Below are positions 1 to 35,551 of a stretch of DNA of 35,551 nucleotides, piece by piece. Source of the stretch: Geobacteraceae bacterium GWC2_55_20 (GTDB lineage Bacteria; Desulfobacterota; Desulfuromonadia; Geobacterales; Pseudopelobacteraceae); contig MGZK01000185.1 in the NCBI GenBank assembly GCA_001802125.1, positions 1-35,551 on the forward strand, given 5' to 3'. Position numbers and translations under genes: made by a program. Under the pieces are notes generated by a model. That model ran no database searches and was not told where the DNA came from. It saw nothing but the letters and a program-made list of their open reading frames with translations. The first letter of the stretch is position 1. Every line of letters begins with the position of its first letter.

Positions 1-3000
1 GCCATCACGACCTGCTCGCGGAAGTTTTCCACCAGCAGCTGCCGCAGCATGCCGGCCTGTACGGCCAGCGGTTTTTCGGCATGGACGGAGATGTCGCCCC
101 TGCGCCGTTCCTGCATCATTTCCCATGGATAGCGGGCCGCGGCGTCATTCAGCACCAGGACCACATCGCGCCGGTCAGGGGCGTATTCCTTGAGCTCGTT
201 CGGGATCAGCATTTCGAATAGCGTAATGGAAACACCTTCGTTGCTGGCGGTGCTCTCCGACATCTCCGCGATGAAGCGGTCGGCCAGATTGCGCTGGGAC
301 TGCAACAGGTGCACCTCGGCCCGCGCCCGGTCGGTCAGCAGGTCGAAGGAGAGCCGGGCTTCCTTATCCTCCTTGATCTGGAGCCTTTGCCACCAGGGCT
401 CGTCCTCGGAGAAGCTGGCCCGGCGCATGCCACCCTCAAGCGGGAGCACCAACGGCTCGGGATCAATTGCAAAGGAGCGGGCTATTTCCGGGACGCCGCG
501 CAAGTTTGCCAGGGTCCGGACCGCATGGATGGCCCGGTCCTCGTAGAGTTCCACGAATTCAACCTCTTCGATACGGGCACAGTCGCTGCGTCCTGATTCT
601 TCGATGTAGCGGTTGGCGTCGACCACACCGCGCAGAATGGCGGTGACCGCGTACTGTAGCGAGACGCCGCCGGCTCCGGTGCCGATCAACAGGGCGCTGA
701 TGCCGGCGTGGCCGGCCTTGCCGCTTTTTACCAGCGGACATTCGGCCCGCGACAGCGAGTAGGAACGCACTCCGCGGGAGACGGCCCGCAGCAGCCGGCC
801 GGGAGAGAGCTTGCCTACTTGTCCTAGTCCGATCACGATGGCTCCGGCCGGCTTGCCGTCACTCTTCTGCAGACGTTCCCAATCGGGATTGAGAAAAATC
901 TCGGCCGTGTCATCGTCACCGGGGTAGATCCTGAGACGGTGCCGGGCACTAAGCCGGCCGTCGAGGGTCTGATCCAGGTAGGCCTCGGCGCTGATGATCG
1001 TATCGCCTTGATAGTGCCCCACCAGGATCGGATGGCTGGCGAAGGCCAGGCTGCCGTGCCGGACGCTGACCTTGATCTTGAATTCCAGTGTCCGGCGGCG
1101 GGCCTTGCGGCCGCCACCCAGCGCGGTTCGCGCCAGGTCTCCGAAATCCGGGTAGAGCGCTTCCCGCTCGACCGGCATATTGAAGCGTTCCACCGTGCCG
1201 CGGATTTCGGGTGGGGTTGTCGGCAGCCGGTTGGTGGCGCCTTGCCGCAGCAGGTCGCTGATCGCGTCAAAGCCCTCTTCGGCGGCGGGCAGGTCGCCAT
1301 GGGCGGCATCCAGGTACCAGGTCCTGATGCCGGCCGGTATGCCGCTTTCCCACGGAACCCGGCCATCCCCCCGCGCCGTGGCGTGGAAGACCAGCCTTTT
1401 TTCGCTCCCTTCTTCTGCAATGGTCAGGTCGAGCGGGGTGGCCGGCGCGCTGCCGGCGATGTAGAACACCCGCTCCGGGTCAAGTGGGGAGTCGAACAGG
1501 ATTTGCTGCATGCTCCTTGCCGCAGCCAGCGCCTGGGCGGACGGGGGCTGCCAGCAGCCGCTTTCGGGATCGGCGTCCACCAGCGCCTGCCAGACATCGG
1601 CATCGAAAAGATCCAGGCTCCCGCTTGCCGGCAGCATCTCCAGCAGGCCGGGGAACTGCGCCACGATCCTGATCAACTCTTTCATGTCCCTGGTCGTGTC
1701 GAGCAGTGCGAGCCGGCGGATCAGGCCATCGCGTCCCGTCAGGATTTGGGCCACCGCGTGGCAGCCGCCGTTGGGGGTGCCGAGCATGATCAGCCGTGCG
1801 TCCGGGCGTTGCTTGATCCGCTCCCAGAGATCAGGCCGCGCGGCAATCATGGCCCGTGCCACGAGACCACCCATGGAGTGGGCCACAATGCTGACCGGCT
1901 GTCTGCTGGCCTCGGTATCGTCCAGAGCCTGGTTGATTGCCGTGGCCAGGCGCTTGGCCTCCTCGAAGACCGAGAGCCGCCAGTCGAAGGGGAAGGGTTC
2001 GACCCGGTGCGTTCCGGACAGGTGCTTGACCAGATCACCGTAGAACATCCAGAGCGGAGCTTCCGCCGACACCAGGTTCGGTGTGCCGTAGCGCAGCAGT
2101 TGGAGCTTGCCCAGGGCGAGGTCGAGTGGGTCGAGCCAGATCCGGTTCTGGTCGATGGCCAGATGGCTCCCCATGATTCCCGGCAGCACAAAGACCACCG
2201 GCCGCCCGGCCGCCGCGCCTCGTTGCTCGTAGGGAGGGGTGCCGCTATCGGCGTCACGCACTGAGAAGGCTTCGAAACCGTCCTCTTCGGCGCCGCTCCT
2301 GGTCAGGGCTCGCACCAGGCCTTCGGCGCTGTCGGCATTTCCGAAGTAACTGAAATGGTTCACATCGCCGCCGCGCCGGAAAATGAAGCCAGCCCCACCC
2401 AGTCGCTCGGCGCCGCCGAACATGGCGTCGGTATTCACCACCAGATCGTGGTCATCCTGGTAGAGCGGGTCGGTCAGCAGCGTGCCGAGGGCGCTGACGA
2501 CGCTCTCCCCCTCGATATCCCCGGAGATTACCCGCAGCTCGCCGTTCAGTGTCACATCCGGGCGGTTGAGCAGCGCCACCAGCGGGGAGGAGGGGATCAT
2601 CGCCTCGATGCCGGGCAGTATGGCCGGATCGGAGCGCTCCTTGGCCACGGCCATGATCAACTCGCTGAAGATGTTGTAGAGGACGCTCCCTGGCGTCATC
2701 TTGAAGAGACTGAAAGAACCCAGCAGATTAAAGAGGATTGACAGGTAGATGTCGAGGCGCCCCGAGGCCAGAGTCGTCCCACGGGCCGGGCAGGCGACCC
2801 GTACAAAGCGCTCGACCCGGATGCGCCTCTCTTTCAGCAGCGTGTTGAGCCGGCGCAGGTCCCCCCGCACACGATCGGGATCCCTTTCGGCAAAAAAACT
2901 GAGCGCCGCTTCGTCGAAAGGGTCACATCCGCCGCCGCTTCTCCCGGCGTGGCAGAGCAGTTCGCCAACCATGCCGCCGCGCGAGTGGGAGACCAGATGG

Positions 3001-3749
3001 ATGCGGACGTTGCCGGGGAGCTGTTCGGCCAGGGCGATGGCGTTGTGAATCGGGCTCTTGCTGAGGGATTCGTGCTCCAGGCCAAAGACCCGTCCTTCGT
3101 AGGGCGCCAGAAGCTGGTCGAGCTGGGGCTTGCGCTTGTCGCTCCAGAGTTTGCCAAAGCTGCCGGCGGTGGAAGAGGCGGTGCCATGCAGAAAGAGCAG
3201 GGCCGGACGGTCATCGGGAAGGGTGATGGTTCCCTCTTCCACCCGTTTCAGGACAAGTTCATCGGCGCCAGAGAGGCGGTAGAGGCCGGGTCCGCGCCCC
3301 TCGTCGGCCGTGCCGAGGGTGTGATCCTCCCAGGCGGATGCGATTTTCCGGGCGGCAAACTCGGCCAGATCGATATGGAAGAAGCGCAGCGTCTTGATCA
3401 CGATCTTGCCGATGATCCCCCGCGTCCCGCTCCTGCCGGGCAGGGAAGTCGGTAAATTCAGGATGCCGTCCGCCGCGCGGGTTCCGGCCAGTTGCAGCAC
3501 CTCGCTCCTGAGGCGTTCCTGGGTGGTCCAGAAACGGGTGCCATCCTCAAGTTCCAGCTCTACCACATCGTCCGATCTGCTCTCGATGACCGGCGCTTCG
3601 GCCGCACCCTCCCGCGCCGTGCTGATTTGGAAGGTCTGGACCGAGCGGATGTTGAAGACGTCCTTGAGTTGCTCGGGAATTGCCGGAGCTGTTTCATCGA
3701 CTTTCTTGCCTGGAATGCGGAGCTTGATGGGGGTGTTGTCGGCGGCCAT
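1..3749 (-). CDS. Tandem alpha/beta-hydrolase (LCAT-like) protein with C-terminal CHAT-like region, partial
   Basis: The frame stays open from ATG at 3749 to the window edge (at least 1249 codons), so the C-terminus is missing. Two hydrolase modules are visible. The first has an oxyanion-type LHGT near residue 186, a nucleophile elbow SHSRGG with Ser256, and candidate Asp435 and His465. The second resembles lecithin:cholesterol acyltransferases: LPGIMGSHL near 520, AHSMGG with Ser625, GDGRVP with Asp795 and AHGD with His817. Around residue 1209 a PWEMM motif follows a hydrophobic VVLVLN strand, as at the start of CHAT (caspase-like) domains; the catalytic His and Cys would lie beyond base 1 and cannot be checked. 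No signal peptide is seen, so it is probably cytosolic. It is the last visible gene of a five-gene minus-strand run, 101 bp after the TIR-NB-ARC gene. Inferred role: lipase and protease effector in a conflict system. The lipase modules are well supported, CHAT less so. Confidence 0.82.
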   Translation of the reverse strand, partial: MAADNTPIKLRIPGKKVDETAPAIPEQLKDVFNIRSVQTFQISTAREGAAEAPVIESRSDDVVELELEDGTRFWTTQERLRSEVLQLAGTRAADGILNLPTSLPGRSGTRGIIGKIVIKTLRFFHIDLAEFAARKIASAWEDHTLGTADEGRGPGLYRLSGADELVLKRVEEGTITLPDDRPALLFLHGTASSTAGSFGKLWSDKRKPQLDQLLAPYEGRVFGLEHESLSKSPIHNAIALAEQLPGNVRIHLVSHSRGGMVGELLCHAGRSGGGCDPFDEAALSFFAERDPDRVRGDLRRLNTLLKERRIRVERFVRVACPARGTTLASGRLDIYLSILFNLLGSFSLFKMTPGSVLYNIFSELIMAVAKERSDPAILPGIEAMIPSSPLVALLNRPDVTLNGELRVISGDIEGESVVSALGTLLTDPLYQDDHDLVVNTDAMFGGAERLGGAGFIFRRGGDVNHFSYFGNADSAEGLVRALTRSGAEEDGFEAFSVRDADSGTPPYEQRGAAAGRPVVFVLPGIMGSHLAIDQNRIWLDPLDLALGKLQLLRYGTPNLVSAEAPLWMFYGDLVKHLSGTHRVEPFPFDWRLSVFEEAKRLATAINQALDDTEASRQPVSIVAHSMGGLVARAMIAARPDLWERIKQRPDARLIMLGTPNGGCHAVAQILTGRDGLIRRLALLDTTRDMKELIRIVAQFPGLLEMLPASGSLDLFDADVWQALVDADPESGCWQPPSAQALAAARSMQQILFDSPLDPERVFYIAGSAPATPLDLTIAEEGSEKRLVFHATARGDGRVPWESGIPAGIRTWYLDAAHGDLPAAEEGFDAISDLLRQGATNRLPTTPPEIRGTVERFNMPVEREALYPDFGDLARTALGGGRKARRRTLEFKIKVSVRHGSLAFASHPILVGHYQGDTIISAEAYLDQTLDGRLSARHRLRIYPGDDDTAEIFLNPDWERLQKSDGKPAGAIVIGLGQVGKLSPGRLLRAVSRGVRSYSLSRAECPLVKSGKAGHAGISALLIGTGAGGVSLQYAVTAILRGVVDANRYIEESGRSDCARIEEVEFVELYEDRAIHAVRTLANLRGVPEIARSFAIDPEPLVLPLEGGMRRASFSEDEPWWQRLQIKEDKEARLSFDLLTDRARAEVHLLQSQRNLADRFIAEMSESTASNEGVSITLFEMLIPNELKEYAPDRRDVVLVLNDAAARYPWEMMQERRRGDISVHAEKPLAVQAGMLRQLLVENFREQVVM

Positions 3750-3850
3750 GGTATGTCCCTCCTGGAATCACGGTGATCGAATCAGTTTGTTTGCCTGCTG
3801 GCCATTTTGGGCACGGTGTTTTCCCGGTGCTGGCACAAAGACAAAGATTA

Positions 3851-6481
3851 TCATTCTTTGCTTTCGAGAGACTGAATCCGCTTCCTGGTGTTGATCGTAC
3901 CCGGATGGTTCGCGCCGAGCACACGCTCCAGGTCGGGCAAGAGCTCACGAAAGAGTCGCAGAGCTTCGAGCGTGTCGCCGCTTAGTTCAGTGCAGAAGGC
4001 AATACACTTACGGGTTATGAGCGTATCAGGATGGTCCACGCCCAGCACCCGCTTCTGAGCGGGTAAAAGCTCTTGAAAGAGCCGGGTTGCTTCGCGCGGA
4101 TCGCCGCATTCTCTGGTCCAGTCGGCAATATTGCTGCGGGTTTTGAGAGTGTAGGGGTGTTCAGCACCGAATACCCTCACACGATCGGGCAAAAGTTTTT
4201 TAAAGAGCTTCAACGCTTTGTGCGGGTTGCCGCTCTTACCGGTCCATAGGGCAATGTTGCTGCGGGTCTTGAGAATGTCGGGATGGTCCGCGCCAAGAAT
4301 CCGCGTCCGATCGGGCAAGAGTTTTTGTAAGAGCTTCAGCGCCTCGCTTACGTTGCCTGTTTCACCGGTCCAGTGGGCGATGTTGCTGCGAGTTATGAGA
4401 ATGTCGGGATGGTCCGCGCGAAGAATCCGCGTCTGGTCATGCAAAAGCTCTTGAAAGAGCTTCAGAGCCTCGTTTACTTTGAATGTCTCCCCGGTCCAGG
4501 TGGCGATGTCGTTGCGGGTTTTTAACGTGTAAGTGTGCTCCGCGCCGAACACACTTTCCTGCTCTGGCAACAGTTCCCGGGAGAGCCGCAGAGCCTCGCG
4601 ATAGTCGCCTGACTTTCCGGTGTATGAGGCGATGTTGTAGCGGGTGGCGAGGGTGTCCGGATGGTTTGGACCGAGCAGCAACTCCTGATTGGGCTGAAGT
4701 TTATGAAAAAGCCGCAGAGCCTCGCGGTAGTTGCCGCGCTCACCTTCGAAACTGGCTATCCAGGCTGCAAGCACGGCCTCTTCGACAGAGTGGGGTTCCG
4801 GTGTCAAATGCCGTGCATGGGGGAGTTCGAATTCCAACCCGGCGTGTTTTCGGATGTCGGTCACATCCTCCAACAGGCTGACAAGCGCTGTGACCGCAGC
4901 CGCTCGCACAGTTCTGCGCAGCGCAATTGCATCATTTTCAGCCGGATCGCCGTGAATCATGGTGTAGCGTACCAGAGCGTGAACCGAGAGCGTGTCGCCG
5001 GTCGCCTCCCCCAGCGAGACGGTGGCCAGTGAGTGGGTTTCAAGCTGGTTGATCGCCTTGGCAAAACAGGCCTCTGAGCCGGCTTCGTCCAACAGCAAGG
5101 CCCGGCCCAGGGCCGCCTTGGCCAGCCTGAACGAAATGGGGGTGCCGCCGTGCAGCTCTCCGGCAAGGCGCAGGAGATTCAATCCTTCCTCTCCGAGCAG
5201 TCGCACGCTCTGTACAAGGGTGACTACGATGCTCTTCTCATGGCCTCCGGGAAGCTGTCCTGCCAGCCCGGCGATCAGCGCACCCAGCGGATCGGTTTGC
5301 GCCTGTGCCAGATCGGCCCGCATCGCCGCGAAACTCCTGGATTTGAGCAGAAAGTGTCCGGTCACATCCAGCGCCAGGGCGTGGCGTCCGAGATCCTCTG
5401 CGAGGTCTCGGGCATCGTGCCGTTCCTGATCGGACCGGGGCTTGCGTTCCTGGGTAAGCAGTTCATAGGCCGGTTCCTGCTCCAGCACATCGATCTCAAC
5501 CGTAACACCGATCCCATCGTACTCCCTGCAGCGGGTGGTGATCAGGGTGCGGCCGTTGGCGCCGGGTGCATACCATCCAGGCAGGCCCTGCTCCTGGTCC
5601 AGGCCAGGTGGTAAATCGTCAACAATCCAGAGGTACGGTTCTCCGCCGGCAAGTTTCTGCCCGAGTTGATGGTAGATTACCCGGAAATCAAGACCGGTGA
5701 TGTCAATGTCCAGATTGATCGCCAGCCCCTCGATCTGTTGTTTCCGTACTCCTTCGCGCGCTTCGGGATCCATCGGTTTATGGGGATCGAAGCCGTAGGC
5801 GCGCAACCAGTAGATACCGCCGGGGTAAGCCGCGCTGAAACGCCAGGCATACTCGATCGCCAGCAGACTCTTGCCCACGCCGCCCAATCCGGTGAGCTGC
5901 GCCACGACAGCGGGGTTCTCGCAGTCAAAAATCCCGACCGGGTTAAGGGCGGTGTGGATGCGCCACAACTCGCGCAGTCGGCCAACGAACCGTGCCGAGC
6001 CCTGTTGTGCGGAAGGGCGCCATATCGGCAGCTTGAACTGGCGCAGTGCGGTAAAATCATCGGCCAGATCGGCCAGTCTCTCGCCGAGCAGCCGGATGCA
6101 GGTGTTTTGGGTTGTCTCGTCCTTTGGCGCGCTTAGATAGTTCTGGCGCTCCACGTCGCCCAGGGCGATATGGGCCACGTTCTCCAGGGGGTTGAGGATC
6201 AGGATACGCGACAGAACGTCGCGGGTCAGCCGCTGTGTGCAGATCCAGGCGGCGATCAACTCCTTCTGGCAGTAGCTTGATTGGGCGTATTCAGGGGAAT
6301 ACCAGGCAAGCAGCGCGTGGGAGCGGGCCAGACCATCACGGATGCGGGCCGGGAAATCGTTGAGCGGATCGATCTCCTCGCGGTCGATCCAGATATCGAC
6401 CCCCGCCTTGGTCAGGGCTTCGGCAAACGGATAAACCTGCTCTTTGTTCTTGCGTGAGTAGCTGATGAACAGCGTGGCCAT
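3851..6481 (-). CDS. TIR - NB-ARC (STAND) - TPR protein, NLR-like
   Basis: This 876-residue protein has three parts. Residues 1-140 are a TIR domain that starts with LFISYSR and carries the conserved Glu74 in CQKEL, the NADase catalytic position in bacterial TIRs. Residues 165-480 are an NB-ARC/STAND ATPase with P-loop GLGGVGKS at 198-205, Walker B LWIVDD at 284-289 and an ITTR sensor-like motif near 314. Residues 589-876 are seven 42-residue TPR-like units of the kinesin-light-chain type (GADHPDTLxTRxNIA). The architecture parallels plant and animal NLRs: the repeats would sense a ligand, the ATPase would oligomerise and the TIR would consume or cyclise NAD. Start chosen at 6481 rather than 6523 because MATLF begins the TIR fold and has GAGAGG upstream. 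It lies 58 bp downstream of the TIR-PASTA gene on the same strand. The last repeat is cut short at the stop codon. The defence role is inferred from family precedent. Confidence 0.93.
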   Translation of the reverse strand: MATLFISYSRKNKEQVYPFAEALTKAGVDIWIDREEIDPLNDFPARIRDGLARSHALLAWYSPEYAQSSYCQKELIAAWICTQRLTRDVLSRILILNPLENVAHIALGDVERQNYLSAPKDETTQNTCIRLLGERLADLADDFTALRQFKLPIWRPSAQQGSARFVGRLRELWRIHTALNPVGIFDCENPAVVAQLTGLGGVGKSLLAIEYAWRFSAAYPGGIYWLRAYGFDPHKPMDPEAREGVRKQQIEGLAINLDIDITGLDFRVIYHQLGQKLAGGEPYLWIVDDLPPGLDQEQGLPGWYAPGANGRTLITTRCREYDGIGVTVEIDVLEQEPAYELLTQERKPRSDQERHDARDLAEDLGRHALALDVTGHFLLKSRSFAAMRADLAQAQTDPLGALIAGLAGQLPGGHEKSIVVTLVQSVRLLGEEGLNLLRLAGELHGGTPISFRLAKAALGRALLLDEAGSEACFAKAINQLETHSLATVSLGEATGDTLSVHALVRYTMIHGDPAENDAIALRRTVRAAAVTALVSLLEDVTDIRKHAGLEFELPHARHLTPEPHSVEEAVLAAWIASFEGERGNYREALRLFHKLQPNQELLLGPNHPDTLATRYNIASYTGKSGDYREALRLSRELLPEQESVFGAEHTYTLKTRNDIATWTGETFKVNEALKLFQELLHDQTRILRADHPDILITRSNIAHWTGETGNVSEALKLLQKLLPDRTRILGADHPDILKTRSNIALWTGKSGNPHKALKLFKKLLPDRVRVFGAEHPYTLKTRSNIADWTRECGDPREATRLFQELLPAQKRVLGVDHPDTLITRKCIAFCTELSGDTLEALRLFRELLPDLERVLGANHPGTINTRKRIQSLESKE
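3854..4717 (-). repeat. Seven tandem ~126-bp units encoding 42-aa TPR-like repeats
   Basis: The 3' third of the TIR-NB-ARC gene is built from 126-bp units: six complete and one of about 36 codons. Units three and four from the 5' side, roughly 4214-4465, remain very similar in DNA, sharing long blocks such as gatggtccgcgc. This points to recent duplication or homogenisation. The most variable residues fall between the conserved GADHP and NIA blocks. Confidence 0.85.
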
Positions 6482-6539
6482 CTGTTTGACCTCTCTCTTT
6501 TTCCGGAAATACCGGCCTTGCAAATAAGGCCGCGCGACG

Positions 6540-7907
6540 CTATCGGGCGCGTTCCCAGGTGATGTAACTGATTTTCATGACGCCGGGACTGGGGCCGACC
6601 GGTTCCCGGAGCTTGAAGGAGGCCAGGTTGCCGCGGCTGGTCCTGACGCAGGCGTAGTAGTTCTCCGTTATTCTCTGGATGGGGATGCGCCGTTCAGTCA
6701 TCTTTACCTGGGAGCAGTTCTCGTAGGTGGTCTTCTCCCGTGTCAGGCCGATGGTTGCTCCGTTCCTCGGCGTCAGGTAGCGCTCCGTCTCCGTCACCGC
6801 CTCGAACCAGAAATCCGCATCCCCGTTACGGACAATTTGGCCCGAATCCAGGTCGAACAGATAGGTCTGATGAACCTCCAGGTTTCCCCTGGCGAGCACT
6901 TTTTGAGCCGCGAGCGTATCACCCGCCGAGCCGTCGGCAGCCTGTGGCGCGGATACCAGCAGGTCCACCGCCGTACCGCGCCTGGCCGTGGCGCCTGCTT
7001 TGAGTTTCTGGTTGAGGACCATTCCGGGGAGAGACTTGTCAGTCGGTCGAAGAGTCTCGGTTCCCGGCCGCAGTCCAGCCTCGGTCAGTATCCTTACGGC
7101 GCGTTCCAGCGGTTGCCGCACCACGTTCGGCACGGTGACGAGTCTGGCCGGGGCTGGTTCCTGCTGTGTGTCGGTCGCTGGTGTTGAGTCTGTTGCCGGT
7201 ATCTTTGGTTCCCGGTCGGTTGGGTGGGTGTTGCTTCCGGTAGAGGGGGAGCCGGTGGTGGTTGTGACCTGTGGCGATCCCTTGAACAGCCTGACAAAGC
7301 TGTTTCGGAACGACTCGACGCCGGTCAGCAGTCCCGTCAGCGCCAGCAGCAGTGCGGTGACGGAGCTGATCAGCCAGGTAAGCCGGTTTTTTTGCACACC
7401 GGACAACAGTTTCGTGTTGGCCCCGCCCGTGGGGACCGTTTCTGCCGTTTCTAAAATCCGCCCCAGGGTCTCGACCAGTTGCGCCAGATCCGTGTCCCAG
7501 TGGGTATCGTTGATCTCGATGGCATTGCGGCGGGCCAGCAGCTTCAGGTCATCGGGAAGGTCCGTCTCTTTTGGCATGGCCGCATCCTGAACCAGCACCG
7601 GAATCACCCGGATGTTTCGCTTCAGGGCCGTGCCGACTTCAAGGCGGATGAAGTCCGCAGTGTCCTCCAGTCGCCGCCGGCCGGCCGCGTCGCTGCAGTC
7701 AAGCCACTTCCGGCCGATGATAACCAGTAGCACCGTGCAGGAACCCACGGCCCGATCGATGGCCTCCACGAAATCAACCCCCGGCTCGATGGCGGAGACA
7801 TCCATGAAGACCCGCTCCCTGCCGAAGCGTTCCCGCAAGCGGTCGTAGATCCGCCCGGCGTGCCCGGCGCTCTCTTCACGGCGGTAGCTGATGAATATCC
7901 CTTCCAT
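6540..7907 (-). CDS. TIR - transmembrane - PASTA receptor-like protein
   Basis: This 455-residue protein has an N-terminal TIR domain (about 1-150) starting IFISYRRE, with the likely catalytic Glu90 in RLEV. A single hydrophobic helix spans about 176-197 (LTWLISSVTALLLALTGLL). A Ser/Thr/Pro-rich linker follows at 210-255, then a PASTA domain at 256-320 (VPNVVRQPLERAVRILTEAGL and a VDLLVSAP end), then about 130 uncharacterised residues. There is no cleavable signal, so the TIR should stay in the cytoplasm and the PASTA face the periplasm. PASTA domains of Ser/Thr kinases and PBPs bind peptidoglycan fragments or beta-lactams, so a wall-sensing receptor is inferred. GAGGAG precedes the ATG. It sits 15 bp after the C11 protease gene and 58 bp before the TIR-NB-ARC gene, and is probably co-transcribed with both. 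Confidence 0.9.
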   Translation of the reverse strand: MEGIFISYRREESAGHAGRIYDRLRERFGRERVFMDVSAIEPGVDFVEAIDRAVGSCTVLLVIIGRKWLDCSDAAGRRRLEDTADFIRLEVGTALKRNIRVIPVLVQDAAMPKETDLPDDLKLLARRNAIEINDTHWDTDLAQLVETLGRILETAETVPTGGANTKLLSGVQKNRLTWLISSVTALLLALTGLLTGVESFRNSFVRLFKGSPQVTTTTGSPSTGSNTHPTDREPKIPATDSTPATDTQQEPAPARLVTVPNVVRQPLERAVRILTEAGLRPGTETLRPTDKSLPGMVLNQKLKAGATARRGTAVDLLVSAPQAADGSAGDTLAAQKVLARGNLEVHQTYLFDLDSGQIVRNGDADFWFEAVTETERYLTPRNGATIGLTREKTTYENCSQVKMTERRIPIQRITENYYACVRTSRGNLASFKLREPVGPSPGVMKISYITWERAR

Positions 7908-7922
7908 TGTCGGTCTCCTCGA

Positions 7923-9212
7923 TCACCTACCCAAGCTTGCCAGATACGCTACCAGAAACTCATCCCACAAACTCTGCTTGGTGAAATCCAGGGTCTTGTA
8001 GAGTGGCGATAGCTTGCGTTTGGGGAAGTAGATTGAAATTCCCCTGGAGTTGTTGACCGCCGAACCCTTGTACCCGCTGGCGATGATGGCGGCAGCGGCG
8101 GCCTGTTTGACTTCGTCACAGGCGCTGAGTATCTTCGGGGCCGTCAGATTGGCCTCCAGCAGGGAGCACAGGTCGAGCAGGTCGCAGTAATCGTCGTAGG
8201 GGCGGCTGTACTCCTGAACCTGGGCCCGGGCGTTGATCAGGGCGGTGCGGGAAGCGCTGTTGGTCAGGATTTTCTTGAGAACCTTGGCCAGTCCGTTTAC
8301 GGCGGAGGCCAGGGGTTTGAGATCAGAGAGCTTCACGGCTGACTGGGTGACACAGTCGGCAGACTTGTAGGAAGCCAGATACTGGCTGACGATGGTCTTT
8401 GACAGTTCCTCCGGGGACATGTCCGGTTTTGCGGCCAGAGCAGCAAGAATACGGTCGTAAGGCCAGCCTTCACCCGGCTCGGTCTCTTCGGAGCCGACGC
8501 TGAACTCGGCCACATCGCGCATCTGATAGGATACCTCCAGCATGCTCATCAGGCAGGCGTCCATTCCGAGAATGTCGATTTTTCGTTTGAGCTTCCTTTT
8601 GATGCTGGCCATAACTTTTTTCAATTCGATGTTGTCCAGAAAATCCTGGGCCTGGTCATCAAAGGCGATTGCCCGCTGCTTTACGGCGCTTCCCACGGTG
8701 GAGCTGAACAGTGCCCGGCGGGTGCGGGAGAGGCCGGCCCGGGCATGGGCAAAGGCGATTGGCTTTACTTCCGCGGTTGCCACACGGGTGACGACCGGTT
8801 GGCTCTTGCGGCTGACCGGCGGCGTGGCGCCGCTGAAAACGTCGCCCTGGTACAGGTTGGCGTCATCCCAGCCGGCGCCATGGTTCCAGAGCACCAGCAG
8901 GTAATGGTTGGCCGGATAGTTCGTCACCCCCCAGGTGACAAACTCTTTCAGCACGTTCGGGTCGCCCATGTTGGTCTCCCCCAGTGTCTGCACGGCGTCC
9001 TTTACGACCGGTGTCCCTTTTCTGAGATAGTAGCGCGTGGTGGCTCCCTTGGCTCCGGCCCGGTCGAACTGCGCCAGGACAGCGATCCGGTCACTGCTGC
9101 CTACTGTTTTCATTTCGTTCAGATCAACAACCCCGGCGCTGTCCAGGTTGTTGTCACCGGCCAGATAAACCATGATGGTCCAGTTTCTTGTAGTGTTCGC
9201 TTCGGTTGGCAT
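7923..9212 (-). CDS. Clostripain-like cysteine protease, family C11
   Basis: This 429-residue protein begins with the C11 hallmark WTIMVYLAGDNNLD at 11-24. The catalytic His111 lies in LWNHGAGW and Cys220 in ILGMDACLMSM, followed by the conserved EVSYQM and GSEETEPGEGWPY blocks. C11 enzymes are caspase-fold (clan CD) proteases that cleave after basic residues and often self-process. An Arg/Lys-rich insert at about 130-180 between His and Cys is a candidate processing site. No signal peptide is visible, unlike secreted clostripain, so it probably acts in the cytosol. A near-perfect ribosome site AAGGAGG precedes the ATG. It lies 22 bp after the M15 gene and 15 bp before the TIR-PASTA gene. An effector or activating protease in the same pathway is inferred; its substrates are unknown. 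Confidence 0.93.
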   Translation of the reverse strand: MPTEANTTRNWTIMVYLAGDNNLDSAGVVDLNEMKTVGSSDRIAVLAQFDRAGAKGATTRYYLRKGTPVVKDAVQTLGETNMGDPNVLKEFVTWGVTNYPANHYLLVLWNHGAGWDDANLYQGDVFSGATPPVSRKSQPVVTRVATAEVKPIAFAHARAGLSRTRRALFSSTVGSAVKQRAIAFDDQAQDFLDNIELKKVMASIKRKLKRKIDILGMDACLMSMLEVSYQMRDVAEFSVGSEETEPGEGWPYDRILAALAAKPDMSPEELSKTIVSQYLASYKSADCVTQSAVKLSDLKPLASAVNGLAKVLKKILTNSASRTALINARAQVQEYSRPYDDYCDLLDLCSLLEANLTAPKILSACDEVKQAAAAAIIASGYKGSAVNNSRGISIYFPKRKLSPLYKTLDFTKQSLWDEFLVAYLASLGR

Positions 9213-9234
9213 GATGACCTCCTTGTTGGATTAA

Positions 9235-10050
9235 TCACAGCTTCGTTGCCTGGACATGCATCCAGTCGTAGTTTTTGGTGCGGCCGAGGCTCGTCCAGCC
9301 TTCTTCTTCCCAGAAACGCCACCAGTCGTCGTAATCGGGTTTGGCGAAGACGGCCTTGTCGCGCCCCCATTTCAGTTGGTTGTCTTCCGGGTCATAATCC
9401 ATCGCTATTCCCCAGGAATGCATCGACCACTGGGTGCCGCCGCGCATCTTGCGCACGTTGAGGCAGCCACCCCAACGGTCGAGACGCAGTTCCTTGATCC
9501 TTTCCATGCCATAGTGGTCGAAGACCCGTTGCAGGACCCGATTGGCGCTGTCATGGACCTTGGCGTTGCATTGGTAGGAATTTATCGTGGTTTTGAGATC
9601 CCAGGCCAGGCGGTGAGGGTAGGGCAGGGCGAGCGATACCTGATTGGTACCGACCTTGCCGTAGAGCTCGTTCAGTTCTGCTTCGTTCTGTGACGGCCAG
9701 CCATTGGGATTGACATCGAGCGGAGTCTCGTCTCGCCAAGGCCTAGGCGCCTGGCCGGTTTCCAGGATATGGACCAGGGTGTCGAAGGCGTAGTCGGTCT
9801 GTGGCCCCCAGTAGCCGTCGATGTCCCCCACCTCGATTCCTTGCTCTTTGCAGAGCAGTTGAATATAGACGACAGTCTTGCGGGTATTGGGCCATCCCGG
9901 CCAGTCACCCGGCAGCCCCTGTTTTCGCTTTGTCAGCGCATCGTTGATCGCCCGGTAGGTGTTGTAACCGAGCAGGCCGTCGGCTTTGCCCGGATTTAGT
10001 CCTTCCTTGATCAGGCATTGCTGGATCACTCGGACTATGGCCGTTTTCAT
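9235..10050 (-). CDS. Peptidoglycan-binding M15 peptidase, endolysin-like
   Basis: The first ~100 of 271 residues hold two degenerate peptidoglycan-binding-type repeats (AIVRVIQQCL..GLLGYNTYRAIN and VYIQLLCKEQ..GYWGPQTDYAF). The C-terminal half is an M15 (VanY/endolysin) metallopeptidase: SMHSWGIAMDYD gives zinc ligands His211 and Asp218, EEEGW supplies the usual Glu/Trp region, and WMHVQ gives His265. GGCLNVRKMRGG just upstream is typical of phage M15 enzymes. No signal peptide is present, so it would need a holin, lysis or another export route. Known relatives cut stem peptides of peptidoglycan. It has a perfect AAGGAGG site and is the first gene of the five-gene minus-strand run. It may be domesticated phage cargo or a wall-damaging effector; the enzyme class is clear, the biological role is not. 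Confidence 0.9.
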   Translation of the reverse strand: MKTAIVRVIQQCLIKEGLNPGKADGLLGYNTYRAINDALTKRKQGLPGDWPGWPNTRKTVVYIQLLCKEQGIEVGDIDGYWGPQTDYAFDTLVHILETGQAPRPWRDETPLDVNPNGWPSQNEAELNELYGKVGTNQVSLALPYPHRLAWDLKTTINSYQCNAKVHDSANRVLQRVFDHYGMERIKELRLDRWGGCLNVRKMRGGTQWSMHSWGIAMDYDPEDNQLKWGRDKAVFAKPDYDDWWRFWEEEGWTSLGRTKNYDWMHVQATKL

Positions 10051-10415
10051 GTATTATCCTCCTTGACGTGATGTGCCGGTCTTGGTCTTTTTCAATGTGA
10101 GATTGTTACCAGATAGATTAATTAGAGATTGATATCTGTGAAACGAGTATAATTATCATTAGTTATAAAATAAAGTAATAAAAGCATACAAATTAACACA
10201 CTGCAATTAATGCACGGGGTCAGGCACGTACGGGAGCAGAAAGTACGGATAGGATTCCGGCGGATTTCCTGATGAAAATGGATTCTGTTGAAGTAATTTA
10301 AATTCATGATAGTATTTCCGGGGTGGAAATCAGGATCACGGTAGTGTCATGGTAAGAGCAGAACCGTTGAGAGAGAACAGCTTCAGATGTAAAACCTGAA
10401 CAAAAGGAGTAGGTT
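10051..10415. other. AT-rich divergent intergenic region
   Basis: This 365-bp spacer separates the M15 gene (minus) from the Spy-like gene (plus), so it must hold promoters in both directions. Bases 10095-10200 are strikingly AT-rich. A Fur-box-like 19-mer (14 matches by eye) lies at 10145-10163. A GGGGTCAGGCAC element at about 10215 is followed by GC-richer sequence. No believable gene was found; the 61-codon minus-strand frame at 10122-10307 has neither a ribosome site nor a recognisable product. Confidence 0.6.
10288..10315 (+). promoter_or_regulatory. Possible sigma70 promoter of the Spy-like gene
   Basis: TTGAAG at 10288 and TAGTAT at 10310 are separated by 16 bp, which would give a leader of about 90 nt before the ATG at 10416. 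The match is moderate and the region is AT-rich. Confidence 0.4.
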
Positions 10416-10898
10416 ATGAAAAAAAAGCTTGCGGTGCTGCTGGTGGTGGCAATGTCTTGGGGGGCGGCTTCGGTCGCTACCGCTCAGACGGAAGTACAGG
10501 CCGAGACGGCCAAGAAGGTGACGAAAAGGGTTAAAGCCAAGGCTGGTGACGCAACGATGATGCCTGCTCCCGAGGTGCAGCTGAAGCGTCTGGCAAAGGG
10601 GCTGCAACTGACGGATGAACAGCAGAAACAGATCCTTCCGCTGCTGAACGACGAGTATGCAAAACTGAAGGTGATCCAGGGGAATGAAGATCTAAGCCCC
10701 AAACAGATCCAGAAACAGGTCGAGGAGCTGCGTACCGGGACAATCGTCAAGATGCAGACATATCTGACTCCGGAGCAAAAAAAGAAACATGACCTGGTCA
10801 GCAACGAGATCAAGGCAAACAAGCAGCTTCGGATGAAGGAAAACCGCAAGGCGCGTATCGGCACCAAGGCGGACCCGCCTGCCCCAGTGTCCAACTGA
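10416..10898 (+). CDS. Periplasmic Spy/CpxP-like (LTXXQ-type) protein
   Basis: This 160-residue protein has a signal peptide (MKKKLAVLLVVAMSWGAASVATAQ) and a basic linker, then two helical blocks with the LTxxQ-type signature: LQLTDEQQKQILPLL near 64-78 and YLTPEQKKKHD near 113. Spy, CpxP and ZraP family members are helical periplasmic chaperones or stress sensors. A strong AAAGGAG site supports the ATG, and a rho-independent hairpin follows the stop. It is transcribed alone, on the opposite strand to the island genes either side, so it may be an older resident or a wall/envelope-stress component of the locus. Length and fold fit the family; the specific role is unknown. Confidence 0.8.
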   Translation: MKKKLAVLLVVAMSWGAASVATAQTEVQAETAKKVTKRVKAKAGDATMMPAPEVQLKRLAKGLQLTDEQQKQILPLLNDEYAKLKVIQGNEDLSPKQIQKQVEELRTGTIVKMQTYLTPEQKKKHDLVSNEIKANKQLRMKENRKARIGTKADPPAPVSN

Positions 10899-10923
10899 GG
10901 CAATAGCCGGTTTTTCCGGATTC

Positions 10924-10966
10924 GCCGGTGGCACACCTGAATTGTGCCACCGGCGTGTTTTCGCGT
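10924..10966 (+). terminator. Intrinsic terminator after the Spy-like gene
   Basis: An 11-bp perfect GC-rich stem (GCCGGTGGCAC at 10924-10934 pairing with 10944-10954) has a 9-nt loop and is followed by a short T-rich tail. It starts 26 bp after the stop codon. Confidence 0.8.
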
Positions 10967-11079
10967 TTAAGGGATTGGTTGTGCGGTGATCATACCCAGT
11001 CCTGCGGGCCGGCAGTTTCAGACCCTCGGACGGTTGTCAATACGCTGGTCTGTGCCGATGAAAGACTGCGAGTTGACCT

Positions 11080-12195
11080 TTATTTAAATGCAGCGAAATG
11101 CTCCCGGCGCAACTTCTTTTCCACCACGGCTCTGCCTACCCTCTGCAGCTCCTTGATATGGTCGGTTGAGTCAAGTTTCTGCACATCTTCCGGTTCTATG
11201 TCGGTCAGCCCCAGTGCGTCCAACCCCTGTCTAGTCAGTTCGGCGTTGTAGCGCAGGTAGGTGAAGAGCTTGGGCATGGCCGGCCCTTTTCTGCCAATCA
11301 TGTCACCCACCTCACGGTCGAGCGGATCACCGGCCAGGCAGTTGCCGAAGGTCCGGCAGAGGAAGTCCTGCTCGTTGAGAGCTGCGTACATCAGGGCCGA
11401 TGGTATGGAGCTGGCGTTGTAGATAATGTTCATTTCGTCGGGTTTGAGATCCTTGTTCGCCTCCGGGCTGGTGCCGGTGCCGATGGAGACGATCAGCAGC
11501 TTGTCTTCTCCTGCCGGCCAGTTCAGGTTGTAGGGTTCGGCGGTTGCCATGAGAAAGGATTGGAAGGATGGGTTGTTGTATGTGGTGATGCCTCCATCGA
11601 CGAAGACGAACTCATGGGATCCGATCTTCACCACTTCCGGCGGGAAGTAGACCGGCGCTGCAGTGCTGGCCCGAACCAGTTGCCAGAGCGGGAGTTTCAG
11701 GTTGCAGTCGTTCCGGTCCAACCGGTTGTATTTGGCGCCAGGGTTGTTGGATACCGGCCAGGGTGAGTCGGTGGACACATTGCGCATGACCATCATAAGG
11801 AGGGTCTTCAGCTTGTTGCTGCCCAGGGTGGTCTCCGCGCCGAATACCTCACGCAATTTGCCGGCTAATTTATGATCTTCGTACTTGTTCTGGGTGTAGC
11901 GGCTGAAAATGCTGGCTTTGTCGAACATATCTTCGCCACTGCTCAGATAAAACTGACGGATCTCGTCGCTTGACATCCCCAGTGCAAGGCATGTGGCAAT
12001 AATGGCGCCGGTGCTGGTGCCGGCGAAAAAATCGAACCAGTCCGCCAGAACCAGCTTGTCGTTCTCGTGTTTATCCCGCAGAATTTTCTCGATGCCGGCC
12101 AGTACTTCCACGCTTATCATCCCGCGGATGCCGCCACCATCGAGGGCCAGAATTTTTTTTGGGCCTGGTCTGGCGATGCGTTCGTTGAGTGTCAT
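11080..12195 (-). CDS. Patatin-like phospholipase
   Basis: This 371-residue protein has all the patatin hallmarks: DGGGIRG oxyanion loop near residues 20-26, the nucleophile elbow GTSTG near 56-60 and the catalytic Asp in VFVDGG. These enzymes form a Ser-Asp dyad and hydrolyse membrane phospholipids; CBASS effectors such as CapV are relatives that kill infected cells. The start at 12195 was preferred to the longer frame because AAGGAGGG lies just upstream and the homology starts there. Its ATG overlaps the stop of the SLOG-like gene (ATGA), so the two are translationally coupled. No signal peptide or ubiquitin-like region is seen. The stop is followed by about 180 bp without a gene. Being the effector controlled by its SLOG partner is inference. 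Confidence 0.93.
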   Translation of the reverse strand: MTLNERIARPGPKKILALDGGGIRGMISVEVLAGIEKILRDKHENDKLVLADWFDFFAGTSTGAIIATCLALGMSSDEIRQFYLSSGEDMFDKASIFSRYTQNKYEDHKLAGKLREVFGAETTLGSNKLKTLLMMVMRNVSTDSPWPVSNNPGAKYNRLDRNDCNLKLPLWQLVRASTAAPVYFPPEVVKIGSHEFVFVDGGITTYNNPSFQSFLMATAEPYNLNWPAGEDKLLIVSIGTGTSPEANKDLKPDEMNIIYNASSIPSALMYAALNEQDFLCRTFGNCLAGDPLDREVGDMIGRKGPAMPKLFTYLRYNAELTRQGLDALGLTDIEPEDVQKLDSTDHIKELQRVGRAVVEKKLRREHFAAFK

Positions 12196-12869
12196 GGTGT
12201 CCCTCCTTGAAAAATTATGTTCGTGTCGAGTACGTGGACTTGGCCGGTCCGCTTGTTGACCTCGTCGTACATGTGTTCGGTGCCGCCGGGACCGTCGCCA
12301 CCCTGGCGGTTCCAGAGGCAGATGAAGTGAACTTTGTCTTCTCCCCAGGCAAGGGCGCTGTCCAGCAGCCATAGGTTAGTGATTGTATAGAGATTTGTGC
12401 CGGAAGGCGCTAACCACGGTTCGTCGGGCATTATTGAGAGAGTGGTGAGGTGGTTGTCCTTGACGGCGTGGAAACGGGCGCTCCACCCCTCACCGGCAAA
12501 GGATACCGACTTCTCCAGAAAGGTGGGTATGGCAAAGGGCAATCTGACCTCCAGACGCACCCCCCGCTTCAGGCAGGCTTCGGCAAACAGGATATCTCCG
12601 CCGCACGCGCCGCTGCAGAGAGCCATGTCTTCGGGCCCGGCGCCAAGGGTGTCGAGGGTTGCTCCGATGGCGCGTGCCGCGACAGCTTCCCGTGCTGCCG
12701 GGAAGCGGGGTTCGGGGCGGTCCGGTGAGTCGATCATATGTCCGCTGAAGAGGAATACCTGGCGGGGTTGCCACAGAGTTTTTATTCCATTGTGACCGGC
12801 GCAGTCTGACTCGACTGTATTATCTGCTTTGGAGCCATTGGGTTTGGCGATTGAGGACGAGGCTTTCAT
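12192..12869 (-). CDS. SLOG-like Rossmannoid nucleotide-binding protein
   Basis: This 225-residue protein shows the pattern of a SLOG/LOG-type nucleotide-binding fold: a beta strand leading to FSGHMIDSPDRPEPRFP (41-57), a glycine-rich SGACGGDILFAEACLKRG (86-103), a VRLPF strand, and a C-terminal TNLWLLDSAL..FICLWN..GGTEHM block (about 165-205). SLOG domains sense or process nucleotide-derived ligands; in Thoeris the SLOG of ThsA binds a TIR-made cyclic ADP-ribose. The start at 12869 (AAGGA upstream) is preferred to the in-frame codon at 12914, whose extra 15 residues look non-native. It is the first gene of a two-gene unit with the patatin gene. The fold assignment is from motif pattern, and the ligand is unknown. 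Confidence 0.75.
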   Translation of the reverse strand: MKASSSIAKPNGSKADNTVESDCAGHNGIKTLWQPRQVFLFSGHMIDSPDRPEPRFPAAREAVAARAIGATLDTLGAGPEDMALCSGACGGDILFAEACLKRGVRLEVRLPFAIPTFLEKSVSFAGEGWSARFHAVKDNHLTTLSIMPDEPWLAPSGTNLYTITNLWLLDSALAWGEDKVHFICLWNRQGGDGPGGTEHMYDEVNKRTGQVHVLDTNIIFQGGTP

Positions 12870-12917
12870 GCTGGTTCCTTGTTTTCGGTTGTTCTGCAAA
12901 CGAAGATGTCGCATATC

Positions 12918-12947
12918 ATTCTAGTCATTTAGTCGAATTTAATGCAA
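12918..12947 (-). promoter_or_regulatory. Possible promoter of the SLOG-patatin pair
   Basis: On the minus strand TTGCAT and TAGAAT are separated by 18 bp, about 50 bp upstream of the chosen ATG, in an AT-rich divergent region shared with the cytochrome operon. Moderate match only. Confidence 0.4.
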
Positions 12948-13061
12948 TAGTTTAAGTGGATTCAAATTTCATTTAAAGAAATTATCGGGAAATTTTCAAG
13001 AGCATCAATGGTATGAAAATATAAATATTCCTATTTTTGTCAAAATGAGTATATTTCTTAA

Positions 13062-13682
13062 ATGGTCACTGACTTTCTCAAGCATCTTTTCCCCCGTGTA
13101 GTGCTGGTTAAGAACCTGCGCATCAGCTATACCTTCTGTCTGGGAGGACTGGCTTTTACAGCTTTTCTGATCATGCTGGCCAGCGGCATGCTGCTGCTGG
13201 TCTATTATCAGCCGACTCCGGAGCGGGCCTTCAGTTCGATCCTGTTTCTGGAGTCATCGGTGTGGGGCGGCCGCTATCTGCGCAGTCTGCATCGCATAAC
13301 CTCCCACGCCCTCTTGATTCTGATTTTTCTGCATACGCTGCGGGTGATCCTGACCGGCGCCTACCAGCGTCCTCGACAACTGAACTGGGTGATCGGTTTC
13401 CTGCTGCTCTGCCTGGCGCTGTTTGAGGCCTATACCGGTTACCTGCTGCCGTTCGATCAGCTGGCCTTCTGGGCTACCCAGACCGGCATGGAATTGATGT
13501 TGACTCTGCCTTTCGGTGAATTGCTGCGCTCTCTTCTGGTCCCGGACGGCATCGGGCAGCCGTTGTCTCTTTTACGTTTCTACGCGCTGCATATTGTGAT
13601 TCTGCCGCTGACGGTGTTGTTGCTGTCTTTCCTGCATTTTTACCGGGTCAGAAAGAACAAGGGAGTGCTGCCATACCTATGA
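13062..13682 (+). CDS. Cytochrome b6-type subunit of a quinol:cytochrome c oxidoreductase
   Basis: This 206-residue, four-helix protein resembles the N-terminal half of cytochrome b. Likely heme b ligands are His77 and His91 (LHRITSH and FLHTLR) and His177 and His192 (ALHIVILP and SFLHFYR). The 14/15-residue spacings match cytochrome b6 rather than mitochondrial cytochrome b. GYLLPFDQ at 126-133 is the conserved post-helix C motif. It should take electrons from menaquinol in the inner membrane. The next gene starts inside its stop codon (ATGA), supplying the subunit IV half, and a tetraheme cytochrome c follows; no Rieske protein is nearby. No ribosome site is visible before the ATG and the preceding in-frame codon is a stop, so the start or the message may be leaderless. 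Confidence 0.88.
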   Translation: MVTDFLKHLFPRVVLVKNLRISYTFCLGGLAFTAFLIMLASGMLLLVYYQPTPERAFSSILFLESSVWGGRYLRSLHRITSHALLILIFLHTLRVILTGAYQRPRQLNWVIGFLLLCLALFEAYTGYLLPFDQLAFWATQTGMELMLTLPFGELLRSLLVPDGIGQPLSLLRFYALHIVILPLTVLLLSFLHFYRVRKNKGVLPYL

Positions 13683-14092
13683 AAGACGGATTTATCAAAA
13701 GCACGCCACATTTTTTCAGGCTGATCAACCGCTCGATGTTGCTGCTGGCGCTTGTGCTGCTTGCGCTGGCAGCGTTGCTTCCTGCGCCGCTGCAGGAGGC
13801 GGCCGATCCTTCGCGCACTCCCAATCCGGTCAAGTCGGCCTGGTTTCTGCTTTGGATCCAGGAGCTGGTCAGCTGGTCGCGTTTCATGATTTATCCGTTG
13901 ATCCTGCTGGGACTTGTCTTTCTGCTGCTGCCATGGCTGCCTGGATCGCTTCACCTTCACCGAGCCAGCTGGTTTCCGCGTGAACAGCGCTTTGTCAACC
14001 TGCTTACGGTTGCAACCTTCCTGGTAATTCTGATTATGACAACAGTTGCGTTCTGGTTTCGAGGCTCAAATTGGTCATTCACGCTGTCGTGA
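13679..14092 (+). CDS. Cytochrome b subunit IV-like protein (C-terminal half)
   Basis: This 137-residue protein has three predicted helices (about 19-38, 60-85 and 110-130). The loop PNPVKSAWFLLWIQELVSW occupies the place of the b6f subunit IV PEWY region; here the Glu is replaced, giving KSAW, as in many deltaproteobacterial split cytochrome b proteins (KAPWYF-type). It completes the quinol-oxidising Qo site with the gene before it, which it overlaps by 4 nt. Its 3' end overlaps the next gene, starting with TTG at 14071, by 22 nt, so all three are probably made together. Confidence 0.82.
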   Translation: MKDGFIKSTPHFFRLINRSMLLLALVLLALAALLPAPLQEAADPSRTPNPVKSAWFLLWIQELVSWSRFMIYPLILLGLVFLLLPWLPGSLHLHRASWFPREQRFVNLLTVATFLVILIMTTVAFWFRGSNWSFTLS

Positions 14093-14880
14093 TTCTGCTG
14101 ATTTGCCTGGCAGGTTCGCCCGCTTTTGGCGGAGAACAGCGCCAGCACTGCCTTGACTGCCATCGTGGCCACTACGTCGAGCGGGGAAGATGCAGCTCCT
14201 GCCATCGCGGAAATCCGCTTTCAGCACGCAGGAACATAGCCCACCATGGTCTGGTAGCCGGCAGGTTCGCGTATTTCACAATGAAAGAGGATGCTGTTGT
14301 CAGGGAGGGGCAACGTCTGATGGAGCAGTTCTCCTGCCGGCGTTGTCATGTCAGTGCCGGCAAGGGTAACCATTTGGCGACAAACCTGGATTCTCTGCGT
14401 AACCAGAGAAGTCCCGAGGAAATTGCCGCGTCAATCGAGAAGCCGGTGCTTGGGATGCCGGATTTCAGTGTGACCGAACAACAGTCCGCGATTCTGGTAA
14501 ACGCTATCCTGGCTGGCGCTGATAGCGTTCTAAACAGTAAGAAGGATCGGCCGGGTGTGGTGCATTTTGATGACCCCGACGGGCAGAACCGGCATGTCTT
14601 CAGCAAGAAATGTGCTTCATGCCACCGGTTACTGTCAGAACGTTACGGTGCCATGGGAAAGGGGACTATCGGTCCGAACCTGTCGGGGCTGTTAACTCGC
14701 TGGTATCCGAGGACATTTAAAAATGGGGAGCGGTGGAACGATAAGCGGCTGCAGGAGTGGCTGCGAAATCCAAGAAAGGTCCGGAATTGGGCTAATATGC
14801 AGCCGGTGATTCTTTCCGAAGATGAGTTCAAGCAGTTGGTCGAGGCATTAATGATAAATGTTCAGGATCAAATTAGATAA
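14071..14880 (+). CDS. Tetraheme cytochrome c of the cytochrome b complex
   Basis: This 269-residue protein has an N-terminal hydrophobic signal or anchor (VVILLICLAGSPAFGG) and four CxxCH heme motifs at 27-31 (CLDCH), 41-45 (CSSCH), 89-93 (CRRCH) and 181-185 (CASCH). Hemes three and four lie in mono-heme cytochrome c-like modules (GMP and NMQPVIL provide candidate Met ligands), after a small diheme lead. Periplasmic transfer of electrons from the cytochrome b6/subunit IV pair is inferred. A TTG start at 14071 is favoured by GAGG 6 nt upstream; a GTG at 14089 is the alternative and would cut into the signal region. It has no close named relative I can state with confidence. Confidence 0.86.
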   Translation: MVIHAVVILLICLAGSPAFGGEQRQHCLDCHRGHYVERGRCSSCHRGNPLSARRNIAHHGLVAGRFAYFTMKEDAVVREGQRLMEQFSCRRCHVSAGKGNHLATNLDSLRNQRSPEEIAASIEKPVLGMPDFSVTEQQSAILVNAILAGADSVLNSKKDRPGVVHFDDPDGQNRHVFSKKCASCHRLLSERYGAMGKGTIGPNLSGLLTRWYPRTFKNGERWNDKRLQEWLRNPRKVRNWANMQPVILSEDEFKQLVEALMINVQDQIR

Positions 14881-14976
14881 TGACGTTATATTATAAGAGT
14901 TAGGCATATTTCTCTTGGAATGTTATATTTAAGTATGGTAAAAAAAAAGAGATATTCAAACAACAGGAGGTTGCAG

Positions 14977-15411
14977 GTGAAAAAAACAGCATTAGTTCTT
15001 CTCGTTATCGCCGCTCTCGCCCTCGCCGGGTGCAAGGACAAGCCAAAAACTGAAGCTCCGGCCGAGGCTCCACAGCAGGGACAGATGCCACCAAATCACC
15101 CGGGTGGACAGATGCCTGCCGGGCAGCCAGGTGGTGATCCTCACGCTGGTATGAAGGCTCAGGAAATTCCTGCCGGTGCCGGTAAAAAAGCAAAGGTTAC
15201 CCAGACCATGAACTCAGGTGGTTATACTTATGTTGAAGCTGCCGATGAAAAAGGTCAGAAGCTGTGGCTGGCACTTCCTGAAATCAAGGTGGCTGTAGGC
15301 GACAGCATCGAGTATCCTGAAACTCCGCCACTGTCAAATTTCCAGAGCAAAACCCTCAAGAGAACTTTTGAGAAGATCTCCTTTATTCCTGGCATCAGGA
15401 TTGTAAAGTAG
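14977..15411 (+). CDS. Small lipoprotein with NrfJ-like domain
   Basis: This 144-residue protein has a lipobox LALAGC with Cys19, so it is a lipoprotein. A Pro/Gly/Gln-rich linker (about 25-65, repeats such as GGQMP) is followed by a beta-rich domain with TMNSGGYTYVEA, KLWLALPE and a SKTLKRTF block. That pattern is seen in proteins named NrfJ-like; I assign the family with moderate confidence and know no secure function. A GTG start at 14977 is chosen because AGGAGG sits just upstream; the upstream ATG at 14920 has no ribosome site. It lies about 100 bp after the cytochrome operon, with an intrinsic terminator after it, and may belong to the same respiratory context. Confidence 0.78.
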   Translation: MKKTALVLLVIAALALAGCKDKPKTEAPAEAPQQGQMPPNHPGGQMPAGQPGGDPHAGMKAQEIPAGAGKKAKVTQTMNSGGYTYVEAADEKGQKLWLALPEIKVAVGDSIEYPETPPLSNFQSKTLKRTFEKISFIPGIRIVK

Positions 15412-15436
15412 TCCTTAAAAGTCCGGGCTGTATCAG

Positions 15437-15466
15437 ACGGGGTCATGAAAATGGCCCCGTTTTTTT
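15437..15466 (+). terminator. Intrinsic terminator after the NrfJ-like lipoprotein gene
   Basis: A 10-bp stem (ACGGGGTCAT at 15437-15446 with 15451-15460, one wobble) capped by a GAAA tetraloop is followed by seven T. It runs into the stop codon of the convergent radical SAM gene. Confidence 0.9.
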
Positions 15467-17003
15467 ATGCCGCTAGCGCTGACTGCGAAGGCAAGTGGTG
15501 CGGAACTATCTTTAAAACTGACCGGTAACAATCCCCGGCTTTACCAAGCTTTCCGGTTTCAGCATACAATTCTCCCAGCAGGAACCAACCCCACGGGTTC
15601 TGTGGATGCCGTTCGGTGATCTCAAGAAATTCTTTTTCGGCCGATTTATATCTTCGTCTCTGGCGATACCATTCTCCGGCTAGCACGTTGGTCGTGTAGC
15701 AAAATCCCTGTCGCGCTTTCTGGCGTTCGAATCGCGCCGGATCGTTCTGATGATTGGCGGAAAGTTCTGCCAGAAGTTTCTTTGATGAGTAACCCCGGTG
15801 ATTGCTTGCATACAGGGCGTTTTTGCCCGTGCCCGCAAAGATATCCATGCTGGAGATGCCAACTGACACCGCGTCCGAATGCAAGCGGGTGCCAGGGTAG
15901 TATGCCAGCGGTGAAACATATCCGTCGTCGGGATGGATGTGCCGTATCAGATCGATTGTCTGCTGAATGTCCTCGGTCGTTTCTCCGGGTATGTCGCTGA
16001 TCAGGTAGATGGACAGGTTGATGCCGATTTCTTTGATCAGTTTGCAGGAACGTTCGATCTGTTCCGGACTGATGCTCTTGCCGAGCAGTTCCAGTATCCT
16101 CGGCGAACCGGACTCAACCCCGAGCTGTATGCATTCACATCCGGCCCGTTTCATCATGATCAACAGTTCCTCGTCAATGGCGTTGACACGTGACTGGCAA
16201 TTCCAGAGGATGTCGGCATGATGGGCGATCAGCAGGGAACAGAACTCTACGGCCCTTTTGCGATCCGCGGTAAATGTGTCATCCCGGATTGAAAAGTAGA
16301 TCAGCCCGTATTTCCGGCGGATATAGAGGATTTCATCCACGATCTCGCCTGGAGAGCGGAAGCGTACCTTTCTACCCCAAAATGCCGGTGAACTGCAGAA
16401 ATGGCAGGCTGATGGACACCCCCGGGCGGTGACGATGAATTCTGGTTGCAGCTGAAGGTCAATGCCTATTGATCGATCCAGGTAACGGGCCGGCTGGGGA
16501 AGTCTGTCCAGGTCGGCCAGTGGTTTGCGTGGCGCGGTGACGGTAACGGTGCCGTTGAGCCGGAATGCCAGACCGTCGATATCTCTCCAATCGGTGCCGT
16601 TGGCAAGATGTTCCGCCAACTCCAGCAGGGTCTGTTCTCCCTCGCCCAGCACCACGATATCCACAGCCGGATTGTTTGCAAGGATGTCGTCGTGGCAGAA
16701 GGTTGCATGACCGCCTCCCATTACTAAGGTGCATGACGGGAGCAGTCGTCGGCATCTTTGGGCCAGTTCCAGCGATACGTGGCGATTGTGCGTCCATTGC
16801 GAAATTCCGATCACGGACGGATTTAAGCGCAATAGTTCCCGTTCCGTGCGCGTCACGGACCATCCGGAAAAATTGGCGAGTACGGAATCATGGCCGTCCT
16901 CGATCAGGCAGGCGTGAAGGTAGCACAGGCCGGTAGGCACGAGGCTGATGTAAGGGTCGTTACGGTTTTGTTCCCCGGAGTGGTAGGCGAGAAGGATCTT
17001 CAT
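15465..17003 (-). CDS. B12-binding-domain radical SAM protein with C-terminal TPR
   Basis: This 512-residue protein combines an N-terminal cobalamin-binding Rossmann domain (about 1-150, GGGHATF), the radical SAM core with the [4Fe-4S] motif CPSACHFC (Cys196, Cys200, Cys203), the GVESGS block and a C-terminal TPR-like pair near 440-505 (AEKEFLEITERHPQNPWGWFLLGELYAETG). Family members catalyse methylations and difficult C-C chemistry; the substrate cannot be read from the sequence. The gene stands alone: the NlpC terminator lies just upstream, only 5 bp before its ATG, and no good ribosome site or promoter is obvious. Transcription may start inside the NlpC gene or by read-through. It converges on the lipoprotein gene. 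Confidence 0.88.
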   Translation of the reverse strand: MKILLAYHSGEQNRNDPYISLVPTGLCYLHACLIEDGHDSVLANFSGWSVTRTERELLRLNPSVIGISQWTHNRHVSLELAQRCRRLLPSCTLVMGGGHATFCHDDILANNPAVDIVVLGEGEQTLLELAEHLANGTDWRDIDGLAFRLNGTVTVTAPRKPLADLDRLPQPARYLDRSIGIDLQLQPEFIVTARGCPSACHFCSSPAFWGRKVRFRSPGEIVDEILYIRRKYGLIYFSIRDDTFTADRKRAVEFCSLLIAHHADILWNCQSRVNAIDEELLIMMKRAGCECIQLGVESGSPRILELLGKSISPEQIERSCKLIKEIGINLSIYLISDIPGETTEDIQQTIDLIRHIHPDDGYVSPLAYYPGTRLHSDAVSVGISSMDIFAGTGKNALYASNHRGYSSKKLLAELSANHQNDPARFERQKARQGFCYTTNVLAGEWYRQRRRYKSAEKEFLEITERHPQNPWGWFLLGELYAETGKLGKAGDCYRSVLKIVPHHLPSQSALAA

Positions 17004-17007
17004 GGCG

Positions 17008-17036
17008 AAAAAAAATCCGGGTCATGTGACCCGGAT
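17008..17036 (-). terminator. Intrinsic terminator of the LysM-NlpC/P60 gene
   Basis: A perfect 10-bp stem ATCCGGGTCA (17015-17024 with 17027-17036) is followed on the minus strand by eight T. The T tract leads directly into the ribosome-binding zone of the radical SAM gene. Confidence 0.92.
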
Positions 17037-17063
17037 GTGTTAGGTGATAAATGGTGGAGCTGA

Positions 17064-18095
17064 TCAATTCTCAACGTTTAGTGTTACACCGAGAGTGTCG
17101 TTGGCAATAATATCATTCTCGTTTTCTTCATCGACACCGAGAAGAAGGTCGTTGAAATTGATCGAGTCCGAGGCCGTATTCGACATGCGGCGCGCGCCCA
17201 GGTAACGGGACAGGTAATAGGGGGTGTCCATGGACGAGATGACTACACGGTGTTCTCTGGAAGAGGCGTGAATCATCTTGCGGTCTCCAAGATAAATTCC
17301 CACATGTGACGGGAAGCGTGCATAGGTCTGGAAAAATACCAGATCACCTTTTTTCAGGTCGCCACGGGCAACTTCGTTGCCCACGTAGAACTGTTCCCTG
17401 GCTGTGCGGGGCAGTTTGACGCTCTGCTCACGAAATACCTGCTGCGTAAAGCTCGAACAGTCAAGCGCGTTGCGGCTGGTTCCGCCAAAACGGTAGCGGG
17501 CGCCCAGAAAACTGTAGGCGGATTTCTTAAGATTGCTGAGAGCCTGATTTGCTTCCAGTTTCTTGGCGAGATCGACCGGGCGGTCGGAGTCTATATCCGT
17601 CAGCTCGGCCAATGTGTCCGTCAACTCCTGTTCGTTGAGAAGATCCTTGTTGATCAGTTGCAGCCTGTTGCTGGCACTGGCTGTACGGGTTGGAGCTTCG
17701 GACTTTGGCGGCGTAGATACCAGAGCCAGAATCTGGCCCGGTTTAACCCTGTTGCTCTTCAGGTTGTTGAGTTTGCGGAGTTCAGCCAGTTTTATTCCGG
17801 TTTTCCTGGCGATCTTAGGGAGCGTATCGCCTTTGGCGACTTTATAGGATTCCGGACGGGATTTTTTGAGTTTTGCATCTGCGTGAGACGGTATGATGAT
17901 GCGCATACCCTTGTCTACATGGGTGGCTGTAAGGTTGTTGACGGACTTAAGCTCGTCAACCGAGACATGGTATTTGCGGGCTATTGAATGCAGGGATTCG
18001 CTTTTGCGAACCACGTGTGCCTTGGATGCAAGAACCAACTGCGGCAGAGCCAAAAGCATAAGGCCGGTCACAAGTGCGATACGGATATGTGCCAT
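17064..18095 (-). CDS. LysM-LysM-NlpC/P60 peptidoglycan endopeptidase
   Basis: This 343-residue protein has a signal peptide (1-23), two LysM peptidoglycan-binding repeats (about 26-69 and 84-126), a linker, then an NlpC/P60 domain. Its catalytic Cys213 is in ALDCSSFT, His264 in SHVGIYLG, and His276 completes the set. Such enzymes cut gamma-D-Glu-diaminopimelate bonds in stem peptides during growth or separation. A GGAGG site precedes the ATG and a consensus promoter lies 42 bp upstream. The acidic C-terminal tail is unusual (DEENENDIIANDTLG) and unassigned. Its neighbour upstream is the c-di-AMP cyclase gene; c-di-AMP controls wall homeostasis in other bacteria, but a link here is only suggestive. 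Confidence 0.93.
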   Translation of the reverse strand: MAHIRIALVTGLMLLALPQLVLASKAHVVRKSESLHSIARKYHVSVDELKSVNNLTATHVDKGMRIIIPSHADAKLKKSRPESYKVAKGDTLPKIARKTGIKLAELRKLNNLKSNRVKPGQILALVSTPPKSEAPTRTASASNRLQLINKDLLNEQELTDTLAELTDIDSDRPVDLAKKLEANQALSNLKKSAYSFLGARYRFGGTSRNALDCSSFTQQVFREQSVKLPRTAREQFYVGNEVARGDLKKGDLVFFQTYARFPSHVGIYLGDRKMIHASSREHRVVISSMDTPYYLSRYLGARRMSNTASDSINFNDLLLGVDEENENDIIANDTLGVTLNVEN

Positions 18096-18136
18096 CTGTC
18101 CTCCGGTCGTTCTAGGATTTTAAAAAAGTTTCAAGC

Positions 18137-18165
18137 TTTATATAACAAATACCCGTTGACGTCAA
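18137..18165 (-). promoter_or_regulatory. Sigma70 promoter of the LysM-NlpC/P60 gene
   Basis: On the minus strand TTGACG (18165-18160) and TATAAA (18142-18137) are spaced by exactly 17 bp, placing the start of transcription about 35 nt upstream of the ATG. Confidence 0.75.
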
Positions 18166-18222
18166 TCGTAAATAATCGAATCCGTGTTTGTTTTGTAGCA
18201 CGATGTGTGCCAACCGCATGAT

Positions 18223-19638
18223 CTAACGACGTTTTCCCCGCGTGACCAATCTGATGGTTACGGGTGTTTCCTTCAGCAGTGAAACCTGTTTCTGAAGCGG
18301 CCGGATGTTCTTGAGATATACATTTCCTTTTTTCAGTCGAGTCGCATCTATGTCATCGGTCAAAACCGACTCGATCGCTGCAACCTGGCTGGAAGGCCCT
18401 TCAATAACAACCATGTCCGGCTCGCAGACAACCTGCATCGAGGAGAGACCGGGCGGGAGTTTCCCCTTCAGCGCTGCTTTTACCGGTACGCTCTTGCGCA
18501 GTTTTTTCTCCGTGGTAATGCGTATGCTTGACGGCGATATGCCGGTGATGGCCAGTCCTGACGGCAGGCTGATGTCCGAGCTATTAACCCTGATGCTTGT
18601 TTGGCCTTCTTTAGTTTTGGACGCATCCAGTTCCGCCGTAAGATCAAGCTTGGATGGTGGCGGGCTCAGGCTGGACAGTGACTTCAACTGTACGTTCACC
18701 TCTTCTGGCGCGGTCTTCAACAGTATCAGTCCTTCCGGGATACCATGCAGGATCACCGGTGCGGTTACGGTTGTTATCTGTCCCTGGCGAGTCGTTATCA
18801 GTGCCCAGAAAACGCACACACAAAGTAAAAGTGCCACTTTGGGGAGCAGGTTGGCAAAAATCTTCTCGCGAATGGATATACTGGGAGCCGGTTTGTCGCT
18901 ATGGAACAATTCGTCGAGGGCCGCGATCAGTTCAGGGGTGGATTCCATAAGCCGCAGCTTTCCCGCCGTGACCAGCGAGACCTCTCCCCGCTCTTCGGAG
19001 ACGACCACGATTACGGCGTCGCAGCGTTCCGATAGTCCGAGTGCCGCACGGTGTCTTGTTCCCAGGCTCTGTGGAATGTCCGGACTGATAGAGAGCGGAA
19101 GGTGGCAGGAAGCCAGAGCGATGCGACCGTCCTTGATCAGCGCCGCGCCGTCATGAAGAGGGGCTCCGTCATAAAATATTGATTCGAGCATCTGAGGGGA
19201 AATTTCGCAGTCAAGCTGTACGCCGTTTGATACAAGTTCGTTCAAGGGTTCGTTGCGCTGGAATACAAGCAGTGTCCCGGTTCGTCTGGAGGCCATCGAA
19301 AAAATGGTTTCGGCGATTTCCTGAAACTGCCCTTGTTGGTTCTCCTGGTTGCTGTCCAGCATGTGGCGCAGCAGGCTGAAACGATAGAGGGCCTGGCGGA
19401 TCTCGGCCTGAAACACAACTATAATTAAAATGATGAGAACCGTGCCCAGCTCCTGCAGAACCCAGCTGGTCATGTACAAACCAAGAAAACGGGTGGCGAA
19501 GTATATCAGCGTAACAACGCCCAGACCGAGCAGCACCTGTATAGCGCGTGTCCCGCGGAACCATGTATAAAGCTGATAGAGGAGAAATGTCATGATCAGG
19601 ATGTCGGCGATATCCTGTATGCGAATGTTTGGTGCCAC
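18223..19638 (-). CDS. cdaA: Diadenylate cyclase CdaA fused to YbbR domains
   Basis: This 471-residue protein has three N-terminal helices (about 10-78), the DisA_N cyclase with DGAPLHDGA (157-165) and GTRHR (193-197), which are the DGA and RHR catalytic motifs, another helix at 265-283, and two YbbR-type beta repeats (about 290-470). It would make c-di-AMP from two ATP at the membrane. In Firmicutes the cyclase (CdaA) and the YbbR regulator (CdaR) are separate genes next to glmM; here they are one polypeptide and no glmM is in view. A GTG start at 19638 is used with AGGAG about 10 nt upstream. It is divergent from menG. Confidence 0.93.
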   Translation of the reverse strand: MAPNIRIQDIADILIMTFLLYQLYTWFRGTRAIQVLLGLGVVTLIYFATRFLGLYMTSWVLQELGTVLIILIIVVFQAEIRQALYRFSLLRHMLDSNQENQQGQFQEIAETIFSMASRRTGTLLVFQRNEPLNELVSNGVQLDCEISPQMLESIFYDGAPLHDGAALIKDGRIALASCHLPLSISPDIPQSLGTRHRAALGLSERCDAVIVVVSEERGEVSLVTAGKLRLMESTPELIAALDELFHSDKPAPSISIREKIFANLLPKVALLLCVCVFWALITTRQGQITTVTAPVILHGIPEGLILLKTAPEEVNVQLKSLSSLSPPPSKLDLTAELDASKTKEGQTSIRVNSSDISLPSGLAITGISPSSIRITTEKKLRKSVPVKAALKGKLPPGLSSMQVVCEPDMVVIEGPSSQVAAIESVLTDDIDATRLKKGNVYLKNIRPLQKQVSLLKETPVTIRLVTRGKRR

Positions 19639-19753
19639 GACCGCGGTACTCCTGATGTGAGTTTGATTTTTACTGGTTAATGCCGGTTAGATTGTGCTAT
19701 AAAGAGCAGTTGAATTTATACCATTTAAATAATTCAAAAGGTAGCAGAAACAT

Positions 19754-20464
19754 ATGTTCAGACTTTCCGATAAAGGCGAGAAAATTCAGCAGATGTTTGG
19801 CGCAATCGCGCCGAAATACGACTTTCTTAACCGGCTTTTGAGCTTTGGCATCGACCGGCGCTGGCGTAAAAAAGCTGTGCGCCTGCTGAAGTATCGCGAG
19901 GGGTCCCGTATTCTGGATGTGGCAACCGGCACAGGAGATGTGGCGCTGGAAATAGCCCGCAGTACCCCCGCGTCGGTCAGGATTACCGGCGCTGACTTCT
20001 GCAGGGAAATGGTGGAACTGGGTGAAGTCAAGGTAGCGGCATCACCTTATGCATCGAGAATCGATCTGAAAGTTGCTCCCTGTGAGGATCTGCCCTTTGC
20101 AAACGACACCTTCGATTCGATCACGATCGCCTTTGGAATCAGAAACGTGGTGGACAGAAAGCTGGGCCTGGCGGAAATGTGGCGGGTATTGCGGCCTGGC
20201 GGCAGAATGATCATTCTGGAGTTTTCAACGCCGAAATCCCAGCTTTTCCGCCAGATATACTACTTTTATTTCCGCCGTTTGCTGCCGATTGTCGGCGGAC
20301 TCTTTTCTCGCTACAACGCCTACAAATATCTGCCTGATTCGGTGTTGGAGTTTCCTTCCCACGAAGAGTTCTCCCGTATGATATCCGAGGCTGGTTTCCG
20401 CAATCTACATATTCATGAGCTGACCTTCGGGATTGCAACGATTTACGCGGGAGAAAAAGAATAG
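19754..20464 (+). CDS. menG: Demethylmenaquinone methyltransferase (UbiE/MenG)
   Basis: This 236-residue class I SAM methyltransferase carries the SAM loop LDVATGTGD, the acidic GADFCREM and the family-specific FGIRNVVD and RPGGRMIILEFSTP motifs. It performs the last step of menaquinone synthesis (and of ubiquinone in organisms that make it); with a menaquinol-type cytochrome module nearby menaquinone is likely. The start has KGEKIQQMFGAIAPKYD at its N-terminus, normal for the family. It is divergent from cdaA and converges on plsY with 36 bp between stops. Confidence 0.95.
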   Translation: MFRLSDKGEKIQQMFGAIAPKYDFLNRLLSFGIDRRWRKKAVRLLKYREGSRILDVATGTGDVALEIARSTPASVRITGADFCREMVELGEVKVAASPYASRIDLKVAPCEDLPFANDTFDSITIAFGIRNVVDRKLGLAEMWRVLRPGGRMIILEFSTPKSQLFRQIYYFYFRRLLPIVGGLFSRYNAYKYLPDSVLEFPSHEEFSRMISEAGFRNLHIHELTFGIATIYAGEKE

Positions 20465-20500
20465 CAGTGCGACTCTACCAAATTGAATGCCGGATGGTTT

Positions 20501-21100
20501 CTACGCCTTGAAGCGATTCTCCGTGCCGGCGATCAAACGCCGGATGTTTTCATGATGTCTCAGTATCACAATCACCGCAATAATCAGCGTAACGGTAACC
20601 AACGCCCTGTTTCCCCCTCTCAGTGCGACTGCAACGGGCATGATTGCCGCAGCCGCGATCGAGCCGAGTGAAACATAACGCCAGGAAGACATGATCGCCG
20701 CAAACACCGCGATGGCAATTGCAACTGCCATCGGCGCAAGAGCCAGAAATACTCCCAGTGCCGTTGCTACTCCTTTGCCCCCTTTGAATTTGAGGAACAG
20801 CGAGAAGACATGTCCGCAGAATGCGGCCAAGCCGACCCAGGCAGCAAAGTCAGGAGGAAGAGAGCTGTATTTAACGGCCAGCACCGGTATCAGCCCCTTC
20901 AGGCAATCGCCTGTAAGTGTCATTGCTCCGACTTTGCGGCCGACCGTGCGATACAGGTTGGTCGCGCCGATATTGCCGCTTCCTTCCTTACGCACGTCGA
21001 TGCCGTATGCCTTGCCAAGCAGAAGTCCTGTAGGGATCGATCCCAAAAGGTAGGCCAGCGCAACAAGTGCCGCCAACATGCCAGATTCATGTCCGGTCAT
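20501..21100 (-). CDS. plsY: Glycerol-3-phosphate acyltransferase PlsY
   Basis: This 199-residue, multi-helix membrane protein shows the three PlsY motifs: GSGNIGATN, FKGGKGVAT and RHHENIRRLIAGTE. It transfers acyl groups from acyl-phosphate to glycerol-3-phosphate, starting phospholipid synthesis. Its ATG follows the stop of the small lipoprotein gene by only 3 nt; an internal ATG at residue 8 is a possible alternative start. It is the last gene of a reductase-bamD-lipoprotein-plsY operon, so lipid synthesis and outer membrane assembly genes are grouped. Confidence 0.96.
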   Translation of the reverse strand: MTGHESGMLAALVALAYLLGSIPTGLLLGKAYGIDVRKEGSGNIGATNLYRTVGRKVGAMTLTGDCLKGLIPVLAVKYSSLPPDFAAWVGLAAFCGHVFSLFLKFKGGKGVATALGVFLALAPMAVAIAIAVFAAIMSSWRYVSLGSIAAAAIMPVAVALRGGNRALVTVTLIIAVIVILRHHENIRRLIAGTENRFKA

Positions 21101-21103
21101 TAT

Positions 21104-21514
21104 CTATAACCCCGCAATTATTTTCCATCCTTCCGGCCCTCTGGCAAGCTTGATATGTTCCGAACCGTCCAGTGCCAGTTCCTTTCCGCGAGCAGATATC
21201 TTCATGCGATATGTTCCCGAAACTTCGGCACGGTTTCCGTGTATTGATATTGTATGTTCCACGGGTTGATAGGAGAGTTTCTCGACGTTATTGAAATTGC
21301 TGGCGATACTTTCCCTCAGACGCGGAAAATCCTTGCCCTTGTCGCTGTAGTCGGGAGATACCGACGAAAGGTATAATGAAATGTCGCGGGAGTTCAGCGC
21401 TCTGGAGCGGGACTCAATTATCCGGGCTATTGCCAGGCGGTCTTTCTCCTGCACGCCGCAGCCGGATAAGAGAACCATGCTCAAAGCCAGCATGTAAGCC
21501 AAACGGCGCAACAC
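21104..21514 (-). CDS. Small lipoprotein, NTF2/SnoaL-like
   Basis: This 136-residue protein has a lipobox LLSGC (Cys19) and a compact alpha-beta domain: a helical start (RLAIARIIESRSRALNSRD) then alternating strands (HTISIHGNRAEVSGTYRM, EHIKLARGPEGWKII), as in NTF2/SnoaL-like folds. No enzyme motif is seen. It starts with GTG that shares its first base with the last base of the bamD stop, so it is translationally coupled to bamD, and is 3 nt before plsY. A role linked to the outer membrane is only inferred from location. Confidence 0.75.
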   Translation of the reverse strand: MLRRLAYMLALSMVLLSGCGVQEKDRLAIARIIESRSRALNSRDISLYLSSVSPDYSDKGKDFPRLRESIASNFNNVEKLSYQPVEHTISIHGNRAEVSGTYRMKISARGKELALDGSEHIKLARGPEGWKIIAGL

Positions 21515-22260
21515 TAAAAGAACGAATCCATTGCCTTGTTGGCGTCTGTTATGAAGGCACTTCCGGGGAATTCGGATGAGAGCTTGCCGAAAACCTCGCG
21601 CCCTTTAGATTTCTGCCCATCCTCCAGATAAGATCTGCCCAGGTAGTACAGAACTTCGTCGCGCCTTGCCAGATCGGGGTAGGCTTTGAGAGCCTCTTCG
21701 AAGCGTCCGATGGCTGACTTGTAGGCGCCGGTTTTCAAATAGAAACGTCCGACATATATTTCGTACTGCAACTGCTTGTCCCTGCAGTCGCGTATCTTCT
21801 CCTGGACTTCGCCGAGTTGTTCGCCGGTCGGGTACAACTTGAGATACGACTCGAAAATGGTTAGAGCGTTCTTTACCGGAGTCTGGTCCGTGTCGATACT
21901 GTTGATCTGCTTGTAATAGCTCATGGCCTGGCGGAAGAGAGCAAAGCCCGCTTTATCGTGGCTGGGGTGAAGTTTGCGAAAGTCCTCGTAAGCGGTTGCG
22001 GCTTCTATATAATCCCCGTTGAGGAAGTAGGCATCCGCGATTTGCAATTCAGCCTGGGTGATCAGTTCCGGCGACTGGTAGCTTTCCTTGACCTTTTTCC
22101 ACTGTGCGATGGCTTCCTCATACCTGCCCCTCTGGTAAAAACTTTCACCCTCCTTATAGAGGGTGTCGGAGGATTTGTTCAGCTGTTGATTCGTGGCACA
22201 TCCCTGCATCAGCGCCGATGCAAGGATCAGTGAAGTGATAAGACCGGATACTTTCTTCAT
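21514..22260 (-). CDS. bamD: Outer membrane assembly lipoprotein BamD (ComL-like)
   Basis: This 248-residue lipoprotein has a lipobox LMQGC (Cys21) and TPR-type helical pairs: LYKEGESFYQRGRYEEAIAQW, AELQIADAYFLNGDYIEAA and EIYVGRFYLKTGAYKSAIGRFEEAL, matching BamD/YfiO length and pattern. BamD is part of the BAM machine that folds outer membrane beta-barrels. Start at 22260 with GAGGA upstream; the frame's longer start is rejected as lacking a signal. It lies 37 bp after the FabMG/FabV-like gene and its stop overlaps the next start by 1 nt. Confidence 0.9.
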   Translation of the reverse strand: MKKVSGLITSLILASALMQGCATNQQLNKSSDTLYKEGESFYQRGRYEEAIAQWKKVKESYQSPELITQAELQIADAYFLNGDYIEAATAYEDFRKLHPSHDKAGFALFRQAMSYYKQINSIDTDQTPVKNALTIFESYLKLYPTGEQLGEVQEKIRDCRDKQLQYEIYVGRFYLKTGAYKSAIGRFEEALKAYPDLARRDEVLYYLGRSYLEDGQKSKGREVFGKLSSEFPGSAFITDANKAMDSFF

Positions 22261-22297
22261 GAATTCCTCGTGTGGTTTACAGTTGTGGTCAGCGCTT

Positions 22298-23626
22298 TTA
22301 TGCAATGCCAGCGCCAAGCTGGTCTGCCAGCAATCTGCCGATTATGTCGTGATTCAGCCATAAGACAGGCGCGGAAGGATTCCATGAGCCGTGCAGCATC
22401 AGTCTGCCCGTGGACAGGAATACAATTCGTGACAACTCGGCGCAAACCAGCTGTTTCTGATCCTTGTGCATGCCCATCAGTTCCGCCGAACTGGCCAGCA
22501 TCAGTTCCGCCTGTTCACGTGTGTTGGGTTGTGGCCAGGTTGCGAAGTCAAGGATCCCTTCCAGGACCGGAGACGAAAGATAGGCGTCGGCCCTTTCAAG
22601 CAGGTGCGCCATGGTTTCGCCATCTTTCAGCATGGACTGGCAGCGGGCTTCGATCGGTGCGGCAACGCTCTCGCCGGCTTCCCGGCTGATTGCGGTGATC
22701 AGCGGGTAAAGGGATATTTCAACCCCCAGAAAGAGGGCGCTGGAGTTGGTCTGGATTTCCGGACAGTTGAAGACCGTAGCGGAAATGCCATTGGATGTTG
22801 CCTGCTCGGCGATGCTCTCAAGCCGCATCTTGGCAATGCCCTGAACGTATGGGGTGTATGACTGCCAACGATACTCGCCGCCTACCAGAATGCCGGTGCC
22901 GTGGTATCCGTAGGCGGAGTAATTTACTCTTGCACCGGATGCCGCGGAGCGTTCGCGCAGTCCGGATGTTTCGTCGATCAGGTAGCGGAAAGTGTCGGCG
23001 GTGACTTCATTGAAGCTGGTATCGCACAGGCGGCCCAGCTTGCAGTTCCAGAAAGCTTCAGATGACAGGTACTTGTCTCCGGTGCCCTTGAAAACACGAT
23101 TCAGCAACGGCATGAAGACCCTGGCACGGGGAATCCCGCCGGCCATGGAATGGGCCAGTAAAATATTGGCGCTGGCAGGGATGCGGGTTTCCAGTTCTTT
23201 GGCCACCTGCGAGATTGCCGCGCGAAAACGTGCTGTACCCGCGGAACAGGCTTTCTCGATGAGCCCGTCCGGGAAACTGATCGAGTCCCAATCGTCGGGG
23301 CGTGCTTTTTTCAGCAGTTCGGAAATCGAAGGCTGGCCATCAACTGATTCCATGTCAAAGCCGGCTTCCAATGGAACGTTGATGACCGGGCCGCCGAGAA
23401 GCGACTCGGCTTCGGCCAATTCGCCGGCATTCAACTGGCGCAATGTGCCGTCGCTGTCGCGGCGTCCCACGGTGGTTCCGATCACGTTCATGCCGATTCG
23501 CCTGGCCTCTTCAATCAGGCCGTTGGCGTAGCCGCGTCCGAAAAGTTCACCCACCAGCACCAGCACATCTCCGGCTTTATATCGGCCTGTTTCAGGCAGT
23601 TGTGTCATTGGTAGATATTCTGTCAT
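22298..23626 (-). CDS. Enoyl-reductase-like protein (FabMG/FabV-like)
   Basis: This 442-residue protein has an N-terminal Rossmann-like segment (VLVLVGELFGRGYANGLIEEARRIGMNVIG). Around 257-266 it carries Tyr-X8-Lys, the spacing of FabV-type enoyl-ACP reductases, though a second Tyr at 260 makes the pairing uncertain. It looks like the FabMG-type enoyl-ACP reductases, which would reduce enoyl-ACP in the last step of fatty-acid elongation; plsY in the same operon fits a lipid role. Assignment is from pattern memory, not alignment. The start at 23626 has GGAGG upstream, better than 23683. It is first of the operon and divergent from hypE. Confidence 0.6.
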   Translation of the reverse strand: MTEYLPMTQLPETGRYKAGDVLVLVGELFGRGYANGLIEEARRIGMNVIGTTVGRRDSDGTLRQLNAGELAEAESLLGGPVINVPLEAGFDMESVDGQPSISELLKKARPDDWDSISFPDGLIEKACSAGTARFRAAISQVAKELETRIPASANILLAHSMAGGIPRARVFMPLLNRVFKGTGDKYLSSEAFWNCKLGRLCDTSFNEVTADTFRYLIDETSGLRERSAASGARVNYSAYGYHGTGILVGGEYRWQSYTPYVQGIAKMRLESIAEQATSNGISATVFNCPEIQTNSSALFLGVEISLYPLITAISREAGESVAAPIEARCQSMLKDGETMAHLLERADAYLSSPVLEGILDFATWPQPNTREQAELMLASSAELMGMHKDQKQLVCAELSRIVFLSTGRLMLHGSWNPSAPVLWLNHDIIGRLLADQLGAGIA

Positions 23627-23721
23627 CAAATCCTCCAGCATGATAAATACAATAGTACTGTTTAACACGAACTGCACTCTCATGTGAACAGAAAAAGCTG
23701 CCGTGACATCAAAGGAGATAC

Positions 23722-24777
23722 ATGTTATCCTGTTGCAAAAATAGCGCGGGAGCGTACCTGATAGTGAACAATGATATAATTCTGCTTGGACACGGCAGCG
23801 GCGGCAGACTTTCCCACCAACTGCTGGATGAACTGGTTATACCGATCGTGAGCGGAATGGATGTTGCCGGACAGAACGACGCCGCGCTTTTGGAGCCCAT
23901 CCCCGGCCGCCTGGCCTATACCACCGATTCATTCGTTGTAGATCCGATCTTTTTTCCTGGCGGAACCATCGGCAGCCTGGCTGTGCATGGCACGGTCAAT
24001 GATCTGGCCATGATGGGAGCCAGGCCGCTCTGGCTGAGTGTCGGCCTGATCATCGAGGAAGGTTTCAGCCGGGCCGAGCTGAAGACGATTCTTGAAGACA
24101 TGCGTCAGGCGGCCGATGCGGCCGGTGTGCGTATCGTCACCGGTGATACCAAGGTCGTTCCGCGCGGCAAGGCCGACAAGATCTTCATAAATACCTCCGG
24201 CATCGGCGCAGTGGAACATCAAATCACGATCCACGGCGCCAACGCCAGGGTTGGAGATGTGATAATAATCAGCGGTACGATTGGTGATCACGGCATTGCG
24301 GTAATGGCCGGTCGCGAAGGGCTTGAAGTCGGCACTGATATCGTCAGTGACTCGGCGGCACTGAACGGTCTGGCAGCGGATATAATTGCCGCGGTGGGGG
24401 ACTCCCTGCATGTTCTGCGCGATCCCACCCGTGGCGGCGTGGCTACCACCATCAAGGAGATCGCCCAGCAGTCCGCGGTGTCGATTACACTGCGTGAAGA
24501 GGCCTTGCCGGTTAATCCGGCCGTGCGCGGAGTCTGCTCTATTTTGGGGCTGGATCCGCTTTTTGTCGCAAATGAAGGGAAACTGCTGGCGTTTGTGGCG
24601 CCGGATGCCGCGGATTTGGCCCTGGCGGCCATAAGGCGTCATCCACTCGGCGCCAACGCCGCAGTTATCGGCGCGGTCGAAGAATCACCTGCGGGCCGGG
24701 TCCGGATGGAAACCGTGGTCGGCGGTATGCGGGCGGTGGAGATGCTGTCCGGGGAACAGCTGCCGCGCATCTGTTAA
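23722..24777 (+). CDS. hypE: Hydrogenase maturation protein HypE
   Basis: This 351-residue protein carries the HypE signatures: LGHGSGGRLS, DSFVVDPIFFPGG, GTVNDLAMMGARP, DTKVVPRGKAD and RDPTRGGVA. It ends in PRIC; this C-terminal Cys351 receives the carbamoyl group and becomes the thiocyanate that gives the CN ligand of NiFe hydrogenases. AAGGAG supports the ATG at 23722; that start gives a 12-residue lead longer than usual. No other hyp genes or hydrogenase subunits are in the window, so its partners must be elsewhere. Confidence 0.95.
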   Translation: MLSCCKNSAGAYLIVNNDIILLGHGSGGRLSHQLLDELVIPIVSGMDVAGQNDAALLEPIPGRLAYTTDSFVVDPIFFPGGTIGSLAVHGTVNDLAMMGARPLWLSVGLIIEEGFSRAELKTILEDMRQAADAAGVRIVTGDTKVVPRGKADKIFINTSGIGAVEHQITIHGANARVGDVIIISGTIGDHGIAVMAGREGLEVGTDIVSDSAALNGLAADIIAAVGDSLHVLRDPTRGGVATTIKEIAQQSAVSITLREEALPVNPAVRGVCSILGLDPLFVANEGKLLAFVAPDAADLALAAIRRHPLGANAAVIGAVEESPAGRVRMETVVGGMRAVEMLSGEQLPRIC

Positions 24778-24815
24778 ACTACCAATTGCGGTATACTTAT
24801 CAGGGGATTTTGGTC

Positions 24816-25304
24816 ATGGCAAAGGAAAAAACTCCCGTAACCGCGGCTGTGCGGATGCTGCGAGCCGAAAAGGTGAATTTTACGGACCATCTCTACGCCT
24901 ACCAGGAAAAGGGCGGTACTTCGAACTCTTCACGTGAGCTTGGAGTCGATGAACACGCCGTCATCAAGACCCTGGTGATGGAGGATGAAAGCAGGCAGCC
25001 GATGATCGTTCTGATGCATGGCGACCGGCAGGTGTCAACCCGTGAGCTGGCCAGAATTATCGCCGCGAAACATGTTTCACCATGTTCTCCTGATATTGCC
25101 CAGAAACACACCGGTTACATGGTGGGTGGAACCTCGCCCTTCGGGACACGCCGCCAGATGCCGGTATATATGGAAAAAACCATTGCCGGTCTGCCGAAAA
25201 TTTACATCAACGGCGGCAAGCGCGGGTATTTGGTCGGCATCGAACCGGGAGAGCTGATCAGGGTCTTGAAACCGACCGAAGTTGCGGTTGGTACCGAATC
25301 GTAA
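24816..25304 (+). CDS. YbaK/EbsC-type Cys-tRNA(Pro) deacylase
   Basis: This 162-residue protein matches the YbaK/prolyl-tRNA editing family: AVRMLRAEKVNF, the HAVIKTLVM strand, DRQVSTRELARII and YMVGGTSPFGTRRQMPVYM. These proteins hydrolyse Cys-tRNA(Pro) in trans, correcting prolyl-tRNA synthetase errors. The ATG at 24816 is chosen over an upstream TTG at 24786 because GGGGATT precedes it and family members begin here. It follows hypE by 38 bp and may be co-transcribed. Confidence 0.9.
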   Translation: MAKEKTPVTAAVRMLRAEKVNFTDHLYAYQEKGGTSNSSRELGVDEHAVIKTLVMEDESRQPMIVLMHGDRQVSTRELARIIAAKHVSPCSPDIAQKHTGYMVGGTSPFGTRRQMPVYMEKTIAGLPKIYINGGKRGYLVGIEPGELIRVLKPTEVAVGTES

Positions 25305-25392
25305 GGTAAAAGTTGTTTTCTGAGTTTTTCCGGAAGATAATTAGTTTGTCAGCACACTAATCCTGTTTATCAGGGTCGGGAAAGGAATCGGG

Positions 25393-25842
25393 ATGATCAG
25401 AAAAGCCAAAATAGGTGATGTAAAAGATATTCAAAAGTTGTTGATGACCTTTGCCAATCGGGGAGACATGCTCTCCCGTTCGCTGTCCGAAATATACGAG
25501 TCATTGCGTGATTTTTATGTTTTTGAGGAAGAGGGCAAGCTGCTGGGAACCGCCGCGTTGCACATTGTCTGGGATGATCTGGCTGAGGTACGCTCGGTGG
25601 CCGTTACAGAGGATGCCGGCCGCAAGGGGATCGGCAGCCAGCTGGTGCAGGCCTGCATCGCTGAAGCCCGGCAGATCGGACTGAACCGGGTGTTCTGTCT
25701 GACATACAAACCGGAGTTTTTCGGCAAGCATGGATTTCGTCTGGTGGATAAGGCGGAACTACCTCACAAGGTTTGGGGTGACTGCATCAAGTGTGCAAAA
25801 TTCCCCGATTGCGACGAGAATGCGATGATACTTGACCTGTGA
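25393..25842 (+). CDS. GNAT N-acetyltransferase, short NAGS (ArgA)-like
   Basis: This 149-residue GNAT domain has the acetyl-CoA loop EDAGRKGIGSQLVQ and the strand EVRSVAV. Its C-terminal CIKCAKFPDCDENAM with FFGKHGF resembles short N-acetylglutamate synthases that start arginine synthesis in bacteria lacking a full ArgA. Other GNAT substrates remain possible, so no symbol is given. AAAGGAA precedes the ATG. It is separated by about 90 bp from the YbaK gene and converges on the GGDEF gene. Confidence 0.8.
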   Translation: MIRKAKIGDVKDIQKLLMTFANRGDMLSRSLSEIYESLRDFYVFEEEGKLLGTAALHIVWDDLAEVRSVAVTEDAGRKGIGSQLVQACIAEARQIGLNRVFCLTYKPEFFGKHGFRLVDKAELPHKVWGDCIKCAKFPDCDENAMILDL

Positions 25843-25880
25843 GTTGACTGGGGGCGTTTGCGGTCCTTGAAATTATGACA

Positions 25881-26798
25881 TCAAACCTGATCCTGTCCCA
25901 CTGAAACCATATTTCTACCTCTTCTTTTACTTTCGTACATAAGCTTGTCGGCCCGTGCCATCAGTGTGTCGGTTGCGTCACCAACCCGGGCCAGCGTGGC
26001 CCCTATGGAAACGGTGGCGCTCATGGTTTCCCCGTTATCCATCGTCAGGGTTGATTTTTCCACCAGCCTGAGAAAACGGTCGGAGAGCTTGAGCAGATCG
26101 CTCTGTTTCACGTTAATCAGAAGAATCACGAATTCCTCGCCTCCCCAACGCCCGATTATGTCAAAAGAGCGCAGGCTGTTTGCGAGGGTGGCGCTGACCA
26201 TTCTCAAAATACGGTCTCCTACTGCGTGGCCGTGAGTATCGTTGATCACTTTGAAATGATCTATATCGATGAATACAACAGCAAAGGGGAAACCGTAACG
26301 CTTAAGCTCTTCAAGCCGCGCGGTTATGTTGATTTCCACGAAGCGCCGGTTGGCTATTCCGGTCAGCGGGTCGTGCATCGCCATTTCCTGCAGTTCTTCA
26401 AGCCTCTGGCGCATCACGTAACGGGGGGAGTTGCCGCTGTATATTTCAACCGCTATTACAAAATGCTGCCCGACCTCCCGTACCGGAGCAATTCTGATGG
26501 ATATGGGCAGCAGATGCCCTTCCTTGTGGCAGATGTAGGCTTCAACCTCGGTCAGGGTGGCCGAATCAAGCACTTTACGGATAGGGCAGGCGTCAAATAC
26601 GCATAGTTGATTGCCATGTTTGTCGAGCGGTTTGAAAATATCGCAATAGCTTCTGTCCAGTACATCGGACGCGCTGTAGCCGGTCAGTTTTGCCGCGCCT
26701 TTGTTCCAGTAGGTTATTGTTCCGTCCTTATCAACAAAGAAAATACCGTCATATAAGTTGTCAAGCACCTCGCGGTAAAAGTCTACTGTTTCAAGCAT
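25881..26798 (-). CDS. PAS-GGDEF diguanylate cyclase
   Basis: This 305-residue soluble protein has a PAS domain (about 1-125) and a GGDEF domain (about 135-300). The active motif is GGEEF (219-223), and the inhibitory I-site RSFD sits five residues before it, so product feedback is expected. Asn186 and Asp195 (IND and GHAVGD) are the residues that select guanine, so it should make c-di-GMP rather than the cGAMP of hybrid Hypr cyclases found in Geobacter. The PAS has Cys52, Cys66, Cys71 and Cys90, of unknown role. AGAGGGAG precedes the ATG. It is transcribed alone. Confidence 0.93.
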   Translation of the reverse strand: MLETVDFYREVLDNLYDGIFFVDKDGTITYWNKGAAKLTGYSASDVLDRSYCDIFKPLDKHGNQLCVFDACPIRKVLDSATLTEVEAYICHKEGHLLPISIRIAPVREVGQHFVIAVEIYSGNSPRYVMRQRLEELQEMAMHDPLTGIANRRFVEINITARLEELKRYGFPFAVVFIDIDHFKVINDTHGHAVGDRILRMVSATLANSLRSFDIIGRWGGEEFVILLINVKQSDLLKLSDRFLRLVEKSTLTMDNGETMSATVSIGATLARVGDATDTLMARADKLMYESKRRGRNMVSVGQDQV

Positions 26799-26902
26799 GT
26801 CCGGCTCCCTCTGGCGATAGGCTGATGCACAATAACACTTCGATAATACTAATACAATATGGAAACAACACTAAAAAATGCGGTTTTCCAAGTATGTTGA
26901 AA

Positions 26903-27703
26903 TCAGCCTGTTTGGTTCATTGAACCGCATTGGTAACCCTCCAGGTCCAGGGCTATCCGTTTAAATCCCGCTGAGTGAAAAAAACCACAAACAGCCGTAC
27001 GAATATCCACTTCCATAAAACGCTTCATGTCAGCATCCTCCAGTTCGATTCGCGCGGTTTCGTCATGCACACGCACCCGAAGCTGGCCGAATCCCAGGTT
27101 CCGCAGGAAATCCTCACAATTTTCCACCATTATCAACTGATCCTCCGTTATCCGGACTCCATGGGGAAAACGGGTCAGAAGGCAGGCCATGGCCGGCTTG
27201 TTCCAGGTCCGCAATCCAAGGCGACGACTCATTTCCCTGATGTCGGCTTTTGTCAGCTCCGCTTCCAGCAGTGGGCTGCGCACTCCCAATTCCTGCAGCG
27301 CCCGGCGTCCGGGACGATAATCATCAAGATCGTCGCTGTTGCTGCCGTCTGCCAGCCAGGAGAAGCCGTTTTCCCCGGCAATCGACCGGCAAATTCCGAA
27401 GATGGTCTGTTTGCAGATATAGCAACGGTTGGGAGGGTTGTTCTCGATGGCGCCCAGGTCCAGTTGTCGCGCATCGTATAATATATGTCTCGCGCCGATT
27501 TCTTCGGCCAGATGACGGGCTTCCGACAGTTCCGTGCGGCTATGAAAGGGAGCCTGGATTGTAATGGCAATTGCCCGATCCTGCAGTTCATCGACTGCTG
27601 CCTTGAGCAGTAAGGTCGAGTCCACGCCACCGGAGAAAGCCACCATGACAGAACCCATTTCACGCAGGAGTCGCTTCAGCTTATCGTATTTATGATCCGG
27701 CAT
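26903..27703 (-). CDS. larE: LarE-type ATP-dependent sacrificial sulfur transferase
   Basis: This 266-residue PP-loop protein has SGGVDST (24-30), the NRCYICK motif (Cys94, Cys97) and KPAMACLLTRFPHG with Cys174, equivalent to the sacrificial Cys176 of Lactobacillus plantarum LarE. LarE adds sulfur to the nickel-pincer nucleotide precursor of lactate racemase-type enzymes; homologues with extra cysteines use a [4Fe-4S] cluster instead, and Cys94/97 could act so here. No larA, larB or larC is in the window. The ATG at 27703 has a weak GAAGGA site. It lies downstream of the Rrf2 regulator and its terminator, with a long hairpin between. Confidence 0.85.
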   Translation of the reverse strand: MPDHKYDKLKRLLREMGSVMVAFSGGVDSTLLLKAAVDELQDRAIAITIQAPFHSRTELSEARHLAEEIGARHILYDARQLDLGAIENNPPNRCYICKQTIFGICRSIAGENGFSWLADGSNSDDLDDYRPGRRALQELGVRSPLLEAELTKADIREMSRRLGLRTWNKPAMACLLTRFPHGVRITEDQLIMVENCEDFLRNLGFGQLRVRVHDETARIELEDADMKRFMEVDIRTAVCGFFHSAGFKRIALDLEGYQCGSMNQTG

Positions 27704-27752
27704 TTCGTTTTCCTTCGCTTATTAACCCTGATACACAGGATAAGTGCGTTAA

Positions 27753-27794
27753 AGAAGTTATTTTCTGCCAGAAAAATAGCAGAAAACAACTTCT
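27753..27794 (-). promoter_or_regulatory. Long hairpin in the leader of larE
   Basis: Arms of 16 bp (AGAAGTTATTTTCTGC at 27753-27768 and its partner at 27779-27794) pair with a 10-nt loop; the one mismatch becomes a U-G pair in minus-strand RNA. It lies about 50 bp upstream of larE. It could be a second terminator, a protective stem or a control element. Confidence 0.6.
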
Positions 27795-27807
27795 AACTTA
27801 CTAAACT

Positions 27808-27829
27808 AAAAACGCCCCGTCAGGGGCGT
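27808..27829 (-). terminator. Intrinsic terminator after the Rrf2 gene
   Basis: A 7-bp GC-rich stem (ACGCCCC with GGGGCGT, loop GTCA) is followed on the minus strand by a T5 run and a further T-rich patch. It begins 28 bp after the stop codon. Confidence 0.8.
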
Positions 27830-27857
27830 AATAGTGTTGCAAGCATGGCTCCGGTAG

Positions 27858-28334
27858 TTAAATGTAATACATGACGCGATGATCGGTCTCTTTCTTGATG
27901 CCCATGTCATGGGCGCGCTGGCAGAGGGTCTGCAGGGTCAGGCCGGAGAAGAGTTGGTTGAGAAGTGTATTTGCGTCTTCCCAGACGGATTGAGTGATGC
28001 ATTTACCCTCGAAGGGACATTCGGCCTTGCGTTTGCGTTTCTTGGTGGTTGCACCGGCGCAGTCCACCAGCAGTATATCCTGCTCGGTGGCGTTGAGGAT
28101 ATCAAGCACGGTAATCTGGTCGAGGCTTTTGGCGAGACAGTAGCCACCTTTTGGGCCACGCTTGCTTTTGAGAATTCCGGCTCGTTTAAGGTTTTGAAAA
28201 ATCTGTTCGAGATAGCGTGGAGAAATCTGTTGCCGCCGTGAAATATCCTGGATTTGGGCTGGCATGCTACCGCTGTTGTAGGCGATATCAAACATGGCTC
28301 GCAGTCCGTATCTGCTTTTGGTTGAGAGGCGCAT
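27858..28334 (-). CDS. Rrf2-family regulator, IscR-like
   Basis: This 158-residue protein has the Rrf2 winged helix (MRLSTKSRYGLRAMFDIA, QISPRYLEQIFQNLKRAGILKSKRGPKGGYCLA) and three cysteines at 92, 106 and 112, the layout of the [Fe-S] loop of IscR although with a longer gap between the first two. It likely senses Fe-S or redox state. No isc or suf genes are adjacent. It is monocistronic: strong promoter upstream and terminator downstream. Targets may include itself or larE, which is downstream. Confidence 0.9.
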   Translation of the reverse strand: MRLSTKSRYGLRAMFDIAYNSGSMPAQIQDISRRQQISPRYLEQIFQNLKRAGILKSKRGPKGGYCLAKSLDQITVLDILNATEQDILLVDCAGATTKKRKRKAECPFEGKCITQSVWEDANTLLNQLFSGLTLQTLCQRAHDMGIKKETDHRVMYYI

Positions 28335-28368
28335 GGAATTCTCCCTGTCTGGAATTTAAACAGGAAGA

Positions 28369-28397
28369 TGATTACTGAATCACACCGTGGCTGTCAA
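28369..28397 (-). promoter_or_regulatory. Sigma70 promoter of the Rrf2 gene
   Basis: Consensus TTGACA (28397-28392) and TAATCA (28374-28369) are 17 bp apart on the minus strand, about 30 nt before the expected 5' leader of the Rrf2 gene. Confidence 0.75.
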
Positions 28398-28461
28398 GAA
28401 AATTTGCACAAAATCGGCATATTCTACGGATAATATGTGGAGAAAAAGTATGAAAACATTT

Positions 28462-29184
28462 TTATCCGGCAGTGCGGGCCACGGTAACGACCATTACCGA
28501 CAAAGCGCCGGCATTTTTCAGCTCCTTGGCACATTCATTGACGGTGCTGCCGGTGGTCATTACATCATCCAGCAGCAACACCCGCCTGTTCAGAATAGCT
28601 TCCGGGCAGGCGACAGCAAAGGCGCCCCTGACATTTCTTCTCCTCTCTTCCCCGGAAAGTTCGATCTGCGGTTCAGTCTCCCGGATTCTGGCAAGTGTTC
28701 CGGTCTGCATCGGGATTGACAGGTGCGTGGAAAAGACTTCTCCCAGCAGTACCGCTTGATTGAAACCACGACTCTGCAACCGCTTGCGGTGCAAAGGCAC
28801 CGGAATTATCACATCCGGTCGGTGCAGGGTTATGAAAGCGGTGAGCCCTTCCAGTGCCAACAGAGCCAGAGGCCGGCGCAGATGAGTCTTGTAACTGTAC
28901 TTGAATGCATGGATAATCTCCCGGGCAGGCCCCTGATGAAGAAGATGGGCGCGGGCTGAGTCGAAGTGCGGGGGATTGGCCAGGCACTGGCCACAGATGT
29001 GATCGTCTCCGGCGCCTGCAAACGGAATCCCGCAAACAGTACACAGCGGCGACAGGGCCAGCGGCATCCTGTCGCGGCAGTCGGCACAGATATGGATGTT
29101 CCCGGCATCCGCAATGAATGATCGGCAGATATGGCAGAGAGGTGGGAATAAGAAGTCGAGCAGCGAGGGAATCAGCCGTTTCAT
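28462..29184 (-). CDS. comF: ComF-family phosphoribosyltransferase-like protein
   Basis: This 240-residue protein has an N-terminal double zinc finger (CHIC..CADC and CTVC..CGQC), the HAFKYSYKTHLRRPLA block and a PRTase-type PRPP loop VLLLDDVMTTGSTVNEC. ComF proteins act in DNA uptake and single-stranded DNA handling; in non-competent bacteria the role is less clear. A perfect 15-bp inverted repeat lies just upstream. It follows the LUD gene by about 110 bp on the same strand. Confidence 0.93.
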   Translation of the reverse strand: MKRLIPSLLDFLFPPLCHICRSFIADAGNIHICADCRDRMPLALSPLCTVCGIPFAGAGDDHICGQCLANPPHFDSARAHLLHQGPAREIIHAFKYSYKTHLRRPLALLALEGLTAFITLHRPDVIIPVPLHRKRLQSRGFNQAVLLGEVFSTHLSIPMQTGTLARIRETEPQIELSGEERRRNVRGAFAVACPEAILNRRVLLLDDVMTTGSTVNECAKELKNAGALSVMVVTVARTAG

Positions 29185-29200
29185 ATCCGGCTCCGCTTAC

Positions 29201-29246
29201 AATGGAAAATCCTGCCGGCATGCGGAAGCCCAGCAGGATTTTCCAT
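29201..29246. repeat. Perfect 15-bp inverted repeat before comF
   Basis: AATGGAAAATCCTGC at 29201-29215 is the exact reverse complement of 29232-29246, with a 16-nt gap. It lies 17-62 bp upstream of the comF ATG, between the LUD stop and comF. No T tail follows on either strand, so it is more likely an operator or a leader stem than a terminator. Confidence 0.75.
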
Positions 29247-29262
29247 TCCGTCCAATTGCGAT

Positions 29263-29294
29263 AAGCCGGATCAGCGGGGTGAAGTCCGGCTTTT
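29263..29294. terminator. Weak hairpin at the 3' end of the LUD gene
   Basis: AAGCCGGA (29263-29270) pairs perfectly with TCCGGCTT (29285-29292) across a 14-nt loop. A five-T run follows on the plus strand, but the neighbouring genes read on the minus strand, where no T run follows; it would be a weak terminator for the LUD gene. Confidence 0.45.
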
Positions 29295-29947
29295 TAGAAT
29301 CCGAGTTCGGCATTGACCACAAGCACATGAAAGTCTGTCAGGCGCGGTTTGCGGTCGATGATCGACGTTGCCCGGCAGATGCGGTCCGGTGAGTTGCAGT
29401 CGCTGCAGAAGCCGGTCCTGGCGCAGGGGGTGTTGTAGTTGAGGCGTTTGGCGTTGGGCGGAGTCGCATGGTTCTTGATCCGCATGATCGCATCCCGGAT
29501 TCCGCCATCCACCAGCTTGTTGCGGCCGGCCACAACGATCACCTTGCGCGGCCCGAAGATCATCGAGGCCACGCGATTGCCGACCCCGTCTATATTGACC
29601 AGTTCACCGGAGAGGGTCAGCGCGTTACTGCCGGAGAGAAACAGGTCGCAGGTCAGTTGACTGCGCATCACCTCCAGCTTTTCGTCACGCGACAGTGACG
29701 GATGGGCATGATTGAGGATCTGTTTGCCCAGGTCGCGCAAACGGGCCTCTACCCCCATGCCGACTATCGACATCGAACCGCCGAAGCCGACCGTTTTAGC
29801 ATCGGCCGCTTCGGAAACGATGTAATCGGCCGCATCCTGCGGCGTCGCGCAATAGCGCGTAGTGAAGCCGTTGTTGCCGAGCGACTCGACCGCTTTCAGG
29901 CACTTCTGCTCATGTGTCCAGTACGATAATTCTTCCGTGGTTCCCAT
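29294..29947 (-). CDS. LUD (LutC/YkgG-like) domain protein
   Basis: This 217-residue protein matches the LUD (formerly DUF162) family: KTVGFGGSMSIVGMGVEARL, FLSGSNALTLSGELVNIDGVGNRVA and a C-terminal GFCSDCNSPDRICR Cys cluster seen in stand-alone members. LutC proteins act in lactate oxidation, but stand-alone members have no assigned role and no lutAB are adjacent. It starts 6 nt after the cyclophilin stop, so both are likely from the cyclophilin promoter. Confidence 0.88.
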   Translation of the reverse strand: MGTTEELSYWTHEQKCLKAVESLGNNGFTTRYCATPQDAADYIVSEAADAKTVGFGGSMSIVGMGVEARLRDLGKQILNHAHPSLSRDEKLEVMRSQLTCDLFLSGSNALTLSGELVNIDGVGNRVASMIFGPRKVIVVAGRNKLVDGGIRDAIMRIKNHATPPNAKRLNYNTPCARTGFCSDCNSPDRICRATSIIDRKPRLTDFHVLVVNAELGF

Positions 29948-29953
29948 ATCGGC

Positions 29954-30526
29954 CTACTTTACCGTTTTGACCGATTTGATCAGAATCGGCGTTTCCGGCA
30001 TGTTCTGGAAGACCATGTTGACATTTTGGGTCTTGGCCGAGACGATCCTGTCAACCACGTCCATCCCCTCCACAACCTTGCCGAAAACCGCATAACCGGA
30101 GCCATCCGGGCTGGGGCGGTTGAGCATGTCGTTATTGACTACGTTGATGAAAAACTGGGCGGTGGCGCTGTCCGGAGCCGATGTTCTGGCCATCGCAATC
30201 GTGCCGCGGTCATTTTTCAGGCCATTTGCAGCTTCGTTCTTGATGGCCGCCCTGGTGGGTTTCTGCTTACGATCGGCGGTGAACCCGCCCCCCTGGGCCA
30301 TGAAGCCGGGTATGACGCGGTGGAAGATGGTTTCGTTGTAAAATCCGGCGGCGGCGTATTCGAGGAAGTTCTTGACGCTGATCGGCGCGGCCTTCTCGAA
30401 AAGTTCTATTTTGACGCTACCCAGGCTGGTATCCATAACCACGACCGGGTTTTTTTTCACTTCGGCGCATGCAAATCCCGCCAGCATGCAAACAACCGCG
30501 ACTGCGCCCAACAATTTTTTCAGCAT
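29954..30526 (-). CDS. Exported cyclophilin-type peptidyl-prolyl isomerase
   Basis: This 190-residue protein has a signal peptide (cleavage near ACA-EV at 20-22), then a cyclophilin domain: FHRVIPGFMAQGG, ATAQFFINVVNN and GYAVFGKVVEGMDVVD, with the catalytic Arg in FHRV. It should isomerise prolyl bonds in periplasmic folding. A strong AGGAGG site supports the ATG and a consensus promoter lies upstream. It is followed by the LUD gene at 6 nt. Confidence 0.95.
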   Translation of the reverse strand: MLKKLLGAVAVVCMLAGFACAEVKKNPVVVMDTSLGSVKIELFEKAAPISVKNFLEYAAAGFYNETIFHRVIPGFMAQGGGFTADRKQKPTRAAIKNEAANGLKNDRGTIAMARTSAPDSATAQFFINVVNNDMLNRPSPDGSGYAVFGKVVEGMDVVDRIVSAKTQNVNMVFQNMPETPILIKSVKTVK

Positions 30527-30556
30527 GACAACCTCCTGATGTGATTAATGCGCCTG

Positions 30557-30585
30557 ACTATACGGGAAGATGTTCCTGAAATCAA
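30557..30585 (-). promoter_or_regulatory. Sigma70 promoter of the cyclophilin-LUD unit
   Basis: TTGATT (30585-30580) and TATAGT (30562-30557) are spaced by 17 bp on the minus strand, about 30 bp before the ATG region. Confidence 0.7.
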
Positions 30586-30620
30586 TACCGTGAGCCCAGT
30601 CATGCTCTCAACAAGGCTTA

Positions 30621-31964
30621 TCAGGGGAAATCCATGGAAAAGGTTGTGCCGCCTTCGGCGCTGCCGCGCACGGCAATCGTGGCATTATGGGCTGCCACCA
30701 GTTCCTTGACGATGGCCAGTCCCAGTCCGAGACCCTCTCCGCGCCCCTTGTGAAAACGCTCGAAGATGTACGGTATCTCCTGCGGATCAATGCCGCAGCC
30801 GTTATCCGCAACTTCCAGGCAGACGCCGTGCTCCCGCCCAAAAGCGCTGAGCGAAACCCGTCCGCCTATATCAATCGCCTTGAGCGCATTGGTCAGCAGG
30901 TTGATTACGATCTGGCTCAGGCGGTCCGGATCGGCTTTCAGAACCAGATTGTCGGGACAGTCCAGCAGGATCACGGCGTTTTTGTCTGAAAACATCTTTT
31001 CGAAGCGTCCGGTAATCGCCGCCAGAAAAGACTTGAGGTCGATCCGTTCTGGTCGCAGATTCAATGCGCTTGATTCGGCCCGGGTCAATTCGTCGAGGCC
31101 GTTCAGGATCGCCGTCAGGCGTGCCGCTTCGTCGTGCATCGACTGCAGCCCCTCGCGACTTGTCGGTAACACGCCGTCGATCATACCTTCAAGTTCACCT
31201 GAGATGATTGCCAGCGGCGTGCGCAGTTCATGCGCCGCCCCGGAGATCAACCGCCTCCGCAGCTTCTCCTGTGCTTCCAGGGACTCGGCCATGCGATTGA
31301 AGCTTTCGGCCAGTCTTCCGATTTCGTCATTCCCCGGAACGGCGACACGCCGGGCAAGATTGCCATCGGCGATGTCGCCGGCGGCATCCGCCAGTTCGAG
31401 TACCGGATTTGCCAGCCTATGGGACGCCATCAGGCTCATGACAATGGCCACAAGTCCCAGCAGCGCCAGTGATGCTGCCAGAAAACGGTTGGATGACCTG
31501 ATAAAATAATCTTCCTTCAAGGGATTCAGCAAGCGTACATCCAGGCGTCCGATTTCTCCCCCTTTCAGAAACAGCGGGTAGGGGACATAATCTCCGCTCA
31601 CCGAATCAGGGTAATAATCGCTGACTTCCAGAACTCGCTTGCGCATCAGCGGAGTAAGCAGGTCAATCGCATGGCTGGTATCGAGCAACATGGTTCCGGA
31701 GTTGTCGAAAATGCGGGCCTCGACTCCCATCTGCAGCCCCCACGCCAGATCGATTGCCATTGCGTCCCTTTTCCAGGAACCGTTGGCATCGTAGCTCCCT
31801 TCCAACTGGGCAATTACCCGTTGGATCCGGTCCTGGGATTCGCCGTCCATATAGTGTTTGAAATCGCTGATGATGAAGCCGCGCAAAAGTACCGCGGCCG
31901 ACAGCGCAACCGCCACCACCGCCAGAAACAGGATCAGGAACTTGCAGCGCAGATTACAGCGCAT
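30621..31964 (-). CDS. Sensor histidine kinase
   Basis: This 447-residue protein has a first membrane helix (about 8-26), a periplasmic sensor region (about 30-160), a second helix (about 161-183), a HAMP linker (about 184-235), the H-box AAHELRTP with the phospho-acceptor His245, N-box LLTNALKAI, D-box DNGCGID and a G2 box EGLGLGLAI. It phosphorylates the response regulator immediately upstream, whose 3' end it overlaps by 11 nt, with GGGGAG before the ATG at 31964. The operon also holds ZraP-like and PepSY-like genes, so metal or envelope stress is the likely signal. Confidence 0.93.
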   Translation of the reverse strand: MRCNLRCKFLILFLAVVAVALSAAVLLRGFIISDFKHYMDGESQDRIQRVIAQLEGSYDANGSWKRDAMAIDLAWGLQMGVEARIFDNSGTMLLDTSHAIDLLTPLMRKRVLEVSDYYPDSVSGDYVPYPLFLKGGEIGRLDVRLLNPLKEDYFIRSSNRFLAASLALLGLVAIVMSLMASHRLANPVLELADAAGDIADGNLARRVAVPGNDEIGRLAESFNRMAESLEAQEKLRRRLISGAAHELRTPLAIISGELEGMIDGVLPTSREGLQSMHDEAARLTAILNGLDELTRAESSALNLRPERIDLKSFLAAITGRFEKMFSDKNAVILLDCPDNLVLKADPDRLSQIVINLLTNALKAIDIGGRVSLSAFGREHGVCLEVADNGCGIDPQEIPYIFERFHKGRGEGLGLGLAIVKELVAAHNATIAVRGSAEGGTTFSMDFP

Positions 31965-32655
31965 CGCGCTCCCCGCAGAAAAGGTAGCCGACACCGTAAA
32001 CTGTTTTCAAGTACTCCGGGCGGCGGGGCTCGGCTTCGATCTTCTGGCGCAGGTTCTTGATGTGGGCGTCGATGCTTCGCTCGTATCCTTCAAAGTGATA
32101 GCCGAGCGCTTTGGAAACCAGTTCGTCGCGGGTAAAGGTGCGATGGGGAGCGGATGCCAGGGTGAAAAGCAGTTTGAACTCGGTGGGAGTGATGGTCAGG
32201 GCCTGACCGGATTTGCTGATTTCATGCCGCCTGCTGTCCAGAATCAGCGCGCCGTTGTTGAAAGAGAGCGGCAGTGATGAGGACGTCACCCCGTCATAGC
32301 GTTTGAGAACCGCTTTAAGTCTGTAGACCAGTTCACGCGGACTGGCCGGCTTGACCACATAATCATCGGCCCCCAGCGCAAAACCGGCGATGCGTTCTTC
32401 TTCGGCGGATTTTGCCGTCAGCATGATCACCGGGATGTCCCCCAGCGCCTTGATGTCCTGGCAGAGTTCCTCGCCGCCGCCATCCGGCAGCCCCAGGTCC
32501 AGGATTACCGCCAGCGGCGTTTCCTCATCCAGCTTGCAGAGCGTTTCGGCCACCGACGATGTGTGCGTAACCCGGAAGTCTGCACCTTCCAGGTAGGCCC
32601 GGACTATTCTGGCGAGTTTCTGGTCATCTTCAACAATCAGGACTGGTGGCAGCAC
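31954..32655 (-). CDS. OmpR/PhoB-family response regulator
   Basis: This 233-residue protein has a receiver domain with Asp9-Asp11 acidic pocket (VEDD), phospho-acceptor Asp53 (ILDLGLP), Thr80 and Lys102, and a winged helix (about 135-230) with ITPTEFKLL, YERSIDAHIKNLRQKIE and TVYGVGYLF. GTG start, with GAGG 8 nt upstream. It is 36 bp after the PepSY-like gene and overlaps the kinase gene. Three TTCACA direct repeats upstream of the operon are its probable binding sites. Confidence 0.94.
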   Translation of the reverse strand: MLPPVLIVEDDQKLARIVRAYLEGADFRVTHTSSVAETLCKLDEETPLAVILDLGLPDGGGEELCQDIKALGDIPVIMLTAKSAEEERIAGFALGADDYVVKPASPRELVYRLKAVLKRYDGVTSSSLPLSFNNGALILDSRRHEISKSGQALTITPTEFKLLFTLASAPHRTFTRDELVSKALGYHFEGYERSIDAHIKNLRQKIEAEPRRPEYLKTVYGVGYLFCGERDAL

Positions 32656-32691
32656 TTGGAAAGACCTCGGGAGAATCGGTCGGGCCGGTTG

Positions 32692-33069
32692 TCAGTATAT
32701 GGAACGGATACGTCCGGAACGTTTGTCGATGATAACACGATCAATGATCGCTCCGGAATTGTTTTTCACGTCGGCTTCAAAGCGCCACGGTCTTTCAATG
32801 ATGTCTGAGATTGTCACTTCCTGGCCGGAAAAATAAGCGCTGAACAGCCTGATGGCGTCCTCGGCGGAGCGAACTTCGCGGCGGGCGCCATACCAGTCCC
32901 CCTTGCGCTTGCCGCAGCGCCTCTGATGGTCCGGCCGGCATTCACCGCCCCTGTTGCGGCACCATTCACGGTCCTTGGCGCAGTTGTTTTCGGCGTCAGC
33001 GGCATGGCTGCCGTTGACGCAGGCGAAGCTGACCAACAATGCCGATATTATGAAAAAAAAACGGATCAT
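32692..33069 (-). CDS. Small periplasmic Cys-rich protein with PepSY-like C-terminus
   Basis: This 125-residue protein has a signal peptide (cleaved near HAA at 22-24), four Cys (30, 37, 44, 52) in a basic segment, then a PepSY-like unit SAEDAIRLFSAYFSG..RFEADVKNNSGAIIDRVIIDKRSGRI. PepSY domains often bind periplasmic partners or inhibit peptidases. It lies between a ZraP-like gene (74 bp upstream) and the response regulator gene (36 bp downstream), suggesting a partner in stress or metal sensing. Function is not established. Confidence 0.72.
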   Translation of the reverse strand: MIRFFFIISALLVSFACVNGSHAADAENNCAKDREWCRNRGGECRPDHQRRCGKRKGDWYGARREVRSAEDAIRLFSAYFSGQEVTISDIIERPWRFEADVKNNSGAIIDRVIIDKRSGRIRSIY

Positions 33070-33143
33070 AAAACTCTCGCGGAATGCCGGCGGCTTGCGG
33101 GATTTAAGGTCCTCGCAGGCCGCCTGGGTGGAACATCAATAGA

Positions 33144-33566
33144 TCACCTGTTGTTACATGGGCCGAAACAGTCTCCGTACTGCCCGTTGCCGCAGTTACG
33201 TCCCTTGCCGTCTTTTTGGAAACATTCTCCGTCACGTAAACCCCTGTCCGGCATCCCGCTCTGGATTCTGATTTCGTTGATTTTGGCCTGGATGCCCTTG
33301 ATCTCCGCTTTAAGCGCCGTGATCTTGGCGTTGTCAGGTGTAGCCTTGAGGTTCTCGCGCTGGACTTCAAAGCGTTTCAGCATCATATCCTGACGCAGGT
33401 CGATCGTGTTCTGGTGAAAGGTCCGCTGCTGTTCGGTTTGCGCCCCGGATTGGGCACAGTCGCCGCAGCCGCTGTTCATGCCGCCCCTGTGCCTGCCGGC
33501 CTGGGCCGTGCCTGCGATGACCAGTGCCAGCGCTATTGCCGTCAGTGTTGCCGTGATCTTTTTCAT
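33144..33566 (-). CDS. ZraP/Spy-like periplasmic Cys-rich protein
   Basis: This 140-residue protein has a signal peptide (ending AQA near 23), two Cys pairs at the ends (Cys34/Cys37 and Cys115, 125, 133, 137), and a helical core (HQNTIDLRQDMMLKRFEVQRENL..AKITALKAEIKGIQAKINEIR) similar to ZraP/Spy chaperones. ZraP binds zinc and helps the ZraSR-type system; the extra cysteines suggest metal binding. Start at 33566 with GGAGGAA; the longer frame from 33647 is not supported. It is the first gene of the four-gene two-component operon. Confidence 0.8.
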   Translation of the reverse strand: MKKITATLTAIALALVIAGTAQAGRHRGGMNSGCGDCAQSGAQTEQQRTFHQNTIDLRQDMMLKRFEVQRENLKATPDNAKITALKAEIKGIQAKINEIRIQSGMPDRGLRDGECFQKDGKGRNCGNGQYGDCFGPCNNR

Positions 33567-33627
33567 GGATACTTCCTCCCCTGTAATTTTTGAATGATTG
33601 CAGCATATCGAATAATTGAGAAGCAGT

Positions 33628-33654
33628 TGTGATGGAATTGTGAACAAATGTGAA
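33628..33654 (-). promoter_or_regulatory. Three direct repeats, probable response-regulator box
   Basis: On the minus strand TTCACA (33654-33649), TTCACA (33644-33639) and ATCACA (33633-33628) repeat at 10 and 11 bp. This is the spacing OmpR-family dimers use. They lie upstream of the ZraP-like gene, near a poor -35 element, so activation by the operon's own regulator is likely. Confidence 0.6.
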
Positions 33655-33663
33655 GAAACTTGT

Positions 33664-34614
33664 TTACTTCACCGTTCGTACCAGTTCCGCCAGGCAGGAG
33701 ATGAAGGCCGGAGAGCTGTTGAGCGCTTCCGTGCGCCGGAAATCAACGATGCCCAGGGAAGTCGCTTCTTCCCGGTACTGGATGTCGATTTCGTAGAGGG
33801 TTTCGATATGGTCTGACACAAAGGAGAGCGGCACCATCAGCAGCTGTTTACAGCCGGCGGAGGCCAGTTCGGAGATTTTATGTTCAGTTGATGGTTCCAG
33901 CCACTTGACCGGGCCGGCGCGGGACTGGAATGCCAGGTGGTGCGAGATGCCGCCGAAGCGCTCCATGGTCAGCCTGACAGTGGTACGGATATGGTCGAGG
34001 TAGGGGTCGCCGGAGTCTATGAACGACTGCGGCAGGCCGTGGGCCGAGAACACCAGCTGCACCTTGCCGCGGTCGCTGAAACCTGCCAAGCCCTGTTCGA
34101 TCTTTTCTGACAGGGCCGATATATAGAGCGGATGGTCGTAGAAATTGCGAATGTATCTCAGATCGAGTTTAGTGCCAGTCTGAACCAGCGCCCGCTCCAG
34201 TTCGTTGATGCTGGAACCGACCGTGGCGCGGGAGTAGTGCGGATAGAGCGACAGCGCGATGACCCTGGTGATACCCTCCCGGCTGATCGCTGCCAACGCC
34301 TCGGCGGTAAACGGTTTCCAGTAACGCATCGCCACAAAACAGCGATAGTTGTCTCCCAGTACCTTTTGCAGTTCGGCGGCCTGTTGTTGGGTCAGTTCCC
34401 GGATCGGCGATTTTCCGCCGATCTTCTTGTAATATTCCGCTACTTTCTTCGAGCGGCGGCGCGAGATGAATCGAGCAATCGCTGGCTGCAGAAAAGCCGG
34501 GCCGATGCGGATAATATCGCGATCTGAGAACAGGTTATAGAGAAAGGGCTGGATGGCGTCCAGCGAATCAGGCCCCCCCATCTGGAGCAGCAGTACCGCG
34601 GTCTTATCGGACAT
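33664..34614 (-). CDS. hemH: Ferrochelatase HemH
   Basis: This 316-residue protein has QMGGPDSL at the N-terminus, [17 protein letters not shown], the catalytic His192 in [12 protein letters not shown], Glu271 in [14 protein letters not shown] and the expected family length. It inserts iron into porphyrin in heme synthesis (or coproheme formation). It is the second gene after the cupin gene with 3 nt between, with AAGGG before the ATG. Heme supply fits the cytochromes of this organism. Confidence 0.95.
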
Positions 34615-34617
34615 GAA

Positions 34618-34935
34618 TCAGGCCCTTATCATGACCAGCAGCATCTTGAACTGCTTGACCGCTTTCAGCTCGTGGGGAATGTTGGCCGGCATGATGATCA
34701 TCTGCCCGGCGGAAACGGTATGCGGCTCGCCATTGATCGTCACTTCCGCCTCGCCATCCACAATCTGCACAAAGGCGTCATAGGGCACGGTGTGTTCGCT
34801 CAATCCCTGTCCGGCGCCAAATGAAAATAACGTAACTGTTCCGATCTTCTTGTCGATCAGCGTTTTGCTGACCACCGAACCTTCATTATAAGCCACCAGA
34901 TCACTCATTGTCAGAGCGTTGCCGATCAGTTCCAT
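34618..34935 (-). CDS. Small cupin-domain protein
   Basis: This 105-residue single cupin shows the motif 1 region GLSEHTVPYDAFVQIVDGEAEVTING and motif 2 region MIIMPANIPHELKA, with His, Asp and Glu ligands for a metal although motif 1 is reduced to one His. Start at 34935 with AGGGAGG upstream. It is 3 nt from hemH and shares its promoter. Its substrate is unknown; a link to heme or iron handling is only location-based. Confidence 0.85.
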   Translation of the reverse strand: MELIGNALTMSDLVAYNEGSVVSKTLIDKKIGTVTLFSFGAGQGLSEHTVPYDAFVQIVDGEAEVTINGEPHTVSAGQMIIMPANIPHELKAVKQFKMLLVMIRA

Positions 34936-34960
34936 ATTAGTTTCCTCCCTGTTTAGCCTG

Positions 34961-34989
34961 ATAATAGCTCCTGCCACCATCACTGGCAA
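34961..34989 (-). promoter_or_regulatory. Sigma70 promoter of the cupin-hemH unit
   Basis: TTGCCA (34989-34984) and TATTAT (34966-34961) are separated by 17 bp on the minus strand, about 25 nt before the cupin ATG. Confidence 0.7.
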
Positions 34990-35097
34990 CAGAAAGAATC
35001 ACGACAGCTCAATCAGGGAATTTGATAGCAGACCGGTCGAAATTGAGTGCTATACATAATAACGATGGAATGAACAGTAATGATTCAATATACTAAT

Positions 35098-35126
35098 TTG
35101 ACTTATGCTTAAATAACTCTCATATT
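35098..35126 (+). promoter_or_regulatory. Sigma70 promoter of tRNA-Lys
   Basis: TTGACT (35098-35103) and CATATT (35121-35126) are 17 bp apart and end 14 bp before the tRNA. Confidence 0.65.
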
Positions 35127-35140
35127 GTTCGGGTACAGCA

Positions 35141-35216
35141 GGGCATGTAGCTTAGATGGTAGAGCAGCCGACTCTTAATCGGCAGGTCGTTGGTTCGATC
35201 CCAACCATGCCCACCA
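35141..35216 (+). tRNA. tRNA-Lys (anticodon CUU)
   Basis: A complete 76-nt cloverleaf is visible: acceptor stem GGGCATG with CATGCCC, D-arm GCTTAGATGGTAGAGC, anticodon arm GCCGA-CTCTTAA-TCGGC with CUU at positions 34-36, T-arm GTTGG-TTCGATC-CCAAC, and an encoded CCA end. It reads lysine AAG codons. Confidence 0.97.
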
Positions 35217-35223
35217 ATAACAA

Positions 35224-35259
35224 AAAACAAAAGGCCGGAAGCTTTCGCTCCCGGCCTTT
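35224..35259 (-). terminator. groEL terminator, shared with the tRNA side
   Basis: A stem of 13 bp (35230-35242 with 35247-35259) has a GAAA loop and a wobble pair on the minus strand, followed by a T-rich tail. It fits groEL best, but it also forms on the plus strand after tRNA-Lys, so it may stop both convergent transcripts. Confidence 0.85.
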
Positions 35260-35311
35260 CTTACTTCAGCGTTGCTGATGCTGATAACGTCATAAAAGCG
35301 GCGTTATCTTG

Positions 35312-35551
35312 TTACATCATTCCGCCCATGCCACCCATTCCGCCCATGCCGCCCATGCCGCCAGGCATACCGCCGCCCATGCCGCCGTCGTCCTTCGGCT
35401 TTTCGGCGATCAGAGCTTCGGTGGTCAGCATCAGGCCGGCGATGGAGGCCGCATTCTGCAGTGCGCTGCGGGAAACCTTGGTCGGATCGATGATGCCGGC
35501 CTGGATCATATCGACATACTCATCGGCAGCTGCGTCATAGCCGAATGCATC
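35312..35551 (-). CDS. groEL: Chaperonin GroEL, C-terminal part
   Basis: The last 79 codons are present: a [43 protein letters not shown]-type end in the equatorial domain, then the Gly-Gly-Met-rich tail (about six GGM units) that is the GroEL signature. The rest lies beyond the window. GroEL folds cytosolic proteins with GroES. Confidence 0.97.

Follow-up and report, generated by a model that had tools for sequence, protein, structure and literature searches.

How might a bacterial TIR domain be coupled to the cell wall, and in what setting would such a protein act? These questions are raised by a gene of Geobacteraceae bacterium GWC2_55_20, found in a stretch of 35,551 nucleotides (contig MGZK01000185.1) that we refer to as the window. 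Its product combines an N-terminal TIR domain, one predicted membrane helix and a PASTA domain, and it is encoded within an operon of peptidase, STAND-type and other genes. Our preferred reading, in which we place roughly even confidence, is that it is an inner-membrane TIR protein with a periplasmic PASTA domain and a disulphide-bonded C-terminal domain, and that, as one part of a conflict operon, its TIR is activated by an event at the envelope. Below, G numbers denote genomes and L numbers denote loci.

A TIR domain, a helix, PASTA and a conserved C-terminal domain in one protein

A preliminary description of this DNA had proposed an N-terminal TIR, one helix and a PASTA domain, and that layout is borne out by Pfam matches and hydropathy (Table 1). 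The reading frame starts with ATG, with GAGGAG seven bases upstream. The TIR_2 match (E 8.4e-14; 52.5 bits against a cut-off of 28) and the PASTA match (E 9.3e-12; 45.2 bits against 23.2) both exceed their curated thresholds, and Pro, Ser, Thr and Ala make up 60% of residues 213–252 in the linker that follows the helix. In PADLOC, residues 4–63 resemble ThsB (E 2.4e-9), with the TIR domains of other systems matching too, and residues 256–345, the PASTA region, resemble PD-T4-6 (E 4.1e-7). A whole-protein AlphaFold model built from a seven-row alignment was poor (pLDDT 49, pTM 0.35) and was used solely for its predicted helix, at residues 175–194, with no claims about fold.

Table 1. Positions of the genes and protein features discussed here, numbered along the window
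Feature	Positions	Strand	Details	Basis
TIR – membrane helix – PASTA – C-terminal domain protein	6540..7907	minus	455 aa	
TIR_2 domain	7473..7898	minus	residues 4–145, including E90 at 7638–7640	Pfam
Predicted single transmembrane helix	7317..7373	minus	residues 179–197	hydropathy, helix in low-confidence model
PASTA domain	6951..7139	minus	residues 257–319, C-terminal to Pro/Ser/Thr/Ala-rich linker	Pfam
C-terminal domain	6543..6914	minus	residues 332–455 (~124 residues), conserved Cys398 and Cys420	
M15 peptidase	9235..10050	minus	first operon gene, 271 aa	
Clostripain-family (C11) peptidase	7923..9212	minus	His111 and Cys220 kept	Pfam E 1.9e-56
TIR – STAND-type ATPase – TPR protein	3851..6481	minus	876 aa	weak AAA_16 and NB-ARC matches
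Giant protein	1..3749	minus	open 1249 codons, cut by left end of window	DUF7379 and LCAT/lipase-type matches
Patatin-like phospholipase	11080..12195	minus	likely start overlaps SLOG gene by 4 bases	Pfam E 9.7e-25
SLOG-fold protein	12192..12914	minus	start 12914 or 12869	predicted model, fold search

By sequence, the best solved relative of the TIR is that of SARM1 (phmmer, E about 1e-3). E90 is aligned there with the glutamate of the SARM1 DWVHKE stretch, which we take to be catalytic, and is invariant in all 29 TIR proteins of alignment A5. The protein thus has the TIR fold and catalytic-type glutamate of TIR NADases, and its N-terminal domain is predicted to cleave NAD+.

The preliminary description had passed over the end of the 455-residue protein, the C-terminal domain. 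Both of its cysteines, Cys398 and Cys420, are invariant in the six aligned TIR-PASTA copies. Searched against 138 genomes from the order, a profile of the domain matched nine; seven of these are TIR-PASTA proteins, and the other two are larger proteins of the same order with no TIR match, distant relatives in which equivalents of both cysteines are missing. HmuY was considered as a name for the domain and rejected as too weak, since the two distant relatives stayed below threshold (19.3 and 17.5 bits against 27).

The PASTA domain probably faces the periplasm

The helix has a mean Kyte–Doolittle value of 2.03 over 19 residues and a summed Hessa value of −0.13, and is the sole hydrophobic helix outside the TIR. 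Hydropathy alone is indecisive because a stretch inside the TIR (residues 46–64) also scores high, at 1.76 in the window protein (Hessa +6.5) and at 2.19 in the orthologue L019 (Hessa +3.4), where it exceeds the protein's own helix (2.03). For comparison, the Kyte–Doolittle peaks of five soluble neighbours lie between 0.63 and 1.56, the start of the 10416–10898 product reaches 1.96 and cytochrome b reaches 2.32.

A helix that does not span the membrane, leaving PASTA in the cytoplasm, would fit this moderate hydrophobicity with a Hessa sum near zero, the TIR-internal stretch of similar hydropathy and the balanced flanks of the window protein (three Lys and Arg on either side). We consider it very improbable. 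The helix and its flanks are conserved in the alignment from G000 to G039, and the corresponding helices of L006 and L081 are more hydrophobic (2.49 and 2.55). In addition, the cysteine pair of the C-terminal domain, kept in the TIR-PASTA copies and missing in the two distant relatives, suggests a Cys398–Cys420 disulphide and so an oxidising compartment.

The orientation follows from the start of the protein. As the TIR begins at residue 4, there is no space for a signal peptide ahead of it, and therefore an N-in, C-out arrangement is expected. The flanks of L019 lean the opposite way (two against three Lys and Arg), but a positive-inside bias, with more Lys and Arg before the helix, is present in 15 of 19 TIR-helix proteins, with two opposite and two equal (Wilcoxon p 0.0018, for rows that are related and not independent; L023, truncated where its contig stops, was excluded). 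PASTA follows a single helix, as it does in PASTA receptors, whose extracytoplasmic PASTA binds muropeptides or beta-lactams. In two relatives (L108 and L109) its slot is occupied by CHASE2, an extracytoplasmic sensor domain, here between two predicted helices. Together, the signal-less N-terminal TIR, the membrane-type helix, the cysteine pair and the positive-inside bias make it likely that PASTA faces the periplasm, as had been proposed, and we predict with high confidence a cytosolic TIR, one pass of the inner membrane, and a periplasmic PASTA and C-terminal domain.

The operon and its wall peptidase

The operon on the minus strand runs from the M15 peptidase through the C11 peptidase, the TIR-PASTA protein and the TIR-STAND-TPR protein to the giant protein. 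Successive genes are separated by 22, 15, 58 and 101 bases, and their ribosome sites are rich in purines. The giant protein is 82% identical to a 2180-residue relative that continues into CHAT, TPR-S and TIR. A plus-strand gene (10416–10898) separates the operon from the SLOG-fold and patatin genes (12914–11080, minus strand). The M15 protein keeps HxxxxxxD (211–218) and H265, and an N-terminal peptidoglycan-binding match falls just under the Pfam cut-off (22.0 against 23). The M15 and C11 proteins show no evident signal peptide. The M15 peptidase is endolysin-like and could reach the wall only after lysis or through a pore.

A wall hydrolase had been noted as the first gene of the operon, and in the window it is; as a constant partner of TIR-PASTA it fails, and a role for M15 as the stimulus finds no support here. 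M15 was not found in the stretches around the TIR-PASTA copies of G039, G058, G527 and G911, where upstream sequence is short for G058 (about 1.4 kb) and the contigs of G527 and G911 span 12 kb and 7.5 kb. Across the order, M15 was detected in 9 of 138 genomes. In G031 it stands beside C11 with no TIR-PASTA match, and around M15 in G093, G094 and G122 there was no C11 or TIR-STAND match in the stretches examined and no TIR-PASTA match in the genomes (G097 was left out of this comparison). M15 is thus a frequent but non-obligatory partner.

TIR-PASTA proteins are patchily distributed and often lie among effector-type genes

The protein has matches at E ≤ 1e-10 in 10 of the 141 genomes searched from its order, and in seven of these (G000, G001, G011, G024, G030, G039 and G058) the match includes the PASTA region. 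Six relatives align over TIR, helix and PASTA at 45–96% identity. A sample of the phylum gave 4 matches in 395 genomes at 1e-15, of which two involve only the TIR. Proteins with a TIR, a helix and four PASTA domains were found farther away, in G527, a Sulfurimicrobium MAG of the Betaproteobacteria, and in G911 of its order, in which at least 2 of 399 genomes have PASTA-bearing matches. TIR-helix-PASTA proteins thus occur in at least nine genomes of two lineages. Among eight proteins, PASTA is present once in the window and L019, twice in L020, L021, L022 and L023, and four times in L006 and L081; L019 and L023 were counted by alignment only, L023 has no start, and the G058 orthologue, which contains an N run, was left out of both alignment and count. 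Phage or plasmid cargo was rejected as an origin: 50,697 phage records held no match to the TIR-helix-PASTA protein, none of 66 candidate stretches from viral contigs was confirmed, and four plasmid matches covered the TIR part only.

The neighbours of these copies recur in varying combinations. The G011 locus has SLOG, M15, C11, a giant gene, another TIR, TIR-PASTA and TIR-STAND. That of G001 has SLOG, patatin, M15, C11, SIR2, nSTAND1, CAP12-TIR, TIR-PASTA and a giant gene, and that of G030 has M15, C11, alpha-amylase, SIR2, nSTAND1, SLOG, patatin, TIR-PASTA and a giant gene. In G024, TIR-PASTA, TIR-STAND and a giant gene are present and the contig ends at the TIR gene. The loci with four PASTA domains hold SLOG, TIR-4xPASTA and a caspase (G527), and a TPR-S-SLOG protein, a TIR gene and TIR-4xPASTA (G911). 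The G030 alpha-amylase (L021:15966-17849; Pfam 1.6e-39) lies between C11 and SIR2 in this effector locus. In PADLOC, locus members resemble ThsB, ThsA, phospholipase effectors and TIR effectors of the CBASS/Pycsar type. The SIR2 gene of the relatives matches SIR2-type models only. Because neighbours match effector families (C11, TIR-STAND, CHAT/TPR-S, SIR2, nSTAND1, CAP12-TIR, patatin and SLOG), a defence setting is supported, and we consider it likely that the locus is a multi-effector conflict operon, probably directed against phage.

Two copies differ in their surroundings, which counts against the defence reading. The stretches examined around TIR-PASTA in G039 and G058 contained no match to the queried defence neighbours, and both copies adjoin an RsgA-type GTPase. 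Farther along from the G039 copy is an FRG-domain gene (L022:13167-14087; Pfam 1.2e-15), with a look-alike near the G058 copy (the FRG scan covered G039 only). The GTPase neighbour would suit an ordinary protein of envelope stress or wall homeostasis outside immunity, by analogy with PASTA kinases, and PASTA is best known from wall-regulating kinases and PBPs. Such a role is improbable given the patchy distribution described above and the neighbours, which match known effector families in five of nine loci and do so more loosely in some others.

PASTA is one rare tail in a wider class of TIR-helix proteins

Sampling the Sulfurimicrobium order gave matches at 1e-25 in at least 24 of 399 genomes, with up to three candidates scored per genome; several of these matches were left out of the protein survey. 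We surveyed 33 loci (L077–L109), two of which (L078 and L079) are from a Hydrogenophaga genome outside the 399-genome sample, and dropped L080, L088, L092 and L104, for which ORF extraction gave no TIR, and L093, with an ORF on the wrong strand. Under a strict rule, the remaining 28 TIR proteins divide into 13 with exactly one helix after the TIR, three with two and 12 with none. Therefore, members of this TIR family do not require a position at the membrane. When the window protein was included (29 proteins), Pfam named the tails as PASTA in three, CHASE2 in two, and FGE-sulfatase, Pterin_4a and Ig-like in one each; other tails had no named Pfam domain at 0.001. The two TIR-helix-CHASE2-helix proteins are from the Sulfurimicrobium order (L108:1501-3207 and L109:43-1725), and by inspection L109 adjoins a caspase-like gene. 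The combination of a TIR, a helix and an exchangeable tail therefore recurs, including in Betaproteobacteria, and PASTA is one rare tail.

A SLOG-fold gene and a patatin gene near the operon

Upstream of the operon, the product of gene 12192–12914 had no Pfam match and no significant sequence match in the PDB (best E 0.14, an esterase), and its assignment therefore rests on fold search. A model predicted with eight relatives (pLDDT 85, pTM 0.86) found YpsA (E 2.2e-6) and DprA (2.3e-4) as best in Foldseek. In VIA-align, YpsA again led (Z 15.6, rmsd 3.3 over 162 residues), followed by DprA (11.8) and LOG proteins (about 9). TRPM2 was rejected as a relative because its Z of 6.3 was too low. ThsA did not appear among the best 50 rows of the fold comparison, which excludes nothing. 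On the basis of this model, the product is predicted to belong to the SLOG superfamily, with a YpsA/DprA/LOG-type fold. It has no SIR2 match and no helix (Kyte–Doolittle maximum 1.38). The adjoining patatin gene also matches a PADLOC phospholipase effector (E 2.2e-47).

A TIR together with SLOG, and a phospholipase nearby, suggests a Thoeris-like relay from a membrane TIR. As a special form of our preferred reading, the TIR would make an ADP-ribose-type messenger, SLOG would read it, and patatin, SIR2 or a protease would act as executor. Several observations are consistent with this. In six of nine TIR-helix-PASTA loci, a SLOG-fold gene of the same strand is no more than 15 kb away. Of the other three, G024 breaks off where its contig stops, and for G039 and G058 SLOG was absent both from the stretches examined and from the SLOG-search matches. 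Patatin follows SLOG in six of the ten SLOG loci examined (window, G001, G030, G103, G092 and G120). In G092, G120 and G911, SLOG ends a protein that also has a TPR-S part; the N-terminal part of this protein matches a TIR effector model in G120 (PADLOC) and looks similar in G092 and G911. In Thoeris, cADPR isomers are described as activating SIR2-SLOG effectors (PMC11204291).

Other observations weigh against such a relay. In three of the six loci, a distance of 4 to 10 kb separates SLOG from TIR-PASTA, and YpsA rather than ThsA is the nearest solved fold. Just three of the six TIR-PASTA loci with SLOG contain patatin as well; it was not found in the examined stretches of G011 (32 kb), G527 and G911, nor in that of G031. 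For this last reason we rate the relay lower, as a rather unlikely form of the preferred reading. The same reason lowers a fuller version, to which we give still less weight: that the periplasmic PASTA and C-terminal domain detect wall damage from phage entry or endolysin, that an ADP-ribose-type TIR messenger passes to the stand-alone SLOG and on to patatin or another effector, and that the protein is one of a class with exchangeable extracytoplasmic sensors. At genome level, SLOG and TIR-PASTA co-occur (4 of 7 against 9 of 138; hypergeometric p 2.8e-4), a statistic that we set aside because all four genomes belong to one genus.

G031 holds a SLOG remnant. There (L058:11581-12402), the first ~117 conserved residues of the SLOG-like protein are joined to the C-terminal ~145 residues of the giant CHAT/TPR-S protein. 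The join stands beside M15, C11 and an amylase that is 92% identical to the G030 alpha-amylase, and it resembles the outcome of a deletion within the locus.

Receptor or anchor

Under our preferred reading, PASTA and the C-terminal domain would hold the protein on peptidoglycan, or sample it. Wall cutting, membrane insertion or another event at the envelope would then cluster the TIR-PASTA protein, and clustering would switch the TIR to NAD+ cleavage. This could kill the cell directly, or yield an ADP-ribose-type signal for other proteins of the locus. Sensing by the periplasmic part is a separate matter, for which we put the chance slightly below even: PASTA may be a mere anchor, and the receptor reading is plausible.

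If PASTA served only as a wall anchor, the protein would be a membrane-placed effector, and cytosolic partners (STAND, TPR-S or others) would sense infection, then recruit and oligomerise the TIR. Potential partners of this kind are close at hand: TIR-STAND-TPR is directly downstream in the window, G011 and G024, and the stretches examined in G001 and G030, which lack it, contain nSTAND1, another STAND gene. Kaur et al. (2020, PMC7159879) likewise place effectors near membrane and wall through TM-PASTA or TM-PEGA parts. Conversely, tails are exchanged among the TIR-helix proteins, a sensor domain (CHASE2) included, and neither TIR-STAND nor nSTAND1 was found in the G527 stretch. We regard the purely anchoring role as unlikely, though it is the foremost of the alternatives.

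Comparison with known systems

We class the protein as a TIR receptor or effector whose tail is of the TM-PASTA type and whose locus is a probable multi-effector conflict locus. A full-text literature search, which covered few subscription papers, brought up no characterised TIR-PASTA protein among the papers listed, in line with the preliminary description, and PMC8195603 does not mention 'PASTA' in its main text. TM-PASTA conflict effectors themselves were already predicted in 2020 (PMC7159879). In that account of the iSTAND ternary systems by Kaur et al., the peptidoglycan-associating domains PEGA, OmpA, PASTA and Sel1 typically follow a TM segment, and the authors deduce that they act close to the membrane and wall. 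As here, PASTA follows a helix in a conflict locus, but those parts belong to MoxR-vWA ternary systems, whereas here the helix and PASTA are fused to a TIR. Among the neighbours scanned with Pfam (a subset of the neighbouring ORFs), there was no match to MoxR or vWA.

PASTA Ser/Thr kinases of the PknB/PrkC type have a cytosolic enzyme, one helix and extracytoplasmic PASTA repeats. This enzyme-helix-PASTA layout is shared by the window protein, in which the enzyme is a TIR, the host is of the Gram-negative kind and the locus is defence-like. The E. coli anti-phage protein PD-T4-6, whose profile is matched by the PASTA region, has a Ser/Thr kinase as output domain where the present protein has a TIR; it is presumably the Ser/Thr kinase system of an anti-phage survey. 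Such a kinase is listed among the anti-phage systems of PMC9519451. As predicted for the window protein, TirC of amoebae is described as a TIR NADase with a membrane helix, but it is eukaryotic, its helix is N-terminal and it has no PASTA (PMC13142454).

Thoeris shares with these loci SLOG genes and, in G001 and G030, SIR2 genes, and the TIR resembles ThsB over residues 4–63. Thoeris differs in that the TIR here is predicted to be membrane-bound with a PASTA tail, SLOG is separate, YpsA-like and often beside patatin, and SIR2 is unfused; at the window locus, neither SIR2 nor a TM segment is fused to SLOG as in ThsA.

The comparison with Toll-like receptors made in the preliminary description stands in one respect: a ligand-type domain and a TIR flank one (here predicted) membrane helix, on opposite sides. 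The LRR-helix-TIR order does not hold, since the order is reversed with the TIR N-terminal, PASTA takes the place of leucine-rich repeats (no LRR match in Pfam) and the TIR carries an NADase-type glutamate. The likeness is one of working principle, and there is no evidence for common descent of the layout. If our reading is correct, the coupling of a TIR enzyme to a wall-binding domain in the periplasm would make this protein a bacterial outside-in immune receptor. Toll-like logic would then have been reached through a different layout, in contrast to Thoeris, which is reported to sense phage capsids inside the cell (PMC12578639).
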